Source: Lewinella sp. LCG006 (GTDB lineage: Bacteria > Bacteroidota > Bacteroidia > Chitinophagales > Saprospiraceae). From it: a stretch of 64,000 nucleotides of DNA. Every line of letters starts with the position of its first letter. The stretch's first letter is position 1. Positions 1 to 64,000 of the stretch are shown one piece after another. The notes beneath the pieces are model-generated. The model worked only from the letters and a program-made list of their open reading frames with translations, was not told the origin of the DNA and did no database searches. A program made the position numbers and the translations under genes. Where the stretch lies: contig NZ_CP160680.1 of the NCBI RefSeq assembly GCF_040784935.1, positions 1,913,501 to 1,977,500 of the forward strand, given 5' to 3'.

Positions 1-1126
1 AATTTCTTGCTTTTTCTTCGCGCCAAAGATACCTCATTTCTAAATCATGTTGCATAATGAATTGTCGATGTGGTCCATGGAATAGTACTTCGAACTTGTT
101 TTTTAAGGTAAGTTTTAGAAACTTAATAAATGTGAATTTGACAAAATACTCAATAACAGCCTCAATGCTTATGTACCCATATCCAACTTCGTTTTTTTCA
201 TAACCTGTTAGTTTTTGTGCTATTTCTTTAATAACAAAGACTATCTCATCAGGTCGATTTGATAAATAAACATTCGTGTATCCAATCTGCCCTAGACCAT
301 ATTTTAGCTTTTCGATCCAACGAATCTCATCAGCTTCAGGAATAATTGCAAAACTAAAGTCATTGTTCTTATACATATTTTTAATTACATCTGGATATTG
401 CTCAATATTTAAGTCTCTACTATCATCAGGGAGTCCAATTCTAGTTAGAATTATTTTTTCAATATTACTTGATTTCTTTACTGAATATCTTATCAAGGCA
501 CCAATAACGTTTATCATCAGAAAAATAGAACAGATACTTCTTGACACTTTGGGAGCAGCGTAGCTTGTGGCTGGCTTTGGCCTCTTGTATAAAGGAGAAG
601 TATCTATCAATTTTTCGGATAGATTAGTATTTCCATTTGCCACGCAAGTTGGTCCCATTTCTCCTAGAGGTGCAACACTAGATTTATCTAGTAATCTAAG
701 TTCATCATCTACGGCCCCTACAGAAATAACTCCTTGAATGCGAGATAGACTATTGATTGAGTTTTGTTTTCGACCTTTATTACCTATTGCACAGACTACA
801 CATATCTTGCTTTCTAAGGCAATTTCGACTAATTTTTCAACAAGTCTATATGGATCTCTAGATCTGATAATCAAACTGAGATTAATAACGGTGACTCCTT
901 GTTGAATATAAAAATCCAACGCAATACATAGGTTGACGTATAAACGACTAGCACTAGAAAACACATCCTCTACACCGAGTTCGAAGTGTTCAACTATTCG
1001 TTCTATTTCACCAGTACAATCTGATGGGATCAAATAGTAATTTAAGGACTTTAACGCGACCCCTTCATCTATTAAGTTATCACTTATCTCTTGTTCATTA
1101 AGATTAATAATTGTGAATTCCCTCAT
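1..1126 (-). CDS. Subtilase (S8)-like protein, C-terminal part off the window
   Basis: The frame is open from ATG at 1126 to the left edge (375 codons, no stop). Its pattern is that of the second half of a peptidase S8 domain: a VINLSL strand (residues 80-85), CAIGNKG with the oxyanion-hole Asn at 116, SVGAVD (135-140), and PATSYAAPKVS with the nucleophile Ser at 188, then GYGYI near 315-319. The Asp and His motifs that normally precede the INLS strand are absent: only about 75 residues come before it, and a TAA sits directly before the ATG, so the N-terminus cannot be extended. It is therefore a subtilase relative without a complete triad, or a truncated gene. The coding sequence is visibly AT-rich compared with genes from 2.4 kb on, suggesting transfer. 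Substrate and role are unknown. Confidence 0.72.
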   Translation of the reverse strand, partial: MREFTIINLNEQEISDNLIDEGVALKSLNYYLIPSDCTGEIERIVEHFELGVEDVFSSASRLYVNLCIALDFYIQQGVTVINLSLIIRSRDPYRLVEKLVEIALESKICVVCAIGNKGRKQNSINSLSRIQGVISVGAVDDELRLLDKSSVAPLGEMGPTCVANGNTNLSEKLIDTSPLYKRPKPATSYAAPKVSRSICSIFLMINVIGALIRYSVKKSSNIEKIILTRIGLPDDSRDLNIEQYPDVIKNMYKNNDFSFAIIPEADEIRWIEKLKYGLGQIGYTNVYLSNRPDEIVFVIKEIAQKLTGYEKNEVGYGYISIEAVIEYFVKFTFIKFLKLTLKNKFEVLFHGPHRQFIMQHDLEMRYLWREEKARN

Positions 1127-1161
1127 TTAACGTTTCTTAGTTTCTTGTCATTTATGTCAGC

Positions 1162-1340
1162 CAACGTTTTTCGGGACATCCGAAGTTCGGAAATTTTCGG
1201 CGCAGCCGAGAAAAATTTTTGAATTTCCGCATGTCCCGTGTTGTGCGAGGTTCGTAGCGAAGCGAAGAAGCTTGTGCAGCACGGGCTTGCCCGAAAAACG
1301 TTGTCCAAGATGCGAAGCGAAGCGGAGTATCTTGGACAAC
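1162..1340. repeat. Nested inverted repeats between accessory genes
   Basis: CAACGTTTTTCGGG at 1162-1175 pairs perfectly with CCCGAAAAACGTTG at 1290-1303. Inside, GGGACAT (1173-1179) pairs with ATGTCCC (1231-1237). An adjoining hairpin has perfect 12-bp arms, GTTGTCCAAGAT (1300-1311) and ATCTTGGACAAC (1329-1340), enclosing GCGAAGCGAAGCG. The short open frames on both strands here are by-products of the palindromes and are not called as genes. Confidence 0.85.
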
Positions 1341-1346
1341 GGTCTC

Positions 1347-1456
1347 GTATAACCGTCAGTTACGGGTTAATATGCGTTATTTTTCGGTTGAACACTGAAG
1401 TTAGCAATTCCGAGTGGATTCGGACGTAGTCGAATCCGCCGTAATTGCGGTTATAC
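1347..1456. repeat. Second inverted-repeat element
   Basis: GTATAACCG (1347-1355) pairs with CGGTTATAC (1448-1456). GCAATT/AATTGC pairs lie inside, and a central hairpin has arms GGATTCG (1416-1422) and CGAATCC (1431-1437). The element lies immediately downstream, in the minus-strand sense, of the membrane-protein gene at 1475-2059. Confidence 0.8.
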
Positions 1457-1459
1457 ATT

Positions 1460-2086
1460 GTTGGCATTTCGTTTTTATTCCAGTTTTAATTTCATTCCGT
1501 AATAGGCATTGATTAGATAAAGCACATTGATTAATGGTCCTATCATCATTGCTTGTCTCCAATCAATAATTCCGATAAATGTAATTAAGAAAGTTAAAAA
1601 TGTAATTCCCGAAAGTGCTATTGCAGTCCATTTTAGCCATTTTTTTAGATAAATGTCAGATGAGTATAGCTTTAGAAGTCCACCTAAAAAAATCAAATTT
1701 CCAAATACGAAAACCACGGTTGCCATTTGATTTGCCATTTTGGATAATTCAAAGGATGTATTTTCATATCCACCAAGCATTATCGGATAGGTTGAAAGTA
1801 GAATCAGTTGCCCAACTGAAATTATAGTCCAGCTTATTTTCTTTAGATTAAAGGCAAAGTATAATGCACCAATAGCTATGAACGTCATAAAAAGAAATTC
1901 AACCTTCCAATGCATACCATAAATATCCCAATTTTCATTCACGTAATTATGTCTTTCCAATGGGTTGAGCGGTGCACTACTTGACAAATAGATATAAATT
2001 CCTATTGTAATATTTATCAATATGGAACCTGATATCCAAAATAGTTTTCCAAGTTTCATAATATTCTGTTTTAAATGAATGCCAAC
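1460..2086. repeat. Boundary repeats around a one-gene unit
   Basis: GTTGGCATT at 1460-1468 and its exact reverse complement AATGCCAAC at 2078-2086 bracket the gene 1475-2059 closely on both sides. On the minus strand both accessory genes are preceded, about 20-35 nt before their start codons, by GTTGGC (2086-2081 and 1166-1161). This resembles gene-cassette boundaries, though the motif does not exactly fit the classical integron GTTRRRY core. Confidence 0.6.
1475..2059 (-). CDS. Small multi-pass membrane protein of unknown function
   Basis: The 194-residue product is mostly hydrophobic. It has about six predicted membrane segments: residues 8-26, 52-70, 76-97, 110-130, 142-163 and 168-188. 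No enzymatic motif or recognised family was seen. The coding sequence is AT-rich like the subtilase-like neighbour and unlike the GC-balanced genes that follow. It is bracketed by GTTGGCATT/AATGCCAAC inverted repeats and followed by a palindrome, so it looks like a self-contained, possibly mobile, unit. The start ATG at 2059 is the first in frame. The product is probably an inner-membrane protein. Confidence 0.6.
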   Translation of the reverse strand: MKLGKLFWISGSILINITIGIYIYLSSSAPLNPLERHNYVNENWDIYGMHWKVEFLFMTFIAIGALYFAFNLKKISWTIISVGQLILLSTYPIMLGGYENTSFELSKMANQMATVVFVFGNLIFLGGLLKLYSSDIYLKKWLKWTAIALSGITFLTFLITFIGIIDWRQAMMIGPLINVLYLINAYYGMKLKLE

Positions 2087-2431
2087 TTACTTATATGCGA
2101 AAGCCCCCCCTTTTTGCCGTACTTTTACAAACCCATCCTTTCAACGTACCAAACTCCACTTACTACTTACACAGTAATCGGCGCGGGCTTTCCTCTTTTC
2201 AAAAACGCCATTTTGCCATGTGGCCTGCCTAAGCAGTATGTCCAGTAGTATGCAGTGACTGCTTGCAGTCTGGAAAAGGGTGCCGGTATTGTGAATAATT
2301 TAAGCAGTATTCAGCTCCGGAAAACAGCAAAATAGCGATGATAATCAGCGTAGAGCCAGCGTGTTGGTCATCTTGAATAAACAAGGATACCGAAATGCAG
2401 GAAAAACAACAAGCATTCGGGTGAATATTCC
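2060..2431. other. Intergenic region at the accessory/core boundary
   Basis: This 372-bp stretch separates the AT-rich accessory genes from glpD. It includes the AATGCCAAC boundary motif (2078-2086). I see no convincing gene. A minus-strand open frame running out of the 3' end of glpD is a shadow of glpD plus a short extension. Confidence 0.5.
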
Positions 2432-4069
2432 CTAAGCCTGCGCCAAATCCCGAAGCGCATAAAGCTGCTCTATGTATTCCTCGGCGGCTTGAAGAATATA
2501 AGCTGCTTCCCAGCCTAGCTCCTGTCCCATAGCTTTGGCGACCCTGCCCGCGGCTTGTTGGGCGGCATCCCAATCGAGAATTTCCAGACGAATGCGGCGG
2601 GCCAGGAAATCCCTGACTGTGCCGGCCATCTCGTAGCGTGCGGCATAAACGGCCTCTCCGATTAAATAGGGATAGCCCTCCACCAGTGGGGTTTTCCAGG
2701 CTTCTTTTTCCTCCAATACACTCAGCAATAGTGTTGCGCGGCTACCGTAGTGCTGGTGAATGTGCTGGCAAGTATCCGCAGGAAGACCGCTGGCGGCCAT
2801 GATCTTCTGCCAATCTTCCGGCACGAAGCCTTCTCCTCCAACCAGGATTTGTTGATCGGTGGTACAAGCTTTTGCTTGCCCGAGCAGGTGTTCTTCTACG
2901 TAGTCAATGGTGTCCTTGGCCATCAGGCGGTAGGTCGTCCATTTTCCTCCCAAAAGACTGATGAGGTTGGAGGTCTTATCGTGCTCTACTTCGTGGTCAC
3001 GCACCAGGCCTTTGGTGCCTTTGTCGGGGTCCGAAGCGATCAAAGGCCGTAAACCTCCAAAGCCCGCCAGCACTTGCTTGGCATTTACCGGCTGGTCCAG
3101 ATAGGGATTGAGGGTTTCTAAAAGAAAATCAATTTCAGCGGCTTCCAGCTGTGGTTCTTTTGCCAGCTCACGGTACTCGGTATCGGTGGTGCCCAGCATG
3201 AGTTTACCCTGAAAAGGGATCGCGAAAACAACTCTCCCGTCGGGTGTTTTGGGAATCAGCAAGGCATCTTCGCCCCCCAGTACTTTGTAGGGCAAGATAG
3301 CGTGCACGCCTTTGCTCGGGCGAATGCGAGGTGATTGGGCCTCATTGGCCAACTGGCGGATATGATCGGCATAAGGCCCAGTACAATTGATCATTACTTT
3401 GGCCCGAATGAGTAGCGTTTCCCCCGTATGTAAATCTTTGGCATGAGCCGCCGTAAGTTGCCCGGCATTGTTTTTCTCAAAACCCGTTATCTCCAGATGA
3501 TTCGCCACCGCAGCACCCGCCTCGGCAGCAGTTTGGGCAATAGCCAAACAGTAACGGGCATCATCCAACTGTCCATCGTAATAAAGGACAGCACTGTGAA
3601 TCTTCTCGGAAATACGCGGAATACGCTCCTTCACAGCCGCTTTGCTCAGCCATTTACTGCTAGGCAAAGTATCCTTGCCGGAAGCAAACCAACCGTAAAT
3701 GGTAAGACCAATGGTGAAGTACAAGCCCTCTAGCCAACTAAAAACGGGCGTAATCAGTGCCAGAGGACGCGCTAAATGGGGTGCATTTTGCAGTACCGTA
3801 TGACGTTCATCCAAACCGTGGCGAACTTGCGCGAGCTGGGCAAAATCAAAATTTTTAAACGCCTGCTCCAAATAACGAACACCACCGTGAATAAGCTTGG
3901 TAGATTTGGAAGACGTCGCTGCGGCGAAATCCGTTTTCTCCACCAGTGCTGTTTTATACCCCCGCAGTGCACTGTCCAATGCACAGCCTGCACCACTGGC
4001 TCCGCCACCGATAATTAAACAATCAAATTCTTCGGTGCGCAATTTTTCTAAATGGTTTGATCGCTTCAT
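2432..4069 (-). CDS. glpD: FAD-dependent glycerol-3-phosphate dehydrogenase
   Basis: The enzyme oxidises sn-glycerol 3-phosphate to dihydroxyacetone phosphate at the cytoplasmic membrane and passes electrons to menaquinone. The N-terminus carries the FAD dinucleotide-binding motif IIGGGASGAGCALD (residues 19-32), followed by the family's SSKSTKLIHGGVRYLE segment. LMLGTTDTEY and LLGGKWTTYRLMAKD are also typical of the DAO/GlpD fold, and a C-terminal GlpD helical domain follows. Its 545 aa is normal for the family. It stands alone on the minus strand, divergent from mqnC, with a promoter-like sequence upstream at 4117-4149. No glpK or glpF is adjacent. Confidence 0.93.
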   Translation of the reverse strand: MKRSNHLEKLRTEEFDCLIIGGGASGAGCALDSALRGYKTALVEKTDFAAATSSKSTKLIHGGVRYLEQAFKNFDFAQLAQVRHGLDERHTVLQNAPHLARPLALITPVFSWLEGLYFTIGLTIYGWFASGKDTLPSSKWLSKAAVKERIPRISEKIHSAVLYYDGQLDDARYCLAIAQTAAEAGAAVANHLEITGFEKNNAGQLTAAHAKDLHTGETLLIRAKVMINCTGPYADHIRQLANEAQSPRIRPSKGVHAILPYKVLGGEDALLIPKTPDGRVVFAIPFQGKLMLGTTDTEYRELAKEPQLEAAEIDFLLETLNPYLDQPVNAKQVLAGFGGLRPLIASDPDKGTKGLVRDHEVEHDKTSNLISLLGGKWTTYRLMAKDTIDYVEEHLLGQAKACTTDQQILVGGEGFVPEDWQKIMAASGLPADTCQHIHQHYGSRATLLLSVLEEKEAWKTPLVEGYPYLIGEAVYAARYEMAGTVRDFLARRIRLEILDWDAAQQAAGRVAKAMGQELGWEAAYILQAAEEYIEQLYALRDLAQA

Positions 4070-4116
4070 TTCAAGGGGTAATTTGTACCAGCAGGTCTTA
4101 CTTTGCAGAATTTGTA

Positions 4117-4149
4117 CGAAGATACGTGCATACGTGTCGGTTTAACAAT
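4117..4149 (-). promoter_or_regulatory. Bacteroidota-type promoter candidate for glpD
   Basis: On the minus strand ATTG (-33 like) is followed after 21 bp by TATCTTCG, one mismatch from the TAnnTTTG -7 box. It lies about 50 nt upstream of the glpD start. Confidence 0.4.
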
Positions 4150-4238
4150 AAGTAAAGGAGCATTGTTTTTCATTAGACATTCCAGACAATACCTAATCTT
4201 TCAGAAAAAAATGAAAGATATCAAAACCCTAGTTTTGT

Positions 4239-4246
4239 TACTTTTG
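4239..4246 (+). promoter_or_regulatory. Candidate -7 box for mqnC
   Basis: TACTTTTG matches the Bacteroidota -7 consensus TAnnTTTG, 26 nt before the mqnC ATG. No clear -33 TTTG is visible at the expected distance. Confidence 0.35.
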
Positions 4247-4272
4247 TTGTGTAGACAGTTAAATCTAGTAAA

Positions 4273-5415
4273 ATGCGTACTGACGACTTATTGCACCGGG
4301 GCTTAAAGATGGACTTTTTAAGTGCCGAAGAAGGGGTTTTTCTTTTGGAAAATGCCAGCACTGCGGAATTGATGCACGTAGCCCACCGCCTACGAATGCA
4401 GCAAGTACCTAATGACAAGGTGACCTGGATCATTGACCGAAACTCCAATACGACAAATGTCTGTATTGCAAATTGTAAATTCTGCAATTTCTACCGGCGC
4501 CCTGGTCACGAAGAAGTCTACATCACGACCATTGAGCAGTACAAGCAAAAAATTGAAGAAACATTTGCCTTTGGTGGCGAACAATTGTTGCTCCAAGGCG
4601 GCCATCACCCTGATCTGGGGCTGGATTATTACGTCAAGCTATTCAAAGAACTAAAAGCACTCTACCCCCAACTCAAGCTACACGCACTGGGGCCACCGGA
4701 GATCGCACATATCGCCAAACTAGAGCAAGCCTCGCACCACGAGGTACTCAAAGCCCTCCACGAGGCAGGGCTGGATAGCTTGCCTGGCGCCGGCGCCGAA
4801 ATCCTGAGCGACCGCGTGCGTCGCCTGATTTCTAAGGGGAAATGTGGTGGTGAAGAATGGCTAGACGTGATGCGCGCAGCCCACCAGCTCCATATCACGA
4901 CCAGTGCGACCATGATGTTTGGACACATTGAAACCAACCTCGAACGCATGGATCACCTGGTCCGTATGCGTGCCGTGCAGGCCGAAAAACCCGCCAATGC
5001 CAAAGGTTTCCTCGCCTTTATCCCCTGGCCTTTCCAGGACGAGGATACCATCCTGAAAAAAATCAAACGGGCCCGTAATACCGTGACGGGCGACGAGTAC
5101 ATCCGCATGATTGCTCTCAGCCGGATCATGCTGCCCAATGTGATCAACATCCAGGCGAGCTGGTTGACAGTGGGCAAGCAGGTCGCGCAATTGTGTTTGC
5201 ACGCTGGCGCCAATGATTTCGGTTCCATCATGATCGAAGAGAATGTGGTGTCGGCCGCAGGTGCCCGCTTCCGTTTTACAGCCGACGGTATCCAGGAGGC
5301 GATCCGCGAGGCTGGTTATGTCCCTCAATTGCGCAACCAACAATACGAATACAGAGAACTGCCCGCTAATATCAAGCAGCAAGAACTGGATAAAGAGGCG
5401 ATGATTGTGGATTAG
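4273..5415 (+). CDS. mqnC: Cyclic dehypoxanthinyl futalosine synthase
   Basis: MqnC is the radical-SAM enzyme of the futalosine menaquinone pathway that cyclises dehypoxanthine futalosine. The [4Fe-4S] cysteines are C64, C68 and C71 in CIANCKFCNFYRRPGH, the MqnC signature. Further family marks are LQGGHHPDLGLDYY, PGAGAEILSDRVR and GANDFGSIMIEENVVSAAG. Its 380 aa is as expected. The first ATG is kept because the N-terminal helix LLHRGLKMDFLSAEEG matches family members. It shows that the organism makes menaquinone by the futalosine route. No other mqn gene is nearby; the downstream ABC exporter genes begin 39 nt later. Confidence 0.93.
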   Translation: MRTDDLLHRGLKMDFLSAEEGVFLLENASTAELMHVAHRLRMQQVPNDKVTWIIDRNSNTTNVCIANCKFCNFYRRPGHEEVYITTIEQYKQKIEETFAFGGEQLLLQGGHHPDLGLDYYVKLFKELKALYPQLKLHALGPPEIAHIAKLEQASHHEVLKALHEAGLDSLPGAGAEILSDRVRRLISKGKCGGEEWLDVMRAAHQLHITTSATMMFGHIETNLERMDHLVRMRAVQAEKPANAKGFLAFIPWPFQDEDTILKKIKRARNTVTGDEYIRMIALSRIMLPNVINIQASWLTVGKQVAQLCLHAGANDFGSIMIEENVVSAAGARFRFTADGIQEAIREAGYVPQLRNQQYEYRELPANIKQQELDKEAMIVD

Positions 5416-5454
5416 AAAAAAATAACCAACTTTACAGGCCATATAAGTGAAAGT

Positions 5455-6087
5455 ATGCTAAGCACCCACAACGTCAGCTTTTCTTTTGATTCCGCCGGGG
5501 GCACGTCCTTAAAGTTCCCGGATATCGTCTGCCAGACAGGGGAGCATTGGCTCCTCTTGGGGCAGTCGGGTAGTGGCAAAACGACTTTGCTACACTTGCT
5601 AGCCGGCTTGCGCACTCCACTCAGTGGCCATATCAAAGTGAATGATACGGTCCTCAATCAATTATCGGGAGCGAAGCTGGATCAATTTCGAGGGAAGGAG
5701 ATTGGCGTCATTTTTCAACAATCGCATTTCTTACGGGCACTGACCGTAGGCGAAAACCTCGCACTGGCCCGACAATTGGTGGGACTACCCGCTGATAGCA
5801 ACAAGATCAAAACCTTGCTGGAGCAGCTCAACATTGGACACAAGCTCCATGCACTCCCTAGTGAACTCAGCGTTGGAGAACAACAACGGGTCGCCATTGC
5901 TCGTGCCCTGGTCAATGACCCTACCGTGATTCTGGCCGATGAACCGACCTCTGCATTAGATGATATAAATACCGAGCAGGTGGTGGAGCTCCTCAAAACC
6001 CAAGCGAAAGCGGCCAATGCTACGCTGTTGGTGGTCACGCACGACAACCGTCTGAAAAACATCTTTGACCAACAAATCGAGTTATGA
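5455..6087 (+). CDS. ABC transporter ATP-binding protein, LolD/MacB-type
   Basis: The protein is a 210-residue cytoplasmic ATPase. It has Walker A GQSGSGKTT (36-44), a Q-loop in VIFQQSHFL, signature LSVGEQQR (138-145), Walker B VILADEP (158-164) and the switch His in VVTHDN (about 195). The length and LSVGEQQR signature place it with LolD/FtsE/MacB-type ATPases that pair with FtsX-like permeases. Its stop overlaps the start of the permease gene by 4 nt (ATGA at 6084-6087), which indicates translational coupling. The transported molecule is not evident from the ATPase itself. Confidence 0.9.
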   Translation: MLSTHNVSFSFDSAGGTSLKFPDIVCQTGEHWLLLGQSGSGKTTLLHLLAGLRTPLSGHIKVNDTVLNQLSGAKLDQFRGKEIGVIFQQSHFLRALTVGENLALARQLVGLPADSNKIKTLLEQLNIGHKLHALPSELSVGEQQRVAIARALVNDPTVILADEPTSALDDINTEQVVELLKTQAKAANATLLVVTHDNRLKNIFDQQIEL

Positions 6088-7376
6088 ACCTGCTACGACT
6101 AAGTTGGAAAAACCTGACTTTCAAGCCCCTCTCTACCCTGCTGAGCATTGTGCTCTTCGCCTTGGGTGTCGGGCTGGTGGCCTTGCTTTTTTTATTGCAA
6201 AAGCAGGTAGAAGATAATTTCGAAAAAAACCTGGCGGGGATTGACCTCGTCATTGGTGCCAAAGGAAGCCCGCTGCAGCTGATTCTCAGCAGCATGTATC
6301 ACCTCGACGCGCCTACGGGAAATATCAGTATCGCGGAAGTAAAGCCATTCCTCAACCCCAAGCACCCGCTCATCGAAACGTCTATTCCGCTTTCTTTGGG
6401 CGACAGCTACCGCACTTTTCGTATCGTCGGCACCACACCAAATATCCTCGATTTTTATGGCGTAAGCCTGGCCAGTGGCAAAGCCTGGGCGCAGAATTTT
6501 GAGGTAGTGATTGGCAATACCGTTGCGCAAAAATTAGGGCTCACCCTGGGCGCCACTTTTAGCAGTTCGCACGGCTTCCTCGAAGACGAAAACCTGGGGC
6601 ATGAACATACGGCTTTCAAAGTAGTGGGCATTTTAGCCACCAGTGGCACCGTACTCGATCAGCTCATCCTCACGACCAACCAAAGTTACTGGCTCACCCA
6701 CGAGCACGATGCAGCCAGCGAAGCAGCCCCCACGGAGGAGGACCACGCTGATCATGATCACGCCGATCACGATCACGATCATGCATCCCCTTCGGCAATC
6801 GTGCCGAGCCTCTTGGAAGAACCTGGTGAAAAAGAAATTACAGCCTTGCTGATCAAGTTCAAGGGTCGCAATTTTCAGGCCCTCAACATGCAGCGTAGCA
6901 TCAACGAAAACACCGACCTGCAAGCCGCTACACCTGCTATCGAAATCAACCGCCTCTACAGCCTGATGGATACGGGGGAAAAAGCCTTGCGCATCTTGGC
7001 TTTCGTGATCATTTTCGTGTCGGGCTTGAGTATTTTCATTTCCTTGTTCGCTTCACTCAAAGAACGGCAGTACGAACTGGCCTTACTGCGGGTGATGGGC
7101 GGGAGCCGAGGTACCTTATTCACCCTCATCATTTTAGAGGGCTTACTCTTGGCCTTACTCGGCTGTGTGTTTGGTCTGTTGTTGAGTCACGGAGGCATGC
7201 AACTCTTCGCCGGAGCACTGGAAAAAGCTTACGGCTACACCTTCTCTGGCTGGACGTTTCTACCCCAGGAATGGTACCTGGTGGGAGGATCACTCTTGTT
7301 GGGCTTGGTAGCAGCCATTTTGCCCGCCATCAAAGCCAGCAGGACGGATATTTCGGAGACTTTGCTAAAGGGGTAG
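6084..7376 (+). CDS. FtsX/MacB-like ABC permease with a His-rich loop
   Basis: The 430-residue permease has one N-terminal membrane segment (about 17-39), a large extracytoplasmic domain, and three C-terminal segments (about 301-325, 345-370 and 396-418) in the FtsX-like layout. The periplasmic domain contains the run EEDHADHDHADHDHDH (about residues 217-232), a likely divalent-metal-binding loop. LolD-type ATPase plus His-rich permease pairs occur in zinc-regulated clusters such as the Vibrio zrg operon, so a metal-linked role is plausible but inferred. Lipoprotein release or peptide export cannot be excluded. It is translationally coupled to the ATPase gene. Confidence 0.85.
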   Translation: MNLLRLSWKNLTFKPLSTLLSIVLFALGVGLVALLFLLQKQVEDNFEKNLAGIDLVIGAKGSPLQLILSSMYHLDAPTGNISIAEVKPFLNPKHPLIETSIPLSLGDSYRTFRIVGTTPNILDFYGVSLASGKAWAQNFEVVIGNTVAQKLGLTLGATFSSSHGFLEDENLGHEHTAFKVVGILATSGTVLDQLILTTNQSYWLTHEHDAASEAAPTEEDHADHDHADHDHDHASPSAIVPSLLEEPGEKEITALLIKFKGRNFQALNMQRSINENTDLQAATPAIEINRLYSLMDTGEKALRILAFVIIFVSGLSIFISLFASLKERQYELALLRVMGGSRGTLFTLIILEGLLLALLGCVFGLLLSHGGMQLFAGALEKAYGYTFSGWTFLPQEWYLVGGSLLLGLVAAILPAIKASRTDISETLLKG

Positions 7377-7381
7377 GTTAT

Positions 7382-7598
7382 TAGAGTTGTTCTACTGAGA
7401 CAAGTTTTGCTGCAAGCGGAAAATTTCATTCTGCACTTCGTTAGATTTTTCGCCGAATTCGCTTCGCGGCTACTTCGTGGTGCCCGCACCTGCCTGCCAG
7501 CAAGCTGGCCTTGCAGGCAGGTTCGACTACAAAATCTGCCTCGTTCAGAATGAAATTTTAGCCCTTTCGCTATAACAGCCCCCAGCAGAACAACTCTA
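7382..7598. repeat. Long nested inverted-repeat element
   Basis: Four pairs of arms nest in order: TAGAGTTGTTCT (7382-7393) with AGAACAACTCTA (7587-7598); AAAATTTCATTCTG (7420-7433) with CAGAATGAAATTTT (7546-7559); AGATTTT (7443-7449) with AAAATCT (7531-7537); and the core hairpin CCTGCCTGC (7489-7497) with GCAGGCAGG (7513-7521). All arms are perfect. The remaining 7599-7763 shows no gene or obvious signal. Confidence 0.9.
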
Positions 7599-7763
7599 TT
7601 ATAAGCAAGTGTAGAGAGGCCGTACTTTAACGTGAGGCTTTACTTTGCAGCGGGTTCACGACAAGTCTACCCTTCTCATTACCAGTAATTTGAATACCTA
7701 CAACCTCACTATTCATCGTACTTGGTACAATATCGAATTTAGGGTCGTAAAAACCCCTGTACA

Positions 7764-9491
7764 CTAAGTACCTCGTACTATGAGATTTTGCTCCCGCCAA
7801 AGCTCAAAAGTCAATAACATCCAAAGCAACAAGCCGTGGCGGTCGAGGCCGCTTTCGCGGTCATAGGCCAAAAGCTCTTTTATCGCCTTGGGTTCGAAAA
7901 TGCCGCCTTCTCGGATGCGGTCCTCCCTCAAACGCTGTTTGGCCATGCGTCGCAGTTCGCCCTGAAACCAGTACCGAACGGGCACCCTCATGCCACTCTT
8001 GGGGCGCTTGATGATGGCATCGGGTACATCTTCGGCGAAAGCCACTTTCAGGATGTATTTTTCAATTCCTTGATACAGTTTCAAATTGGAAGGCATTTCC
8101 ATACTGCTCGCAATTATTTTTTTGCTAAACAAGGGAGCATAGGGCACAAACCCGTGAGCCCCCAGCATCCGCTCTACTTTTGGCAAGATCAGGTGAGCGC
8201 CTTTGAGCTTGATGTTGATCCGCATCAGTTTATCCAAAAAAGACAAGCCTGGCACCTCAAAATAAGGCGTCAGTATGCGTTCCAGATCCGCTACTGGGTC
8301 GAGTTGCGCGAAAATCTCAGGTAGTAAGATTTGCTCCAGGTGCTGGTAACCTCGTCGGTAGGAAGCCAAATAAGCCCGTTCTCGTGATACGGGCTCGCCG
8401 TACCAATGGTGCAAAAGCATGGACATGTTCTTTGGGCCTCCGAAACAAGGGTCACCACCTTCGCCATTGAAAATACATGCTACGTGCTCCCTTGCGTAAC
8501 GCGCCAGCTCAAAATTCGGTGCCGTGATGGGGTCGCCACTAGGTTCGTCAAGATGGCGGATGATCTCTGGCAGACGTCGAGCAAAATGCTGGGGCTTTAT
8601 TTCTACCTCGTGGTGGATAGTCTGATAGCGATCGGCCACCAGCTTCGCGAAAGCATTCTCATTGGGATATTTCTTACCAAAATGAATGGAAAAGGTGTGG
8701 ATAGGACGATGGTGAAGCTGCGCCACACGTGCTGCAATAATACTGGAATCCAATCCTCCAGAAAGAAATACACCTACTTCTTCTTTATGCTGTAGCTTCT
8801 GCTGAATGTCTTCATCTATTTCCTTGCGTAAGCGTTGTGACCAGTAGGGCAGGTCTTGGCGCTCGGATTTTGGAATATCAGTAAGGGTGAAAAAATCATC
8901 CTGTTGGACTTCTGGATCGCCATGGCGAAATTTAACATAGCACCCTGCCCGTAATTCCTTCACGCCCTTCAATAAAGTATGCTCCAGCGGCACGAAGCTG
9001 TAGGACAGGTATTGAAACAAGGCGGGTAAATACAAAGCAGCAGGTGCCAGTCCTCCCACTTTCACGCCCTTGGTTTCAATCGCAAAAGTGAATACACCTT
9101 CTTCCAGTTGATAGTAAACCGTTCGTTGTCCAGCGGCATCGCGTACCAGATAAAGGACGTCACGGGCCACAATAGCCAACACAAAAGCTCCGTGCAGTTG
9201 CTTGACAAAAGCGATGCCTTGATCTTGAAACAAACGCCACAACTCAGCAGCTGACAAAGGGGAAAGGGTTGTTGTCAATACCTCTCCGGCAACCACAATA
9301 CCGCAGCCATCTTGCTGGTAATAGCCACTGCTTGGCGCCTGCTGGGCATCGCTTTCGTTGATACCCACTCCGAGGTGCCATGCACCCTGTGCGAGTACGT
9401 GTCTGGTGTCGCTTCCTCTGGTCTTCAGTACTTCATACTGTTGGTGCAGTATACGCTGATCAGGGGAATTATTGCCGAAAATGATTGCCAT
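7764..9491 (-). CDS. Asparagine-synthase-like protein lacking the glutaminase Cys
   Basis: The 575-residue protein has the two-domain plan of AsnB. An N-terminal class II glutaminase-like fold contains GAFVLAIVA and LVRDAAGQRTVYY. The ATP-pyrophosphatase domain has the PP-loop SGGLDSS (244-250) and a GEGGDPCFGG motif corresponding to the usual G-x-G-A-D-E-L-F-G-G. The catalytic Cys2 is absent: the protein starts MAIIFGNN, so it probably cannot hydrolyse glutamine and may adenylate another carboxylate with a different amine donor, as in beta-lactam synthetases and lasso cyclases. It is the third gene after the cupin and zinc-ribbon genes, 69 nt downstream. A specific substrate cannot be assigned. 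Confidence 0.82.
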   Translation of the reverse strand: MAIIFGNNSPDQRILHQQYEVLKTRGSDTRHVLAQGAWHLGVGINESDAQQAPSSGYYQQDGCGIVVAGEVLTTTLSPLSAAELWRLFQDQGIAFVKQLHGAFVLAIVARDVLYLVRDAAGQRTVYYQLEEGVFTFAIETKGVKVGGLAPAALYLPALFQYLSYSFVPLEHTLLKGVKELRAGCYVKFRHGDPEVQQDDFFTLTDIPKSERQDLPYWSQRLRKEIDEDIQQKLQHKEEVGVFLSGGLDSSIIAARVAQLHHRPIHTFSIHFGKKYPNENAFAKLVADRYQTIHHEVEIKPQHFARRLPEIIRHLDEPSGDPITAPNFELARYAREHVACIFNGEGGDPCFGGPKNMSMLLHHWYGEPVSRERAYLASYRRGYQHLEQILLPEIFAQLDPVADLERILTPYFEVPGLSFLDKLMRINIKLKGAHLILPKVERMLGAHGFVPYAPLFSKKIIASSMEMPSNLKLYQGIEKYILKVAFAEDVPDAIIKRPKSGMRVPVRYWFQGELRRMAKQRLREDRIREGGIFEPKAIKELLAYDRESGLDRHGLLLWMLLTFELWREQNLIVRGT

Positions 9492-9560
9492 AAAACAAGT
9501 GTTGGAATTTTCGGTGGTATTTGGCTAAACCGTTGCAAAAAGTATATTTTAGCCAGCATG

Positions 9561-10574
9561 TTAACCAAAATCATCTCCGCCCCCATCATCATCTCCATTG
9601 AGCGCATCGTCGAGGCCACCGAAAAGAACAATGGTAGGCAGAGTAGTATCTTCCATAGGGTCGTTGTCAATGATGATTGGGCCGCCGCTATCGGTATCAA
9701 AATCGGTGGGCTGTGTGGCGCGTTGCAGGATTCGTCGGATCAGACTGGTACTCAACAAATCCAAAGGTTTTTGGGCTACTTCTTGAAAAGGATGAAGACG
9801 CTTGTGATTTACAAAGTCTTGCTCACTCAAACCCAGGTCTAGGACCTTTTGCCCCTTGAGGGCGAATTTGGTGGTCATGTTTTTCACGATGGTCACCCCA
9901 TTGTGAAGAAGATAGACGGGAAGATCACTCCGCTCCGCCAGCAAACGATTGGCCTGCTCGTGTAAATAGGACGGATAGGCACTCTGGGCTATAATAAGCA
10001 GACGAAATTCTGTGTGAAGCTTATTTTTTACCAACAGATCAACATAAATATCCTCATCTACGATGAGTATGCCTTCTACGCCGTAGTCGTAAATATCTTT
10101 TTCCGGCGCAGTAGCTGGAGGAGTAATGAGTGTAGGTTTGGATAAGAAAAGATGTTCCTGTTTTTCGGCTTTTGGGTACCATTGGTTCCACAAGCCCCTG
10201 ATCTTGTTTTCAGGTGGAGCCATCGATGGAAACAGCCGCTTGCCAAACATCCCCAACAAACCAGCTCCTATGGCAAAAAAGGCGGCCAAAAACAGCGATT
10301 CGCTTAGATTATAGACAACCGCTCCTGCCGCTCCAGCAAGTACTGCGGCCAAACACCCACTCGGAAAAAGTGGGCGATGCACAAATAAAGTGGCATAAAA
10401 CTGATGGAAGGTAAAATACTGGGTGCCATTTTTACTTACCCGCCGCAAGGCCGTAGCGAATTTCCCGTCGGTATACCCATCTCTCTTGGGATCCACCACG
10501 AAACGGTACTTGCATTTCCCGCAAACCATTCCGCTGCGGTAGGGTTGGTTATAGCTGCATTTAGGACACTTCAT
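9561..10574 (-). CDS. Zinc-ribbon membrane protein of unknown function
   Basis: The 337-residue protein starts with a CxxC-x13-CxxC zinc ribbon (MKCPKCSYNQ...VCGKCKYRF), with two membrane segments around residues 73-110. A soluble alpha/beta domain follows: GILIVDEDIYVDLLVKNKLH, RLLIIAQSAYPSYL and DLPVYLLHNG look like alternating strands and helices, vaguely Toprim-like. A very acidic, glycine-rich tail (GDDDGGGDDFG) ends it. Its start overlaps the cupin stop by 14 nt, so the two are coupled, and the AsnB-like gene follows. I do not recognise the full-length family. The Toprim resemblance is by eye only. Confidence 0.7.
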   Translation of the reverse strand: MKCPKCSYNQPYRSGMVCGKCKYRFVVDPKRDGYTDGKFATALRRVSKNGTQYFTFHQFYATLFVHRPLFPSGCLAAVLAGAAGAVVYNLSESLFLAAFFAIGAGLLGMFGKRLFPSMAPPENKIRGLWNQWYPKAEKQEHLFLSKPTLITPPATAPEKDIYDYGVEGILIVDEDIYVDLLVKNKLHTEFRLLIIAQSAYPSYLHEQANRLLAERSDLPVYLLHNGVTIVKNMTTKFALKGQKVLDLGLSEQDFVNHKRLHPFQEVAQKPLDLLSTSLIRRILQRATQPTDFDTDSGGPIIIDNDPMEDTTLPTIVLFGGLDDALNGDDDGGGDDFG

Positions 10575-11244
10575 GGGTCAGGTAGGTTCTGTTGATCATA
10601 GGGTGTTCTTCGTGGGTAGGCCCAAAATCAGAATCAGGGTGGAAAGCAATGACACGCAGTGCCTCGTCACCGGTCTTAAAACTATGCTGCCCGCCTGCCG
10701 GAATGACAAAAGACAAGCCAGGATACAAAGAATGGCTGCCTTCGGGCGTCATACATTCCCCCGATCCACTGACGATGATTCCCGCCCGTAAAGACGGATG
10801 CGTATGCTGACTCTGGAAAGTATGTGGAGGAATATGCAGCAAATTCAAGCAAGCATCCCCCTTGATAACAGGAGGGACGAGCAAAGAATCTGTACAACCA
10901 TCAATATAGCGCAAGCGGCCTTTCTCTTCTACAGGTCCACCAAGATGAAAGAAGGCCTTTTGTCCGGTTTGGGTAATCAACAAACCGGTGCCATTTCCCC
11001 TCAAAGTCACCTCCTGATCAGCTGAAAAATACATGCCTGCCTGAAGCACAAAATCACCACTTTTAGTGCTTAACTGAGCGGTCCCTGTAGCAATATACCC
11101 CCAGGTACTTTGGTCTTGGTTGCGGGTTGTTACCTTGAGTACTCCACCCTGCCAAATCGCCATCGTTACCAGTTGGTTTCCGTGCTCTATTTCAAAAGAC
11201 AAAGCGCTATTCGCGAGGGGTATAAAATTATTCTTAGCAAGCAT
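10561..11244 (-). CDS. Double-cupin domain protein
   Basis: The 227-residue protein appears to hold two cupin modules. The second is clearer: HIPPHTFQSQHTHPSLRAGIIVSGSGEC (about 137-164) gives the H-x-H...E/G metal-site strand, and LSFVIPAGGQHSF (about 173-185) gives the second cupin motif with its His. The N-terminal module (GYIATGTAQLST...GMYFSADQ) lacks clear metal ligands. It could be a sensor or an isomerase/dioxygenase-like enzyme; the reaction is unknown. It is the first gene of a minus-strand operon with the zinc-ribbon protein (14-nt overlap) and the AsnB-like protein. Confidence 0.75.
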   Translation of the reverse strand: MLAKNNFIPLANSALSFEIEHGNQLVTMAIWQGGVLKVTTRNQDQSTWGYIATGTAQLSTKSGDFVLQAGMYFSADQEVTLRGNGTGLLITQTGQKAFFHLGGPVEEKGRLRYIDGCTDSLLVPPVIKGDACLNLLHIPPHTFQSQHTHPSLRAGIIVSGSGECMTPEGSHSLYPGLSFVIPAGGQHSFKTGDEALRVIAFHPDSDFGPTHEEHPMINRTYLTHEVS

Positions 11245-11428
11245 GAATTAGCAATATTAATCAGAAAACCAAGATAATCGATTTTCGTCAACATGTTCGT
11301 TTCTTCTTTCCTTACCGGAACTTCTCCTTTCTCATGATGGTTGAAGTAGCAGCAAGTAAGATAATCTCGATACAACAATTCTTACCCCTTATGCGTATAA
11401 TAAATGATTACAGACGAAAGATACTGAG

Positions 11429-11725
11429 ATGAAAAATGCATACATGGTGGAGTTTGAACTCCCGGAAGAATTTACAGAAGAATTTATGGCACTCATCCCT
11501 CGTCAAAGGTTTATGATCAACCAGATGCTGGCCGATGGAATTATTCAAAACTACAGTCTCTCCCTGGACCGTTCTCGCCTCTGGGCAGTGATGGTTGCGG
11601 AAAGTGAATTTGCACTCATGGAAGAAATTGAACGGATGCCACTGATTGATTATATGGTGCCCGATATTTCCCAATTGATGTTCCACAACTCCTCCATGGA
11701 GGTTATGCAGTTTTCGCTGAACTGA
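11429..11725 (+). CDS. Muconolactone-isomerase-like small protein
   Basis: The 98-residue protein resembles the ferredoxin-like muconolactone delta-isomerase fold: MKNAYMVEFELPEEF, then an RQRFMINQMLADGIIQNYSL helix-turn, a WAVMVAESE strand and the ERMPLIDYM segment. Family members without catabolic neighbours are common in Bacteroidota and have no demonstrated reaction. It is monocistronic and followed after 21 nt by a strong terminator. No aromatic-degradation genes are nearby, so an isomerase role in catechol breakdown is not supported by context. Confidence 0.65.
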   Translation: MKNAYMVEFELPEEFTEEFMALIPRQRFMINQMLADGIIQNYSLSLDRSRLWAVMVAESEFALMEEIERMPLIDYMVPDISQLMFHNSSMEVMQFSLN

Positions 11726-11746
11726 TAACACTCCTTTTGAGGAGGA

Positions 11747-11790
11747 AAAACGTCTTTATGCGGTATCATGCTGCATAAAGACGTTTTTTT
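11747..11790 (+). terminator. Rho-independent terminator
   Basis: AAAACGTCTTTATGC (11747-11761) pairs with GCATAAAGACGTTTT (11773-11787), followed by a run of T. It serves the gene ending at 11725. Confidence 0.9.
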
Positions 11791-11872
11791 TGTGCTAAAA
11801 TAAAGCAGAACATACTGTTATCAATTTCAACGTTGAGTAGAATTCCAATTTTTATAATATATTGCTCAATAT

Positions 11873-12035
11873 TATACCCGTTACTAAGTGGTCTGGGACA
11901 TTCTCACTTGTCCTTTTTTGCTCTGACTGCGTTAAAAAGCCTCGCCGAAGCTTAGGCTTCGCCTACGTTTTTCGCCTTGGCAGAGCAAAAAATGACGTTG
12001 CGATAATATTCCCAAACCACTTAGTGCCGGGTATA
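11873..12035. repeat. Long nested inverted-repeat element
   Basis: TATACCCG (11873-11880) pairs with CGGGTATA (12028-12035), CTAAGTGGT (11884-11892) with ACCACTTAG (12016-12024), and TTTTTTGCTCTG (11914-11925) with CAGAGCAAAAAA (11981-11992). The centre is a smaller GAAGC-rich hairpin. The architecture is the same as at 7382-7598 but the sequence differs. The rest of 12036-12289 is an AT-rich leader with a small AAGCTC/GAGCTT hairpin and no gene. Confidence 0.88.
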
Positions 12036-12289
12036 GTTTTCGCAATTTACACACTTCTCTTTTCTGCGCCTCTTTGACAAATTAGAAGTAGTCGGCTGCC
12101 GAAGGCATAATTAATTTACAACCTCCACTTTTAGTAAAAAAAGCTCTGACAATGAGCTTAAAAACGAAAGAGGAATGTTGATTTTCGAGCAATGCTCAAT
12201 GTTTTTTCTTGGCAAGAACATGGCGTAGTATAAAGTAGAACAAGCCTTTTGGTAGTAGGTCGCTCTTTCTAATTAAATCTACGCTTAAA

Positions 12290-15200
12290 ATGAGAAACCC
12301 ATCAAGTAACTTTTCCCAACTTCTCCTTTGTATTCTTTTCATAGGTATAATTTTCCTTTGCTGTGCGATACCAGCAACAGCACAAATCTACCAGGAACTC
12401 TCGCAGGACACTAATCTCACCTTTCAAGAGATTGTCGACATCTCCGAACGACATTTTGAGAAGACAGGAAAGGGCAAAGGCAAAGGATACAAGCAATTTC
12501 AACGGTGGAAGTATTGGGCCGAACGCAATTTGGATGAACAGGGGAGCGTACGAAGCCAGCGACAAGCGCTGGACGCTTATCTCGATTTTGTTGATAAATC
12601 CTCATCAGCTCCGGCAAAATTTCTTGGTTCCTACACCGAGTTAGGACCACAATCCGCGATCAATACTTCTACTTGGTCTTCTGGTCTCGGAAGAGTGAGT
12701 GCCATAGGCTTAGACCCCAATAATGACAATCATATTATTGTCGGATCCCCAACTGGAGGCATCTGGAAAACGATGGATTTGGGCACAAGTTGGACGCCCA
12801 TTTTCGATGATCAAGCACTGATCGATGTGTACGCGTTGGAGATATCTCATGGCAACCCCGATCATTATTGGGCAGGGCTGAGTGACGGCCTTGTCAGAAG
12901 CTTGGATGGTGGTTTATCCTGGTCGCCTGTTTCAGGGGTTTCGGCAACTGCTCTTTACAATACCATCGTGATGCATCCCGCCAATGCAGACGTCATTTTT
13001 GCAGTGTCGCAATCAGGCCGAATTTATAAGTCAACGGATGGTGGGGAAAATTTTTATACAGTCCTTGTTCAAAACGAATCCTTGTATGACTTGGAATTCC
13101 ATCCAGTCAATTTGAACATTATCTATGCATCAGGCAATGACGGCGTTTACAAATCCACGGACGGAGGAGAAACTTTCACAGAAATCACCAGCGGCCCGTG
13201 GAGTGGCATTGGTAACAAGGCCATCATGCTGGCAGTGACCCCCGCAGCACCTCAGCGTATCTACGCTTTAGAGGAAATAGATGGAGGATTTAATGCCTTG
13301 TATCTTTCTCAAAATGCAGGAGCCAGCTGGATTACCCTCGCCAACAATGCCTGCGATTGCAACAACATCATGGGCTACGACCAGGATGACAGCGGCGGAC
13401 AGGCCCCGCGCGATATGGACATTGTTGTCTCCCCTGTAAATCCTTCTATTATTCATGTCGCCGGCGTAGAAACCTGGCGATCTACCAACGCAGGACAGAG
13501 CTGGAACAAAACCACGGCGTGGAATAATCCGAACGGATCAAATTTTATTCATGCGGATATCGATCTCTTGATTTATGATGGCCAACGAATCGTAGCGGGT
13601 ACCGATGGGGGAATTTATTATTCAACCGATGAAGCAGATAGCTGGACAAATATTACGCCCGGACTAGGCATTAGACAGTTTTATAGAATCGGCGCCGCAC
13701 GCACAGAGATCGATAGGGTCTCTGGAGGATCGCAAGATAATGGTACTACCGTGTTTCGCAATGGCAACTGGTACGACTGGCTCGGGGCCGATGGCATGGA
13801 AACATTTATCGCTTGGGATAATGACGACATTATCTACGGAACTTCTCAAAACGGAAGCCTCTATAAATCACTCAATGGAGGAAATAGCCGGATGTCTATC
13901 ACTGCCCCTGGCGGTAGTGGAAATTGGGTGACGCCTTTTGAACAAGCTGTCGGCCAACCTAATCTAATTTATACCGCTAGAACAGAACTCTGGAAAAGTA
14001 CGGATGGCGGAAACTCCTGGCTTGCTATTTCTGATTTGAATATGACGAACAAGGCCGACGAACTAAAGATTGCTCCGTCGGATCATCAATACATTTACCT
14101 TGCCTATGAAAATAGATTGTACATCACAACTGATGGAGGGGCGAATTGGACCTCTTCTAATCTGCCGGGATCCAGCGTGAATTACATCACGGTTCACCCT
14201 AATCATCCAGAAAGACTGATCGTCGTGATTTCAGGGAGCTCTTCCAAAGTGATGGAAAGCTTAGATGCCGGGGTTACCTGGACCAACCTTACCGCTAATA
14301 TTCCCTCCGCAGTGGGAATTGAATGCGCGGTTTATGATGAACTCAATAACGAAGGGGTATTTATAGGAGGGAATCCAGGAATCTATTACACGGACGCTAC
14401 CAGCGACGTCAACTGGGTAAATCTTTCTGATAATCTCCCAAACGTGCGAATAGCTGAACTGGAGATTAAAAATCAAATACTCTACGTCGCTACTTATGGC
14501 CGTGGTTTATGGAAACGGAGTATTCTTTGTGATGGCAGCTTGGAAGGACAAGCCTGTAACGATTTTGACGCCTGTACCGAAAATGACGTTTTTGACGCCG
14601 ACTGTAACTGTACCGGAGCACTGGTTGACGCCGATAATGACGGTGTATGTGACGAAACGGACGCCTGCCCGGGAGGAGATGATAACATAGATGGAGACCA
14701 TGACGGCATTCCTGACTTCTGTGATAACTGTGCGGAGGATTGCCCCGACGCTGACTGTGATAGTGTCTGTGATGCAGATGATATTTGTCCGGGAGGAGAT
14801 GATACCAGAGACATGGATAATGATGGTATTCCTGACTACTGTGATCCGTGCGACGAACAAATTGGGCTTCCCTGTGACGACAACAACCCATGCACCAACG
14901 ATGATACTTATGATAGTGATTGTAACTGTATAGGCACATTTCAGGATACAGATGGTGATGGCATTTGTGATAGAGATGATGTATGCCACGGTGGGGATGA
15001 TACATTGGACAGTGATGGGGATGGTATTCCCGATCACTGTGATAACTGCGGGCTTAACGAAGCCGTAACGATAACGTTGGTATTAACCTTAGATGACTAC
15101 CCCCAAGAAACATCTTGGGAGGTGACAAATGCTACCGGAGAAGTAATCGTCTCCTCTTACGGAACTTACGCTGATTGGCCTGATGGAGCAATCGTAACAG

Positions 15201-17386
15201 AATTAATTTGCCTACCTCTAGGATGTTATGAGTTCACCATTTTTGACTCATACGGAGATGGATTGTGTTGTAACTACGGAATCGGAGGTTACGAGTTATT
15301 CGATGCGTCGGGAGTACTATTAGCTATAGGATCAGATTTTGACTCATCTGAGAATACTTCTTTTTGTAATACCTGTGATGACTTTGGAGGTGATACCGAT
15401 GACGATGGGGTATGTGATGTACGAGACCTCTGTCCTGATATGGATGACGCCTTGATCGGCACCCCTTGTGACGATGGCGACCCCTGCACCGCCAACGACC
15501 TGTACGACACCAACTGCAATTGCGCAGGCACCTTCACAGATGCGGACAACGACGGCGTTTGTGATGCAGACGATGTGTGCCCCGACAACGACGACAACCT
15601 CATCGGCACCCCTTGCGACGATGGCGACCCCTGCACCACCAATGACTTGTACGACACCAACTGCAATTGCGCAGGCACCTTCGCGGATGCCGACAACGAC
15701 GGCATTTGTGATGTGGACGATGTGTGCCCCGACAACGACGACAACCTCATCGGCACCCCTTGTGACGATGGCGACCCCTGCACCACCAACGATGTGTACG
15801 ACACCAACTGCAATTGCGCAGGCACCTTCGCAGATGCGGACAATGACGGTGTTTGCGATGCAGACGATGTGTGCCCCGACAATGACGACAACCTCATCGG
15901 CACCCCTTGCGACGATGGCGACCCCTGCACCACCAACGACCTGTACGACACCAACTGCAATTGCGCAGGCACCTTCGCAGATGCGGACAATGACGGCGTT
16001 TGCGATGCAGACGATGTTTGCCCCGACAACGACGACAACCTCATCGGTACCCCTTGTGACGATGGCGACCCCTGCACCACCAACGATCTGTACGACACCA
16101 ACTGCAATTGCGCAGGCACCTTCGCAGATGCAGACAATGACGGCGTTTGTGATGCAGACGATGTGTGCCCCGACAACGACGATAACCTCATCGGCACCCC
16201 TTGCGACGATGGCGACCCCTGCACCACCAACGACCTGTACGACACCAACTGCAATTGCGCAGGCACCTTCGCAGATGCGGACAACGACGGTGTTTGTGAT
16301 GCGGACGATGTGTGCCCCGGCAACGACGACAACCTCATCGGCACCCCTTGCGACGATGGCGACCCCTGCACCACCAACGACCTATACGACACCAACTGCA
16401 ATTGCGCAGGCACCTTCGCAGATGCAGACAATGACGGCGTTTGCGATGCAGACGATGTGTGCCCTGGCAACGACGATAACCTCATCGGCACCGCCTGCGA
16501 CGATGGCGACCCCTGCACCACCAACGACCTGTACGACACCAACTGCAATTGCGCAGGCACCTTCGCAGATGCAGACAATGACGGCGTTTGTGATGCAGAC
16601 GATGTGTGCCCCGAAAACGACGACAACCTCATCGGCACCCCTTGTGACGATGGTGACCCCTGCACCGCCAACGACCTATACGACACCAACTGCAATTGCG
16701 CAGGCACCTTCGCAGATGCGGACAACGACGGCGTTTGTGATGCGGACGATGTGTGCCCCGACAACGACGACAACCTCATCGGCACCCCTTGTGACGATGG
16801 CGACCCCTGCACCACCAACGACCTGTACGACACCAACTGCAATTGCGCAGGCACCTTCGCGGATGCGGACAATGACGGCGTTTGTGATGCGGACGATGTG
16901 TGCCCCGGAGGCGATGATAACCTCATCGGCACCCCTTGCGACGATGGCGACCCCTGCACCATCAACGACCTGTACGACACCAACTGCAATTGCGCAGGCA
17001 CCTTCGCAGATGCGGACAATGACGGCATTTGTGATGCGGACGATGTGTGCCCCGGAGGCGATGATAATTTAGATGTCAATAACAATGGAGTTCCAGACGA
17101 TTGTGATGTATCTACTACTCAGTTCCCATCCTTAGAGGAAAAATCTCTCAGGATTTTCCCTAACCCAGCAATTGACCTACTCAGGTATAGCTTTGATAGT
17201 AAAATGGGCAAGGATTACCACATCAGTATTAAAAACATTCTTGGAGCAACCGTTTTACAAATGGATTTCAAAGGCACGGGAAACACAATAACGGGACAAA
17301 TTCATGCTCAGTGGACTCCTGGATTGTATCTATTTATACTGCAGAGTGACAGTGGATTAAATCTTCAACCAGTCATTATTCAATAA
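12290..17386 (+). CDS. T9SS-secreted giant protein: BNR propeller, TSP3-like repeats
   Basis: This is a 1698-residue secreted protein. It has an N-terminal signal peptide (about 1-32, ending ATAQ). Residues about 110-740 form beta-propeller repeats of the BNR/VPS10 type with many STDGG and SxDGG blades. From about 750 follow Cys- and Asp-rich calcium-binding thrombospondin type 3-like repeats (DADNDGVCDADDVCP), interrupted near 925-1025 by a CLPLGCYEFTIFDSYGDG beta domain. Eleven near-identical 49-residue units then cover about 1056-1594. The end is a type A sorting domain (RIFPNPAIDLL...GLYLFIL). It is probably a cell-surface or extracellular adhesin. It is monocistronic, with a terminator at 17444. 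Confidence 0.92.
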   Translation: MRNPSSNFSQLLLCILFIGIIFLCCAIPATAQIYQELSQDTNLTFQEIVDISERHFEKTGKGKGKGYKQFQRWKYWAERNLDEQGSVRSQRQALDAYLDFVDKSSSAPAKFLGSYTELGPQSAINTSTWSSGLGRVSAIGLDPNNDNHIIVGSPTGGIWKTMDLGTSWTPIFDDQALIDVYALEISHGNPDHYWAGLSDGLVRSLDGGLSWSPVSGVSATALYNTIVMHPANADVIFAVSQSGRIYKSTDGGENFYTVLVQNESLYDLEFHPVNLNIIYASGNDGVYKSTDGGETFTEITSGPWSGIGNKAIMLAVTPAAPQRIYALEEIDGGFNALYLSQNAGASWITLANNACDCNNIMGYDQDDSGGQAPRDMDIVVSPVNPSIIHVAGVETWRSTNAGQSWNKTTAWNNPNGSNFIHADIDLLIYDGQRIVAGTDGGIYYSTDEADSWTNITPGLGIRQFYRIGAARTEIDRVSGGSQDNGTTVFRNGNWYDWLGADGMETFIAWDNDDIIYGTSQNGSLYKSLNGGNSRMSITAPGGSGNWVTPFEQAVGQPNLIYTARTELWKSTDGGNSWLAISDLNMTNKADELKIAPSDHQYIYLAYENRLYITTDGGANWTSSNLPGSSVNYITVHPNHPERLIVVISGSSSKVMESLDAGVTWTNLTANIPSAVGIECAVYDELNNEGVFIGGNPGIYYTDATSDVNWVNLSDNLPNVRIAELEIKNQILYVATYGRGLWKRSILCDGSLEGQACNDFDACTENDVFDADCNCTGALVDADNDGVCDETDACPGGDDNIDGDHDGIPDFCDNCAEDCPDADCDSVCDADDICPGGDDTRDMDNDGIPDYCDPCDEQIGLPCDDNNPCTNDDTYDSDCNCIGTFQDTDGDGICDRDDVCHGGDDTLDSDGDGIPDHCDNCGLNEAVTITLVLTLDDYPQETSWEVTNATGEVIVSSYGTYADWPDGAIVTELICLPLGCYEFTIFDSYGDGLCCNYGIGGYELFDASGVLLAIGSDFDSSENTSFCNTCDDFGGDTDDDGVCDVRDLCPDMDDALIGTPCDDGDPCTANDLYDTNCNCAGTFTDADNDGVCDADDVCPDNDDNLIGTPCDDGDPCTTNDLYDTNCNCAGTFADADNDGICDVDDVCPDNDDNLIGTPCDDGDPCTTNDVYDTNCNCAGTFADADNDGVCDADDVCPDNDDNLIGTPCDDGDPCTTNDLYDTNCNCAGTFADADNDGVCDADDVCPDNDDNLIGTPCDDGDPCTTNDLYDTNCNCAGTFADADNDGVCDADDVCPDNDDNLIGTPCDDGDPCTTNDLYDTNCNCAGTFADADNDGVCDADDVCPGNDDNLIGTPCDDGDPCTTNDLYDTNCNCAGTFADADNDGVCDADDVCPGNDDNLIGTACDDGDPCTTNDLYDTNCNCAGTFADADNDGVCDADDVCPENDDNLIGTPCDDGDPCTANDLYDTNCNCAGTFADADNDGVCDADDVCPDNDDNLIGTPCDDGDPCTTNDLYDTNCNCAGTFADADNDGVCDADDVCPGGDDNLIGTPCDDGDPCTINDLYDTNCNCAGTFADADNDGICDADDVCPGGDDNLDVNNNGVPDDCDVSTTQFPSLEEKSLRIFPNPAIDLLRYSFDSKMGKDYHISIKNILGATVLQMDFKGTGNTITGQIHAQWTPGLYLFILQSDSGLNLQPVIIQ
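15455..17071 (+). repeat. Eleven tandem 147-bp coding repeats
   Basis: ATCGGC starts recur exactly every 147 bp at 15455, 15602, 15749 and onward to 16925. Each unit encodes 49 residues: IGTPCDDGDPCTTND, YDTNCNCAGTF, then DADNDGVCDADDVCP and a linker. Copies differ mainly at third positions and in the linker (DNDD, GNDD, ENDD, GGDD). More degenerate single units precede them from about 14560. High identity indicates recent expansion or recombination between copies. Confidence 0.95.
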
Positions 17387-17443
17387 CTACAAAACCAACT
17401 ACCCCACACTGAGAGGTAGAGATGCAGGCAGAATGATCCTGAA

Positions 17444-17486
17444 AACAATAACGGGGCTCCACAAGATGTGGAGCCCCGTTATTGTT
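17444..17486 (+). terminator. Rho-independent terminator
   Basis: A perfect 19-bp stem, AACAATAACGGGGCTCCAC with its reverse complement ending at 17486, encloses a short loop. It lies 57 nt after the stop of the 1698-aa gene. Confidence 0.85.
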
Positions 17487-17550
17487 AAAAATGCAGGATT
17501 CCGAAAAAAAACACCATCCACTAAACCTTTTTTGTAATTGAGGAGTTTTT

Positions 17551-17565
17551 AGTTGCGTATGCAAC
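17551..17565. promoter_or_regulatory. Candidate MarR operator, site 1
   Basis: AGTTGCGTATGCAAC contains the dyad GTTGC-N4-GCAAC and overlaps the ATG of the MarR gene. A matching site lies at 18019-18033, before the adaptor gene. Binding here would block the start codon, consistent with autorepression. Confidence 0.55.
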
Positions 17566-18020
17566 CAAAAAACATATTTTTGCGAAATTCCACTGAATTA
17601 ATTGACCCCCTCTTGTTGCTAACCATCCGCCTAGGGAGAATCGTCATGGGGAGGATGTACGACAAACTCAACAAAGAGGACCAGCACCTGATGGGCCCTC
17701 ACTTGGGGGTGTTGTCTGATTTGTACCAAAAAGACGGGGTACGTCAGCAGGATTTAGCCATATCTAGTTTCAAAGACAAGGCTACTATCACCCGGTCGCT
17801 TAAGCTTTTGGAGCGAGAGGAATTGGTATTGAGAACAGCTGATCCTATCGACAAACGCACCAAACGCATCTACATCACCCCCAAGGGGCGTAAGGTATAC
17901 CAAGCGATTTTACCTCTTGGGCAGGAAACCATTGCAGAAGCCAAGGCGGGCATTGCCGAGGAGGAACTAAAAACCTGTGAGTCTGTTTTGCAAAAAATGT
18001 ACAACAACTTAAGTAAATAG
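17559..18020 (+). CDS. MarR-family transcriptional regulator
   Basis: The 153-residue protein has a winged helix-turn-helix: GVLSDLYQKDGVRQQDLAISSFKDKATITRSLKLLEREELV is the HTH, and RTADPIDKRTKRIYITPKG is the wing with the typical DxRxK-like basic loop. I start it at ATG 17559 rather than the in-frame TTG at 17553. It is the first gene of the efflux operon and is followed 75 nt later by the adaptor gene, so it most likely represses the operon and responds to an exported compound. Two AGTTGC-N5-CAAC dyads flank it and are its probable binding sites. Confidence 0.9.
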   Translation: MQPKNIFLRNSTELIDPLLLLTIRLGRIVMGRMYDKLNKEDQHLMGPHLGVLSDLYQKDGVRQQDLAISSFKDKATITRSLKLLEREELVLRTADPIDKRTKRIYITPKGRKVYQAILPLGQETIAEAKAGIAEEELKTCESVLQKMYNNLSK

Positions 18021-18033
18021 TTGCACACACAAC
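18019..18033. promoter_or_regulatory. Candidate MarR operator, site 2
   Basis: AGTTGCACACACAAC shares the AGTTGC-N5-CAAC pattern and 15-bp length with 17551-17565. It lies at the marR stop codon, 62 nt before the adaptor gene, where it could control a second promoter. Confidence 0.5.
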
Positions 18034-18095
18034 TTGTTCAAAGAAATTAAAATCCAAGCATTGCTTGTTTTACAAATTAAAATTGGGTTGAAAAT

Positions 18096-19226
18096 ATGAC
18101 TGATCTTACAAAACGCCGATTATCTATTGTTGGAGCAGGGATTGTTCTTTTAATAGGAATTATGGGATACAAGACGCTCTCGCAACAAAAAGAAGAAGCT
18201 CCGCGTAAGCCACCTGTATTCAACGTCAAGCAGGCGCAAGTAATGAAAGCGCAGCAAGAAACCATTGCTACAACACTTGATGTACAAGGCCAACTGGCGG
18301 CTTTCGACAAGGTAGAACTTTACGCCGAGGTAGGTGGTATGGTAGAGAACAGCGGACGCCCATTTAAGGTAGGTACTTATTTCCCCAAAGGAAGTGTCCT
18401 CATTAAAATTGACGATAGCGAGACTCGTCTGGCACTTTTAGCCCAAAAAAGCACGCTGCTCAATGCCGTTGCACAAGCCATGCCTGATCTGAAAATCGAT
18501 TACGCAGAAAATTTCCCGGCTTGGGAAGCCTATCTGGATAATTTCGATGTAGAAGAAATGATCAAGCCACTCCCACAGCCTAAAAATGACCAGGAGAAGC
18601 GCTTCATTGCCACCCGTAATCTTTATACCCAATACTATAACATCAAGAGCCAGGAAGAGCGCCTCAACAAGTATACGCTCTACGCACCTTTTGGCGGTGT
18701 ACTCACCGACGCCACCATCAACCCCGGCACCGTCATTCGGACAGGACAGAAATTAGGGGAGCTGATGGCTACCGGAAACTACGAACTCATTGCTACCGTC
18801 CCAATGGCAGATCTTGATTACATCAAGGTCGGCAACTCCGTGAAGTTAACTTCGGAAGACATTGCGGGAGAATGGCAAGGTACCGTGAAGCGTATCAGCG
18901 ATCAGATTGACCCAGGGTCTCAAACTGTTCAGGTCTTCATTGGTGTCAATGGCAAAGAACTCAGGGAAGGGATGTACCTCCGTGGTGATATTGTCGCTCG
19001 TTCCGTTGCGGAGGCTGTTCGTATTCCTCGTGATTTACTGGTAGACCAAACAAAAGTCTACACCGTCCAAGACAGCATTCTCCGCCTTCATAGTGTGAAA
19101 TTGATAAAGATAGAACCAGAGCATATCATCGTACAGGGGATTCCCAGCGGGACACCATTGCTAGCCAAACCTATCCCAGGTGCATTTGATGGTATGAAGG
19201 TAGAACCTTTACCCTTTTCGGAATAA
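18096..19226 (+). CDS. RND efflux periplasmic adaptor subunit
   Basis: This 376-residue HlyD/AcrA-family membrane-fusion protein has an N-terminal membrane anchor or signal (about 11-27). A barrel-sandwich hybrid domain includes VQGQLAAFDKVELYAEVGGMV and the return half YTLYAPFGGVLTDATINPGTVIRTGQKLGEL. Between them is a short alpha-hairpin (about 110-185). Beta-barrel and membrane-proximal domains follow. It bridges the inner-membrane RND pump encoded next and the TolC-like channel at the end of the operon. No lipobox Cys is present, so it is probably anchored by its N-terminal helix. Confidence 0.92.
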   Translation: MTDLTKRRLSIVGAGIVLLIGIMGYKTLSQQKEEAPRKPPVFNVKQAQVMKAQQETIATTLDVQGQLAAFDKVELYAEVGGMVENSGRPFKVGTYFPKGSVLIKIDDSETRLALLAQKSTLLNAVAQAMPDLKIDYAENFPAWEAYLDNFDVEEMIKPLPQPKNDQEKRFIATRNLYTQYYNIKSQEERLNKYTLYAPFGGVLTDATINPGTVIRTGQKLGELMATGNYELIATVPMADLDYIKVGNSVKLTSEDIAGEWQGTVKRISDQIDPGSQTVQVFIGVNGKELREGMYLRGDIVARSVAEAVRIPRDLLVDQTKVYTVQDSILRLHSVKLIKIEPEHIIVQGIPSGTPLLAKPIPGAFDGMKVEPLPFSE

Positions 19227-19309
19227 CCTTCCTTTTTATTTGTCCGGGGAGATAATGCCCCCATATAGCGACTTTTATTTTTCATTTTTTGCTCTAGATC
19301 TCCAAGATT

Positions 19310-22300
19310 ATGCGTGGAATTGTTCAATACTTCATCAAATACCCCGTAGCGGCCAACCTGATCATGTTTGGTGTGCTGATTCTGGGCTATTTCGGGGCGC
19401 TCAACATGAAGACAACCTTTTTCCCGGAGACGCCCAGCCGGATTATCAGCATCCAAACCATTTATCCTGGTGCTGCGCCAGAAGAAGTTGAGGAAGGAAT
19501 TATCAGTAAGATCGAAGACAACCTGAAAGGGCTTACTGGTGTAGAGCGCTACACTTCGGTAAGTTCTGAAAATAGCGGAAGTATTACGGTAGAAGTCCTC
19601 AAAGGGTACGATACCGATTTGGTTTTGCAGGATGTAAAAAACGCCGTTGACCGAATCAACTCCTTCCCCACGGGCATGGAGCCGCCGGTCATCTACAAGC
19701 GTGAAAACCTCGGTTTTGCTATCAACGTAGCGCTGAGTGGTGATGTAAGCCTCGCCGCACTGAAGCGGTATGCTCGCGAGATAGAAGATGATTTATTGGC
19801 CATGGATGGCCTCTCTAAAGTAGAACTCAGCGGATTTCCAGAAGAAGAAATCGAGATCACTTTCCGCGAACGTGATCTGCGTGCTTTTGGACTCACCCTG
19901 CAAGAAGCCTCTACGGCCGTGCGTGGATCGAATGTAGACATCACTGGCGGTACGATCAAAGGCAAGAAAGAAGAACTGCTCGTACGTGCCCAAGGCAAAG
20001 AATATTATGCTGATGGATTGCGGGACATCGTGGTCAAAACCACCCCGGAAGGAGGTGTAGTAAGGTTGCATCAGGTAGCAGACATCCGCGATCGTTGGGC
20101 AGACACCCCCAACCGCTCCTACCTCAATGGCGAACCCTCGGTATTGATCAACGTGCAGAATACCCTGGAAGAAGATATGCTTAGCATCAATGCCAAAGTG
20201 AAAGAATACATCGAGGATTTTAATGCCAGCAATTCAGAAGTTCAGGCAACCATCTCCCGTGATGGTAGCACCGTTCTGGTACAACGCCGGGAGCTGCTTA
20301 CTAAAAATGGTATCATCGGCTTCCTCATCGTACTGGCATTTTTAGCCATGTTTTTGCATTGGCGACTTGCCTTCTGGGTGGCACTCGCTATTCCTATTTC
20401 CTTTGCGGGAATGTTTATCTGCGCCAACTTGCTTGGAATCACCATCAACGTTATTTCCCTCTTCGGGATGATTATCGTAATCGGTATCCTGGTGGATGAT
20501 GGTATTGTGATAGGGGAAAATATCTACCAGCAATACGAAGACGGTAAACCTCCTATTCAAGCGGCAATCGATGGTACGATGCAAGTATTACCAGCCGTAT
20601 TTGCGGCGATTATTACCACCATGATTGCTTTCGGTAGCTTCCTCTTTATTGATGGCCGACTGGGGGATTTCTTCAGTGAGATGGCCATTGTGGTAATTTT
20701 TTCTTTACTCTTTTCTTTGATCGAAGGTGTACTGATCTTACCTACCCACGTTGCCCACTCCAAGGCCCTCAGCCAGGATCGCACCCCTAATCCTCTTCAG
20801 GCTTGGTTTGATCGGCGGATGAATTTCCTTAGGGATAATGTTTACGCACCCGCCTTGCGCTTCAGCATGAAAAATATGTGGTTGGTGAGCAGCATTTTTG
20901 TAGGATTTTTCATGATCACCATAGGGGGAATGAGTGGCGGCATTATCAAATCTACCTTCTTCCCCGTTATTGAACGCGACGACGTCAACATCACCCTCCA
21001 AATGCCGGCAGGCACCCAGGATGACATTACGCTCAATTGGTTGGAATATATTGAAAAAGCGGCCTGGGAAGCCAATGAAGAATTAAGCGAAGAATATTTC
21101 AACAACGAAATGCAAGCCATCGAAAGAATCGAGGTAACACTGGGCCCCAGTACCTACCAAGGTTCGCTCTCGATCGCTTTGCTTGATGGTGAAACCCGGG
21201 GAGAGCTTGCCCTGCGAGAAGTCATCAACCGCATTCGAAGCAAAGTAGGGCAAATCCCTGCTGCCGAAGTACTGAGCTACGGCGCACAATCGGCTTTTGG
21301 CAAACCCGTTTCTATTTCGCTGGTAGGCGAAAATTACGAAGAGCTTAAAGCTGCTACCGATGAAGTAAAAGCCGAAATGAACCAGTTGGTCGAACTCGCT
21401 GATGTCGTGGACAACAACCAGGAAGGTTTGCGCGAGGTAAACATTACCCTCAAAGAAAAAGCCCGTTTTTTGGGGCTCGACATCCAGGATATCGTCGGAC
21501 AGGTTCGTCAGGGATTCTTTGGGGCCGAAGCCCAGCGCCTACAACGCGGGCAGGATGAGGTGCGCGTATGGCTGCGCTACGACGAAGAAGATCGGCGCAC
21601 CATTGAGGATTTGGCGAAAATGCGCGTCCGCTTTCCTGATGGTCGAGCCTTCCCCCTTTCGGAGATCGCGACCCTCGACATCCAGCGTGGCGTAATCGGC
21701 ATCAACCACATTGACGGCAAGCGAGAAATAAAAGTAGAAGCAGACATTGCCAATGATGAGGTATCGGTAAGTGATATCACGACCAGTTTACAGACGGTTA
21801 TCATCCCTGAAGTGCTGAAAAAATATTCTACCGTATCGGCGCAGTACGAAGGTCAAAACCGGGAGCAAGCAAAATCGGCAGCTTCTATTCAGCTGGTTGG
21901 TGGTATTTGCTTTGCCCTCATGTTCTTCATCATTGCGCTGACGTTCCGCTCCGTAGGGCAAACCATAATGGTCTTTCTCCTGATTCCTTTTGCCTTTATT
22001 GGCGTAGGTTGGGGGCATTGGTTGATGGGTGCACCGATCAGTTTATTCTCCTTCCTGGGGATCATTGCCTTGGTGGGTATCCTGGTGAATGACTCACTGG
22101 TTTTTGTAAGCACTTACAACGATGAACTCCGCTCAGGGAAAAAGCAAATGGACGCCCTTTACAGCGCCGGAGTAAGTCGTTTCCGACCTATTCTTCTAAC
22201 GACGGTCACTACTTTTGCTGGTCTTGCGCCTTTGCTACTCGAAAAAAGTCTGCAAGCTCAGTTCTTGATCCCGATGGCCATCAGCGTAAGTTTTGGCCTC

Positions 22301-22453
22301 TTGGCAGCTACCATCACGATTTTGCTCATGTTACCGATCTTGCTGATTGTGCTGAACCGTTTCCGGGTTTACCGGGATTATTTATGGAATGCTGAAAAGC
22401 CAGCGCACCATGAAGTAGAACCTGCGTACAAAGAAACCATCGCCAAGAAATAA
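19310..22453 (+). CDS. RND efflux pump, inner-membrane permease (HAE1 type)
   Basis: The 1047-residue AcrB-family protein has the duplicated layout of twelve membrane helices and two large periplasmic loops. The proton-relay acidic pair is present in the fourth membrane helix (GILVDDGIVIGEN, about 395-396), and the FFP-like start of the porter domain (TTFFPETPSR) is typical. It exports hydrophobic or amphiphilic compounds, using proton antiport, through the adaptor and TolC partners of the same operon. Substrate specificity cannot be read from sequence. An 8-nt gap leads into the nucleotidase gene. Confidence 0.95.
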   Translation: MRGIVQYFIKYPVAANLIMFGVLILGYFGALNMKTTFFPETPSRIISIQTIYPGAAPEEVEEGIISKIEDNLKGLTGVERYTSVSSENSGSITVEVLKGYDTDLVLQDVKNAVDRINSFPTGMEPPVIYKRENLGFAINVALSGDVSLAALKRYAREIEDDLLAMDGLSKVELSGFPEEEIEITFRERDLRAFGLTLQEASTAVRGSNVDITGGTIKGKKEELLVRAQGKEYYADGLRDIVVKTTPEGGVVRLHQVADIRDRWADTPNRSYLNGEPSVLINVQNTLEEDMLSINAKVKEYIEDFNASNSEVQATISRDGSTVLVQRRELLTKNGIIGFLIVLAFLAMFLHWRLAFWVALAIPISFAGMFICANLLGITINVISLFGMIIVIGILVDDGIVIGENIYQQYEDGKPPIQAAIDGTMQVLPAVFAAIITTMIAFGSFLFIDGRLGDFFSEMAIVVIFSLLFSLIEGVLILPTHVAHSKALSQDRTPNPLQAWFDRRMNFLRDNVYAPALRFSMKNMWLVSSIFVGFFMITIGGMSGGIIKSTFFPVIERDDVNITLQMPAGTQDDITLNWLEYIEKAAWEANEELSEEYFNNEMQAIERIEVTLGPSTYQGSLSIALLDGETRGELALREVINRIRSKVGQIPAAEVLSYGAQSAFGKPVSISLVGENYEELKAATDEVKAEMNQLVELADVVDNNQEGLREVNITLKEKARFLGLDIQDIVGQVRQGFFGAEAQRLQRGQDEVRVWLRYDEEDRRTIEDLAKMRVRFPDGRAFPLSEIATLDIQRGVIGINHIDGKREIKVEADIANDEVSVSDITTSLQTVIIPEVLKKYSTVSAQYEGQNREQAKSAASIQLVGGICFALMFFIIALTFRSVGQTIMVFLLIPFAFIGVGWGHWLMGAPISLFSFLGIIALVGILVNDSLVFVSTYNDELRSGKKQMDALYSAGVSRFRPILLTTVTTFAGLAPLLLEKSLQAQFLIPMAISVSFGLLAATITILLMLPILLIVLNRFRVYRDYLWNAEKPAHHEVEPAYKETIAKK

Positions 22454-22461
22454 AAGACAAG

Positions 22462-22992
22462 ATGCGAAAGAAAATAGCGCTAGACATGGACGAGGTTGTC
22501 GCCAACGTGATGCCAAAGTTCCTGGATGCCTACGAAGCTGAGTTTGGCAAACGACTGCAAAGAGAGGATTACTGGGGAAAAAAGGTTTACGATATCCCCG
22601 GGGCCGACCATATCAGGAATGTGCTTTACCAGAAAGGTTTTTTCCGGGATTTGCCCGTCATGGAAAACAGCCAGGAAGTGGTAGGCGAACTCAACGAGCA
22701 ATACGACATCTTCTTCACGACTTCGGCGATGGAGTTCCGTAATTCTTTAGAAGATAAATACGACTGGCTGTTAGATCATTTCCCTTTTATCAGCTGGAAA
22801 AAATTCGTCTTCTGCGGAGACAAAAGCATCCTTCGCGCTGATTACATGATTGACGACCATCCGCGTAACCTGAAGAAATTCATAGGCAAAGGCCTGTTGT
22901 ATACCGCTTCACATAACATCGACGAGATGGCTTACACCAGGGTCAATAACTGGCTGGAAATTCGGGATTTTTTCGCGAAGGAAACGGCTTAA
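22462..22992 (+). CDS. 5'(3')-deoxyribonucleotidase-like HAD phosphatase
   Basis: This 176-residue HAD-superfamily protein belongs to the NT5C type. The catalytic DxD is D8-M-D10 in ALDMDEVVANV, motif II is FFTTSAM, and the acidic motif IV is ADYMIDDHPRNL. Family members dephosphorylate deoxynucleoside monophosphates in the cytoplasm. It sits inside the efflux operon, 8 nt after the RND gene and 2 nt before gtrA, so it is co-transcribed with the pump. A link between nucleotide dephosphorylation and efflux is not established. Confidence 0.87.
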   Translation: MRKKIALDMDEVVANVMPKFLDAYEAEFGKRLQREDYWGKKVYDIPGADHIRNVLYQKGFFRDLPVMENSQEVVGELNEQYDIFFTTSAMEFRNSLEDKYDWLLDHFPFISWKKFVFCGDKSILRADYMIDDHPRNLKKFIGKGLLYTASHNIDEMAYTRVNNWLEIRDFFAKETA

Positions 22993-22994
22993 GC

Positions 22995-23417
22995 ATGAAA
23001 CAGAAAAAGGAAATTCGCCGCGCACAACTTAGCGAGCTGGTTGTTAAAAAAGCCCGTTTTGCAGTGGGTAGTGTATTGGCTACTGGTATTAATTACCTGA
23101 TTTATTTCCCCTTGTTTGAGCAAGGAGTAGCTCCGGCAAAGGCAGAGGTTATTGCCTATTCGTCTTCCGTGATCGTCAGTTTCCTTTTTCAAAAATATTT
23201 TGTCTTTGAACAGCAGGGAGCAACCCGCACTACTTTTATGTGGAGCATGTTGGTATCCCTCGGAGGATTAGTGCTCAGCACTGGCATTATTTATATCCTC
23301 AACCGGTACACCTTCTTTCAGGAGTATCAATTAATCGCTAAGCTGATGACCACCGGCCTGGTATTTTTTTATAACTTTTATTGCAAGCGTTATGTATTTG
23401 AAAGACGTTTTATCTAA
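22995..23417 (+). CDS. GtrA-family membrane protein
   Basis: The 140-residue protein has four membrane segments in the GtrA layout: ARFAVGSVLATGINYLIYF, AEVIAYSSSVIVSFLFQKYFVF, WSMLVSLGGLVLSTGIIYIL and AKLMTTGLVFFYNFYCKRYVF. GtrA-like proteins are proposed flippases or accessory factors for undecaprenyl-phosphate-linked sugars in surface-glycan modification. It lies between the nucleotidase and tolC genes with spacing of only a few bases, so it belongs to the efflux operon. No glycosyltransferase partner is present in the window. Confidence 0.88.
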   Translation: MKQKKEIRRAQLSELVVKKARFAVGSVLATGINYLIYFPLFEQGVAPAKAEVIAYSSSVIVSFLFQKYFVFEQQGATRTTFMWSMLVSLGGLVLSTGIIYILNRYTFFQEYQLIAKLMTTGLVFFYNFYCKRYVFERRFI

Positions 23418-23421
23418 GAGC

Positions 23422-24753
23422 ATGCGGTTTTTAATGGTAGGATCTTTACTGTTTTCAGTAAGCCTCCAAGCACAAGAAGCACTGAGTTTGGAACAAGCCA
23501 TTGCGAAAGGACTTACCAACAATTACCAGGTTCGCCTTTCCCAGGCTTCCGTTGCCATCGCGGAAAACAACAACGATTGGTCGCTGACGGGCAAATATCC
23601 GGAAGTAAACCTTACCCTTGGCTCCGACAATTCCTATTCTTCAACGGACAACCCTGCTAGTGTAGTCACGCAAAGCTCGGTGATTTCCAATGCCATCGTA
23701 CCGGGTGTCTCGGCCAGTTGGATCTTGTACAACGGTTCGCGAGTTACCTATGCCAAAGATCAACTGGCCAAGCAGTTGAATCTCAGTCAGGAACAACTCG
23801 AAGTACAAATCCAAAACACCATCCAAAGCATCATTCAGGCTTACTATGGCGCGTTGGTGCAAAGAGAGCAGCTAGCAGTACTGCAAGAGGTGCTGGGTTT
23901 GTCACGCGACCGAATCCGTTACCAGGAAACCCGCCAGGAATTTGGCCAGGCTGGTGCTTTCGACCTCGTGCAAGCACAAGATGCCTACCTCAATGATTCC
24001 ACTACTTATCTGGTACAACAGAATGCCTACCAAAATGCCTTGCGCAACCTACAGCTCATCATGGGCGTAGATACTCCCACAAATTACCAGCTGACGGATT
24101 CGCTCGAAAGCGCCAGCACCGCCTATTCTCAACAAGATTTGGAGGAAAAGTTGCTTCGCAACAACCCGGATCTACAGGCTAGCAATATCAATATCCAATT
24201 GGCCGCGCTCAATACCGAAATCCTGAGCGTTGCCCGCTTACCGCAAATCAGCCTGAATGCCGGCGCCAACTACAATATCAACGTGAGCAACGGTTCCCAA
24301 ACCTTTAATTTTGGGGGCATGCCCTCCGAGCAAAATCTACCCGGTGTAGCCTCCAGGACCCTCCGCGGCTTCGTCAACCTCACAGCCAGCTATAATATCT
24401 ACGATGGCGGAGCCCGCAGGCGTCGAATCGAAACGGCTCAGCTGCAAGAGATGCAATCTCAATTACAATACGCTAGTCTGGAACAAAGCCTAAAAACCCA
24501 ACTTGCCAATACCTACGCTACTTACCAAAATCAACAACAATTGGTAAGTCTGACAGGCGAACTGGTCGCGAATGCCCGCCGCAATCTCACCATTGCGGAA
24601 GAACGTCAAAAAGGGGGCCTCATCAACTCTTTTGACTACCGCAGTATCCAACTGGGTTACATCAACGCTACCCAGTCGCGCCTCAACGCCATCCTTAACC
24701 TGAAGAATACCGAAACAGAATTGTTGCGGTTGACGGGAGAATTGGTACGATAG
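23422..24753 (+). CDS. TolC-family outer-membrane efflux channel
   Basis: The product has about 443 residues. It has a signal peptide (MRFLMVGSLLFSVSLQAQ) and two OEP repeats of long helices with LNLTASYNIYDGG and LSLEQAIAKGLTNNYQVRLS as typical TolC segments. I chose ATG 23422, which begins the signal peptide and avoids overlap with gtrA; an upstream ATG at 23392 would add ten residues inside gtrA. It completes the tripartite pump with the adaptor and RND permease encoded upstream. A 14-bp direct repeat follows the stop. Confidence 0.92.
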   Translation: MRFLMVGSLLFSVSLQAQEALSLEQAIAKGLTNNYQVRLSQASVAIAENNNDWSLTGKYPEVNLTLGSDNSYSSTDNPASVVTQSSVISNAIVPGVSASWILYNGSRVTYAKDQLAKQLNLSQEQLEVQIQNTIQSIIQAYYGALVQREQLAVLQEVLGLSRDRIRYQETRQEFGQAGAFDLVQAQDAYLNDSTTYLVQQNAYQNALRNLQLIMGVDTPTNYQLTDSLESASTAYSQQDLEEKLLRNNPDLQASNINIQLAALNTEILSVARLPQISLNAGANYNINVSNGSQTFNFGGMPSEQNLPGVASRTLRGFVNLTASYNIYDGGARRRRIETAQLQEMQSQLQYASLEQSLKTQLANTYATYQNQQQLVSLTGELVANARRNLTIAEERQKGGLINSFDYRSIQLGYINATQSRLNAILNLKNTETELLRLTGELVR

Positions 24754-24764
24754 ATAGGAACAAA

Positions 24765-24805
24765 AAAACCTTGCTCCTTAGCGCAGGGTATAAAACCTTG
24801 CTCCT
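24765..24805. repeat. Short direct repeat after tolC
   Basis: AAAACCTTGCTCCT occurs at 24765-24778 and again at 24792-24805. The second copy continues into the CTCCTAAGGAG palindrome. It does not form a convincing terminator. Confidence 0.55.
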
Positions 24806-24885
24806 AAGGAGTAGTTAATGTAGCAATCCGTTATGCATTCTCTAACATCATTGCATCTACGCCTGGAAACCAAATTCCAAAAGAA

Positions 24886-26478
24886 ATGAATAAACTATTG
24901 CTTGGCCTTTTCCTTAGCTGTTGCAGCTTTTTAAGCCTGAATGCCCAAACGGAAATATCGACCACCATTCGTGATGTAACCGTCTATCTCCAAACGGCCC
25001 AAGTGACCCGTACCGGAAAAGCGAATCTGCCCGCAGGCCGGGGCACCATTGTTCTAACTGGCCTGAGCCCTCAACTTGACCAAAGTTCGGTTCGCCTCGG
25101 TGCGACAGGAGATTTTGTCATCCTCAGCGTCAACCCACGCAACAATTTCCTGGCATCTCCTACGGAATCACCGGAATATACCCGATTGACCAAAGAGCGG
25201 GAACGACTAGCTGATCTCCTGGCACGCGAGCAAATCAAGCTCGATGCACTTGCCGAAGAAGAAAAGATATTATTGGCCAATAAATCAATTGGCGGCACGC
25301 AAACCGGGGTAGATGTAGATGCACTTCTGAAAGTAAGCCAATACCTCCGACAACGATTGGCTGAAATCCGTACCGAACGGCTTGACATTGGCACCAATAT
25401 GCGAGCAGACCAGGAGAAGCTCGCCCAGGTAGACCAACAGCTCAACGAACTTCGCAAAACACAACAGAAGAGTTTCACTGAAGTCGTCGTTCAATACCAG
25501 ACCGAGCGCGCGGTCAACGCAGAATTCCAGCTCATGTACCTCATCAATGGCGCTTCTTGGTCGGCCACCTACGACCTTAGGGTGGAAGACCTTGAGCAAG
25601 CCGTTGATCTTTCTTACGGAGCACTCGTCACCCAAAATACAGGTGAAGACTGGAACAATGTAAAACTTACCCTCTCTACGGGCAACCCCCGCCAACAGCA
25701 AAATGCCCCTCGTATTACCACTTGGTACCTGAATCCGAATCAACCCTACGCTCGGGCACAAGAATCTGCAGGTTATGGCTACGATGAATTAATGCAAACT
25801 TCTAACGTCGTCATTAGCCGAAGTGATGTCGAAGCCGCTGATTTTGCAGGTGCCGATGTAGCAGTCAACCTGACCAATACAGAATTCCGCGTACGTCTCG
25901 AACAAGACATCCTTAGCAATGGGCAGCAGTATCGGGTACTTGTTGATGACTATCAATTACCCGCCGACTTCCAGTATTATGCAGCACCAAAATACGATTG
26001 CCATGTTTACCTGACTGCGCGCGTCACCGACTGGCGCAAGTACAGCTTGCTCTCTGGCCCCGTCAACCTGTTCTTTGACGGTGCTTATGTAGGGAAATCC
26101 CAGCTGTCTACGGGTATCGCGACCGACACCCTGGTCTTCAGCCTGGGCCGCGACGAAGGGATCACCATCGAACGCGAGCGCGAGGACAAATACCGGAGCC
26201 GCAACTTCCTGGGGTCGAAGGTCGAACAACGCATCGGATGGACCATCAAAGTGCAGAAAAGTCGCCGCAACGATGTCCCGCTGATTATTGAAGATCAGAT
26301 CCCCGTCTCTACCACCGATGAGATTGAGGTAGAACTCGACCAGGCAAAAGGAGCGACCCTCGACCCAACGACCGGCAAGCTACGCTGGGAATTGAAAATG
26401 AAGTTTGGCGACCAAACAGAAGTAGGTTTCCGCTACCTCGTCAAGCACCCCAAGAGTATGAATATTTTCTTGGAGTAG
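24886..26478 (+). CDS. DUF4139 domain (MuiA-like) secreted protein
   Basis: The 530-residue protein has a signal peptide (about 1-20, ending LNAQ). An N-terminal DUF4140-type beta domain (TTIRDVTVYLQTAQVTRTG) is followed by a charged coiled coil (about 95-205) and then a C-terminal DUF4139 domain with YLINGASWSATYDLRV and YGALVTQNTGEDWNNVKLTLSTG. This matches the 'mucoidy inhibitor MuiA family', whose biochemical function is unknown. It is probably periplasmic or surface exposed. It stands alone, 130 nt after tolC, with a strong terminator downstream. Confidence 0.88.
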   Translation: MNKLLLGLFLSCCSFLSLNAQTEISTTIRDVTVYLQTAQVTRTGKANLPAGRGTIVLTGLSPQLDQSSVRLGATGDFVILSVNPRNNFLASPTESPEYTRLTKERERLADLLAREQIKLDALAEEEKILLANKSIGGTQTGVDVDALLKVSQYLRQRLAEIRTERLDIGTNMRADQEKLAQVDQQLNELRKTQQKSFTEVVVQYQTERAVNAEFQLMYLINGASWSATYDLRVEDLEQAVDLSYGALVTQNTGEDWNNVKLTLSTGNPRQQQNAPRITTWYLNPNQPYARAQESAGYGYDELMQTSNVVISRSDVEAADFAGADVAVNLTNTEFRVRLEQDILSNGQQYRVLVDDYQLPADFQYYAAPKYDCHVYLTARVTDWRKYSLLSGPVNLFFDGAYVGKSQLSTGIATDTLVFSLGRDEGITIEREREDKYRSRNFLGSKVEQRIGWTIKVQKSRRNDVPLIIEDQIPVSTTDEIEVELDQAKGATLDPTTGKLRWELKMKFGDQTEVGFRYLVKHPKSMNIFLE

Positions 26479-26502
26479 AAGGCTTGATGAGCGTATAAAA
26501 AC

Positions 26503-26571
26503 AAGATGATCCAATTTGGGGTTTGCGCTAAAAAGATAAGCGTGTGCTACAAATTGGATCATCTTTTTTTT
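26503..26571 (+). terminator. Rho-independent terminator with long loop
   Basis: AAGATGATCCAATTT (26503-26517) pairs with AAATTGGATCATCTT, followed by a T-run. The loop of about 33 nt is unusually long. Confidence 0.8.
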
Positions 26572-26664
26572 AGCTCGAAAACTTTATCTATACCGATCTT
26601 AACGTGGTTTGCTGCCATTACCAGCGGGGAAAAGCAGGAAAAACACCCTTCAAAAGAAATTTAG

Positions 26665-26672
26665 TATCTTTG
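26665..26672 (+). promoter_or_regulatory. Candidate -7 box for the MltD-like gene
   Basis: TATCTTTG fits TAnnTTTG exactly, 21 nt before the ATG at 26694. No -33 TTTG is seen at the usual spacing. Confidence 0.4.
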
Positions 26673-26693
26673 TGAAGTCATTTAGACCTTATC

Positions 26694-28154
26694 ATGGATA
26701 CAGACCCTAGTTTTTCATCCTGGTACCGATTTATCGGCGTGGCCAGCCTACTTTGCCTCTTTATTCCTCGCTTGAGTGCAACATCTGTGGATGCTCAGAT
26801 TGAAGCGCAGGTAAATAAAATCATCGCTTTCGCGGAAGAAGAAGTCAAAGAACGCTTACAGCTTCTTGACCAGTCTTTGTTGGAACATCGACTAGACGCT
26901 ACCGTCCGAAAGCTCATCGCTACTCATCTCCGCTATCCAGCACAAACGTCCCGTAATTTAGGACGTGCCATTGCGTACTTCCCCATTTTCGAGGCGGAAT
27001 TAGCTGCTGCTGGTATGCCCGAAGCCCTTAAGTATTTACCGGTTATTGAATCAGCACTCTTACCTAATGCAATGTCCAGGGTGGGTGCAGAAGGCCTGTG
27101 GCAATTTATGCCAGAGACCGCACCAGAATACGGACTGATTATCGATGAATATTTGGATGAGCGTCTGGATACCTACCGAGCAACACAAGGAGCTATTCGG
27201 TACCTGCAAAGTGCTTATGAATACCTAGGCGACTGGTCGCTGGCCATTGCTGCTTACAATGCAGGGAAAGGCAGCGTAAGACGCGCCCAACGCCGCAGCG
27301 GAGGAAAACATTTTTGGGCCGTTCGCCGCTATCTTCCACGGGAAACACGCAACTATGTGCCCGCTTTCATCGCAGCCATCTACCTCACCGAATTCTATGC
27401 CGCCCACGAAATTACACCTGCATTTCCTTCGCTAGACGAACAATTGGTCGGAAGCTTAGTTATCGAAGCTCCCCTCAGCTTTTACCGTATCGCTCAGGTT
27501 ACTGGTTTGTCCATAGAATTGATTCAAAACTTAAATCCAGGTTATAAAAAAGGCTTTCTGCCTGGTTATCCCGGTGGCCACAACCTGATTTTACCCCAAA
27601 GGGTTATCCCCGCCATGAATACCTACTTAGAGGAATATGGACAGGGTGATGACGAACCGGTGTTGCCTTGGGCGCCTATCTTCCAACTCGATGAATACAA
27701 ACCAAATGACCAAGCAGACTATAGGTCTTTCACAACCCATATTGCTGCTGGAGACTCGCTTGCATCCGTCGCCGAAAGGCTCCACTTTTCCAGTTCCCAG
27801 TTGGCTATTTGGAATGATATCTCTCCACTAGATTCTTTGGTAGAAGGGCAAGAGATTCATTTTTTTCGTCCAGTTCGTTTTCACGAAATCCCTAACCGGG
27901 AAGTAAAACCCAACAAATGGCGTGCACCTCTCCTTTCTTTGGACAGGCTTACCAGCAACCAGTTTGCTGAAACCACACCACTGCCCGCCGACGTTAAGGT
28001 GAAAATCTGTTTCCAACTGGATCGTAGAACAAAACCTTCCACTATTCTGGAGCGCTTTCCGGATGTGGATGGTGAACAATTCTTCCAGCAAAATGCGCTT
28101 TCAAAAGACCGCCCATTACCTGCCGGAAGATTGATTTATTTGCCCTCACGCTAA
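26694..28154 (+). CDS. MltD-like lytic transglycosylase with LysM
   Basis: The 486-residue peptidoglycan enzyme carries an SLT domain: YLPVIESALLPNAMSRVGAEGLWQFM has the catalytic Glu at about 118, and AIAAYNAGKGSVRRA is the characteristic AYNAG motif. A LysM-like module (THIAAGDSLASVAERLHFSSSQLAIWN) lies near residues 345-385, and a second, weaker module (SFYRIAQVTGLSIELIQNLNPGYKKG) near 262-288. The N-terminus has a hydrophobic signal segment (about 14-30). It cleaves the MurNAc-GlcNAc bond to give 1,6-anhydro products in the periplasm. It is monocistronic. Confidence 0.9.
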   Translation: MDTDPSFSSWYRFIGVASLLCLFIPRLSATSVDAQIEAQVNKIIAFAEEEVKERLQLLDQSLLEHRLDATVRKLIATHLRYPAQTSRNLGRAIAYFPIFEAELAAAGMPEALKYLPVIESALLPNAMSRVGAEGLWQFMPETAPEYGLIIDEYLDERLDTYRATQGAIRYLQSAYEYLGDWSLAIAAYNAGKGSVRRAQRRSGGKHFWAVRRYLPRETRNYVPAFIAAIYLTEFYAAHEITPAFPSLDEQLVGSLVIEAPLSFYRIAQVTGLSIELIQNLNPGYKKGFLPGYPGGHNLILPQRVIPAMNTYLEEYGQGDDEPVLPWAPIFQLDEYKPNDQADYRSFTTHIAAGDSLASVAERLHFSSSQLAIWNDISPLDSLVEGQEIHFFRPVRFHEIPNREVKPNKWRAPLLSLDRLTSNQFAETTPLPADVKVKICFQLDRRTKPSTILERFPDVDGEQFFQQNALSKDRPLPAGRLIYLPSR

Positions 28155-28557
28155 GGCTTTAGTCTGAAATAAGCCCCCTTTGATCCTTCGTTAATACCAC
28201 TCATCGGCAGAAGCTTGGAAAAATATTCCGAGCCTCAGGCAATAGACCGTTTTATTTGTCGTTTTTTTACCATCGCGGCGAAGGAAGTAAACGTTTGTCT
28301 AAAAAACACTTCCATTTCGTTTTACTAGACCGCCATTTTGTCCAAGTAAGCGCTCAAAAAATAATCCTACTATTTAGTAGTCAAGATGCACGAACTATTG
28401 AGAGAGTAGTTTGAATCATCAGCAGCAGGTGTACATTCATAGGAATGGCCTGCTGCCTTTTTTTGTGGCATTCGCAGAAAGAATTATCAGAGAATCTTAT
28501 CTTTAGGATGACTTTTTTGAATAACCTCCGTCACAAGAGAAATTAAACAGATATTCT
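28155..28557. other. 403-bp intergenic with a terminator-like hairpin
   Basis: GCAGCAGG (28422-28429) pairs with CCTGCTGC (28449-28456) and is followed by seven T (28458-28464), a good plus-strand terminator 270 nt beyond the MltD-like stop. The distance suggests either a long 3' UTR or a separate small RNA in about 28200-28464. TATCTTTA at 28498-28505, one mismatch from the -7 box, may start DUF937 transcription. No protein gene is seen. Confidence 0.5.
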
Positions 28558-29175
28558 ATGGATTTAACTAGCCTCATTCAAAGCCAACTATCAGAAGGAC
28601 TGATCGATCAACTCTCCAACCAATTGGGTGGTGTTGATAAGGAAAAGACTTCGGCGGCTACCAGCAGCATCCTTACCACTTTGTTGGGTGCCATGGCCCG
28701 TAACGCCTCTACACCTGATGGTGCTGCTGCTTTGAATAACGCACTCGAAAAAGATCATGATGGTAGCATCCTCGACGATGTGATGGGAATGGTAACTGGC
28801 CAACGTAGCATCGACAACGAACGCGCGGTAAATGGTTCAGGTATTTTGAACCACGTTTTGGGCAATCGCCAAGGTGGTGCTATTGATATGATCAGCAAGA
28901 TGAGCGGCTTGGATGCTAGCAAAACAGGTAGCTTGATGACCACACTTGCACCGATCGTGATGGGTATGCTCGGTAAGGCAAAGCGGGAGCAAGGCCTTGA
29001 CCAAGGTGGATTGACGGATTTGCTGACTGGCTTTTCTAAGCAGCAGCAGGGAAGTAACCCAGCCATGAGCCTAATTACCGGATTCCTGGACGCTGATGGC
29101 GACGGTAGCATCATTGACGATGTAGCTGGTATGCTCGGTAAAGGTTTACTTGGAGGCTTGTTCAAGCGTAAGTAA
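28558..29175 (+). CDS. DUF937 domain protein
   Basis: The 205-residue protein matches DUF937 (YidB-like): an N-terminal MDLTSLIQSQLSEGLIDQLSNQLG helix set, then SGILNHVLG, a SLMTTLAPIVMGMLGKAKREQG core and a glycine-rich hydrophobic C-terminus. Two acidic loops, DHDGSILDD (about 66-74) and DADGDGSIIDD (about 181-191), resemble EF-hand/dockerin calcium loops and repeat the same context (GSI(L/I)DDV). There is no signal peptide. Function is unknown. It is convergent with the sorbosone-dehydrogenase-like gene, sharing a bidirectional terminator. Confidence 0.85.
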   Translation: MDLTSLIQSQLSEGLIDQLSNQLGGVDKEKTSAATSSILTTLLGAMARNASTPDGAAALNNALEKDHDGSILDDVMGMVTGQRSIDNERAVNGSGILNHVLGNRQGGAIDMISKMSGLDASKTGSLMTTLAPIVMGMLGKAKREQGLDQGGLTDLLTGFSKQQQGSNPAMSLITGFLDADGDGSIIDDVAGMLGKGLLGGLFKRK

Positions 29176-29197
29176 CAACCATTCCAACGGAATAAAG

Positions 29198-29233
29198 AAA
29201 ACCCCGGCTACTGTTGAAGTAGTCGGGGTTTTT
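29198..29233. terminator. Bidirectional terminator
   Basis: AAACCCCGGCTACT pairs with AGTAGTCGGGGTTT (one mismatch) between the convergent genes ending at 29175 and 29252. A and T tails lie on both sides. Confidence 0.85.
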
Positions 29234-29251
29234 GTTTTGCACCAAATGAAA

Positions 29252-30391
29252 TTAATCTCCGTAGCTGATGCGATAGATGGCATCGGCAAAATCGTCCGAA
29301 ACCAACATAGAGCCATCGGGAAGAAATTCTATATCTACGGGTCGGCCCCAAGCTTCGTCTTTTTCCTCGTCGAGCCAACCACTGGCGAAAGGCTCGTAAC
29401 TCGTTGCGTTTTGGTTCTCGTCGAGTGTTACCAACGTAATCCGGTAGCCGGCTTTTTTACTCCGGTTCCAACTACCGTGCTCGGCAATTAAAATTTGCTT
29501 TTGATAGCTTGCCGGGAACATAGCTCCCGTGTAGAACTCTACCCCAAGTGGTGCAATATGTGCCCCCAATTTTTGTGCGGGTGCTACATAGTCGGCACAG
29601 TCTTTGCCTTTCCCAAATTCTTCGTCGGGCAAGTCTCCCTGATGACAGTAAGGATAACCAAAATGTTGGCCATCAGCAGTGGCATGATTGAGCTCACAGG
29701 CAGGAATATCATCCCCTAGCATATCCCGGCCATTGTCCGTAAACCAAAGCTGCTTATCGTCTGGATGCCAGGTAAATCCTACCGTGTTCCGAACCCCGTG
29801 CTGCACCACCTCCAGGTCTGTTCCATCGGGGTTGATACGTGTAATACTGGCAAAAATTTCGTCTTCGGATTCGCAGATATTACAAGGAGCCCCTACGGGA
29901 ACGTAGAGTTTACCATCGGGCCCAAAATCGATAAATTTCCATCCGTGGTGTGTCTCCGTAGGGTATTTATCATAGACCACGACCGGTTCGCCGGGTTGAT
30001 CCAGATGGCTTTCAATAGCTGTGAATTTGATAATTCTGCTCACCTCCGCAACATACAAATCACCATCGCGAAAAGCTACGCCGTTGGGCATTTGCAGGCC
30101 TTCTGCTAAAACGTATTTTTTATCAACATAAAAATCGCCATCCGTATCTTTCAAGGCGTAAACCTTGCCTTCTCCACGGGTACCTACGAAGATCGTACCT
30201 CCTGGGGAGATGTCCATGGAGCGGGCATTGGTAATGTCCTGAGCAAAAATTTCTATTTTGAATCCCTCGGGCAGCTTGATTCGGTCAATCGGCAATGCTG
30301 CCGAAGCTGACTTTAAGGGGTTTTTAATTGGGGGATTGATTTGCCCACAACTAGCCAGTAGCAGACAAATAAGAAAAGGTAGGTATCTCAT
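29252..30391 (-). CDS. Sorbosone-dehydrogenase-like beta-propeller lipoprotein
   Basis: The 379-residue protein has a lipoprotein signal (LICLLLASC, lipid Cys at about 15), then a six-bladed soluble quinoprotein glucose/sorbosone dehydrogenase-type propeller. Recognisable pieces are LPEGFKIEIFAQDITNARSMDISPGGTIFVGTRGEGKVYAL, HHGWKFIDFGPDGKLYVPVGAPCNICE, VQHGVRNTVGFTWHPDDKQLWFTDNGRDMLGDD and EFLPDGSMLVSDD. Family members oxidise sugars using PQQ, but cofactor use by Bacteroidota homologues is generally unproven. It follows the methyltransferase gene by 12 nt on the same strand, so the two are probably co-transcribed. Confidence 0.87.
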   Translation of the reverse strand: MRYLPFLICLLLASCGQINPPIKNPLKSASAALPIDRIKLPEGFKIEIFAQDITNARSMDISPGGTIFVGTRGEGKVYALKDTDGDFYVDKKYVLAEGLQMPNGVAFRDGDLYVAEVSRIIKFTAIESHLDQPGEPVVVYDKYPTETHHGWKFIDFGPDGKLYVPVGAPCNICESEDEIFASITRINPDGTDLEVVQHGVRNTVGFTWHPDDKQLWFTDNGRDMLGDDIPACELNHATADGQHFGYPYCHQGDLPDEEFGKGKDCADYVAPAQKLGAHIAPLGVEFYTGAMFPASYQKQILIAEHGSWNRSKKAGYRITLVTLDENQNATSYEPFASGWLDEEKDEAWGRPVDIEFLPDGSMLVSDDFADAIYRISYGD

Positions 30392-30403
30392 GTTTGGAAG
30401 TAG

Positions 30404-30955
30404 TTAGTTACTACAATGAAAAACAAAAGCGGGCGGAATGTTCAGTGGTGTAAAGCTCATTTTTACTTTAGGGAAAATACCTTCGTACAATGACTTCAGG
30501 ATAGTGGAATAGTGCATTTGTACAAAATACCCTTTAGGTGCCAAATGATCTCTGCACGTTTTGATAATATTTTCAGCAACTTCCTTAGGCAAAATCACAA
30601 AAGGGATGGCTGAAATCACATGGTCGGCCTTTGAGTAACCGTATTGTTGCAAGTATTGCTCAATAAACTCGGCAGAGTCTTCAATAACAACCAGGCGATC
30701 ATCCTTTATTTCACGAAGTAAATCACAAAAATTGGCTTGCACTTCAAACGTAAGTAGCTTGGCTTCAGGGTGCATTTTCTTTAAAATATGGCGCGTAATA
30801 ACGCCATCTCCCCCACCTAATTCGACGATGATACGGGCTTTCCCAAAATCAATTCCTTTAAGCATGGATTGGCACAAAAAGCGAGAGCTCGGCGTTACCG
30901 TTCCAGTAGTGCGGAGGTTTTTAATTCCTTCCCTTAAAAATTTGATCTTATTCAT
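30404..30955 (-). CDS. PmtA-like class I methyltransferase
   Basis: The 183-residue protein has the SAM-binding motif I VELGGGDGVITRHIL (about 44-58), a FEVQ acidic strand end (motif II), and ADHVISAIPFVILP (motif IV), with the SSRFLCQSM N-terminal segment. This arrangement resembles phospholipid N-methyltransferase (PmtA) and rRNA-adenine-type enzymes. The short size and IPF motif favour the phospholipid group, but the substrate is not certain. It is located directly upstream of the sorbosone-dehydrogenase-like gene. Confidence 0.75.
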   Translation of the reverse strand: MNKIKFLREGIKNLRTTGTVTPSSRFLCQSMLKGIDFGKARIIVELGGGDGVITRHILKKMHPEAKLLTFEVQANFCDLLREIKDDRLVVIEDSAEFIEQYLQQYGYSKADHVISAIPFVILPKEVAENIIKTCRDHLAPKGYFVQMHYSTILKSLYEGIFPKVKMSFTPLNIPPAFVFHCSN

Positions 30956-31056
30956 TCCTTTCCTTCATCAATCGGTAGAGAACCAAAAGTACGGAATTAT
31001 TTCTGGTATTAACCCACAATTAACACGAGGTAAGCCAGGGATTCGACCAAAGGTCC

Positions 31057-33183
31057 CTAACGTCCGAGGAAGTTGCGTAAATCAGGAAAACTTTCTACAT
31101 ATTGTGTTGCTTCTCCCTTTTCTAAGCGCCGCCCATAGAGGTAAGGAACAATGTAGGCTCCCTTATAACCGGCACTGACAAGTTCACGCCGAAAATTTTC
31201 TGCTGCAGCAAAATTGCTGTAAGCTCCGGCCGTGAAACGCTGGTAGGGTGATCCCATAGCCTGCTCCAACATCAATTGTGGTCGCTGGCTCAATTTTTGA
31301 TCGTTTACGGAACGTTGGACCGACATGACCTGTACTTTATAGCAAAGTGCTTCTCCCAAAGCATTGTCTGCGGGGGATTTTGTTTGGTCGGTACCTATGA
31401 CGGGTATTGCACGGGCCGAAAAGGTGGTAGTAGTTGGAGCCAGGTGAGCATCAATTTGATAATCCTGCTCGTTGTGGGCTAAAGCACGGAGAAAAATGCG
31501 CTCTGGCGCAACACCATTCGCTTGTAGGGCACGGCTGTAAGCGGCCAAGGCTTCTAAGCCCGAATAAAGCTCACCACTGAGCACACCCCGCTGCTGAGGC
31601 ACATAGCACGTCAGGATCAAATGATCGCCAGGGTACTGCCGAGCTTGCTCTCCCAAGCTGGTAAGCCAGTTGGGAGCAGCAGTACTGAGCGTACTAACCC
31701 TGGTTTGCCAGGATGGGGCAGTCGTCGTTGGTACAACAACCACTGGCGTCGGAGTGGAGGCGGGGGGCGTATAAATTGGCGGTGTAACCGTGGTGGGTGG
31801 AGAAGTTACCGGCTCCGGTTGGACGAAAACAACGGTAGGCGGTTCCATTTCCTGCCGGTACTTGGTAAAATAAGCTACGTATAGGTCACGCTGCCCCATA
31901 CCATCTTTTCGCGCCGATGCCAAAAAGCCCGTAAACCCATCGCGAGCCAGACGAAAGTGGGAATCATCATCGGCTGAATTGATAGGAATCCCCATGTTTT
32001 CCGGTGGTGACCAGCGAGCGGCTTCCGGTAAGTATACAGTACGCATGACATCTAATCCTCCAATAGACTTCCTACTATCGTTGGTACTGTAATAAAGCGT
32101 TTTACCATCACGAGCCAAAAAAGGCGTTGTTTCATCAAAGGCCGAATTGATCTCTGGTCCCATATTCACGGGAACTTGCCACTGGCCGTTCCGAAAAGAG
32201 GTTTGGTACAAATCCAATCCACCATATCCTCCAGCCTTACGGCTGACAAAAAGTATCAAGGTATCGTTGTAAACGAAGAGTTGTTGCTCTCCGTTTTGCC
32301 CTCTCACGGGTGCGAGTAATGGGGTGGTGGTGAGGGTTCGCTGCTCCGACTGCTGAAAGGTATCCGCAAAAATTTCCCCTCTTTCCCAATTCCAACCCTG
32401 GTAATAAAGCAGCACCTTCCCTTGCCCGGAAAACCCAATCAGGTATTCATGCTGCGGACTATTTAGCAATGGGTGCAGTGCTTTGGCCTGTTGCCACTGC
32501 CCACCCTCGAGCTGGGTAGAAAACATGTCGCTCAAAAAGCGCCCAAATTTTTCATCGGGGCGGGTATTCTTATCCCTGGGGCCACCGCTGTTGCCCATTC
32601 GAATAGCACTAAAATACAGCTGACTGGAACGTGAAGGACTCAGTACAGGCGCAAATTCATCTCCGCTGGTATTTACCTGCGAGCCCATGTTTTCTACAAT
32701 CGCCTGTGCATCGTGAAAACGTAGGCGCAGGCCATTGTCACAACGCCGAATCTCTTCAATGACCATCGGTCGATTGGAATGGTCGGGGCGAAGTGTGCGC
32801 AAATAAAGTTTGTAATGCGCGGCTGCTTCCTCAAACAACTGCTGAGCATGGAAAATTTTACCCAAATAAAGCCAACACTCTGGATAAGGAGATTTATCGG
32901 CCTCCGTCAACGACGCCAAAAGTTGCCGGGCTTCTTCCAGTCGATTAAGTTGGTAATAACAAACTGCAATCAAAAACTGGCTCTCTACATCGGTACGAAC
33001 AAGCTGACGTGATCGCTCAAGGGTTTGGATCGCTTCTTCGTAGTGCTCGGTAGCAATGAATGCTTTGGCCTCCTCCTTCAAATCACTTTTGGGCTGTGCA
33101 CCCAGAGAATGGCTGCACAGCAAGAGAAAACCGATCGCTAATTTTTTGCACGACAACATAGCCAGCTTTTGGTGTTGGAACAA
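31057..33183 (-). CDS. PorE-like TPR/PD40 protein with C-terminal SPOR-like domain
   Basis: The 708-residue exported protein has a signal peptide (about 8-29). TPR-like helices (KAFIATEHYEEAIQTLE...CYYQLNRLEEARQLL) come first, then a PD40/WD40-like propeller (about 165-445) with YYSTNDSRKSIGGLDVMR and ENMGIPINSADDDSHF. A Pro/Thr-rich linker (about 460-495) follows. A degenerate OmpA-like segment (PGDHLILTCYV...ALAAYSRALQANGVAPERIFLRAL) leads into a SPOR-like end (YKVQVMSV...GAYSNFAAAENFRRELVSAGYKGAYIV). The front half matches the T9SS cell-wall-contact protein PorE. It follows nadC by 4 nt. Confidence 0.78.
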   Translation of the reverse strand: MFQHQKLAMLSCKKLAIGFLLLCSHSLGAQPKSDLKEEAKAFIATEHYEEAIQTLERSRQLVRTDVESQFLIAVCYYQLNRLEEARQLLASLTEADKSPYPECWLYLGKIFHAQQLFEEAAAHYKLYLRTLRPDHSNRPMVIEEIRRCDNGLRLRFHDAQAIVENMGSQVNTSGDEFAPVLSPSRSSQLYFSAIRMGNSGGPRDKNTRPDEKFGRFLSDMFSTQLEGGQWQQAKALHPLLNSPQHEYLIGFSGQGKVLLYYQGWNWERGEIFADTFQQSEQRTLTTTPLLAPVRGQNGEQQLFVYNDTLILFVSRKAGGYGGLDLYQTSFRNGQWQVPVNMGPEINSAFDETTPFLARDGKTLYYSTNDSRKSIGGLDVMRTVYLPEAARWSPPENMGIPINSADDDSHFRLARDGFTGFLASARKDGMGQRDLYVAYFTKYRQEMEPPTVVFVQPEPVTSPPTTVTPPIYTPPASTPTPVVVVPTTTAPSWQTRVSTLSTAAPNWLTSLGEQARQYPGDHLILTCYVPQQRGVLSGELYSGLEALAAYSRALQANGVAPERIFLRALAHNEQDYQIDAHLAPTTTTFSARAIPVIGTDQTKSPADNALGEALCYKVQVMSVQRSVNDQKLSQRPQLMLEQAMGSPYQRFTAGAYSNFAAAENFRRELVSAGYKGAYIVPYLYGRRLEKGEATQYVESFPDLRNFLGR

Positions 33184-33187
33184 GTGC

Positions 33188-34054
33188 TTACTTCACCACT
33201 TTAAGACTCAAATCAAGACTAACGGCCGAATGCGTGAGCGCGCCAACGGAAATAAAGTTGACCCCCGTCTGGGCGATCTTGCGTACCGTATGGATGTTCA
33301 CCCCTCCGGAAGCTTCCGTCTCGTAGCGTTTATTGACTACCGCAACGGCCTCTGCCAGAATAGGGAGTTCAAAGTTGTCCAGCATGATTCGGTCGATCTG
33401 CCCTACGTCCATGACCTCGTAGAGTTCTACCAGATTACGAACTTCAACCGTGATGGGTAAATTCAGCCCTTTTTCTTTTTGGTAAGTCGTTACTTGCTCT
33501 ATGGCTTCCCGGATGCCTCCACAAGCATCAATATGGTTGTCTTTGAGCATGATACGATCGTACAAGCCGTCGCGGTAATTGTAGCAACCACCCAGCCGGA
33601 CGGCCCACTTTTCGATGAACCGTAGATTGGGCGTAGTTTTTCGCGTATCTAGAATTTTCACGGGCAAATCCTCAATCTCAAACACAAAGCGGTTGCTGAG
33701 GGTAGCAATACCACTCATGCGCTGCATCGTATTCAGTACCAGGCGTTCGGCCTTGAGGAGTGCCTGCGTATTGCAAGTCACCTCAAAAGCAATATCGCCG
33801 TAGCTCATGTTTTTGCCATCCTCAATATTGATTTTCAACTCCGCACTGGGATCAACATGGCGGAAAACACGCTCAGCGATGGCTACGCCTGCAATGATTC
33901 CCGCATCTTTCACGAGCAGGCGAGCGGTAGAACGATCATTGGCCGGAATACACGCCAGCGAGGTATGATCACCCTCACCCACATCCTCGCTCAAGGCGCG
34001 AGTGATGAAATCCTGAATCTGTTCTTCTAATTTACTATCGAGGATCACGGACAT
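33188..34054 (-). CDS. nadC: Nicotinate-nucleotide pyrophosphorylase (carboxylating)
   Basis: NadC converts quinolinate and PRPP to nicotinate mononucleotide, CO2 and pyrophosphate in de novo NAD synthesis. Its 288 aa is normal. Motifs are LNTMQRMSGIAT, ILDTRKTTPNLRFIEKWAVRLGGCYNYRDGLYDRIMLKDNH (the quinolinate/PRPP-binding core), IDRIMLDNF and EASGGVN. It is the middle gene of a minus-strand operon, 18 nt after the PorT-like gene and 4 nt before the PorE-like gene. nadA and nadB are not in the window. Confidence 0.95.
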   Translation of the reverse strand: MSVILDSKLEEQIQDFITRALSEDVGEGDHTSLACIPANDRSTARLLVKDAGIIAGVAIAERVFRHVDPSAELKINIEDGKNMSYGDIAFEVTCNTQALLKAERLVLNTMQRMSGIATLSNRFVFEIEDLPVKILDTRKTTPNLRFIEKWAVRLGGCYNYRDGLYDRIMLKDNHIDACGGIREAIEQVTTYQKEKGLNLPITVEVRNLVELYEVMDVGQIDRIMLDNFELPILAEAVAVVNKRYETEASGGVNIHTVRKIAQTGVNFISVGALTHSAVSLDLSLKVVK

Positions 34055-34072
34055 TTTTGTTGTTGTTTTTAC

Positions 34073-34801
34073 TTAAAACATAATTCCCAAGCGAAGGATA
34101 ATACTATTAAACTTCCCTTTAGAGTCTTCTTTTGTTTCCCGTCCGTTGCTCACAAGAAGCGTATTCTTGTCTTTGGTAAGATCAGTAAAACCAGACTGGA
34201 ATGCAATACCACCAATGATTGCGGTGCTGGAAGATACGGTATATTCCACACCGCCACCAATTCCCCAAGAGAGGTTCAATAAGTTCACGCCTGATTGGAT
34301 GTCAAAATCTTCTTCACTGTCTACTGCAGCATCGTTGAGGATATTGCCTTTAGACTGGGTACGGAAACCCATGGTCATCCGAGGTTCTACGTAGTATTTG
34401 AGGTAACCAAACTCGCGGGTGCGCAGTTTAAGGCCAAAGGGGATTTCGACAAATTGGATACTGTATTTGAAGTCGGTGCCTCCTTCGTAAACATTGTCAC
34501 CAGGAATATTGGCATCCGTCCAGATACTTAAGGTATCAATGGTTTCGTCGTAAAAAAGCTTCCCTCCTGCGTTGAAGTGAAAACCAATACCCGTGGTGAA
34601 AGAGTAATTTTCCCGGAAGTAGTATTCACCGATCATTCCTAACTTTAGGCCCAGGTTAGGACCGTTGGAATTGATTTTGTTATTATCCGTAGTCAGCCAG
34701 GAAACGGCCGGGCTCAGCTCGAAGCCAAACTGGATATCATTTTGAGCCGAAAGGCTCAAGCTAAAGAAAAGAAGTCCGCAAACTGCAATAATATTTTTCA
34801 T
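34073..34801 (-). CDS. PorT-family outer-membrane beta-barrel protein
   Basis: The 242-residue protein has a signal peptide (about 1-19, ending LSAQ) followed by alternating amphipathic strands ending in an aromatic residue (ILRLGIMF), the OMP_b-brl_2/PorT plan. VEIPFGLKLRTREFGYLKYYVEPRM and GIGGGVEYTVSSSTAIIGGIAFQSGF are typical barrel segments. True PorT is needed for T9SS secretion. Several paralogues exist in these genomes, so whether this is PorT itself is open, but its neighbours (PorE-like, GldB) fit a secretion/gliding role. It is the first gene of the operon with nadC. Confidence 0.8.
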   Translation of the reverse strand: MKNIIAVCGLLFFSLSLSAQNDIQFGFELSPAVSWLTTDNNKINSNGPNLGLKLGMIGEYYFRENYSFTTGIGFHFNAGGKLFYDETIDTLSIWTDANIPGDNVYEGGTDFKYSIQFVEIPFGLKLRTREFGYLKYYVEPRMTMGFRTQSKGNILNDAAVDSEEDFDIQSGVNLLNLSWGIGGGVEYTVSSSTAIIGGIAFQSGFTDLTKDKNTLLVSNGRETKEDSKGKFNSIILRLGIMF

Positions 34802-34929
34802 CGTTTAAACTGTTTTTTTGTTTAACGCAAGCGATGTTGTCATGTTGGAAAGACACTCAACAATTTTTGTTAAGCTCTTTCGTTCGAAAAAGCACGGCAA
34901 AAATAGCTTTTTGATAAGTAATTCACCTT

Positions 34930-35982
34930 ATGCTCCAGTATTGTAAACAAAGTTTAACCATTTTTATCCTATTAGTGCTGCTTTTTGCAGGCTGTACCGA
35001 TGATAAACGCCCTATACCTGATGTTTCTGATATCGAAGCGCCTTTAGAGGTGTTGCGTTTTGAACAGGATCTCTTTGGTTTAGACACCAATAATTTTGCC
35101 AGCTCACTGGCTGGTTTGGCAACCAAATATCCTGAATTTGCAGAACTTTTCAGTACCAGTATTTTGGAAGCCGGTTCATTGGGCAATATGTCGCCGGAAC
35201 AGCTGGAATATTTTCGTGGTTTTGTTGCCTCACCGGTTTATCGGGCGGTTTATGATACCACCCAAATGGTCTTTCCTGATTTGAAGCGACAAGAAAAAGA
35301 GCTCCAGCAAGCTTTGCGTTATTTCCGCTACCATTTCCCGGAAGCTGATGCTCCTGAACGCTTGATTACTTTCAATTCTGCTTTCAATTATTCCAGTATT
35401 ATTTTTGGGAAAAACGAACTGGGAGCTAGTTTGGATATGTTCTTAGGCCCCAACTTTGATTACCAAAGATACAGCCCAGGTGCTGCCATTTTTTCCAACT
35501 ACCTGGTGCGGACTTACAACAAAGACCATCTGATCGCCTCCTTGTTGCGGGTTTTGCTGGATGATTTGTTTGGTAATGCGCCCGGAACTCGACTGCTGGA
35601 TGAGATGGTTCACCGAGGCAAGAAGCTATATGTTTTAGAACAGTTGCTCCCCGAAACCGCCGATACCGTCATCTTCCGGACGACCGCTACCCAACAGGAA
35701 TGGCTGGTGGAAAACGAACGCAACCTGTGGGCGCACTTCCAGGTAGAGGATCTCTTGTATAACTCGCGCTTTCAGGACATCCGCAAGCTCATTGAACCCA
35801 GTCCGAACGGTTCACCGGTATTACCTGAAGAATCACCGGGAGAATCAGCCAACTACGTGGGCTATCAGATTGTTAAACAGTTCTTGGAGCGCTATCCAGA
35901 AATACCCTTGAGTGACCTGCTCGTTTACCAGGACGCACAAGAAATATTAGAGAAATCGAGATACAAACCTCAGCGCAAATAA
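34930..35982 (+). CDS. gldB: Gliding motility lipoprotein GldB
   Basis: The 350-residue lipoprotein has a signal (about 8-21) ending in LFAGC with the lipid Cys at about 22. The body carries GldB features: RFEQDLFGLDTNNF near the N-terminus, and the ITFNSAFNYSSIIFGKNELGASLDMFLGPNFDYQRYSP region whose GASLDMFLG-type element resembles Zn-metalloprotease-like proteins. GldB is required for gliding in Flavobacterium and is attached to a membrane. The gene is divergent from the PorT-like/nadC/PorE-like operon. The classical partner gldC is absent; a 157-bp repeat follows instead. Confidence 0.88.
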   Translation: MLQYCKQSLTIFILLVLLFAGCTDDKRPIPDVSDIEAPLEVLRFEQDLFGLDTNNFASSLAGLATKYPEFAELFSTSILEAGSLGNMSPEQLEYFRGFVASPVYRAVYDTTQMVFPDLKRQEKELQQALRYFRYHFPEADAPERLITFNSAFNYSSIIFGKNELGASLDMFLGPNFDYQRYSPGAAIFSNYLVRTYNKDHLIASLLRVLLDDLFGNAPGTRLLDEMVHRGKKLYVLEQLLPETADTVIFRTTATQQEWLVENERNLWAHFQVEDLLYNSRFQDIRKLIEPSPNGSPVLPEESPGESANYVGYQIVKQFLERYPEIPLSDLLVYQDAQEILEKSRYKPQRK

Positions 35983-36010
35983 AAAGGAGTCTCTCGATAA
36001 ATGCTTAGTG

Positions 36011-36167
36011 ATTTGACGGAAATAACTGATTCCATTTTTTCCAACGATTCGCAAATATTTTCACGCAAGCTCCTTTTAGTTGCTTGCTTAGAAAATTTTA
36101 GCGAATCAAACCTGCCTACCTGCGGTACGCAGGCAGGAATGGAATAAGTTATTTTTGATCCGTCACT
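36011..36167. repeat. 157-bp dispersed palindromic repeat, copy 1
   Basis: The element is the same length as, and differs at about three positions from, 49869-50025. It is itself an imperfect nested inverted repeat. The ends TGACGGA...AACTGATTCCATT (left) and the matching complement (right) pair, GCAAGC pairs with GCTTGC, and a core hairpin CCTGCCTACC...GCAGGCAGG is centred near GCGGTACGC. It lies between gldB and the 2-oxoglutarate oxygenase gene. Confidence 0.95.
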
Positions 36168-36199
36168 TAACTTTATATGCCAAATATAAAAATACTACT

Positions 36200-37153
36200 A
36201 TGTTGACTCGTACCATCCCTTTGGTGGATCTGTCGAAATTTGAGCACGGCAGTCCCGCAGAACGGCAAGCTTTTGTTGATGAATTAGGAAAAGCTTTCCA
36301 CGAAATTGGATTTGTAGGCGTTACCGGCCACGGGGTTCCTAAGGCTTTGATTGACGACTTTTACCGTAGTTCAAAGGCTTTCTTCGCACTTGACAAAGCG
36401 ACCAAATCAAAATATGAAGTACCGGGTTTGGCTGGTCAGCGTGGCTACACCTCCTTTGGTAAAGAACATGCCAAAGGCAGTAAAGTAGCCGATCTGAAAG
36501 AATTTTTCCAGATTGGCCAGGAGGTGCCTGAAGGAGATCCATTAAAGCCCGAATATCCTGACAATGTTCAGGTGGCTGAAATCCCGGAATTCCCTCAACT
36601 CGGTCGCCAACTTTACCAGGCCTTTGAAGAGAAGGGAGGATCACTGCTGCGAGCTATCGCCCTGCACCTTGATTTACCCGAAGCTTATTTCAACGAGCGT
36701 ATCGAGAAAGGAAACAGCATTCTCAGAGCGATCCATTATCCACCGATCACCTCCGAGCCCGCCTCTGCAATTCGGGCAGAAAGCCACGAAGACATCAACC
36801 TGATCACTTTGCTGGTTGGCGCCTCAGCAGGAGGTTTACAGCTCTTAAACATGGATGGCGAATGGCAGGACATCCAACCCGAAGACGATGAGATCGTGAT
36901 CAACGTGGGCGATATGTTGCAGCGTTTGACCAACAACTATCTAAAATCCACTACTCACCGGGTCGTCAATCCACCAAGAGAAATGTGGCATTTACCACGC
37001 TTGAGTATTCCATTTTTCCTTCACCCTAAGAGCAGTATGGACCTGACGGTGCTAGACAGTTGTGTGACCCCAGAACGTCCCGTAGCTTACGAGCCCATTA
37101 CGGCCGGTGAATACCTTGATGAACGCTTGCGTGAAATAGGGCTGAAGAAATAG
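36200..37153 (+). CDS. 2-oxoglutarate/Fe(II) oxygenase, isopenicillin-N-synthase family
   Basis: The 317-residue enzyme has an N-terminal DIOX_N domain (IPLVDLSKFEHGS...GFVGVTGHGVP) and a jelly-roll core. The Fe ligands are H and D of SHEDIN (about 196 and 198) and H of STTHRVVNPP (about 253). LPRLSIPFF supplies the Arg that binds 2-oxoglutarate. I start at ATG 36200 (MLTRTIPLVDL); an upstream in-frame ATG at 36155 lies inside the repeat element. Family reactions are hydroxylations or ring closures; no substrate can be inferred from context. Confidence 0.9.
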   Translation: MLTRTIPLVDLSKFEHGSPAERQAFVDELGKAFHEIGFVGVTGHGVPKALIDDFYRSSKAFFALDKATKSKYEVPGLAGQRGYTSFGKEHAKGSKVADLKEFFQIGQEVPEGDPLKPEYPDNVQVAEIPEFPQLGRQLYQAFEEKGGSLLRAIALHLDLPEAYFNERIEKGNSILRAIHYPPITSEPASAIRAESHEDINLITLLVGASAGGLQLLNMDGEWQDIQPEDDEIVINVGDMLQRLTNNYLKSTTHRVVNPPREMWHLPRLSIPFFLHPKSSMDLTVLDSCVTPERPVAYEPITAGEYLDERLREIGLKK

Positions 37154-37273
37154 CATTCTGCCCTACTAAACTAAAGCACAGAAAGGACGTCAAAGGGGCG
37201 TCAATATTTGCAAAGATGGGGTGCTTTTGTGGGCTTAGCTGATCAAAAACTGGCAGGGTACCACAAATTCAAC

Positions 37274-37326
37274 TACCTTTGCACCAGCTACCCAGCCTAA
37301 GCTGAACCTGTAGCTGTATACTTTTG
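37274..37326 (+). promoter_or_regulatory. Two candidate -7 boxes for tatA
   Basis: TACCTTTG at 37274-37281 and TACTTTTG at 37319-37326 both match TAnnTTTG, 63 and 18 nt before the tatA ATG. The second may be too close to allow a normal leader. Confidence 0.35.
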
Positions 37327-37344
37327 CAGAAAAAACCTGATAGC

Positions 37345-37560
37345 ATGAATACATTGCTGTTATTCCAATTTTTAGGACCAGAAATGTTGGTCATTTTCTT
37401 CGCCATTTTGTTGCTCTTCGGTGGGCGCAAAATCCCTGAGCTGATGCGTGGCATCGGTAAAGGTATTCGTGAATTCAATACCGCTCGTAACTCTTTAGAG
37501 AGTGAACTAAAAGAGGGTTTGAAGGAAGAAAACAAGAAAAGTACCACAACAGAGTCTTAG
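37345..37560 (+). CDS. tatA: Twin-arginine translocase subunit TatA/TatE
   Basis: The 71-residue protein has an N-terminal membrane helix ([29 protein letters not shown]), the conserved FGGRKIPEL hinge, an amphipathic helix ([18 protein letters not shown]) and a short charged tail, the standard TatA layout. It forms the pore of the Tat pathway that exports folded proteins, which would suit the cofactor-containing enzymes in this window. The start is ATG 37345; seven residues further upstream (37324) are in frame but not typical. tatC is not adjacent. Confidence 0.9.
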
Positions 37561-37671
37561 ACAAAGTCGAATCCCGAGCTATCGGGAGGAAGTAGAAGGT
37601 CGGAAGTACATGCTGATAAGTGTTGCTGCTTCCAGCTGCTGCTTACGAAAACAAGATTTTGGTAAAACACG

Positions 37672-37715
37672 ACATCCCGGATGCTATCAAGGTGATAGTA
37701 TCCGGGATGTTTTGT
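37672..37715 (+). terminator. Rho-independent terminator
   Basis: ACATCCCGGATGCTATCA (37672-37689) pairs with TGATAGTATCCGGGATGT (37693-37710) with one mismatch, followed by T-rich sequence. It lies between tatA and the convergent M16 peptidase gene. Confidence 0.85.
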
Positions 37716-37736
37716 TTTTAGGTTATTCCCAAGAAG

Positions 37737-40601
37737 TTAATACCCAAACAACTGCTCCTGTGAAAGCTCTTCCAAGGGGCCAAACTGTTCGAGGTATTTG
37801 AGTGGTGTAGCGGCACGGTCGCCCAGTATCGTAATATTGTAATTGCGGCCTTTGACGTGATTTTCGTGAAAGGCGATCAGCTCTTTTTTTCCTGCCGTTT
37901 GCAAGGATTCGTAGATGTCTTTAAGAATATCGTGATCCATGTTTACATCCCAAGCTCCCTGGGCTTCCCAGTACAACCTGCGTGGAGGAATACGATCACT
38001 TTCTACCCTTTGCAGCAATGACAGGCGAGCCTGCTCAATACCCGCTTCGACAATGGGCATCTCTTCCAGCAGACGCATCAGGGTAGGCATCGCATCGGCT
38101 ACTTTGTCGGGTTGTGTTCCGACGTAAGTCCGTAAATAATGCGAACGATTGGCCAGCGCCGGACTACTATAGTAGGCATAAGTGCTGTAAGCCAATGCCT
38201 TGGCCTCACGAATTTCCTGAAAAACAATCGACGAAAGACCGTAGCCAAAATACTCATTGTAAAGATCATGGATACGGTGTTCGGCCATATTGAAGTAGGG
38301 CGTACCTCGCGAAATCATCATGATGTCATTTTGCACCATCGGAAAATGAGCGAAGTAAACTTTATTTTCTACCTGGTCGAGCTCAGGAAATACCCGAGCA
38401 GGTGGTGGTGCTTGCAAATTAGAAGCTACCTTATGATGACGCTTGATGATCGTCGCCGCAGCACTGGCATCCATCTGACCGTAGTAATAGATGCGGTGCT
38501 CGTAAGCATGAAGGTTTTTCACCCAGTGCAGTATCTGCTCGGGGCTCAGTTTACGTAAGCCTTCCTCGGGGATGCGGTAAGTAAAAGGAGAATCAGCTCC
38601 ATACTTGGCAAAATTCCCCAGCCCGCTACGCAAAATGACGTTTTTATCCTGTTTCTGATTGGCTCGTTTGGTGATAATATCTTCTACCACTGCCTCCCAG
38701 GTGTCGGTATCTGGCTGTACGTCCGTCAGTAGGTGCTCTACCAACTTCAGGCCTGCCTCCATCGATTCTTCCAGGCCGGTCAGCGATACGTGGCAGCGTT
38801 CCTCGTAGTTGTAAGCTTCGAAGTGAAGCCCCAGGCGGAAAAACTCTTTTTGAATGTCAGAAGCACTGTATTTACTGGTTCCCAGGTAGGGCAGGTAAAT
38901 AAAAGCCAGCCCCAATTCGCGGCTGTTGTTTTTCCCCATTTCAAAAATATAATCAAGTCGGAACAGCGGATTCTGGGGATTATGGACATAGTCAAAACGT
39001 AGTCCTTTTTGCCAATTTTCGTGCTGAATATGGGAATAATCCGCGAAAATAGGCGCCATCCGTGCGGGAGGTGTCGATAAAAATTCGCGAGCATAATCAG
39101 AAACCGCATCTTTTTGCAAGGGTGCCGGAGTAATCTCGGGCTTCTCTACTTTCTTGATATTGGGATCCTCTCCTTCTTGCTTATAGACAACAGCGAAACC
39201 ATTGGCAGGAAGCTTTTCTTTCGCGAAACGAATAACATCTTCCCGGGTAAGCTGCTCTAACCAATCGTAACGTTTGACAAAATTCTCCCAAGGAATCCCG
39301 AGGATAAAACAATTGGCAATAGCGCCTACCCTCGCGTCATTTTTTTCTACCGCTTTGAGATCCGACAGCTTCATGTCACGAATAGAGGCTTCCAATAACC
39401 ATTCCGGGAAATCTCCCTGCCGTAGTTTTTCGATTTCAGCCAACAGCAATTCTTCCACATCTTGTAGTGTCTGCCCCTCTCTCGGTTTGCCGTAGACGCC
39501 GAAGACACTATAATCCTCGTAGATCCAGTTGAAGGCTTCCGCATTGAGTACGCGTTGCTGCTGATTGAGATTGAGGTCAAACAAACCGGCTTGTTCATTG
39601 TAAAGCATCTGGCGCACCAAAAGCCCCAGCATATAGTCGTCGGTTTTGCCACCACCCATCCGCCAACCAATCTGTAAATAGGCACTCTCCTGGCCTTTGA
39701 CCGCCTGCCGAAGAGGTGTATTAACGGGGGGCTGTTCTTCAAATTCGAAGGGAGGAAATTGCGCGGGTTTCCAGTTGCCAAACTGCGCGTCAATCATTGC
39801 AATGGCTTCGTCGGGATCAAAATCGCCCGCCAGGCACAAAGCAGCATTGTTGGGTACGTAATAAGTAGCGTAGAAACGCTCAATATTACGCATCGACGGG
39901 TTCTTCAGGTGTTCAGGGGTACCCAGCGTGGTTTGTGTACCATAGGGGTGATTGGGGAACAACAAACTCCGCATTGCCTGGTGGGCCTTGCGGAAATCTT
40001 TGTCCTGGCTCATATTGAACTCTTCGTAAACCGTCTCCAACTCCGTATGAAAAAGTCGCAGTGCTAAATGACGAAAACGTTCGCGTTCCAGTTTGATCCA
40101 GCGTTCCAGCTCATTACTGGGGATATCGTTGACGTAAACGGTCTGCTCTACCCAAGTGTAGGCGTTGGTACCCTTGGCTCCGATGGAAGTCGCCAGGCGA
40201 TCGTATTCATTAGGAGCCACCAGTAGTGCTGCCTCATAGCTAAGCCGGTCGATCTCGCGATAAATGACTTGCCGCTTGTCATTATCGGTGGTTTTGCGAT
40301 AAATCTCAAAAAGATCCGCAATCTGTTCGAGTAGCTTGCTTTCTTCTTGCCAGTTGGTAGTACCAATTTTACTGGTACCTTTGAAGAGCATATGCTCCAT
40401 GTAGTGCGCCAGCCCAGTCGTGTCAGCAGGATCGTATTTTGACCCGGCACGAAAACAAATGTTCGTGAAAATCCGGGGCTCATTCTTGTTGACACTAAGA
40501 AACACCCTTAGCCCATTGGTCAGCGTATAACTTCTGACATTCAGCGCATCACCGGGGATTGTTTCGTAATCGTATTTTGTTGTTACCGTACTTTTCGGCA
40601 T
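37737..40601 (-). CDS. M16 family metallopeptidase (pitrilysin/insulinase type)
   Basis: The 954-residue peptidase has the inverted zinc motif HYMEH (H66, E69, H70) in DTTGLAHYMEHMLFKGT, with the distal Glu in ELETVYEEFNMSQDKDF (about 165-175). A second, inactive M16 half follows in the C-terminal portion, giving the fused clamshell architecture. There is no signal peptide, so it is probably cytoplasmic, degrading peptides, though some family members are periplasmic. It stands alone on the minus strand and diverges from the M14 carboxypeptidase gene. Confidence 0.93.
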   Translation of the reverse strand: MPKSTVTTKYDYETIPGDALNVRSYTLTNGLRVFLSVNKNEPRIFTNICFRAGSKYDPADTTGLAHYMEHMLFKGTSKIGTTNWQEESKLLEQIADLFEIYRKTTDNDKRQVIYREIDRLSYEAALLVAPNEYDRLATSIGAKGTNAYTWVEQTVYVNDIPSNELERWIKLERERFRHLALRLFHTELETVYEEFNMSQDKDFRKAHQAMRSLLFPNHPYGTQTTLGTPEHLKNPSMRNIERFYATYYVPNNAALCLAGDFDPDEAIAMIDAQFGNWKPAQFPPFEFEEQPPVNTPLRQAVKGQESAYLQIGWRMGGGKTDDYMLGLLVRQMLYNEQAGLFDLNLNQQQRVLNAEAFNWIYEDYSVFGVYGKPREGQTLQDVEELLLAEIEKLRQGDFPEWLLEASIRDMKLSDLKAVEKNDARVGAIANCFILGIPWENFVKRYDWLEQLTREDVIRFAKEKLPANGFAVVYKQEGEDPNIKKVEKPEITPAPLQKDAVSDYAREFLSTPPARMAPIFADYSHIQHENWQKGLRFDYVHNPQNPLFRLDYIFEMGKNNSRELGLAFIYLPYLGTSKYSASDIQKEFFRLGLHFEAYNYEERCHVSLTGLEESMEAGLKLVEHLLTDVQPDTDTWEAVVEDIITKRANQKQDKNVILRSGLGNFAKYGADSPFTYRIPEEGLRKLSPEQILHWVKNLHAYEHRIYYYGQMDASAAATIIKRHHKVASNLQAPPPARVFPELDQVENKVYFAHFPMVQNDIMMISRGTPYFNMAEHRIHDLYNEYFGYGLSSIVFQEIREAKALAYSTYAYYSSPALANRSHYLRTYVGTQPDKVADAMPTLMRLLEEMPIVEAGIEQARLSLLQRVESDRIPPRRLYWEAQGAWDVNMDHDILKDIYESLQTAGKKELIAFHENHVKGRNYNITILGDRAATPLKYLEQFGPLEELSQEQLFGY

Positions 40602-41031
40602 ATTTCTTTTTTTAACGTCTACTCAATAATACCCAAGACTTTAGCCTGGATATTAACCCTCACTGATACTATCTAGAAGAAAATGGAAACACAGATACGA
40701 GTTCGATTCGTCAGTAATGCGCAAAAAAGAAATTGAGCCTTCCCTAAATTAGATTAGATCCGAATGCTTAATTTATTTTTGTTCTGTCTCTCACAATCGT
40801 GCAAGAGGTTTAAGACTTGCGCCTTGAGGTACTTTTACTTTATAGTATCATTAAGAAGGAACTTAAGTTCCAACCTGCTTTAATGATCAGGATTTGAGGA
40901 CACTTAAGGGGCACAAAGGTAACGTTTAACTAGGACTAAATACCAGTAGTTCTAACTTTGCTCGAAAAATAGCACCGCGGCACAGCAACCCGGAGGCTTT
41001 TAGGAAATTTTCTAACCTTGATCTTCAAAAG
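40602..41031. other. Divergent intergenic region with a 14-bp palindrome
   Basis: The 430-bp spacer separates two divergent peptidase genes. It holds the perfect palindrome GGAACTTAAGTTCC (40858-40871), a possible operator, and a plus-strand -7-like box TAACTTTG (40953-40960) about 70 nt before the M14 start. No gene or RNA structure is otherwise visible. Confidence 0.5.
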
Positions 41032-42459
41032 ATGCGTACAATAATTTGCTTTTTATTACTCGGAATAGGGTTTTCGGTAGCAGCCCAAACCAACTGGCTG
41101 AGCAAGCTGCACGAAGCCTATCCCGATTACCAGGAGAAAGCCCTGGAGGACCGCCGCTTCAAGCACCGCAACTTGGTGGACGCGCTCGAAAAACTACAGC
41201 CCCCTTTCCAAGTAAAACAGGAAGGTAGTTCCGTAGAAGAGCGCTCCATCCACAGTGTACGCATTGGCAATGGCCCGGTGAAGGTTTTGTTGTGGTCGCA
41301 GATGCACGGTGATGAACCTACCGCGACAGCTGCCCTAATGGATATTTTCTGCTTCCTGCAATCTAATGATGACGAGTTTGCCACTTTTCGCAAAAACCTG
41401 CTAGAGCGACTGACCCTCGTGTTCATCCCCATGCTTAATCCCGATGGTGCCGAAAAATTTGAACGCAGAAACGCCCTGGGTATTGACCTCAACCGCGATG
41501 CTTTGCGGCTGACCAGTCCGGAAGCGCAATTGCTCAAACGTGTACGTGATGAACTGGATGCCGACTGGGGCTTCAACCTCCACGACCAAAGCCGGTATTA
41601 TGGTGCAGGTTTCCATACCGATGATATGGCGACCCTCTCTTTTCTCGCTCCGGCTTATGATTATTCTAAAACAATCAACCCAAGCAGGGAAAGGGCCATG
41701 CTCGTCATTGCACAACTCAATGATGGTCTACAACAATACATTCCGGGCAAAGTCGCCCGCTACAGTGACGCCTTCGAGCCACGGGCTTTTGGTGACAATA
41801 TGCAAAAATGGGGTACCAGCACTATACTGATTGAATCTGGCGGCTTTCCCGATGATCGTGAGAAACAGTATATCCGGCGGCTCAATTTTGCCAGCATACT
41901 GGCTGCTTGCCACAGCATCGCCAATCAATCTTACCGCAGCTTTACACGTGCGGATTACAACAAAATCCCTTTCAATAATTTCGGGGTGTACAACGACCTG
42001 CTCCTACGTGAGGTCAAATACCTTCACCCCAACGGCAATAGCTACCTCATGGATATTGCTTTTGATTTGGGCGAGCGAGAATATGGCGGAAATGCTTTTT
42101 ACTTCCACGGAAGCATTGATGACATTGGTGATTTGACTTATCAACAAGGTTATACGACTTTAGCCCCAGGTAACTACACCGCTGAAATCGGCAAATTATT
42201 TCCAGAAATCATGGAGGATTTAGCAGAAGCACAAGCATTAGATGCTATGAGCTTACTGAAAGCGGGTTACGCCGTGGTACGTGCCAAAAAGCCGGGCCCG
42301 CCTTGGGAACGCCATCAATCTCCGCTCTGGATATTGGGCGCAGAAGGTATCTACGACCGCGAGGTGGCTACAGGCCTCAACCCGCCGCTGATTATCAGAA
42401 ACAGTGCTGGAGAGGTGGTTTATGCCGTCATCAATGGGCAGTTGGTGGAGGTGAAATAA
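41032..42459 (+). CDS. Secreted M14 zinc carboxypeptidase
   Basis: The 475-residue protein has a signal peptide (about 1-19, ending VAAQ). In the peptidase M14 domain, MHGDEPTATA provides His92 and Glu95, LNPDGAEKFERRNALGIDLNRD is the arginine/asparagine substrate-binding segment, and FNLHDQ provides the third zinc His at about 183. The last third (about 305-475) is a separate beta-rich region. It removes C-terminal residues or cleaves cell-wall-type peptides in the periplasm or outside; specificity is unknown. A terminator follows at once. Confidence 0.9.
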   Translation: MRTIICFLLLGIGFSVAAQTNWLSKLHEAYPDYQEKALEDRRFKHRNLVDALEKLQPPFQVKQEGSSVEERSIHSVRIGNGPVKVLLWSQMHGDEPTATAALMDIFCFLQSNDDEFATFRKNLLERLTLVFIPMLNPDGAEKFERRNALGIDLNRDALRLTSPEAQLLKRVRDELDADWGFNLHDQSRYYGAGFHTDDMATLSFLAPAYDYSKTINPSRERAMLVIAQLNDGLQQYIPGKVARYSDAFEPRAFGDNMQKWGTSTILIESGGFPDDREKQYIRRLNFASILAACHSIANQSYRSFTRADYNKIPFNNFGVYNDLLLREVKYLHPNGNSYLMDIAFDLGEREYGGNAFYFHGSIDDIGDLTYQQGYTTLAPGNYTAEIGKLFPEIMEDLAEAQALDAMSLLKAGYAVVRAKKPGPPWERHQSPLWILGAEGIYDREVATGLNPPLIIRNSAGEVVYAVINGQLVEVK

Positions 42460-42464
42460 AACAA

Positions 42465-42503
42465 CAAAGCCATCTTTCCCCATGGAAAAGATGGCTTTGT
42501 TTT
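42465..42503. terminator. Bidirectional terminator
   Basis: CAAAGCCATCTTT pairs with AAAGATGGCTTTG around the loop CCCCATGGA, between the convergent M14 and DksA-like genes. Confidence 0.85.
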
Positions 42504-42526
42504 CAACCTAAGACGTAATCCTACGA

Positions 42527-42979
42527 CTACTTCTTACTCTTCGCTTGCTTCACGTAGGGATTGTCGGTAATCCGATGTGTCATTCGGGCTTCTTCTTCTC
42601 TACGGATATCCGTTTTAGCGGTCAGGCTCTTGGTGGTTGTGGGTACCGCTAGCAAGCGCCGTTTGTCAATCAGTTCACCGGTGATTAAACAGACGCCGTA
42701 GACCTTGTTTTTGATTCTCATCAAAGCATTGTTGAGGTCCACGAGGTACTTGCGTTGCCGGATCGCCATGTTGTTGAGCATCTCTATATCATTGTTGGTA
42801 GCACTGTCGTCTACCCAATCTCCTCCATGATCGTCACTAGAGTTTTCAGAGATTTCCATGATCTGACTCTGCAGGCTTTCGAGCTGCTCTTCGGTCTGTT
42901 CCAGTTTCTTTTCAATCAGGATCCGGAATTCTTCCAGGTCTTTGTCTGAATAGCGTGTGATGTTTTCTTTATTGGCCAT
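42527..42979 (-). CDS. TraR/DksA-family protein with degenerate zinc finger
   Basis: The 150-residue protein has an N-terminal coiled coil (EEFRILIEKKLEQTEEQLESLQSQIME) followed by a DksA-like acidic helix and C-terminal domain (ALMRIKNKVYGVCLITGELIDKRRLLAVPTTTKSL). In classical DksA the finger carries two CxxC pairs; here only C97 remains and the partner positions are Thr or Lys, so zinc is probably not bound. This cysteine-poor version seems intact rather than broken. DksA-type proteins bind the RNA polymerase secondary channel and adjust transcription. I prefer ATG 42979 (MANKENI) to the in-frame 43009 start. Confidence 0.85.
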   Translation of the reverse strand: MANKENITRYSDKDLEEFRILIEKKLEQTEEQLESLQSQIMEISENSSDDHGGDWVDDSATNNDIEMLNNMAIRQRKYLVDLNNALMRIKNKVYGVCLITGELIDKRRLLAVPTTTKSLTAKTDIRREEEARMTHRITDNPYVKQAKSKK

Positions 42980-43009
42980 AAATTCAGGCTTTTTTAATGA
43001 TCGCCGCAA

Positions 43010-43419
43010 AAGTGTTCAAAAAAAACGGAAAATAAAAAATTTTATTCGGGTTAAGTGCTTATTTGCCGTGACATTTCCTTGCTGCGATCAAGGGCAATCA
43101 AATATTTATTGGTCGGTAACGTGTTTTTAAACAGAAAAAGTACAATAATAATAACTATTCTCGGCAGATTAACGACCATAATTGAACGAACACTGGATTA
43201 AGAACTACAATTACTCATAAAAGTAACACCAATGCACGAACCTTGATCGGGCTGCACGAAGAAATTACCTAACTTTGCGCCTGTATAAAAAATACAGTTA
43301 CCTAATACCTTGCTACAAACGTAAAGCAACGTATTTTAGTTGATTAAGGTAATTTTTTTTGTGTTAAGCGAAAGCTATTTTTTCAAAAGTATTCTTGCCT
43401 ACTTAACCGGTACGATGAT
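43010..43419. other. AT-rich leader region of the Ddl-PASTA gene
   Basis: The 410-bp non-coding spacer between divergent genes contains TAACTTTG (43270-43277), an exact TAnnTTTG -7 box about 145 nt before the fusion gene start. No ORF or clear secondary structure is seen. Confidence 0.45.
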
Positions 43420-46400
43420 ATGAAAATAAGAGTTGGTATCTTTTTTGGCGGTCCTTCCCGTGAGCGGGAAATTTCATTTGCAGGCGGGCGAACGGTTTAT
43501 GACAACCTCAATCAAAGCATTTTTACGCCGGTACCCATTTTTGTAGACAGCCATCGCAACTGGGTCTTGCTCGACTGGGAGTACATCTATAAAGGTAGTA
43601 TTCGCGACTTCTTCCCTCCTGTAGACAGCTTGCCTCCTTCGGCCAACCATTTTCAAATTTATGCCGAAAGTATCGCCGGGTTGGACGATGCGGCACAACA
43701 AGCACTGCTTGCGAAAATTGGTCAGCCATTGGCCCCAGAGCATTTGCATCAATACATCGATGTTGCTTTTCTTTCCCTACACGGGATTTATGGCGAAGAT
43801 GGTGAGCTGCAAAGCATCCTCGAAACGCTCAAAATACCTTATACCGGTAGCGGTGTTGAAGCCAGTCGGATCGGGATGGACAAAGCCTGGCAAAAACGCC
43901 TCATGCATGAAAAGGGGTTTGCCTGCCCAATCGTTAAGGTATTGGATAAAAAAGGCTGGCTCAGTGCCGATCTTCAGGCATTGTACGAAGAAGCGAGTCA
44001 GCAAATCGGCTTTCCACTCGTCATCCGCCCTGCCAATCAGGGGTCTTCTATTGGTGTGAGTATCATTGAAGAAAGCGAAGGCCTGGAAGGTTTTGAGATG
44101 GCGGTCAATCGTGCTTTTTTCCGCGAGTTGATTCCACTGGGTGAATGGCACGATCGTACACCTTTTGACCGCATAGAATACGTAAAAGCATTGGGCGACA
44201 TCCGCGAGGGGCTTGGCTTCCCGTTGAGGATCACGCTTGGACAGCAGCAGGAACTCATCTACCATCCGGAAGCCCTCCTCGACTTTTTGAATACAGCAAC
44301 CAACAACGCCGAGCACCTTAGCCAGCTTTTCGTTTTGGAAGCAGCACAATCAGAGCAGCAAGTTATTCTAGAGGCTTTCATCAGCGGGCAGGAGTTTTCT
44401 TGTATTGTTATGCGTGCCGAAGATGGTTCATCAATTGCCTTACCTCCGACCGAAATCATCAAGGGGGGAGAGGTCTTTGACTATCGCTCTAAATATATGC
44501 CTGGTCTTTCCCGCAAGGAAACCCCGATCAACCTACCTAATGAAGCCATTGAAGCGATCCGGCGACAATGCGAAAGTTTGTTCAACAAGCTGGGCTTCCA
44601 GGTTTATGCCCGTATTGATGGCTTTTATACCCCAGAAGGCACCATCTTCCTGAATGACCCGAACACGACTTCGGGAATGCTACCCAGTTCCTTCTTCTTT
44701 CATCAGGCTGCTGAAATTGGCCTCAATCCAAGCCAGTTTCTTACGCTCATTATTCGCTTGTCTCTCCAGGAACGCTGTAGTGACCAGCCTCAAAACGAAC
44801 AATGGCGAGCCCTGCTGCAACGTCTGGACACGGCTATTGGCAGCCTTCAAACAGAGCGGCAACAGCAGCGCAAAATTGGCGTTATCCTCGGCGGCTATTC
44901 CTTTGAACGCCATATTTCGGTAGAGAGTGGTCGGAATATTTTCGAAAAACTTTCCAGCTCTGTCGACTTTGCTCCTATACCTGTTTTCCTCACCGGGTCG
45001 GATCGTCAACACGAGTTGTATCAGCTGCCCATCAATCTGCTACTCAAAGACAATGCAGATGACATCAAGGATAAAATTGGCAACTGGAAGAGCCACCCGG
45101 TACTGAATAAAATCAGACTAGAATGCGCGCCAATCACCAAAAAATACGCGTCGGCTGATGTTATTTTTGCACCAGAAAAACTGACGTACGACAGCCTTGC
45201 CAAAAAGGTTGACGGCGTATTCATAGCACTCCACGGGCGCCCCGGAGAAGATGGCCAAATTCAGATTGAGCTTGAAGCGCGGCAGCTTCCCTACAATGGG
45301 TCAGGGATTAAATCTTCCAGCATTACCATTGATAAATACCGGACTTTGCAGCTCTTGGGCCAACACGGGCTGCCCGTTGCCAACCAGTTGTTGCTGAGTA
45401 AAAATGATTACCTCGTAGATAAGGAAACTTTCTTTCAGCGCGTAGAGAAAAACTTTGTGTACCCACTGGTTGCCAAACCGGTAGATGACGGGTGCAGCTC
45501 GGCGGTGAAGGTGATTCGCAATCGAGAACAATTGGCCGCCTACAGCGCGCTTATTTTCCAGGAAGATCAGGACAACGAACGCGAACAGCGGCATATTCTC
45601 AAACTGAAAGTCAAGGAAGAGTTTTCTCAAAAAGATGAAATTCTCTTTGAGCAATTGGTGACCAAGGAAGAAGGTATTCATTTCCTGGAAGTGACCGGAG
45701 GTATGCTTACTTCTTACGATGATAATGGTCAAATCCAATACGAGGTTTTTGAGCCCAGCGAAACCCTCGCCAGTGGTGAAGTACTGTCGCTAGAAGAAAA
45801 ATTCCTCGCTGGTGAAGGCCAAAACCTTACGCCCGCACGTCTGGCAGTAGGGAGCTATACCTATCAGCAACTTTTGCCTCAAGTGCAGCAAACCCTGGAG
45901 CGTGTAGCTCGTCTCCTGCAAGTGGAAGGCTATTGCCGAATTGATGCTTTTGTGCGAGTTCTGGCCGATGGCAAAGTGGAAACACAGGTCATCGAAGTCA
46001 ACTCCTTACCCGGGATGACCCCCGCTACCGCCATTTTTCATCAGGCTGCACTTGCTGGTTATAAACCTGCGGTATTTATAAAGAAAGTTTTAGATTATGG
46101 CTTTGCCCGCCAGGCTAAACATACTTCATCGGTAGTAGTCTCTCCTCCAGTAGTGGAGCCCCAAAATATCGCTCCTGTCGCTGCACCAAGCGAAGTGCCC
46201 ACCGCTCCTATTGCGAAAACAACACGTATCAACACTATGGAAAACAAATCTGACATACCGGTTAAAACCGTTAGCCTGACTAAAGGAAAATGGTGGCGAC
46301 AATTACTGGATTTTCTTCAAACCGGTTATTTTCTGAAAAACCTGGCAGCCATGCTGGCTGTATTGCTCTTCAGCTTTTTGCTGCTGAACGTTTTTCTTCG

Positions 46401-47187
46401 CCTTTACACCAATCACGGCAATGCCGTACAGGTGGAGAATTACGAAGGTATGAGCATTGACAATGCGACCAAAAAAGCCCGGGCTCGTGGCTTCAAGGTG
46501 AGTGTAAATGAGTCGCCTTTCGATTACAGCACCTTGCAAGGAGAGGTCGTAGATCAAGAACCAGCTGCCCTAAGTCGCATCAAAAAGAACAGAACCATTT
46601 ATTTAACCATCGTAGGAGCACCAAAAGAAGTAACAATTCCTTCTTTTGAGGACGCTGCCGATGATTACAGCCAGTATCGCCCGAAGCTCCGTCCTCTGCA
46701 AGTGAAAGCAGCCATCAAAGAAACCATTTTTGATGCCAAGCTAGCAGACAGTACCATCTTGCATTTTTATTACGAAGGGCGTAAGTACACTCCTTCTGAT
46801 GTAAAAAGAGGTGTAAAAGTGCTGCAAGGAAAAACGCTGGAGTTTGTGATTACCAAGAAACAGGATGATTACGTTGCTACACCAGCATTGAAGTGCAAGC
46901 GCTTCAGTGAAGTGCAGTTTCTTTTGCCAGGCCTTGATTTACAGGTTGGAGAAATCGTGGGCGATGTTGCCAATCGTGCCGATGCCTATGTTTATATGCA
47001 GGACCCCGAATATCGCCCAGGAGGTAAAATCCTGCGCGGGTCTACCATCAAAATTTATCTTCAGGAGGATCTCCCTGCCGGCTGTACGGAAGATGTAGAA
47101 ATCAATGAGCCTCCTAGTGATAGTGGCGGCTTCCCTTCTGATGCCGAAGACAACGTGCCATCAAGAGACAGCATCGGCGGGAAGTAA
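43420..47187 (+). CDS. Double D-Ala-D-Ala-ligase / membrane / PASTA fusion protein
   Basis: This 1255-residue product starts with two complete D-Ala-D-Ala-ligase (ATP-grasp) modules. Module 1 (about 1-455) has FFGGPSREREIS, LHGIYGEDGELQ, VIRPANQGSSIGV and a deviant metal-site segment LNDPNTTSGM. Module 2 (about 485-915) has LGGYSFERHIS, LHGRPGEDGQIQ, VAKPVDDGCSS and a canonical EVNSLPGMT. A Pro-rich linker leads to a membrane helix (about 973-995) and PASTA-like repeats (about 1000-1210). M940 (46237) could be an internal start giving a stand-alone 316-aa PASTA protein. The likely role is making D-Ala-D-Ala for peptidoglycan at the membrane. Confidence 0.85.
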   Translation: MKIRVGIFFGGPSREREISFAGGRTVYDNLNQSIFTPVPIFVDSHRNWVLLDWEYIYKGSIRDFFPPVDSLPPSANHFQIYAESIAGLDDAAQQALLAKIGQPLAPEHLHQYIDVAFLSLHGIYGEDGELQSILETLKIPYTGSGVEASRIGMDKAWQKRLMHEKGFACPIVKVLDKKGWLSADLQALYEEASQQIGFPLVIRPANQGSSIGVSIIEESEGLEGFEMAVNRAFFRELIPLGEWHDRTPFDRIEYVKALGDIREGLGFPLRITLGQQQELIYHPEALLDFLNTATNNAEHLSQLFVLEAAQSEQQVILEAFISGQEFSCIVMRAEDGSSIALPPTEIIKGGEVFDYRSKYMPGLSRKETPINLPNEAIEAIRRQCESLFNKLGFQVYARIDGFYTPEGTIFLNDPNTTSGMLPSSFFFHQAAEIGLNPSQFLTLIIRLSLQERCSDQPQNEQWRALLQRLDTAIGSLQTERQQQRKIGVILGGYSFERHISVESGRNIFEKLSSSVDFAPIPVFLTGSDRQHELYQLPINLLLKDNADDIKDKIGNWKSHPVLNKIRLECAPITKKYASADVIFAPEKLTYDSLAKKVDGVFIALHGRPGEDGQIQIELEARQLPYNGSGIKSSSITIDKYRTLQLLGQHGLPVANQLLLSKNDYLVDKETFFQRVEKNFVYPLVAKPVDDGCSSAVKVIRNREQLAAYSALIFQEDQDNEREQRHILKLKVKEEFSQKDEILFEQLVTKEEGIHFLEVTGGMLTSYDDNGQIQYEVFEPSETLASGEVLSLEEKFLAGEGQNLTPARLAVGSYTYQQLLPQVQQTLERVARLLQVEGYCRIDAFVRVLADGKVETQVIEVNSLPGMTPATAIFHQAALAGYKPAVFIKKVLDYGFARQAKHTSSVVVSPPVVEPQNIAPVAAPSEVPTAPIAKTTRINTMENKSDIPVKTVSLTKGKWWRQLLDFLQTGYFLKNLAAMLAVLLFSFLLLNVFLRLYTNHGNAVQVENYEGMSIDNATKKARARGFKVSVNESPFDYSTLQGEVVDQEPAALSRIKKNRTIYLTIVGAPKEVTIPSFEDAADDYSQYRPKLRPLQVKAAIKETIFDAKLADSTILHFYYEGRKYTPSDVKRGVKVLQGKTLEFVITKKQDDYVATPALKCKRFSEVQFLLPGLDLQVGEIVGDVANRADAYVYMQDPEYRPGGKILRGSTIKIYLQEDLPAGCTEDVEINEPPSDSGGFPSDAEDNVPSRDSIGGK

Positions 47188-47316
47188 ACTTTTGGGGAGG
47201 CACAACTATTGGACAAACGTCAAAACTGGCTTTAGCAACACTAAAGCCCGGGCTTATGCGTTCCTCAAAAGGTATTTGTATTCGAGCTAAAATACGCTCA
47301 CTTTATAATTTTAGAC

Positions 47317-49869
47317 ATGAAAGTAATAGCTACGACCTGCTTCTTTGCGCTCTTGACCACACTTGCTTACGGACAAAAAGAAGTTGATCTCACCTCTAAC
47401 CCCAGGATAGAGGCCCATTTTGCCAGTGAACAACGTGCACTTGGCATTCTTTCTGACGATACCGCCGTATCTCTTCCGAAGACCTCCTGTTATTCACCTG
47501 CTGATCCGGATGTTATTCCGGTGCTTGCTGGACAAACAGTTCGCATCAAGATAAATTTTGACACCACCGGCTTGGGAGCCAATGGTTATTACGAATGTAA
47601 CAATTGTAATAGCCTCGTAGCTGGTGCAGCGGGTATCGTGACAAACACCAACAGCGAACCTGTAGATAGCCTTTTCTTCATGGCCAATCTCGGGGTTGAA
47701 GCGGCTACAGAAATAGTAGAGATCCGCTATTGCAACGAAGATGGCTCGGTATGTACAGAAGAGGCCATCACCTACACTTTTCTAGCACGCCGCCCCGGAG
47801 GTAATGATTACCCACCAGCCATTACCGTCCAGCCGGAAGAAGCGATCAACCTGGAGATTCCGCTCAACCTCCCGGGGACACTCACCTGCAATTTCTTCGG
47901 AGACTGCCCTGACATATATGAAGGCCGTGAACAACTGGCCTACTTCACAGATTATTCCGGGCCTGTCAACACCATGGTTTACAAGGCTAGCCGTGTCGAC
48001 GGTTTGGATTCTCTTTGTGTTGTACTCTGTGATGACAATGGTATATGCGATACCACCCACTACGCCTTCCGAATCAATGTAAGCAGTATTTTACCTCCTT
48101 TTTATGATGATTTCTCCTACGACAGCCCTGTCCCGGCAGCGGGCCTCTGGCTAGACAAGGAAGTTTATGTCAACACAGAAATGCCCTTCAATCCGCGATC
48201 AGTCGGAGTAGCCACCTTTGATGGGCTCAGCAACCGAGGGCGCCCTTACGGCAATGGTTACGGCCCCGCTGACCGGCTGACCTCCACTTACCTGAATACC
48301 ATCAATGGCAACTGGATGCTTTCTTTTTGGTTGCAACGTGGTGGTATTGCCGATCGCCCAGAAATACAGGATTCACTGGTATTGCAATTTCGCGACGAGG
48401 AAGATGACTGGATTTCCGTCATGTCTTTCGAGGGGATCTCTCCCAACGTTCCATTTAATGAAAGAGATACTTTTCAGTTTTATTCTGTGCCGGTTTCCGC
48501 TGATTATCAGCACGATCGTTTTCAATTCCGTTTTGTGAATTACAATGATCGTAATGGTATTCGTGACAATTGGCACCTGGATTACGTCCGTCTTGACAAC
48601 AACCCCACCGGTAGCCAGGATTTCAACGATATCGCTTTTACTTACCCTCCTGATTTTATTCTCGAAAATTACACCAGTATGCCCTGGCGGCATTTCCAGC
48701 CGCAGCTCGATGTAGAATTGCGACGCAATATTGCCGTAGGCGTTTACAACCATTTTGCCACGGATCAGAATGCAAGTCCATCTAGCGCAGCCATCGAAGA
48801 ATTGAATACCGGCATCAATCCTTTTGGCGCAGTACCTACCCTTTTCAATGGTTTGGAAACCAATGTTGCCGCACAAGAAAGCATATTCAAAGGTTATAAT
48901 CTGCAAGGAGACCCTTCCGGGTTTAGTAATGTTTATGACAATTACGCGGCACAGATGGGCAGTGCAGATTTTGATGGTTTTGACGCTTTGGACTTTCGCT
49001 TATCCTACAGTTTGAACAACACTTCTCAGGAAGGATTGGATTTTGTACAGCGCAATGACGAGGTAAGCAGAACCACGCATTTTGGCGACTATTTTGCCTA
49101 CGACGATGGCTCTGCCGAAAGTGCTATCCAAACCAGTTCCAACCGCCAGGTAGCAATTGTCTATACCGCAGCCGTTGCTGATACCATTCACGGCGTACAA
49201 ATGCATTTTGCGAATGCCAATGTTGATTTTTCTGATCAACAGTTTCGCTTGCGTATCTGGATTGGAGAATTGGATGATAGCCCGGAGTACAGCCAGATTT
49301 ATACCCCTGTGTACGCCAGTGCTTTTTTTGATACACTGCAAGGCTTCACCTCTTATCGCTTGTTGGATGAAAATGGTGATCTGGCTCCCCTGGGTATTCC
49401 AGCGGGCACCTTCTATGTAGGTTGGCAACAAGCATCAACCTGTGCTTTTTCAGAATGTATCTCTATTGGTTACGACCGCAATCGCCCTCAGGCAAAAGAA
49501 TTTATTTTTGCAGACAATGGTACCGGGTTCGCGCCTATTTCTGGAGTTACGGATGGAGCCCTCATGTTGCGTCCTTATCTCAGCAGCGATATTGGTGTCA
49601 CCTCCGTTGAGTCCGTTGCGGCAAATAAGGCAATTGCATTAAAGCTCTTCCCCAACCCTGCCAGCTCACAACTATTTTTGAGAACCAGCTTGGAAGATAC
49701 CAGCAATACCCAACTTATTATTTACAATAGCACCGGGCAACAAGTCTTCCGCCAACCTTTTGCGGAGGTCATAAATATCACTAACTTGTCTGCCGGGATG
49801 TACTTCGTTCAACTGCAAGGAGTTGACGGTAACCTAAGTACGCCTGAACGCTTAATTGTAATTAAGTAA
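47317..49869 (+). CDS. T9SS-secreted protein, type A sorting domain
   Basis: The 850-residue protein has a signal peptide (about 1-19, ending AYGQ), Cys-containing N-terminal beta domains (SCYSPADP, YECNNCNS, TCNFFGDCPD), and a jelly-roll/MAM-like beta-sandwich near 265-430 (PPFYDDFSYDSP...DNWHLDYVRLDN). The C-terminal sorting domain starts LKLFPNPASSQLFL and ends GMYFVQLQG...RLIVIK. It is probably attached to the cell surface. No catalytic motif was recognised. It starts 129 nt after the Ddl-PASTA gene. The stop codon touches copy 2 of the 157-bp repeat. Confidence 0.88.
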   Translation: MKVIATTCFFALLTTLAYGQKEVDLTSNPRIEAHFASEQRALGILSDDTAVSLPKTSCYSPADPDVIPVLAGQTVRIKINFDTTGLGANGYYECNNCNSLVAGAAGIVTNTNSEPVDSLFFMANLGVEAATEIVEIRYCNEDGSVCTEEAITYTFLARRPGGNDYPPAITVQPEEAINLEIPLNLPGTLTCNFFGDCPDIYEGREQLAYFTDYSGPVNTMVYKASRVDGLDSLCVVLCDDNGICDTTHYAFRINVSSILPPFYDDFSYDSPVPAAGLWLDKEVYVNTEMPFNPRSVGVATFDGLSNRGRPYGNGYGPADRLTSTYLNTINGNWMLSFWLQRGGIADRPEIQDSLVLQFRDEEDDWISVMSFEGISPNVPFNERDTFQFYSVPVSADYQHDRFQFRFVNYNDRNGIRDNWHLDYVRLDNNPTGSQDFNDIAFTYPPDFILENYTSMPWRHFQPQLDVELRRNIAVGVYNHFATDQNASPSSAAIEELNTGINPFGAVPTLFNGLETNVAAQESIFKGYNLQGDPSGFSNVYDNYAAQMGSADFDGFDALDFRLSYSLNNTSQEGLDFVQRNDEVSRTTHFGDYFAYDDGSAESAIQTSSNRQVAIVYTAAVADTIHGVQMHFANANVDFSDQQFRLRIWIGELDDSPEYSQIYTPVYASAFFDTLQGFTSYRLLDENGDLAPLGIPAGTFYVGWQQASTCAFSECISIGYDRNRPQAKEFIFADNGTGFAPISGVTDGALMLRPYLSSDIGVTSVESVAANKAIALKLFPNPASSQLFLRTSLEDTSNTQLIIYNSTGQQVFRQPFAEVINITNLSAGMYFVQLQGVDGNLSTPERLIVIK

Positions 49870-50025
49870 TTTGACGGAAATAACTGATTCCATTTTTTTC
49901 AACGATTCGCGAATATTTTCACGCAAGCTCCTTTTAGTTGCTTGCTTAGAAAATTTTAGCGAATCAAACCTGCCTACCTGCGGTACGCAGGCAGGAATGG
50001 AATCAGTTATTTTTGATCCGTCACT
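49869..50025. repeat. 157-bp dispersed palindromic repeat, copy 2
   Basis: The same length as 36011-36167 with about three substitutions. The first base is the last base of the preceding TAA stop, and the end lies 15 nt before the rhodanese ATG. Both copies are in the same orientation, each between two plus-strand genes. Confidence 0.95.
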
Positions 50026-50040
50026 AAATAGAGATTTGCT

Positions 50041-50343
50041 ATGGATATCAGCGTAAAAGACCTCAAAGCCCGCATGGATGCCGGCGATCAGGATTTTGTT
50101 TTAATTGACGTGCGGGAACCCGGTGAACACGATGCCTTCAACATTGGAGGAACACTGATCCCCGTAGGCACCATCGCTGGCGCATTGGACGATCTGGAGG
50201 AGCATAAAAACAGTGAGGTCATTGTTTACTGCCGTAGTGGTGCTCGTAGTGGTATGGCACAAGGATTTTTACAGCAGGCAGGCTTCAAGAATGTTCGCAA
50301 CCTGACCGGAGGCATGATGGCCTGGCAGGCCATGCAGGGATAA
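50041..50343 (+). CDS. Single-domain rhodanese-like sulfurtransferase
   Basis: The 100-residue protein is one rhodanese domain: LIDVREPGEHDAFNIGG (about 21-37) and the active-site loop YCRSGARSG with nucleophile C64, ending NLTGGMMAWQAM. It carries persulfide sulfur between donors and acceptors in the cytoplasm. There is no signal peptide. It is preceded immediately by the 157-bp repeat, which must lie in its leader if it is transcribed with the T9SS gene. Confidence 0.92.
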   Translation: MDISVKDLKARMDAGDQDFVLIDVREPGEHDAFNIGGTLIPVGTIAGALDDLEEHKNSEVIVYCRSGARSGMAQGFLQQAGFKNVRNLTGGMMAWQAMQG

Positions 50344-50429
50344 GAATGATCGTAAAGGGTAAAGAGATGGATTTTCTATCTCTCTACCCTTTATTAGAGC
50401 GTGCGAAGCAGCCGTATCCAACGGCCACG

Positions 50430-51074
50430 CTACTTTTTCTCGTCGACAAGCGCATCAATACCTTTACTGGCTAGTTCATTAACCAATCGCTTAGCATCGC
50501 CATAAGTACTGAAACGATCCACTAGCACAACCGCATAGGAACCACGATCAAAGAGGCTTACTTCAGCATTGTTATAACCCATTTTGCGAAGTCGTGCCAC
50601 TTGGTTGTCGGCATTTACCCTTTGTCGATAAGAGCCTGCCAATACCATGTACCGCCCACTGCTGGCAGCACTTGAGCTATTATTGGTAACAGGCGCCGGA
50701 GTGGTTGCCGTGCTGCCTGTCGAGGAGGTATTGGTAGCACTTTCTTCAGCGACACCCGTTGTCTCATCGTCCATTTCGTCGGTAGTGGTATTGCTACTGG
50801 AGGCACCAGGGGCATTCTCGTCGGTATCCGTATTTCCATAATTAGGAACCTGCTCATCGTCCAGGTCGACATCACCTTCTGCGGTATCTACTTCAGTGTC
50901 CCAATCCTGGTAAGTATTTTCATCCGTACTGGCGGTATCTTCATAGCTATCCTGGATAGAAGTGGTCGGTTCCTCGGGTGGATTTACAAGGTTGACAATC
51001 TTGTAAACCAGGTAACCTAGTGCAGCCAAGCACACTATAACAATGGCAATTGTTAGAATATCAAGTTTTGACAT
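50430..51074 (-). CDS. SPOR-domain membrane protein
   Basis: The 214-residue protein has an N-terminal membrane anchor (LTIAIVIVCLAALGYLVYKIV, about 6-26), a long acidic Asp/Glu/Thr/Ser-rich linker (about 34-135) and a C-terminal SPOR domain (GRYMVLAGSYRQRVNADNQVARLRKMGYNNAEVS...DAKRLVNEL). SPOR domains bind glycan strands lacking stem peptides, so the protein probably works at the septum or in cell-wall remodelling. It is monocistronic and convergent with the rhodanese gene. Confidence 0.9.
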   Translation of the reverse strand: MSKLDILTIAIVIVCLAALGYLVYKIVNLVNPPEEPTTSIQDSYEDTASTDENTYQDWDTEVDTAEGDVDLDDEQVPNYGNTDTDENAPGASSSNTTTDEMDDETTGVAEESATNTSSTGSTATTPAPVTNNSSSAASSGRYMVLAGSYRQRVNADNQVARLRKMGYNNAEVSLFDRGSYAVVLVDRFSTYGDAKRLVNELASKGIDALVDEKK

Positions 51075-51532
51075 AAGTGAACGTATTTGAGGTTATTCTA
51101 TTTCTGAACAACATTTCCGTCCGTATTTAGCGGATCGCGTTTTAGAGAATTTCAACTTTGCCACCAAAATACAGTCTTTTTTTGGATTTCTTTAACACTA
51201 GTTTAATTAATTGATAATCAGCAAGTTAATTTGATCACCTCGAGTAGCTGTTCACAGCAGTATAATAAAAGCCTCTCTGGTTGCATTAATAAAATGTCTC
51301 TGAGCAAGAGAGACAAAATCCTTATTCTCTCAAACTACCTTCAACAAGTTTTTCTTCCTCTTTCCTGGTATAGCCCGGGCCTAAATCGTTATTTCTATAA
51401 GCTAGATGATACACTTTCGACTGCACAAAAAAACAAATGGAGCCTTCGTCTTTCCAATAGACGACTCCATTCATTTTCGTGCGGTTCCTAATTAATTCGT
51501 GAACCGGGAAATCCCGAAAAAAACCGAGCAAA
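51075..51532. other. 458-bp intergenic with several hairpins
   Basis: TGTCTCT/AGAGACA (51295-51315) and CGGGA/TCCCG (51505-51516) form small hairpins. The strongest structure, 51436-51471, is described separately. Short open frames here lack homology signals and ribosome sites, so no gene is called. Confidence 0.45.
51436..51471 (-). terminator. Terminator-like hairpin facing the minus strand
   Basis: AATGGAG pairs with CTCCATT and inner CGTCT pairs with AGACG. On the minus strand the stem is followed by TTGTTTTTTTG, a typical U-tract. No minus-strand gene ends here, so it may end an antisense or small RNA, or act as a leader structure for the ankyrin gene. Confidence 0.55.
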
Positions 51533-52678
51533 ATGCGTAATCTATTATATTTCTGCGCGCTGGTAATTTTAGCGACGAGTAGTGTACAAGCTCAAGAAGA
51601 AACAACCCTTACCGAGGCCCCAACCAGCAATGCTGCGGATGTCCTCAATATGCCCTCCAAATGGGATAAACTTAAGGAGGACAAAAAAATCCGCTTCCTC
51701 TTTGCTGCTGTAGAACGTGGTGACGTAGAGCTGGCACAAACGATGTTGCCAGATGTTCAGCTTCCTTTCTACCAGTACAATAATGAAGGGGAGACCCTAC
51801 TGACGGTGGCCATTAAAGCCGGACAGTACGAAATGGTAAAATGGCTTTGTGAGGATGCGGTTATCAACCTCAAAAACGAAGATGGAGAAACGCCATTGAC
51901 CCTAGCCATTAAAGCTCAGAATAGGGGCATTATTGATCTAGTCTTGCAAAGAGCCAAGGCCGACTTGCCCAACGACCAAGATGAAACACCGCTCCTATTA
52001 GCGATCTCTTATGGTTACGAACCCGCTTTTTTGAAACAATTAACCGAACTGGGTGCCAACCCTAATCGCTTGTCGAACGGTGTCAGCCCACTTTCTCGTG
52101 CCGTCGAAAAAGAAAATATAGCCAGTGCTGCTATGCTGATTCGCAAAGGTGCCGACCCCAGTATTGCCAATAAAGATGGCGTTATCCCCTTGTACCAAGC
52201 CGTAAGAATGGACCATGCCGTACTGGCAGGCGTTTTACTGCATCGCAGCAGCCAACCAGGCAATGATGCCAACTGGCAGACCCCCAATGGTGAAACCTTA
52301 ACCAACATGGCCGTGGCCCAGGAGAATACGGCAATGCTTCGCGTTTTGGTAGAAAAAGGAGCCAATGTAAACACGGTTGACTACCTGGAAAACACGCCGC
52401 TTCACCTGGCCGCAGAGAGAGGTATGACGGATGCCGTAGCTATTTTGTTGGCCAACGGTGCTTTTGTTGATGCGGTCAATATCATGGGCACTACGCCCAT
52501 CATGGCTGCTGCCCAGCGCGGACACGATGAACTCGCTAATCAATTGGCACAAGCCGGAGCGAACCCTAATTTGCGGGATTATTCCGGAATTGCGGCCAAT
52601 GATTTTGGCAACTATGAATACACTGACCCTTACCTCCAACAAGAAGTTGATTTCCTTTTGCAGGAATCCCATGATTAA
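51533..52678 (+). CDS. Exported ankyrin-repeat protein
   Basis: The 381-residue protein has a signal peptide (about 1-20, ending VQAQ). From about residue 58 it consists of ankyrin repeats: EGETLLTVAIKAGQYEMVKWL, DGETPLTLAIKAQNRGIIDLVLQ, NGVSPLSRAVEKENIASAAMLIRKGADP, LENTPLHLAAERGMTDAVAILLANGAFVDA and MGTTPIMAAAQRGHDELANQLAQAGANP. It is probably a periplasmic protein-binding scaffold. Partners are unknown. It is monocistronic with a strong terminator. Confidence 0.9.
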   Translation: MRNLLYFCALVILATSSVQAQEETTLTEAPTSNAADVLNMPSKWDKLKEDKKIRFLFAAVERGDVELAQTMLPDVQLPFYQYNNEGETLLTVAIKAGQYEMVKWLCEDAVINLKNEDGETPLTLAIKAQNRGIIDLVLQRAKADLPNDQDETPLLLAISYGYEPAFLKQLTELGANPNRLSNGVSPLSRAVEKENIASAAMLIRKGADPSIANKDGVIPLYQAVRMDHAVLAGVLLHRSSQPGNDANWQTPNGETLTNMAVAQENTAMLRVLVEKGANVNTVDYLENTPLHLAAERGMTDAVAILLANGAFVDAVNIMGTTPIMAAAQRGHDELANQLAQAGANPNLRDYSGIAANDFGNYEYTDPYLQQEVDFLLQESHD

Positions 52679-52704
52679 AGTTAGATGGGCGAATAGCGTT
52701 AAGC

Positions 52705-52750
52705 AATCATCCCGTATTTCGAAAAACGCGAAATACGGGATGATTTGTTT
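52705..52750 (+). terminator. Rho-independent terminator
   Basis: AATCATCCCGTATTTCG pairs with CGAAATACGGGATGATT around AAAAACG, followed by TGTTTT. It serves the ankyrin gene. Confidence 0.88.
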
Positions 52751-52831
52751 TAGGCAAAACGCTTACCTTTAGTCGATCTTTGATCCACAGCATTGATCAA
52801 AATTTTTTAGTTTGACTAATAGACCTGTTCT

Positions 52832-55135
52832 ATGCCTGATAAGAAGCCTACGCACGAAACACCGCCAGCACATACCGGCCTTAAAATCAAAACACCGAAA
52901 GTTAAAGCTGCGGGGATTCCCGGTGTTACCAAGGCGGTAGCTCAGGCCAATCGGTATATGAAAACGGGGCAGGCTATTAAGGTTTCTTTGAAGCTCAACC
53001 AAAAAGGTGGTATTGATTGCCCTGGTTGCGCCTGGCCCGACTCTGATGATGATCGCAGCCGTGTCGGAGAATATTGTGAAAACGGTATCAAAGCCATAGC
53101 TGAAGAAGCGCAGAAGACAACGATTGGTCGCGATTTTTTTGCCCAGCATAGTGTAGAAGAGTTGGGCGACTGGTCGGATTTTCAGTTGGGCAAAGCTGGC
53201 CGAATCGCGGAGCCTATGGTCCTGGAAGCAGGAGGTACACATTATCAGCCAATCAGCTGGGCAGAGGCGAATGCAATGATGGCCAAGCAGTTAAAAGCAC
53301 TCGACCATCCTGACGAAGCGGTTTTTTACACTTCCGGCCGCACCAGCAACGAAGCAGCTTTTATGTACCAGCTGATGGTGCGTTCGTTTGGCACGAATAA
53401 TATGCCAGACTGTTCTAACATGTGCCATGAATCAAGCGGACACGGACTGAACAACACCATAGGAACAGGAAAAGGAACGGTAAGCCTGGAAGATATCCAC
53501 CACTCCGATTTGTTGATCATTATAGGACAAAACCCTGGCACCAATCACCCCCGGATGCTGTCGGCCTTGGAGAAATGCAAGGAAAACGGTGGCCAAATCA
53601 TCACGATCAACCCTTTACAGGAAGCAGGGCTGGTAAATTTTGTCAATCCACAGCGACCAGGTAAGATCCTCACAGGAGGTACTCCTCTTACCGACCTCTA
53701 TCTTCCCGTAGCAGTCAACGGAGATGTGGCCTTGTTAAAAGCGATCATGCTGCGTTTGTGGCACCAGGATCGGGAGCAAGATGGCCACATCTTAGACTGG
53801 GACTTTATCAGCGAAAAAACAGCAAATTACGAAGCGTTTGTGGAAGATCTTCGCAAGCAGGATTTTACGGATTTAACAATGGCCAGCGGTGTGCCAAGAG
53901 CACAAATATTAAAGGCGGTAGAGATGATCCGCAAAGCTAAAAGCATGGTTGTATGCTGGGCCATGGGCATCACCCAACAGGAAAACGGGGTCGCTAATGT
54001 GCAGGAGATCGTCAATTTGCTATTGATGAAAGGTGCTATTGGCAAACCAGGGTCAGGAGCTTGCCCGGTACGTGGCCACAGCAATGTGCAGGGCAATCGG
54101 ACGGTAGGCATCTGGGAATCGCCCAAAAAGGAATTTCTTGACCAACTGGCTACGCATTTTGGCATCCAGCCACCTCGCAAACACGGCTATGCTACCGTGG
54201 AAGCGATCCAGGCGATGCACGCTGGCAAAGTGAAAGTGTTTTTTGCCTTGGGTGGTAACTTTCTTTCAGCAGCACCCGACACTGCTTATACTGCAGCAGG
54301 ACTAAAAAACTGCCAACTCACCGTACATGTAAGCACCAAGCTCAATCGCAGCCACCTGGTGACGGGCCAACGTGCCCTCATTCTTCCTTGTTTGGGGCGT
54401 ACCGAAACAGATGTACAGGCTCAGGGAGAGCAGTTTGTGACGGTAGAAAACAGCATGGGCATCGTCCATCGCAGTAAGGGTATCCTGCCTCCTTGTTCAG
54501 AACATCTACTCAGCGAACCCGCCATTATTGGTAACCTCGCGGCGGCCTTACTGGGCGACCAAAACCCCGTTCCCTGGCAAAAATGGGTAGCTGATTACGA
54601 TCTGGTGCGGGAAGCCATTGAAAAAACCATCCCCGAGTTTGCGGGCTACAACGAAAAGGTACGCGAGGATTTTGGCTTCTACCTTGCAAACGGCCCACGT
54701 GAGGGGCACTTCCCTACTCCCGACGGGAAAGCTCATTTTACAGTCAACAAAGTACCCCAAAACCGACTAAAAGAGGGGGAGTACCAGCTGATGACCATCC
54801 GCAGCCACGACCAATTCAATACGACCATCTATGGATTGGATGACCGCTACCGGGGCATTAAAAATGAACGCCGCGTGGTGTTTATCAACCCCGAAGACAT
54901 GAAAGCGCGCGGCTGGCAAGCCAGACAAGTCATCAATATGATCAATGAACACGGTGGTACACGCCGGGTAGCAGAAAGCTTTTTACTTGTCCCTTACGAT
55001 ATTCCGCGCAACTGTCTGGCTGCTTATTTCCCCGAGGCCAATGTATTGGTACCGATAGATAGCTTCGATGATCGTAGTAAGACACCCGCCTCGAAGCGAA
55101 TCGTAGTGCGTCTGGAAGCCGTGAGTGGCCAGTAA
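52832..55135 (+). CDS. FdhF/YdeP-family molybdopterin oxidoreductase
   Basis: The 767-residue protein has the molybdopterin oxidoreductase domain plus the dinucleotide-binding C-terminal domain. The N-terminal GGIDCPGCAWPD gives C63 and C66, as in YdeP. NMPDCSNMCHESSGHGL holds C194 and C198, the region of the molybdenum ligand. LIIIGQNPGTNHPRML and GACPVRGHSNVQGNRT are bis-MGD-binding motifs. There is no Tat or Sec signal, so it is cytoplasmic. E. coli YdeP is linked to acid resistance, but the physiological reaction is unknown. It is monocistronic. An fdhD-type maturation gene is not in the window. Confidence 0.92.
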   Translation: MPDKKPTHETPPAHTGLKIKTPKVKAAGIPGVTKAVAQANRYMKTGQAIKVSLKLNQKGGIDCPGCAWPDSDDDRSRVGEYCENGIKAIAEEAQKTTIGRDFFAQHSVEELGDWSDFQLGKAGRIAEPMVLEAGGTHYQPISWAEANAMMAKQLKALDHPDEAVFYTSGRTSNEAAFMYQLMVRSFGTNNMPDCSNMCHESSGHGLNNTIGTGKGTVSLEDIHHSDLLIIIGQNPGTNHPRMLSALEKCKENGGQIITINPLQEAGLVNFVNPQRPGKILTGGTPLTDLYLPVAVNGDVALLKAIMLRLWHQDREQDGHILDWDFISEKTANYEAFVEDLRKQDFTDLTMASGVPRAQILKAVEMIRKAKSMVVCWAMGITQQENGVANVQEIVNLLLMKGAIGKPGSGACPVRGHSNVQGNRTVGIWESPKKEFLDQLATHFGIQPPRKHGYATVEAIQAMHAGKVKVFFALGGNFLSAAPDTAYTAAGLKNCQLTVHVSTKLNRSHLVTGQRALILPCLGRTETDVQAQGEQFVTVENSMGIVHRSKGILPPCSEHLLSEPAIIGNLAAALLGDQNPVPWQKWVADYDLVREAIEKTIPEFAGYNEKVREDFGFYLANGPREGHFPTPDGKAHFTVNKVPQNRLKEGEYQLMTIRSHDQFNTTIYGLDDRYRGIKNERRVVFINPEDMKARGWQARQVINMINEHGGTRRVAESFLLVPYDIPRNCLAAYFPEANVLVPIDSFDDRSKTPASKRIVVRLEAVSGQ

Positions 55136-55192
55136 ATCCTCCTCTTAATACCTGAGAAAAGGGTAACTCGTCAGGGATTTACTGATTTTCGC

Positions 55193-57481
55193 CTACTCTA
55201 AATGATACCTCATACCCACAAATAGACGAATTCCCTGATTCGGCCCGTAGACGTAGCTGGGGTCGAAAGTTAGGGCATGGGGATTGTTTTCGGTTGGAAG
55301 GGCATTGCCATTGTTATCAAACGTCACACCTCGGTCAAAGGGATCAAAGGCGCGGGCGATGATCGGTGCTTCCTGGTTTTTCCAGGGCGTCCAGTTGAGG
55401 AGGTTTTTTATCCCTGTATAGATCTCCACATGGCTTTCAGCACGGTAAGTGAATTGTATATTCTGGATGCTCCAAACCGGGGATACGGGTGCTCGTGGAT
55501 CGAGTGCTCCCAACAGCGGTAAGCGCATGGGGCCATAAACATTCCCCGTATAATCAAAGGTCAATTTATTGTTCCAAAACGGGTAAGTAATGGCCCAGGT
55601 TCCGGTGAACCGTTCCGTAAGGATCTGGCGTTCTTTAATACCATTTTCTTCGGTCGAAACGTCCATGAAAGTAGCCCCCAACAACAAACTTAACCCATTC
55701 GACAGCGACACATCCAGGTTGGCACTGATGCCTTGGGTGACGGCCTTACCATCGAGGTTGGCGTAGATAATTTGGTTGGCGTTGGTTTCATAATCAGGGT
55801 AGATAACATTGGTAAAATGGGTGTACCAGGCAGCCAATTCCAACCCAACAAAGCCCCCCTGTGGGAGACAAGTTTTGCGGCTATAGTTGAGATTGACATT
55901 GTAAGACTGCTCGGGAGCTAATTGCTCTTCGATGACCACTTCCCGTGCTCCGGTGAGAGCGGCGTGTTCCTCCGTAAAGAGATTGATCACCCTAAAGCCA
56001 GTGCCTGCATTTAGTCGAAGAATATCCTGATCGCTAAGTGACCATTTGTACGCAAAACGAGGGGTCAGGATAGCACCATGATCCTCGTTATAGTCATAGC
56101 GAAGTCCTAACAAGAGCTTGTGCTGTGGATGGAGAAACACCTCGTCCTGGAGAAAAATACCGGGCAGCCAAATCTCGTCGGGATTATTGCGTGGATCATT
56201 GGCATCGCCTCCGGTAGCCGGTGTATTGTCATCGTAAAACGTGTACCGTAATGCCGTACCCAAGAGCAAATCATGCTTGCCCAATTGCTTGTCCCAGGTC
56301 AGTTGTCCAAAGGCGATTTTTTGCTTTGCCAGATAAGCCAAATCGCCGTAAACGGAGTTTTGATCGTGGCTATTGAAAGAAGTAGAAAAGAGCAGCTTTT
56401 CTTTTGTTGGCAATTGATAGGTTCCTAAAAATTCAGCGCGCTCCGTGTAAATGCTTTCCCCGTAAATTTCATTCCCTCCCCGGTAGCTTTCCTGCCAATC
56501 CAATTCTCCGCCCCAGCGATTTTCATAATAATAACGGCCAGCGAGGGTCAACAAACGGTTACTTTTTCTCACAATATTCCATTTCTGGAAAACAGATACG
56601 CGCTCCTGTAAGGCAAGGTCCGTAAAGTTGTCATCATTGTTATCAACGACCTCATCGAAGAGGAAATAATTCACCCCCGTAAGAAGGCTGATTTTCTTAC
56701 CCAATTTCAGTTTCAAGCCTAGATCCACATTGTATTCCTGCCAGCTGGTGGCCATAATATCGGCACTTACCAGAGGAGCGTAGAGGGGATGTTTGGTAAT
56801 AATATTGATCAAGCCCCCAATCGCTTCACTCCCGTATAGCGAGGAGGCTGGCCCCTTCACGATCTCCATTCGTTCAATCAGGGAATTAGGAATACCGGAC
56901 AAACCATAAACGGTAGCAAGACTACTGACGATCGGCATGCCGTCGATCAATACCATGGTGTAGGGCCCTTCCAAACCATTGATGTGTATATCGCCGGTAT
57001 TACAAACCTGACAATTGAGCTGCGGCCGCACACCATTGACGTTTTGCAGGGCTTCGTAAATATTGGAGGTGGGGTTCTTTTTGAAAAAGGCAGGAGTGTA
57101 CACTTCTACAGGCACCGGGCTTTCCAATCGACTTACTTCTTTCAAGGTACCCGTTACGACGACCTGGTCGAGTAAACCCACTTGAACCTCAAGCTCAATG
57201 TCTACGACTGTCGTCTTTTCGTCTTCTACCTCAATTGTTTCTTCAAAAGATTGATAACCCAGATAGGATACATTTATGATGTAAACGCCAGCAGCAATTT
57301 CGTTTAGCTCAAACAGGCCTTCTTCTCCTGAATAGGTTCCATGATGGGTATTTTTGAGCACAATCGTTGTGTAACCCAAGGCTTGGCCATCAGCACTTAT
57401 CGTTCCTGATATGCGGCCCGTTTGGGCCAATAATGCGGGTAAACAAAGAAGCAAGAAAAGGTAGAGCAGAAGGGTCTTCAT
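55193..57481 (-). CDS. TonB-dependent receptor with CxxC plug motif
   Basis: The 762-residue outer-membrane receptor has a signal peptide (about 1-20), a carboxypeptidase-regulatory-like beta-sandwich (about 23-100), a plug domain (about 105-235) and a 22-strand barrel ending GIRLFVGMRYHLE. In the plug, LNCQVCNTGDIHINGLEGPYTMVLIDGMPI has C157 and C160, a CxxC that could bind metal or form a disulfide. It imports an unknown ligand using TonB energy. A 14-bp perfect palindrome lies 52 nt upstream of the start and may be the operator of a metal-responsive regulator. Confidence 0.92.
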   Translation of the reverse strand: MKTLLLYLFLLLCLPALLAQTGRISGTISADGQALGYTTIVLKNTHHGTYSGEEGLFELNEIAAGVYIINVSYLGYQSFEETIEVEDEKTTVVDIELEVQVGLLDQVVVTGTLKEVSRLESPVPVEVYTPAFFKKNPTSNIYEALQNVNGVRPQLNCQVCNTGDIHINGLEGPYTMVLIDGMPIVSSLATVYGLSGIPNSLIERMEIVKGPASSLYGSEAIGGLINIITKHPLYAPLVSADIMATSWQEYNVDLGLKLKLGKKISLLTGVNYFLFDEVVDNNDDNFTDLALQERVSVFQKWNIVRKSNRLLTLAGRYYYENRWGGELDWQESYRGGNEIYGESIYTERAEFLGTYQLPTKEKLLFSTSFNSHDQNSVYGDLAYLAKQKIAFGQLTWDKQLGKHDLLLGTALRYTFYDDNTPATGGDANDPRNNPDEIWLPGIFLQDEVFLHPQHKLLLGLRYDYNEDHGAILTPRFAYKWSLSDQDILRLNAGTGFRVINLFTEEHAALTGAREVVIEEQLAPEQSYNVNLNYSRKTCLPQGGFVGLELAAWYTHFTNVIYPDYETNANQIIYANLDGKAVTQGISANLDVSLSNGLSLLLGATFMDVSTEENGIKERQILTERFTGTWAITYPFWNNKLTFDYTGNVYGPMRLPLLGALDPRAPVSPVWSIQNIQFTYRAESHVEIYTGIKNLLNWTPWKNQEAPIIARAFDPFDRGVTFDNNGNALPTENNPHALTFDPSYVYGPNQGIRLFVGMRYHLE

Positions 57482-57532
57482 AAGGTTATTTAACTAAGCT
57501 TACAATTTATTTAGCCACACGAATATAATAAA

Positions 57533-57546
57533 TTAGACTAGTCTAA
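57533..57546. promoter_or_regulatory. Palindromic operator candidate upstream of the TonB receptor
   Basis: TTAGACTAGTCTAA is a perfect 14-bp palindrome, 52 nt before the minus-strand receptor start and 22 nt from the terminator at 57569. Its TTAG...CTAA ends resemble DtxR/MntR-family boxes; the regulator is inferred only. Confidence 0.5.
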
Positions 57547-57568
57547 ATAACTTTTAACCCAAATAAAA

Positions 57569-57603
57569 ATCCCGAACAAGACCACCTGGTCCTGTTCGGG
57601 ATT
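57569..57603 (-). terminator. Rho-independent terminator
   Basis: AATCCCGAACAAGACCA pairs with TGGTCCTGTTCGGGATT (one mismatch) with a minus-strand U-tract (TTTTTATTT). It ends the gene at 57647-60403. Confidence 0.88.
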
Positions 57604-57646
57604 ATATACTTAGTAGCATCTACCAAGTACCTGAAAGCATTCGTGC

Positions 57647-60403
57647 TTACTCTACCACTACTTTGTAGGTAGCTGTGCGATCACCAGCGCGAAGCTGCAA
57701 CTGGTAAACACCGGCAGGTAATTTGCTGACGTCAATATCTTGTGTCTGCAAGCCAAGCGCTGTATCGGTCAATGCTTCCTGGTAAACAACCTGCCCTAGC
57801 GCATTGAAAAGGCGCAACTGGAGATCTGCTTTTTCTACCAAGGTCATTTCAACCCGCAGATTAGTCTGAGCAGGGTTAGGGAACAAGCTCAAGGTTTCTA
57901 CTTCTGGGATTTCATTCACGTTTACAATCGTAACTTCTACAGGTACACGTGTTGAAACACAGGCGATGGCAGGCGTTTCTACTTGCCAGTTGTAGAAGTA
58001 GTAGTAGTAATTGTCACCGTAGAAAGAAGTTGTAAGCGCTCCGAGGTCAGTGCCAATTGGGTAAGGGTAGTTCACCTGGTCATTGTTGCGGAAGAGGTTG
58101 TTTTCTGGGCAACGCAGTGACATACCAGTACCTTCAGGAACTTCAAAGTTGAGCTCAATGGTCTGAAGACCCAGGGCCAAATCCACTTGTACGGTTTGCA
58201 AAACGACATCGCTTTCATCCACCAATTGAATGGTTCTCACGCCTTCTTGCTGGCCATCGGGTACCAATACATCCACTGTCAGGATCGTAAATGGCTCGTA
58301 AGCATCAAAATAGCTGTAAGCCCCCACAGAAGGAACACCACCTGGGCCTTCTGGCGTAAGTTTTCCCCCCATTTCAATACCTCCACCAAACACCTGACCA
58401 GCTTCAACGTAGAAGGTAGCATCCTCGGTGAGAGGGCTTGTGGTAAGGGTCGCACCAGATCCTAGCGGAGTACCACCAGTAGCCTCGTCGTACCAGGTAA
58501 GGTTTTCACCGCTAGCAGTGAGCAGGGCAACACCGTCGGGATCTACTTCTACACTTTCGATCACGGGTTCTGCTACCATAAACGCCGTAACGGTTACGGC
58601 TTCCAGTGCTTGCATTTGTTCTTCAGAGCACTGGGCATCAACAGCTACATTGTACACCCCACTTTCCTGAACAGTGATGGTTTCGCCCGTCATTCCATTG
58701 CTCCAAACCGGGTTGTTTCCGCTATCTATCGACAGGCTTACTTCTCCACCTGCACAGAATTCCACATCTCCGTCTACCGCAATTACTGGAGGCGTATCGA
58801 TTATTTGGGTAATAGAAACATTTTGGGCGATAGAAGCACATCCTCCCTCATCAAAAACAACCAGTCCGTAAGAACCTGGCTCCGTTACTTGTAACGTAGG
58901 GTTGGTATCACCCGTCGACCAAAGGATAGACTCGTAGCCAGAAGGTGCAGCTAATTCAACCATTGCACCAGGGCAAATAGCCGTACTACCCAAAACCTCA
59001 ATCGTTTCAGCAGGCAACGTACAGCTTGCCTCCAAAACATTGTGCATCGTATTGATCGCTGGATTCTCCAGAACGGTACGAATACCTGATGGCCAGTTGA
59101 TCACCAAGCTGTCAATAGACGTGGCCTCACCAATACCGAAGTGGGCACACAAGCTACTCATCGGGCTGAAACTTTGTCCCGAGCGTACCTCACGCATTTG
59201 CATCCCCCACTCGCCGTAAATCATCACGCGGGAGCCAATTCCGTTCTTATTGGAAATCAAGCCCTGGGTGTTGATTTTGATCCAGTTGTGGTTGTTGGCA
59301 TTATTGATATGCAAGTTATTGCCACGGATAACATCCAGGAAGCCATCGTTATTGAAATCACCAATCCCCCCTTCGTCAAAAGGCAAGGTCTGGCCAGTGA
59401 AGGTCAAATCACCATTATTAAGGTAAAGCTGGTAGTCCAATTCTGAGAAAATATCCACAAATCCATCATTGTTGAAATCGCCAGAAGCATTCTCCCAAGC
59501 ACCAAGGTCGCCAGGAGCGATACCCGTGGTAGCGATGATGTCGGTGAAAGTTCCATCCCCGTTATTGAGCATGAAGCGATTTTGGAAATCGTGGTTCACG
59601 ATGAAGGCATCAAAATCACCATCGTTGTCAAAGTCTTCAAATACGGTAGACCATGACTGTGCGTTGTCGGCCATATTGGCTTCCTCTCCTACTTCAGTAA
59701 AGGTGCCGTCACCGTTGTTGCGGTACAGCCTGTTGGTACGAAATGGGTTACCAGGTGCCGCTCCACCACGACATTTGGTGATGAACAGGTCGGTGTAACC
59801 ATCATTGTTATAATCTACCCAGATAGCAGCGTAGTTACCCGGCATATCAAGGGTATGAATCAGCGACTGGTCTTCTACCATGGTACCCAAACCATCTACA
59901 TTGCGGTAAGGGTGACTGAGATCAACATCATGACAAACAAAAGCATCCAGGTTCCCGTCGAGGTCAATATCAAACATGGTGGAACGCTGCGAGAAGATGT
60001 AGTCAGGATTCATGTATTCGGTATACGAAGTACCGTCTTCATTTGCCATCACAAAAGAAACCGCGCTACCTCCACCAAACAACAAGTCATTGAAGCCGTT
60101 GCCGTCGAGGTCACCTGCACAGATACTCCAGGAAGGAGAATTGCTAAAGTTAACGGGGCTATACTGATGGATAAAGCTACCGTCTGGTTGCTGAAAATCG
60201 ATGTAAAGACCCGTATTTTTAACACGTACGATATCGTCCAAAAAATCACCATTCATATCAACTGCACAATCATTGGAAGATCCGCCGGAAACGGGCGTCA
60301 GTAAGCTGCCTTGATTGGTAAATGATACGGGTACTGGTTGGGCTAGCAAAGCACCCCAGGCTGTGAGGAACAATGCTAAGGAAAAGAGTAGATATTTTTT
60401 CAT
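57647..60403 (-). CDS. T9SS-secreted FG-GAP/VCBS repeat protein with ASPIC/UnbV domain
   Basis: The 918-residue protein has a signal peptide (about 1-21). A VCBS/FG-GAP beta-propeller rich in calcium-type loops (DLDGNGFNDLLFG, DFDNDGDFDAFIVN, DFNNDGFVDIFSE, about 45-370) is followed by an ASPIC/UnbV module (SLVINWPSGIRTVLENPAINTMHNVLEA, about 425-455). Ig-like and beta domains lead to a type A sorting domain (LSLFPNPAQTNLRVEM...GVYQLQLRAGDRTATYKVVVE). It is probably a surface protein. It lies 45 nt after the pentaheme cytochrome gene on the same strand, so the two may be co-expressed. Confidence 0.92.
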   Translation of the reverse strand: MKKYLLFSLALFLTAWGALLAQPVPVSFTNQGSLLTPVSGGSSNDCAVDMNGDFLDDIVRVKNTGLYIDFQQPDGSFIHQYSPVNFSNSPSWSICAGDLDGNGFNDLLFGGGSAVSFVMANEDGTSYTEYMNPDYIFSQRSTMFDIDLDGNLDAFVCHDVDLSHPYRNVDGLGTMVEDQSLIHTLDMPGNYAAIWVDYNNDGYTDLFITKCRGGAAPGNPFRTNRLYRNNGDGTFTEVGEEANMADNAQSWSTVFEDFDNDGDFDAFIVNHDFQNRFMLNNGDGTFTDIIATTGIAPGDLGAWENASGDFNNDGFVDIFSELDYQLYLNNGDLTFTGQTLPFDEGGIGDFNNDGFLDVIRGNNLHINNANNHNWIKINTQGLISNKNGIGSRVMIYGEWGMQMREVRSGQSFSPMSSLCAHFGIGEATSIDSLVINWPSGIRTVLENPAINTMHNVLEASCTLPAETIEVLGSTAICPGAMVELAAPSGYESILWSTGDTNPTLQVTEPGSYGLVVFDEGGCASIAQNVSITQIIDTPPVIAVDGDVEFCAGGEVSLSIDSGNNPVWSNGMTGETITVQESGVYNVAVDAQCSEEQMQALEAVTVTAFMVAEPVIESVEVDPDGVALLTASGENLTWYDEATGGTPLGSGATLTTSPLTEDATFYVEAGQVFGGGIEMGGKLTPEGPGGVPSVGAYSYFDAYEPFTILTVDVLVPDGQQEGVRTIQLVDESDVVLQTVQVDLALGLQTIELNFEVPEGTGMSLRCPENNLFRNNDQVNYPYPIGTDLGALTTSFYGDNYYYYFYNWQVETPAIACVSTRVPVEVTIVNVNEIPEVETLSLFPNPAQTNLRVEMTLVEKADLQLRLFNALGQVVYQEALTDTALGLQTQDIDVSKLPAGVYQLQLRAGDRTATYKVVVE

Positions 60404-60448
60404 TGCAAGGAATTTGTGAAATAGAAAATAAAGTTATCTAAAAGCCGC

Positions 60449-62392
60449 TTAGTTCACCCATAAAGTGCGAGTAAAGGTGCCTTCAGGACTCTTGATGTGA
60501 ACAATTATAATTTGTCTTTTGAATCGTAGGGGGACATTACTAGAACCTGCGGGGAGCCGTTGTTGCTGCAGTGCTTGTCCTAAATAATTATAGATCGTCA
60601 ATTCGGAGGCTACGGGTGTCTGTATCATCAATTGCCGATCAGCAGCTAGGAAAACCTCAGCATTCAAGGTGGGCTTCACGGGCTGCAGGCCTACAATGCC
60701 CGCCATGGTCAGTGCATCAGTGCCTACCAGAGCAGGCGTGCGTTCTGCTTCGTTGTACATTTCTACGAAGCGATCAATCTCCGGGGTGCTTTCTGCAAAC
60801 ATCTCGGCCATCCATTTCGGAGGCATTGATTGGTAGTAAACCGTTGCCGTGATTTGTAAATCATCGAGATATCCCAGGGTAGGAATGTGGTAATACACCA
60901 CATCAGAACCGGAGCCTTCACCCAGTTCATCTACATTGAAATCGGTATCCAACAAGGCCGCTCCTGAGATACGTGTAGTGTCGTATACCGCATGACTTTG
61001 AGTGAAGCCCTTAGGTGGAATTCGATTGTCTTTCAGGGCGCTGGCTGCTCGTACCAGTACCGTTGTTTTTTGGTTGTTCACATCCCCGAGTACCTGCTCA
61101 TAAATCTGCACTTGATCCGCAGAACGGATGGTCGAATAATGAGGCTCGTAAGTAGCATCGTGCCCTGTTATCTCGTAATTAGCATCGTATTGCCCGGAAT
61201 GAAAAAGGGTATCTCCTTCTGTCGTTTGTACAACGAGGCTTACAAAAGCACGACGAGCGGGATAGCCCGAGGGGAATTTATGCCCGGCCATGTTGGTCAG
61301 TCGTAAAGCTACAAAGGCGGTATCTGCCGAACGGTCGAGGTCGGTAAGTTCTACTTCTAAAGTACGAAAGCGAAGCATGTTTTCGGTAGCAGTGATCACT
61401 GCATCAAAATCTTGTGGCGTAGCGGAGATGTGCAATTCTGCGGCATTATCCCGCATCAATTTCAGCATACTGACATTGGCTCCAGCCAGCTCGTGCAAAG
61501 AAAACTTATCGCGTGGTACCGTCTCAAATCCGGCGGCTAAATAAAACTGTCCCTTTTGCAAGGTAGGCATGTGGCAGGACTGGCAAGTTACATTTTCAGC
61601 AGCGTAATTGGAGTTGAGCCATTCGTGGTAAGTAGCCTGTTCCACAAAGGTACCTCCCGTGAAATTGCCGGCGAAATCGATAGTTTCTGTAATCAAAGTA
61701 TGGCAACCGGCACACACCCCGGCATCCGAAATATGGGGACTGTACACCGGTTCATAGAGCGTCGCATTGAGCATCGGTGATGACAAAGGCGAAGTGAAAG
61801 GCCCGTAGGCAATCCTTTCGGTTTCGAACAGTAGATCACCTGAATGGCCATTACCTAAATTGTTGGGCGATTGCTGGTGACAAGCGAGGCAGGAAACGCC
61901 ATCGAGCGCAATGCTATCACTGACCAGTTCGTCGATACTGTAACTTTCGGCCCCTTGATGAAAAGCAGCAAAATGCCCTAGCGGTGCATGACAAGAAGTA
62001 CACTTCGTCTCAATGGCTTCCATGTATTGAGGGTATAACAATACTTCGTGACTCACCTTTGCTCGCCAAAATGGATCTTTGGCAGAATTGGCCATCATCG
62101 TTGCACGCCAATCATCTACCAGATTGATATCATTGCCTAGCGGATCGCGGCTAGCAATCATTGCCGTGTCGAATCCGTGGCACTGAACACAATCACCCGA
62201 ACCAGCAAAAAGACCATTGTAGCCGCGCGGCAAAGAATCGGCGAGCGTGGTAAAAAAGGCAAACTCTTCCGTGGTATGGAAGGTTTGTGCATCACGAGAT
62301 GCCTGAGAATCAAGGCTAAAAAAGAACGTGACCAGCACAAAGATACTGCCGATCAGCAGGTAGCGAAAATGGGGCAAATTGGAAATTACCAT
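60449..62392 (-). CDS. Secreted pentaheme cytochrome c with T9SS-like tail
   Basis: The 647-residue protein has a hydrophobic N-terminal signal (about 11-27). Five CxxCH heme-binding motifs are present: CVQCH (68-72), CTSCH, CLACH, CAGCH and CQSCH, all in the first half. The second half is beta-rich and ends with a sorting-domain-like segment (LTIYNYLGQALQQQRLPAGSSNVPL...RTLWVN) that lacks the usual FPNP opening. The arrangement recalls the cytochrome c554/multiheme group. It probably moves electrons at the cell surface or in the periplasm. The redox partner is unknown. Confidence 0.88.
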   Translation of the reverse strand: MVISNLPHFRYLLIGSIFVLVTFFFSLDSQASRDAQTFHTTEEFAFFTTLADSLPRGYNGLFAGSGDCVQCHGFDTAMIASRDPLGNDINLVDDWRATMMANSAKDPFWRAKVSHEVLLYPQYMEAIETKCTSCHAPLGHFAAFHQGAESYSIDELVSDSIALDGVSCLACHQQSPNNLGNGHSGDLLFETERIAYGPFTSPLSSPMLNATLYEPVYSPHISDAGVCAGCHTLITETIDFAGNFTGGTFVEQATYHEWLNSNYAAENVTCQSCHMPTLQKGQFYLAAGFETVPRDKFSLHELAGANVSMLKLMRDNAAELHISATPQDFDAVITATENMLRFRTLEVELTDLDRSADTAFVALRLTNMAGHKFPSGYPARRAFVSLVVQTTEGDTLFHSGQYDANYEITGHDATYEPHYSTIRSADQVQIYEQVLGDVNNQKTTVLVRAASALKDNRIPPKGFTQSHAVYDTTRISGAALLDTDFNVDELGEGSGSDVVYYHIPTLGYLDDLQITATVYYQSMPPKWMAEMFAESTPEIDRFVEMYNEAERTPALVGTDALTMAGIVGLQPVKPTLNAEVFLAADRQLMIQTPVASELTIYNYLGQALQQQRLPAGSSNVPLRFKRQIIIVHIKSPEGTFTRTLWVN

Positions 62393-62707
62393 CGTGTTAT
62401 TCAGGTTACTACATCCGTCTGGGATGAGGAAGTCGGTCGTTGTAAAGCTAAGGGGCCTTAAAGCTAGAAGTTATTTTTAGAGTTTAAGAACAAAGATGCG
62501 TCATCTAGCTGACAGCCAGATGACCTAAGTCGGGAAAAACTTGTTTTTCGTGTTAAATCAATAGGCCACACGAACAAAAGAGGAGCTTGCCGCTGTTTTT
62601 AATCCTGGTTTCCTGTTCTTCGATCGCGAAGAATCGCTTACCTTTCCTTTTCTTTGACCAACATCAAATCGCGACAAATTTTCCAGCGATTCACCAAATG
62701 ACAAACG
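62393..62707. other. Divergent intergenic region
   Basis: The 315-bp spacer between the minus-strand cytochrome and the plus-strand amidase must hold both promoters. CATCTTTG on the minus strand near 62490 is one mismatch from the -7 consensus. Nothing else could be identified. Confidence 0.4.
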
Positions 62708-64000
62708 ATGCGGCGATTACAACTCCTTCTTTTCAGTGTAAGCTTTTTGTTTTTCACCAACCTGAATGCGCAGCAAAGTCAGCGCAAAACACTTCCGGTG
62801 GAATTTCCTAGTGATGCGACGGAGCTCAATTATTTTGCAGAACTCCCTTATGTCGATCAGCTTCCTTTCTTTTCCTTCTTTGTAGAATGGCCCCAAGGTA
62901 CGCTTGACCTGGAGCTAAGATTCACCGACGACCTGGAGACCTGGACAAAATGGGAAACCCTTCACCAAGACCCTCACAACACAGAAAAAGGAATTACCGA
63001 AATCTACATCGGTAAAGCAGCATACCGCTTTTTTCAACTAAAAATAGCTCGCCACGATCTTAACATCGAAACGGCCACCCTACACTTTTACCACCCTGGC
63101 CTTACGGGCGATGCGCTACCAACCGTAGCCGACGCCGACCCCGTATACACCTCTGCCTGCCCTTGCCCGCAGCCCGGTCTGGAGAGCCGTACCGAGTGGT
63201 GCCCCTCGGGCGACTGCCCCGGGCAGACCTCACCAACCCCTACCAATGTTACCCACATGATCGTCCATCACTCCGCCGGCACCAACAGCGCCAACGATTG
63301 GGCTGCTATTGTACGAGCCATTTGGGATTACCATGTCAATGGCAACGGCTGGTCGGATATCGGCTACAACTACCTGGTAGACCCTAATGGGGTCATTTAC
63401 GAAGGGCGTGGTTACAATATCCTGGGTGCACATTTTTGCGGCATGAATTCGGGTACCATGGGCGTATGTATGATGGGCGACTTTACCGATATTGAACCTA
63501 CCAACGCGGCCTTGGAAAGCCTGGAGCGCTTACTCGCCTGGAAATCTTGTGATATTGGGGCCGATCCTTTAGGAGAAAGTTTTCACGCCTCTTCTGGTGG
63601 GGTATTGAAAAATATTTCCGGTCACCGGGATGGTTGCTCAACGGCTTGCCCTGGCGACTCTTTTTACCCTTTACTCCCTCAGGTAAGGGTAGCAACCAAC
63701 AATCAGATCCTCGCCAACTGTGCGGGCTTGTCGAGCCCCATCAGCCTGGTAGCTTCAGAAATTGACGAGACCAGTTACTTCCTCAGTTGGTCGCATAATT
63801 CTCCCGATGAGACGGGGTTCCAATTGGAGCGCAGCGAAGATGGTGGCGGTACCTTCGAGCTACGTGCTGAAATCGGAGCCAACCTGCTCACCTTTATAGA
63901 AACAGACCTGGAATTGGAGCGTATCTACCAATACCGTATTCGCGCCTACAATGAGGTAGACACTTCTGATTACAGCAATATCGTCATCATCAATACCGGC
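62708..64000 (+). CDS. PGRP-type N-acetylmuramoyl-L-alanine amidase with FN3, cut by the right edge
   Basis: The frame is open for 431 codons from ATG 62708 to the window end. It has a signal peptide (MRRLQLLLFSVSFLFFTNLNAQ). A Cys-rich segment (ACPCPQPGLESRTEWCPSGDCPGQ, about 155-178) is followed by an amidase-2/PGRP domain: THMIVHHSAG (first zinc His about 189), NGWSDIGYNYLVDPNGVIYEGR, and ISGHRDGCSTACPGD with His at about 305 and the zinc Cys at about 313. A fibronectin type III domain begins near 335 (SPISLVASEIDETSYFLSWSHNSPDETGFQLERS). It cleaves the MurNAc-L-Ala bond. A T9SS sorting domain may follow outside the window. Confidence 0.9.
   Translation, partial: MRRLQLLLFSVSFLFFTNLNAQQSQRKTLPVEFPSDATELNYFAELPYVDQLPFFSFFVEWPQGTLDLELRFTDDLETWTKWETLHQDPHNTEKGITEIYIGKAAYRFFQLKIARHDLNIETATLHFYHPGLTGDALPTVADADPVYTSACPCPQPGLESRTEWCPSGDCPGQTSPTPTNVTHMIVHHSAGTNSANDWAAIVRAIWDYHVNGNGWSDIGYNYLVDPNGVIYEGRGYNILGAHFCGMNSGTMGVCMMGDFTDIEPTNAALESLERLLAWKSCDIGADPLGESFHASSGGVLKNISGHRDGCSTACPGDSFYPLLPQVRVATNNQILANCAGLSSPISLVASEIDETSYFLSWSHNSPDETGFQLERSEDGGGTFELRAEIGANLLTFIETDLELERIYQYRIRAYNEVDTSDYSNIVIINTG

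What the first reader, a model, noticed from the sequence alone, without database searches (positions are those of the whole stretch)
43420..47187. Ddl-Ddl-TM-PASTA fusion: membrane-tethered double D-Ala ligase
One frame encodes two full ATP-grasp ligase modules, a membrane helix and extracytoplasmic PASTA-like repeats. PASTA modules usually sense peptidoglycan or lipid II, so the fusion could couple external cell-wall state to D-Ala-D-Ala synthesis. Module 1 has deviations (VIRP for VKP, LNDPNTTSG for EVNxxPG) and may be regulatory or use another amino acid; module 2 looks canonical at the metal site. I know of no described protein with this plan.
Basis: partly seen in the sequence, partly recalled or inferred. 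Interest (0 to 1): 0.78.

Follow-up and report, generated by a model that had tools for sequence, protein, structure and literature searches.

The report
Membrane-anchored double cell-wall ligase
In one group of Bacteroidota the enzyme expected to make the D-Ala-D-Ala building block of the cell wall is a tandem double enzyme that appears to be anchored in the membrane and joined to wall-binding-type domains outside, and relatives that carry a replacement enzyme keep the joined protein in a form whose active sites are broken.

Summary
The ORF is real: 1255 codons (43420-47187), two Ddl modules, one membrane helix, a PASTA ectodomain, conserved in related genomes. It carries the only two Ddl N-terminal domains in a complete 7.5 Mb Lewinella-type genome. 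It arose in steps: an unfused double Ddl is frequent in the order, mostly beside a TM-PASTA gene; one fusion joined them (36 fused genomes examined, one clade, no split seen). In 52 genomes with an intact double no other Ddl was found, and 18 of 19 surveyed positions per module are invariant (module 2 incomplete in two). The modules differ: module 1 K144R (most) and E270D; module 2 S150C, Y216F, S281T. All 10 examined genomes with a double plus a separate canonical ddl have a fused double with broken sites in an open frame; parsimony gives 5 state changes. In two congeneric decayed pairs the dead modules still look constrained (dN/dS 0.03-0.19). Best reading: the sole, membrane-tethered D-Ala-D-Ala ligase, turned into a retained pseudo-ligase in several lineages. 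Sensing by PASTA is untested. Double Ddls are known in plants; my searches listed no membrane-tethered or PASTA-linked Ddl.

The parts
43420..47187 (+). Fused gene: double D-Ala-D-Ala ligase, membrane helix, PASTA ectodomain; 1255 codons plus stop
43420..44859 (+). Ddl module 1 (residues 1-480): K144R (R203), E270D (D413), N272 kept (N415), E15/S150/S151/K215/Y216/R255/D257 kept
44872..46113 (+). Ddl module 2 (residues 485-898): K97, K144 (K686), D257, E270 (E859), N272 (N861) kept; S150C (C692), Y216F (F795), S281T (T870)
46114..46341 (+). Fast-evolving linker and juxtamembrane part; contains M940 (46237), not conserved beyond the genus as a possible start
46342..46398 (+). Single predicted membrane helix (residues 975-993), N-terminus inside by the positive-inside rule
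46426..47088 (+). PASTA ectodomain (first repeat 1003-1064 by Pfam; whole stretch resembles multi-PASTA ectodomains)
47317..50343 (+). Conserved downstream neighbours: a large secreted-type protein (47317-49869) and a rhodanese-like protein (50041-50343), in the same order after the PASTA part in L. cohaerens, G265, G006, G009 and G032
   Evidence: names and matching by eye, no family search run

Best explanation
This is most likely the cell's only D-Ala-D-Ala ligase: a tandem, two-site Ddl anchored in the inner membrane by a helix shared with a periplasmic PASTA ectodomain. Both ATP-grasp modules are probably active and work as a covalent counterpart of the usual Ddl dimer, with specialised, non-identical sites. 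PASTA, by binding wall or its precursors, most likely holds D-Ala-D-Ala synthesis next to the membrane steps of wall synthesis. Shown: frame, domains, no other Ddl found in this genome, invariant sites where the double is the only Ddl found, one fusion, and decayed sites in the fused genomes that also have a separate ddl. By rule: topology. Inferred: catalysis by both modules, dimer-like packing, localisation by PASTA. In lineages with a separate ddl the ligase part lost its sites but stayed attached as a pseudo-ligase, which suggests a second, non-catalytic role.
For: Sole Ddl: 2 PF01820 matches in G000, both in this ORF; of the 7 other PF07478 hits I read five, which by eye are biotin-carboxylase-like, CarB-like or another ATP-grasp frame, and left two weak ones unread. 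MurF is present over its cut-off, so a user of D-Ala-D-Ala exists. Sites: of 63 doubles aligned, all 52 intact complete module-1 rows are identical at 18 of 19 surveyed positions (K or R at 144) and all 51 intact complete module-2 rows at 18 of 19 (only 282 varies). All 52 of those genomes have exactly two PF01820 matches, i.e. no other Ddl found. Decay: all 10 doubles whose genome has a separate ddl have broken sites, and all 10 separate ddls keep the canonical string. Within genus g45, G117 and G177 are intact without a separate ddl, while G173 has one and is decayed: module 2 is 50% identical to the intact ones against 80% between these, PASTA unchanged. Fusion once (36 fused rows one side of a branch, 94/93; 98/98 on 21). 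Adjacency of ddl and TM-PASTA genes before fusion.
Against: No biochemistry. AlphaFold of the double failed (pLDDT 48.5, pTM 0.29, five-row alignment), so dimer-like packing is untested. Module 2 carries substitutions at S150 and Y216 that may alter or lower D-Ala-D-Ala activity. No test here shows that PASTA binds anything or affects the ligase. The link between decay and a separate ddl is not 62 independent cases: parsimony gives 5 changes, 3 forced by well-supported branches. Loss of constraint beside a separate ddl would occur whether or not PASTA does anything for the ligase. 'No other Ddl' rests on one domain model, and a few of the 52 genomes are drafts of 75-90% completeness (G011, G029, G030).
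Confidence: 0.62

Rival explanations
1. Neutral fusion. An active double Ddl and a PASTA protein were joined once by stop loss between adjacent genes; each part works alone and the tether has no role. Dead ligase modules persist in some lineages only because the needed PASTA part has its start codon upstream of them.
For: Unfused double and PASTA genes are often adjacent, in G016 in one frame separated by a single stop (904 + stop + 282 aa). Family genomes with one PF01820 match have PASTA in a short frame of its own and no double found at E 1e-10: 39 of 41; likewise G019 against its congener G265. In G173 the modules decay fast while PASTA does not. In g60 the dead modules are about three times less constrained than PASTA.
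Against: In two genera whose modules are dead, those modules still look selected: g60 dN/dS 0.165 and 0.187 (PASTA 0.059), g19 0.058 and 0.034 (PASTA 0.041; dS near saturation); intact pairs in that call range 0.021-0.185 for the modules. No fused lineage among 36 was seen to shed the modules or split.
Confidence: 0.3
2. Division of labour by substrate: module 1 makes D-Ala-D-Ala and module 2 joins D-Ala to another acceptor such as D-lactate or a different D-amino acid.
For: Module 2 has Phe at the Y216 position (KF) and Cys at S150 in all 51 intact complete rows. Phe instead of Tyr in the active site determines depsipeptide instead of dipeptide activity in lactic acid bacteria (PMC5996685, abstract and passages); that this is the same position as Y216 is recalled.
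Against: Module 2 also differs at G153 and S281, which the D-Lac ligases are not known to share (recalled). The whole protein is far below the D-Ala-D-Lac ligase models. A D-lactate supply or a matching dipeptidase was not looked for. No biochemical data.
Confidence: 0.12
3. Only one module is catalytic; the other is an ATP- or D-Ala-binding regulator even in intact forms.
For: Each module departs from consensus: module 1 at K144 and E270, module 2 at S150, Y216 and S281.
Against: The ATP, metal and substrate positions of both are invariant across the intact doubles, and both modules are altered in each of the 10 decayed ones; K144 is still Lys in 7 of 52 module-1 rows.
Confidence: 0.15
4. Sequencing or assembly artefact joining separate genes.
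For: None found.
Against: 36 fused genomes, open frames throughout.
Confidence: 0.01

Closest known systems
[quoted passage not shown] TIGR01205, E. coli DdlA/DdlB)
   Same: Both modules match the family; most catalytic positions kept; presumed reaction and place in the pathway
   Different: Known Ddls are single-module soluble proteins (recalled); here two diverged modules (24% identical to each other), predicted to be membrane anchored and joined to PASTA
Plant chloroplast DDL (fusion of two DDLs, found throughout the plant lineage; PMC9954125, passages seen)
   Same: Tandem double Ddl in one polypeptide
   Different: No PASTA part is mentioned in the passages seen; common ancestry with the bacterial double could not be tested (no plant sequence at hand). 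PMC9434261 (passage) says the moss Ddl is closest to homologs in the Fibrobacteres-Chlorobi-Bacteroidetes group
MurC-Ddl fusion (NCBIfam NF011171)
   Same: A Ddl fused to another protein of the pathway
   Different: Partner is a Mur ligase; this protein is far below that model's cut-off (173.4 against 1015 bits)
PASTA Ser/Thr kinases (PrkC, PknB, StkP)
   Same: Cytosolic enzyme, one membrane helix, PASTA ectodomain
   Different: Enzyme is a wall-precursor ligase, not a kinase
D-Ala-D-Lac ligases of lactic acid bacteria
   Same: Phe in place of the active-site Tyr, as in module 2 (PMC5996685)
   Different: Module 2 is otherwise distinct and depsipeptide activity is untested

Membership tests
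[quoted passage not shown]
   153.7 and 186 bits; TIGR01205, 359 bits over cut-off 245.65 for the whole protein; each module alone is below that cut-off: 218.6 and 149.9
[quoted passage not shown]
   departures K144R, E270D (module 1), S150C, Y216F, S281T (module 2); which E. coli residues matter is recalled
[quoted passage not shown]
   indirect only: no other Ddl found in the genome and decay where a separate ddl is present
PASTA-ectodomain membrane proteins | PASTA repeat(s) after a single membrane helix | tested here: met
PASTA-ectodomain membrane proteins | Binding of peptidoglycan, muropeptides or lipid II | not testable with these tools
   none
PASTA Ser/Thr kinase | Cytosolic kinase domain | tested here: not met
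   no kinase domain listed; NF033483 matches with profile positions 338-562 only
Depsipeptide (D-Ala-D-Lac) ligase | Phe in place of active-site Tyr | tested here: met
   module 2 only, 51 of 51 intact complete rows
Depsipeptide (D-Ala-D-Lac) ligase | Passes the curated D-Ala-D-Lac ligase models | tested here: not met
   NF000206 gives 178.2 bits against cut-off 550 for the whole protein; the other D-Ala-D-Lac models listed are also far below
Plant-type double DDL | Common ancestry with plant DDL | not testable with these tools
   no plant sequences in the collections

The most novel reading that the evidence does not exclude
A new class of one-component wall sensor: PASTA reads wall or lipid II state outside and directly tunes a D-Ala-D-Ala ligase on the same polypeptide. 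In lineages that acquired another ddl it evolved into a catalytically dead, ATP-binding pseudo-ligase receptor. Five of ten decayed forms (G004, G023, G021, G160, G259) keep module 2's K97, K144, E180, E187, D257, E or D at 270 and N272 while losing acceptor-side residues.
Probability: 0.2. Interest if true: 0.88.

Novelty: new variant of a known kind. Interest (0 to 1): 0.63.

Why it matters
D-Ala-D-Ala synthesis is normally thought of as a soluble, unlocalised step. Here a bacterial lineage seems to depend on a membrane-bound form physically joined to a wall-binding-type ectodomain, which would make a link between wall state and precursor supply directly testable on one protein. The repeated turn of the same protein into a retained pseudo-ligase, in genomes with a separate ddl, is a natural experiment on how enzymes become non-catalytic scaffolds or receptors. 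The bacterial double Ddl is also a comparison for the puzzling double DDL of plant plastids.

Tried and rejected
Internal start at M940: a Met is present in the linker of 23 of 36 fused proteins, absent in 13, and not enriched; an earlier view that it was missing in G003 came from an alignment cut short and is withdrawn. Structure of the double: pLDDT 48.5, not used; no fold search run on it. TM-PASTA model: pLDDT 64, pTM 0.31, used only as weak support for PASTA. Rooting the duplication: m1, m2 and the single Ddls each form one side of a branch (99, 100, 85), but the tree is unrooted with long branches, so whether m1 and m2 are sisters is open. dN/dS by Nei-Gojobori is close to saturation for many pairs, and the g19 values are rough. 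Fisher test (p 1.3e-11, on 50 against 10, before two more genomes were checked) ignores relatedness and is not relied on. Phylum survey with module 2 at E 1e-30: 4 of 296 genomes, two of them in another order (G332, G420; no other Ddl), so the double is not confined to the home order. Not examined for active-site residues: G112 and G210 in the family (doubles, no other Ddl) and 23 of the 33 genomes outside it with two PF01820 matches (hand count of 73 of 248 with two or more matches in all; its match list was truncated, so these are not all confirmed as doubles). G240 has two matches but no double was found. Of 14 unfused doubles, 11 have TM-PASTA right beside them; G039 has it on another contig, none was found in G014, and G030 ends at a contig edge; in G231 it lies about 14 kb away. 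Rows dropped: G034 module 1 and G030, G104 module 2 (contig ends); G015 (masked stretch) and a third G163 hit among the singles; in the module tree also the eight decayed doubles then known and six intact near-duplicates. G012 and G038 had no Ddl hit (drafts of 91 and 57% completeness). Genomes with a separate ddl on a short contig (G023, 4 kb) could be contaminated; G160 has both genes on one 8.4 Mb contig. Literature: searches showed no bacterial double Ddl or Ddl-PASTA fusion in the titles and abstract beginnings listed; most subscription papers are not held, so this is not proof of absence.
Full report
OBSERVATION. The window holds one uninterrupted ORF, 43420-47187 on the plus strand, 1255 codons. 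Pfam finds two Ddl N-terminal and C-terminal pairs and a PASTA repeat at 1003-1064. NCBIfam gives TIGR01205 359 bits for the whole protein; each module alone is below that model's cut-off (218.6 and 149.9 against 245.65). There is one hydrophobic segment, residues 975-993, more basic on its N-terminal side, so the ligase part should be cytosolic and PASTA periplasmic. The frame is conserved in other assemblies: Lewinella cohaerens 87%, two metagenome assemblies 72% and 70%.

ONLY DDL. The window lies in a complete 7.5 Mb genome. PF01820, the Ddl N-terminal domain, matches twice, both times in this ORF. Of the seven other PF07478 hits, the five that I read are by eye biotin-carboxylase-like (L002, L003, L007), CarB-like (L006) and an unassigned ATP-grasp frame (L004); two weak hits were not read. 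MurF is present over its cut-off, so the usual user of D-Ala-D-Ala exists.

ORIGIN. Among 40 genomes (this one included), 24 have a double Ddl (my reading; G034 is split over contigs and G030 partial), 14 only single ones, and 2 drafts none. Ten of the 24 are fused to PASTA. Of the 14 unfused ones, 11 have a TM-PASTA gene right after them, in G016 in the same frame after one stop; the three exceptions are in Tried and rejected. Single ddl genes may also sit beside PASTA (G033, G037, and divergently G032). The order PASTA, large secreted-type protein, rhodanese-like protein is kept across fused and unfused genomes (by eye). Order-wide, up to 73 of 248 genomes have two or more PF01820 matches (hand count). 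A phylum sample found module-2-like matches in 4 of 296, two of them in another order, again next to what looks by eye like a TM-PASTA gene. In the PASTA trees the fused proteins are one side of a branch (98/98 with 21 fused rows; 94/93 with 36), so one fusion explains all, and no split was seen.

ACTIVE SITES. E. coli DdlB positions (importance recalled) were read in 63 doubles. Of 52 intact complete module-1 rows all keep EHEGK[R/K]SSEEKYRDDNGSF at positions 15, 63, 68, 70, 97, 144, 150, 151, 180, 187, 215, 216, 255, 257, 270, 272, 276, 281, 282; of 51 intact complete module-2 rows all keep EHEGKKCSEEKFRDENGT[C/A/V]. So module 1 has K144R (45 of 52) and E270D, module 2 S150C, Y216F, S281T. 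All 52 genomes have exactly two PF01820 matches, that is no other Ddl found; in 50 of them module 2 is complete too.

DECAY WITH A SEPARATE DDL. Ten genomes in seven genera (G004; G021, G160, G259; G023; G173; G236; G163; G196, G223) have a separate single ddl, and in all ten the double has broken sites. The ten separate ddls all keep the canonical string (eight, two). All ten decayed doubles are of the fused form, with open frames. Of 41 family genomes with one PF01820 match, 39 have PASTA in a short frame of its own and no double found at E 1e-10; the other two are G196 and G223. Within g45, G117 and G177 (no separate ddl) are intact and G173 (separate ddl) is decayed: its modules are 61-67% and 50% identical to the intact ones against 81% and 80% between these, PASTA 75-79% against 75%. 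Parsimony on the PASTA tree gives 5 changes of state, at least 3 forced by starred branches.

RETENTION. In the two genera with paired decayed genomes the dead modules still look constrained: G196-G223 dN/dS 0.165 and 0.187 at pS 0.37-0.39, against PASTA 0.059 and their separate ddl 0.072; G160-G259 0.058 and 0.034, PASTA 0.041, separate ddl 0.040, at pS about 0.7 (rough). Intact pairs in that call range from 0.021 to 0.185 for the modules. So the ligase-derived part is not simply rotting, at least there. In g60 it is about three times less constrained than PASTA, which leaves room for the neutral reading. Five of ten decayed forms keep module 2's ATP and metal positions but lose acceptor-side ones; G173 instead keeps most of module 1's, with E68A, K215D and G276P; the other four lose most of both.

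MECHANISM. Most likely the protein is the working D-Ala-D-Ala ligase, held at the membrane. Two modules in one chain would stand in for the Ddl dimer (inference; structure prediction failed). PASTA resembles kinase ectodomains, and PASTA kinases are described as sensing wall state (abstract beginnings, PMC8528326, PMC7286690), so it could hold or tune the ligase at sites of wall synthesis. That last step is untested. Phe in place of the active-site Tyr in module 2 is the mark of depsipeptide ligases in lactic acid bacteria (PMC5996685, abstract and passages), which keeps open a different acceptor for module 2.

COMPARISON. Plants have a double DDL (PMC9954125, passages), so a tandem Ddl is not new in kind. 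A Ddl tethered to the membrane and joined to PASTA was not found in the searches listed under Tried and rejected. Hence: new variant of a known kind.

Noticed in passing
L144/L195 (G332), L145/L196 (G420): Intact double Ddl outside the home order, next to what looks like a TM-PASTA gene, with Lys at the module-1 K144 position and no other Ddl; may be the older state.
   Followed up: partly
L010 (own genome 7217758-7217916, minus strand): The only other PASTA hit of the genome lies in a penicillin-binding-protein-like frame (by eye).
   Followed up: no
G012: A draft genome, 91% complete, with the PASTA gene but no Ddl N-terminal hit.
   Followed up: no
window 42527-43009 (minus strand): DksA/TraR-like small protein (by eye) divergent from the fused gene; also upstream of it in L. 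cohaerens (L011).
   Followed up: no
G019 and G265 (same genus g17): One has an intact unfused double, the other a single DdlA-like gene and no double: possibly a recent whole replacement.
   Followed up: partly
window 46114-46341 and linkers of fused relatives: Linker between module 2 and the membrane helix evolves fast and varies from about 34 to 115 residues among fused proteins.
   Followed up: partly
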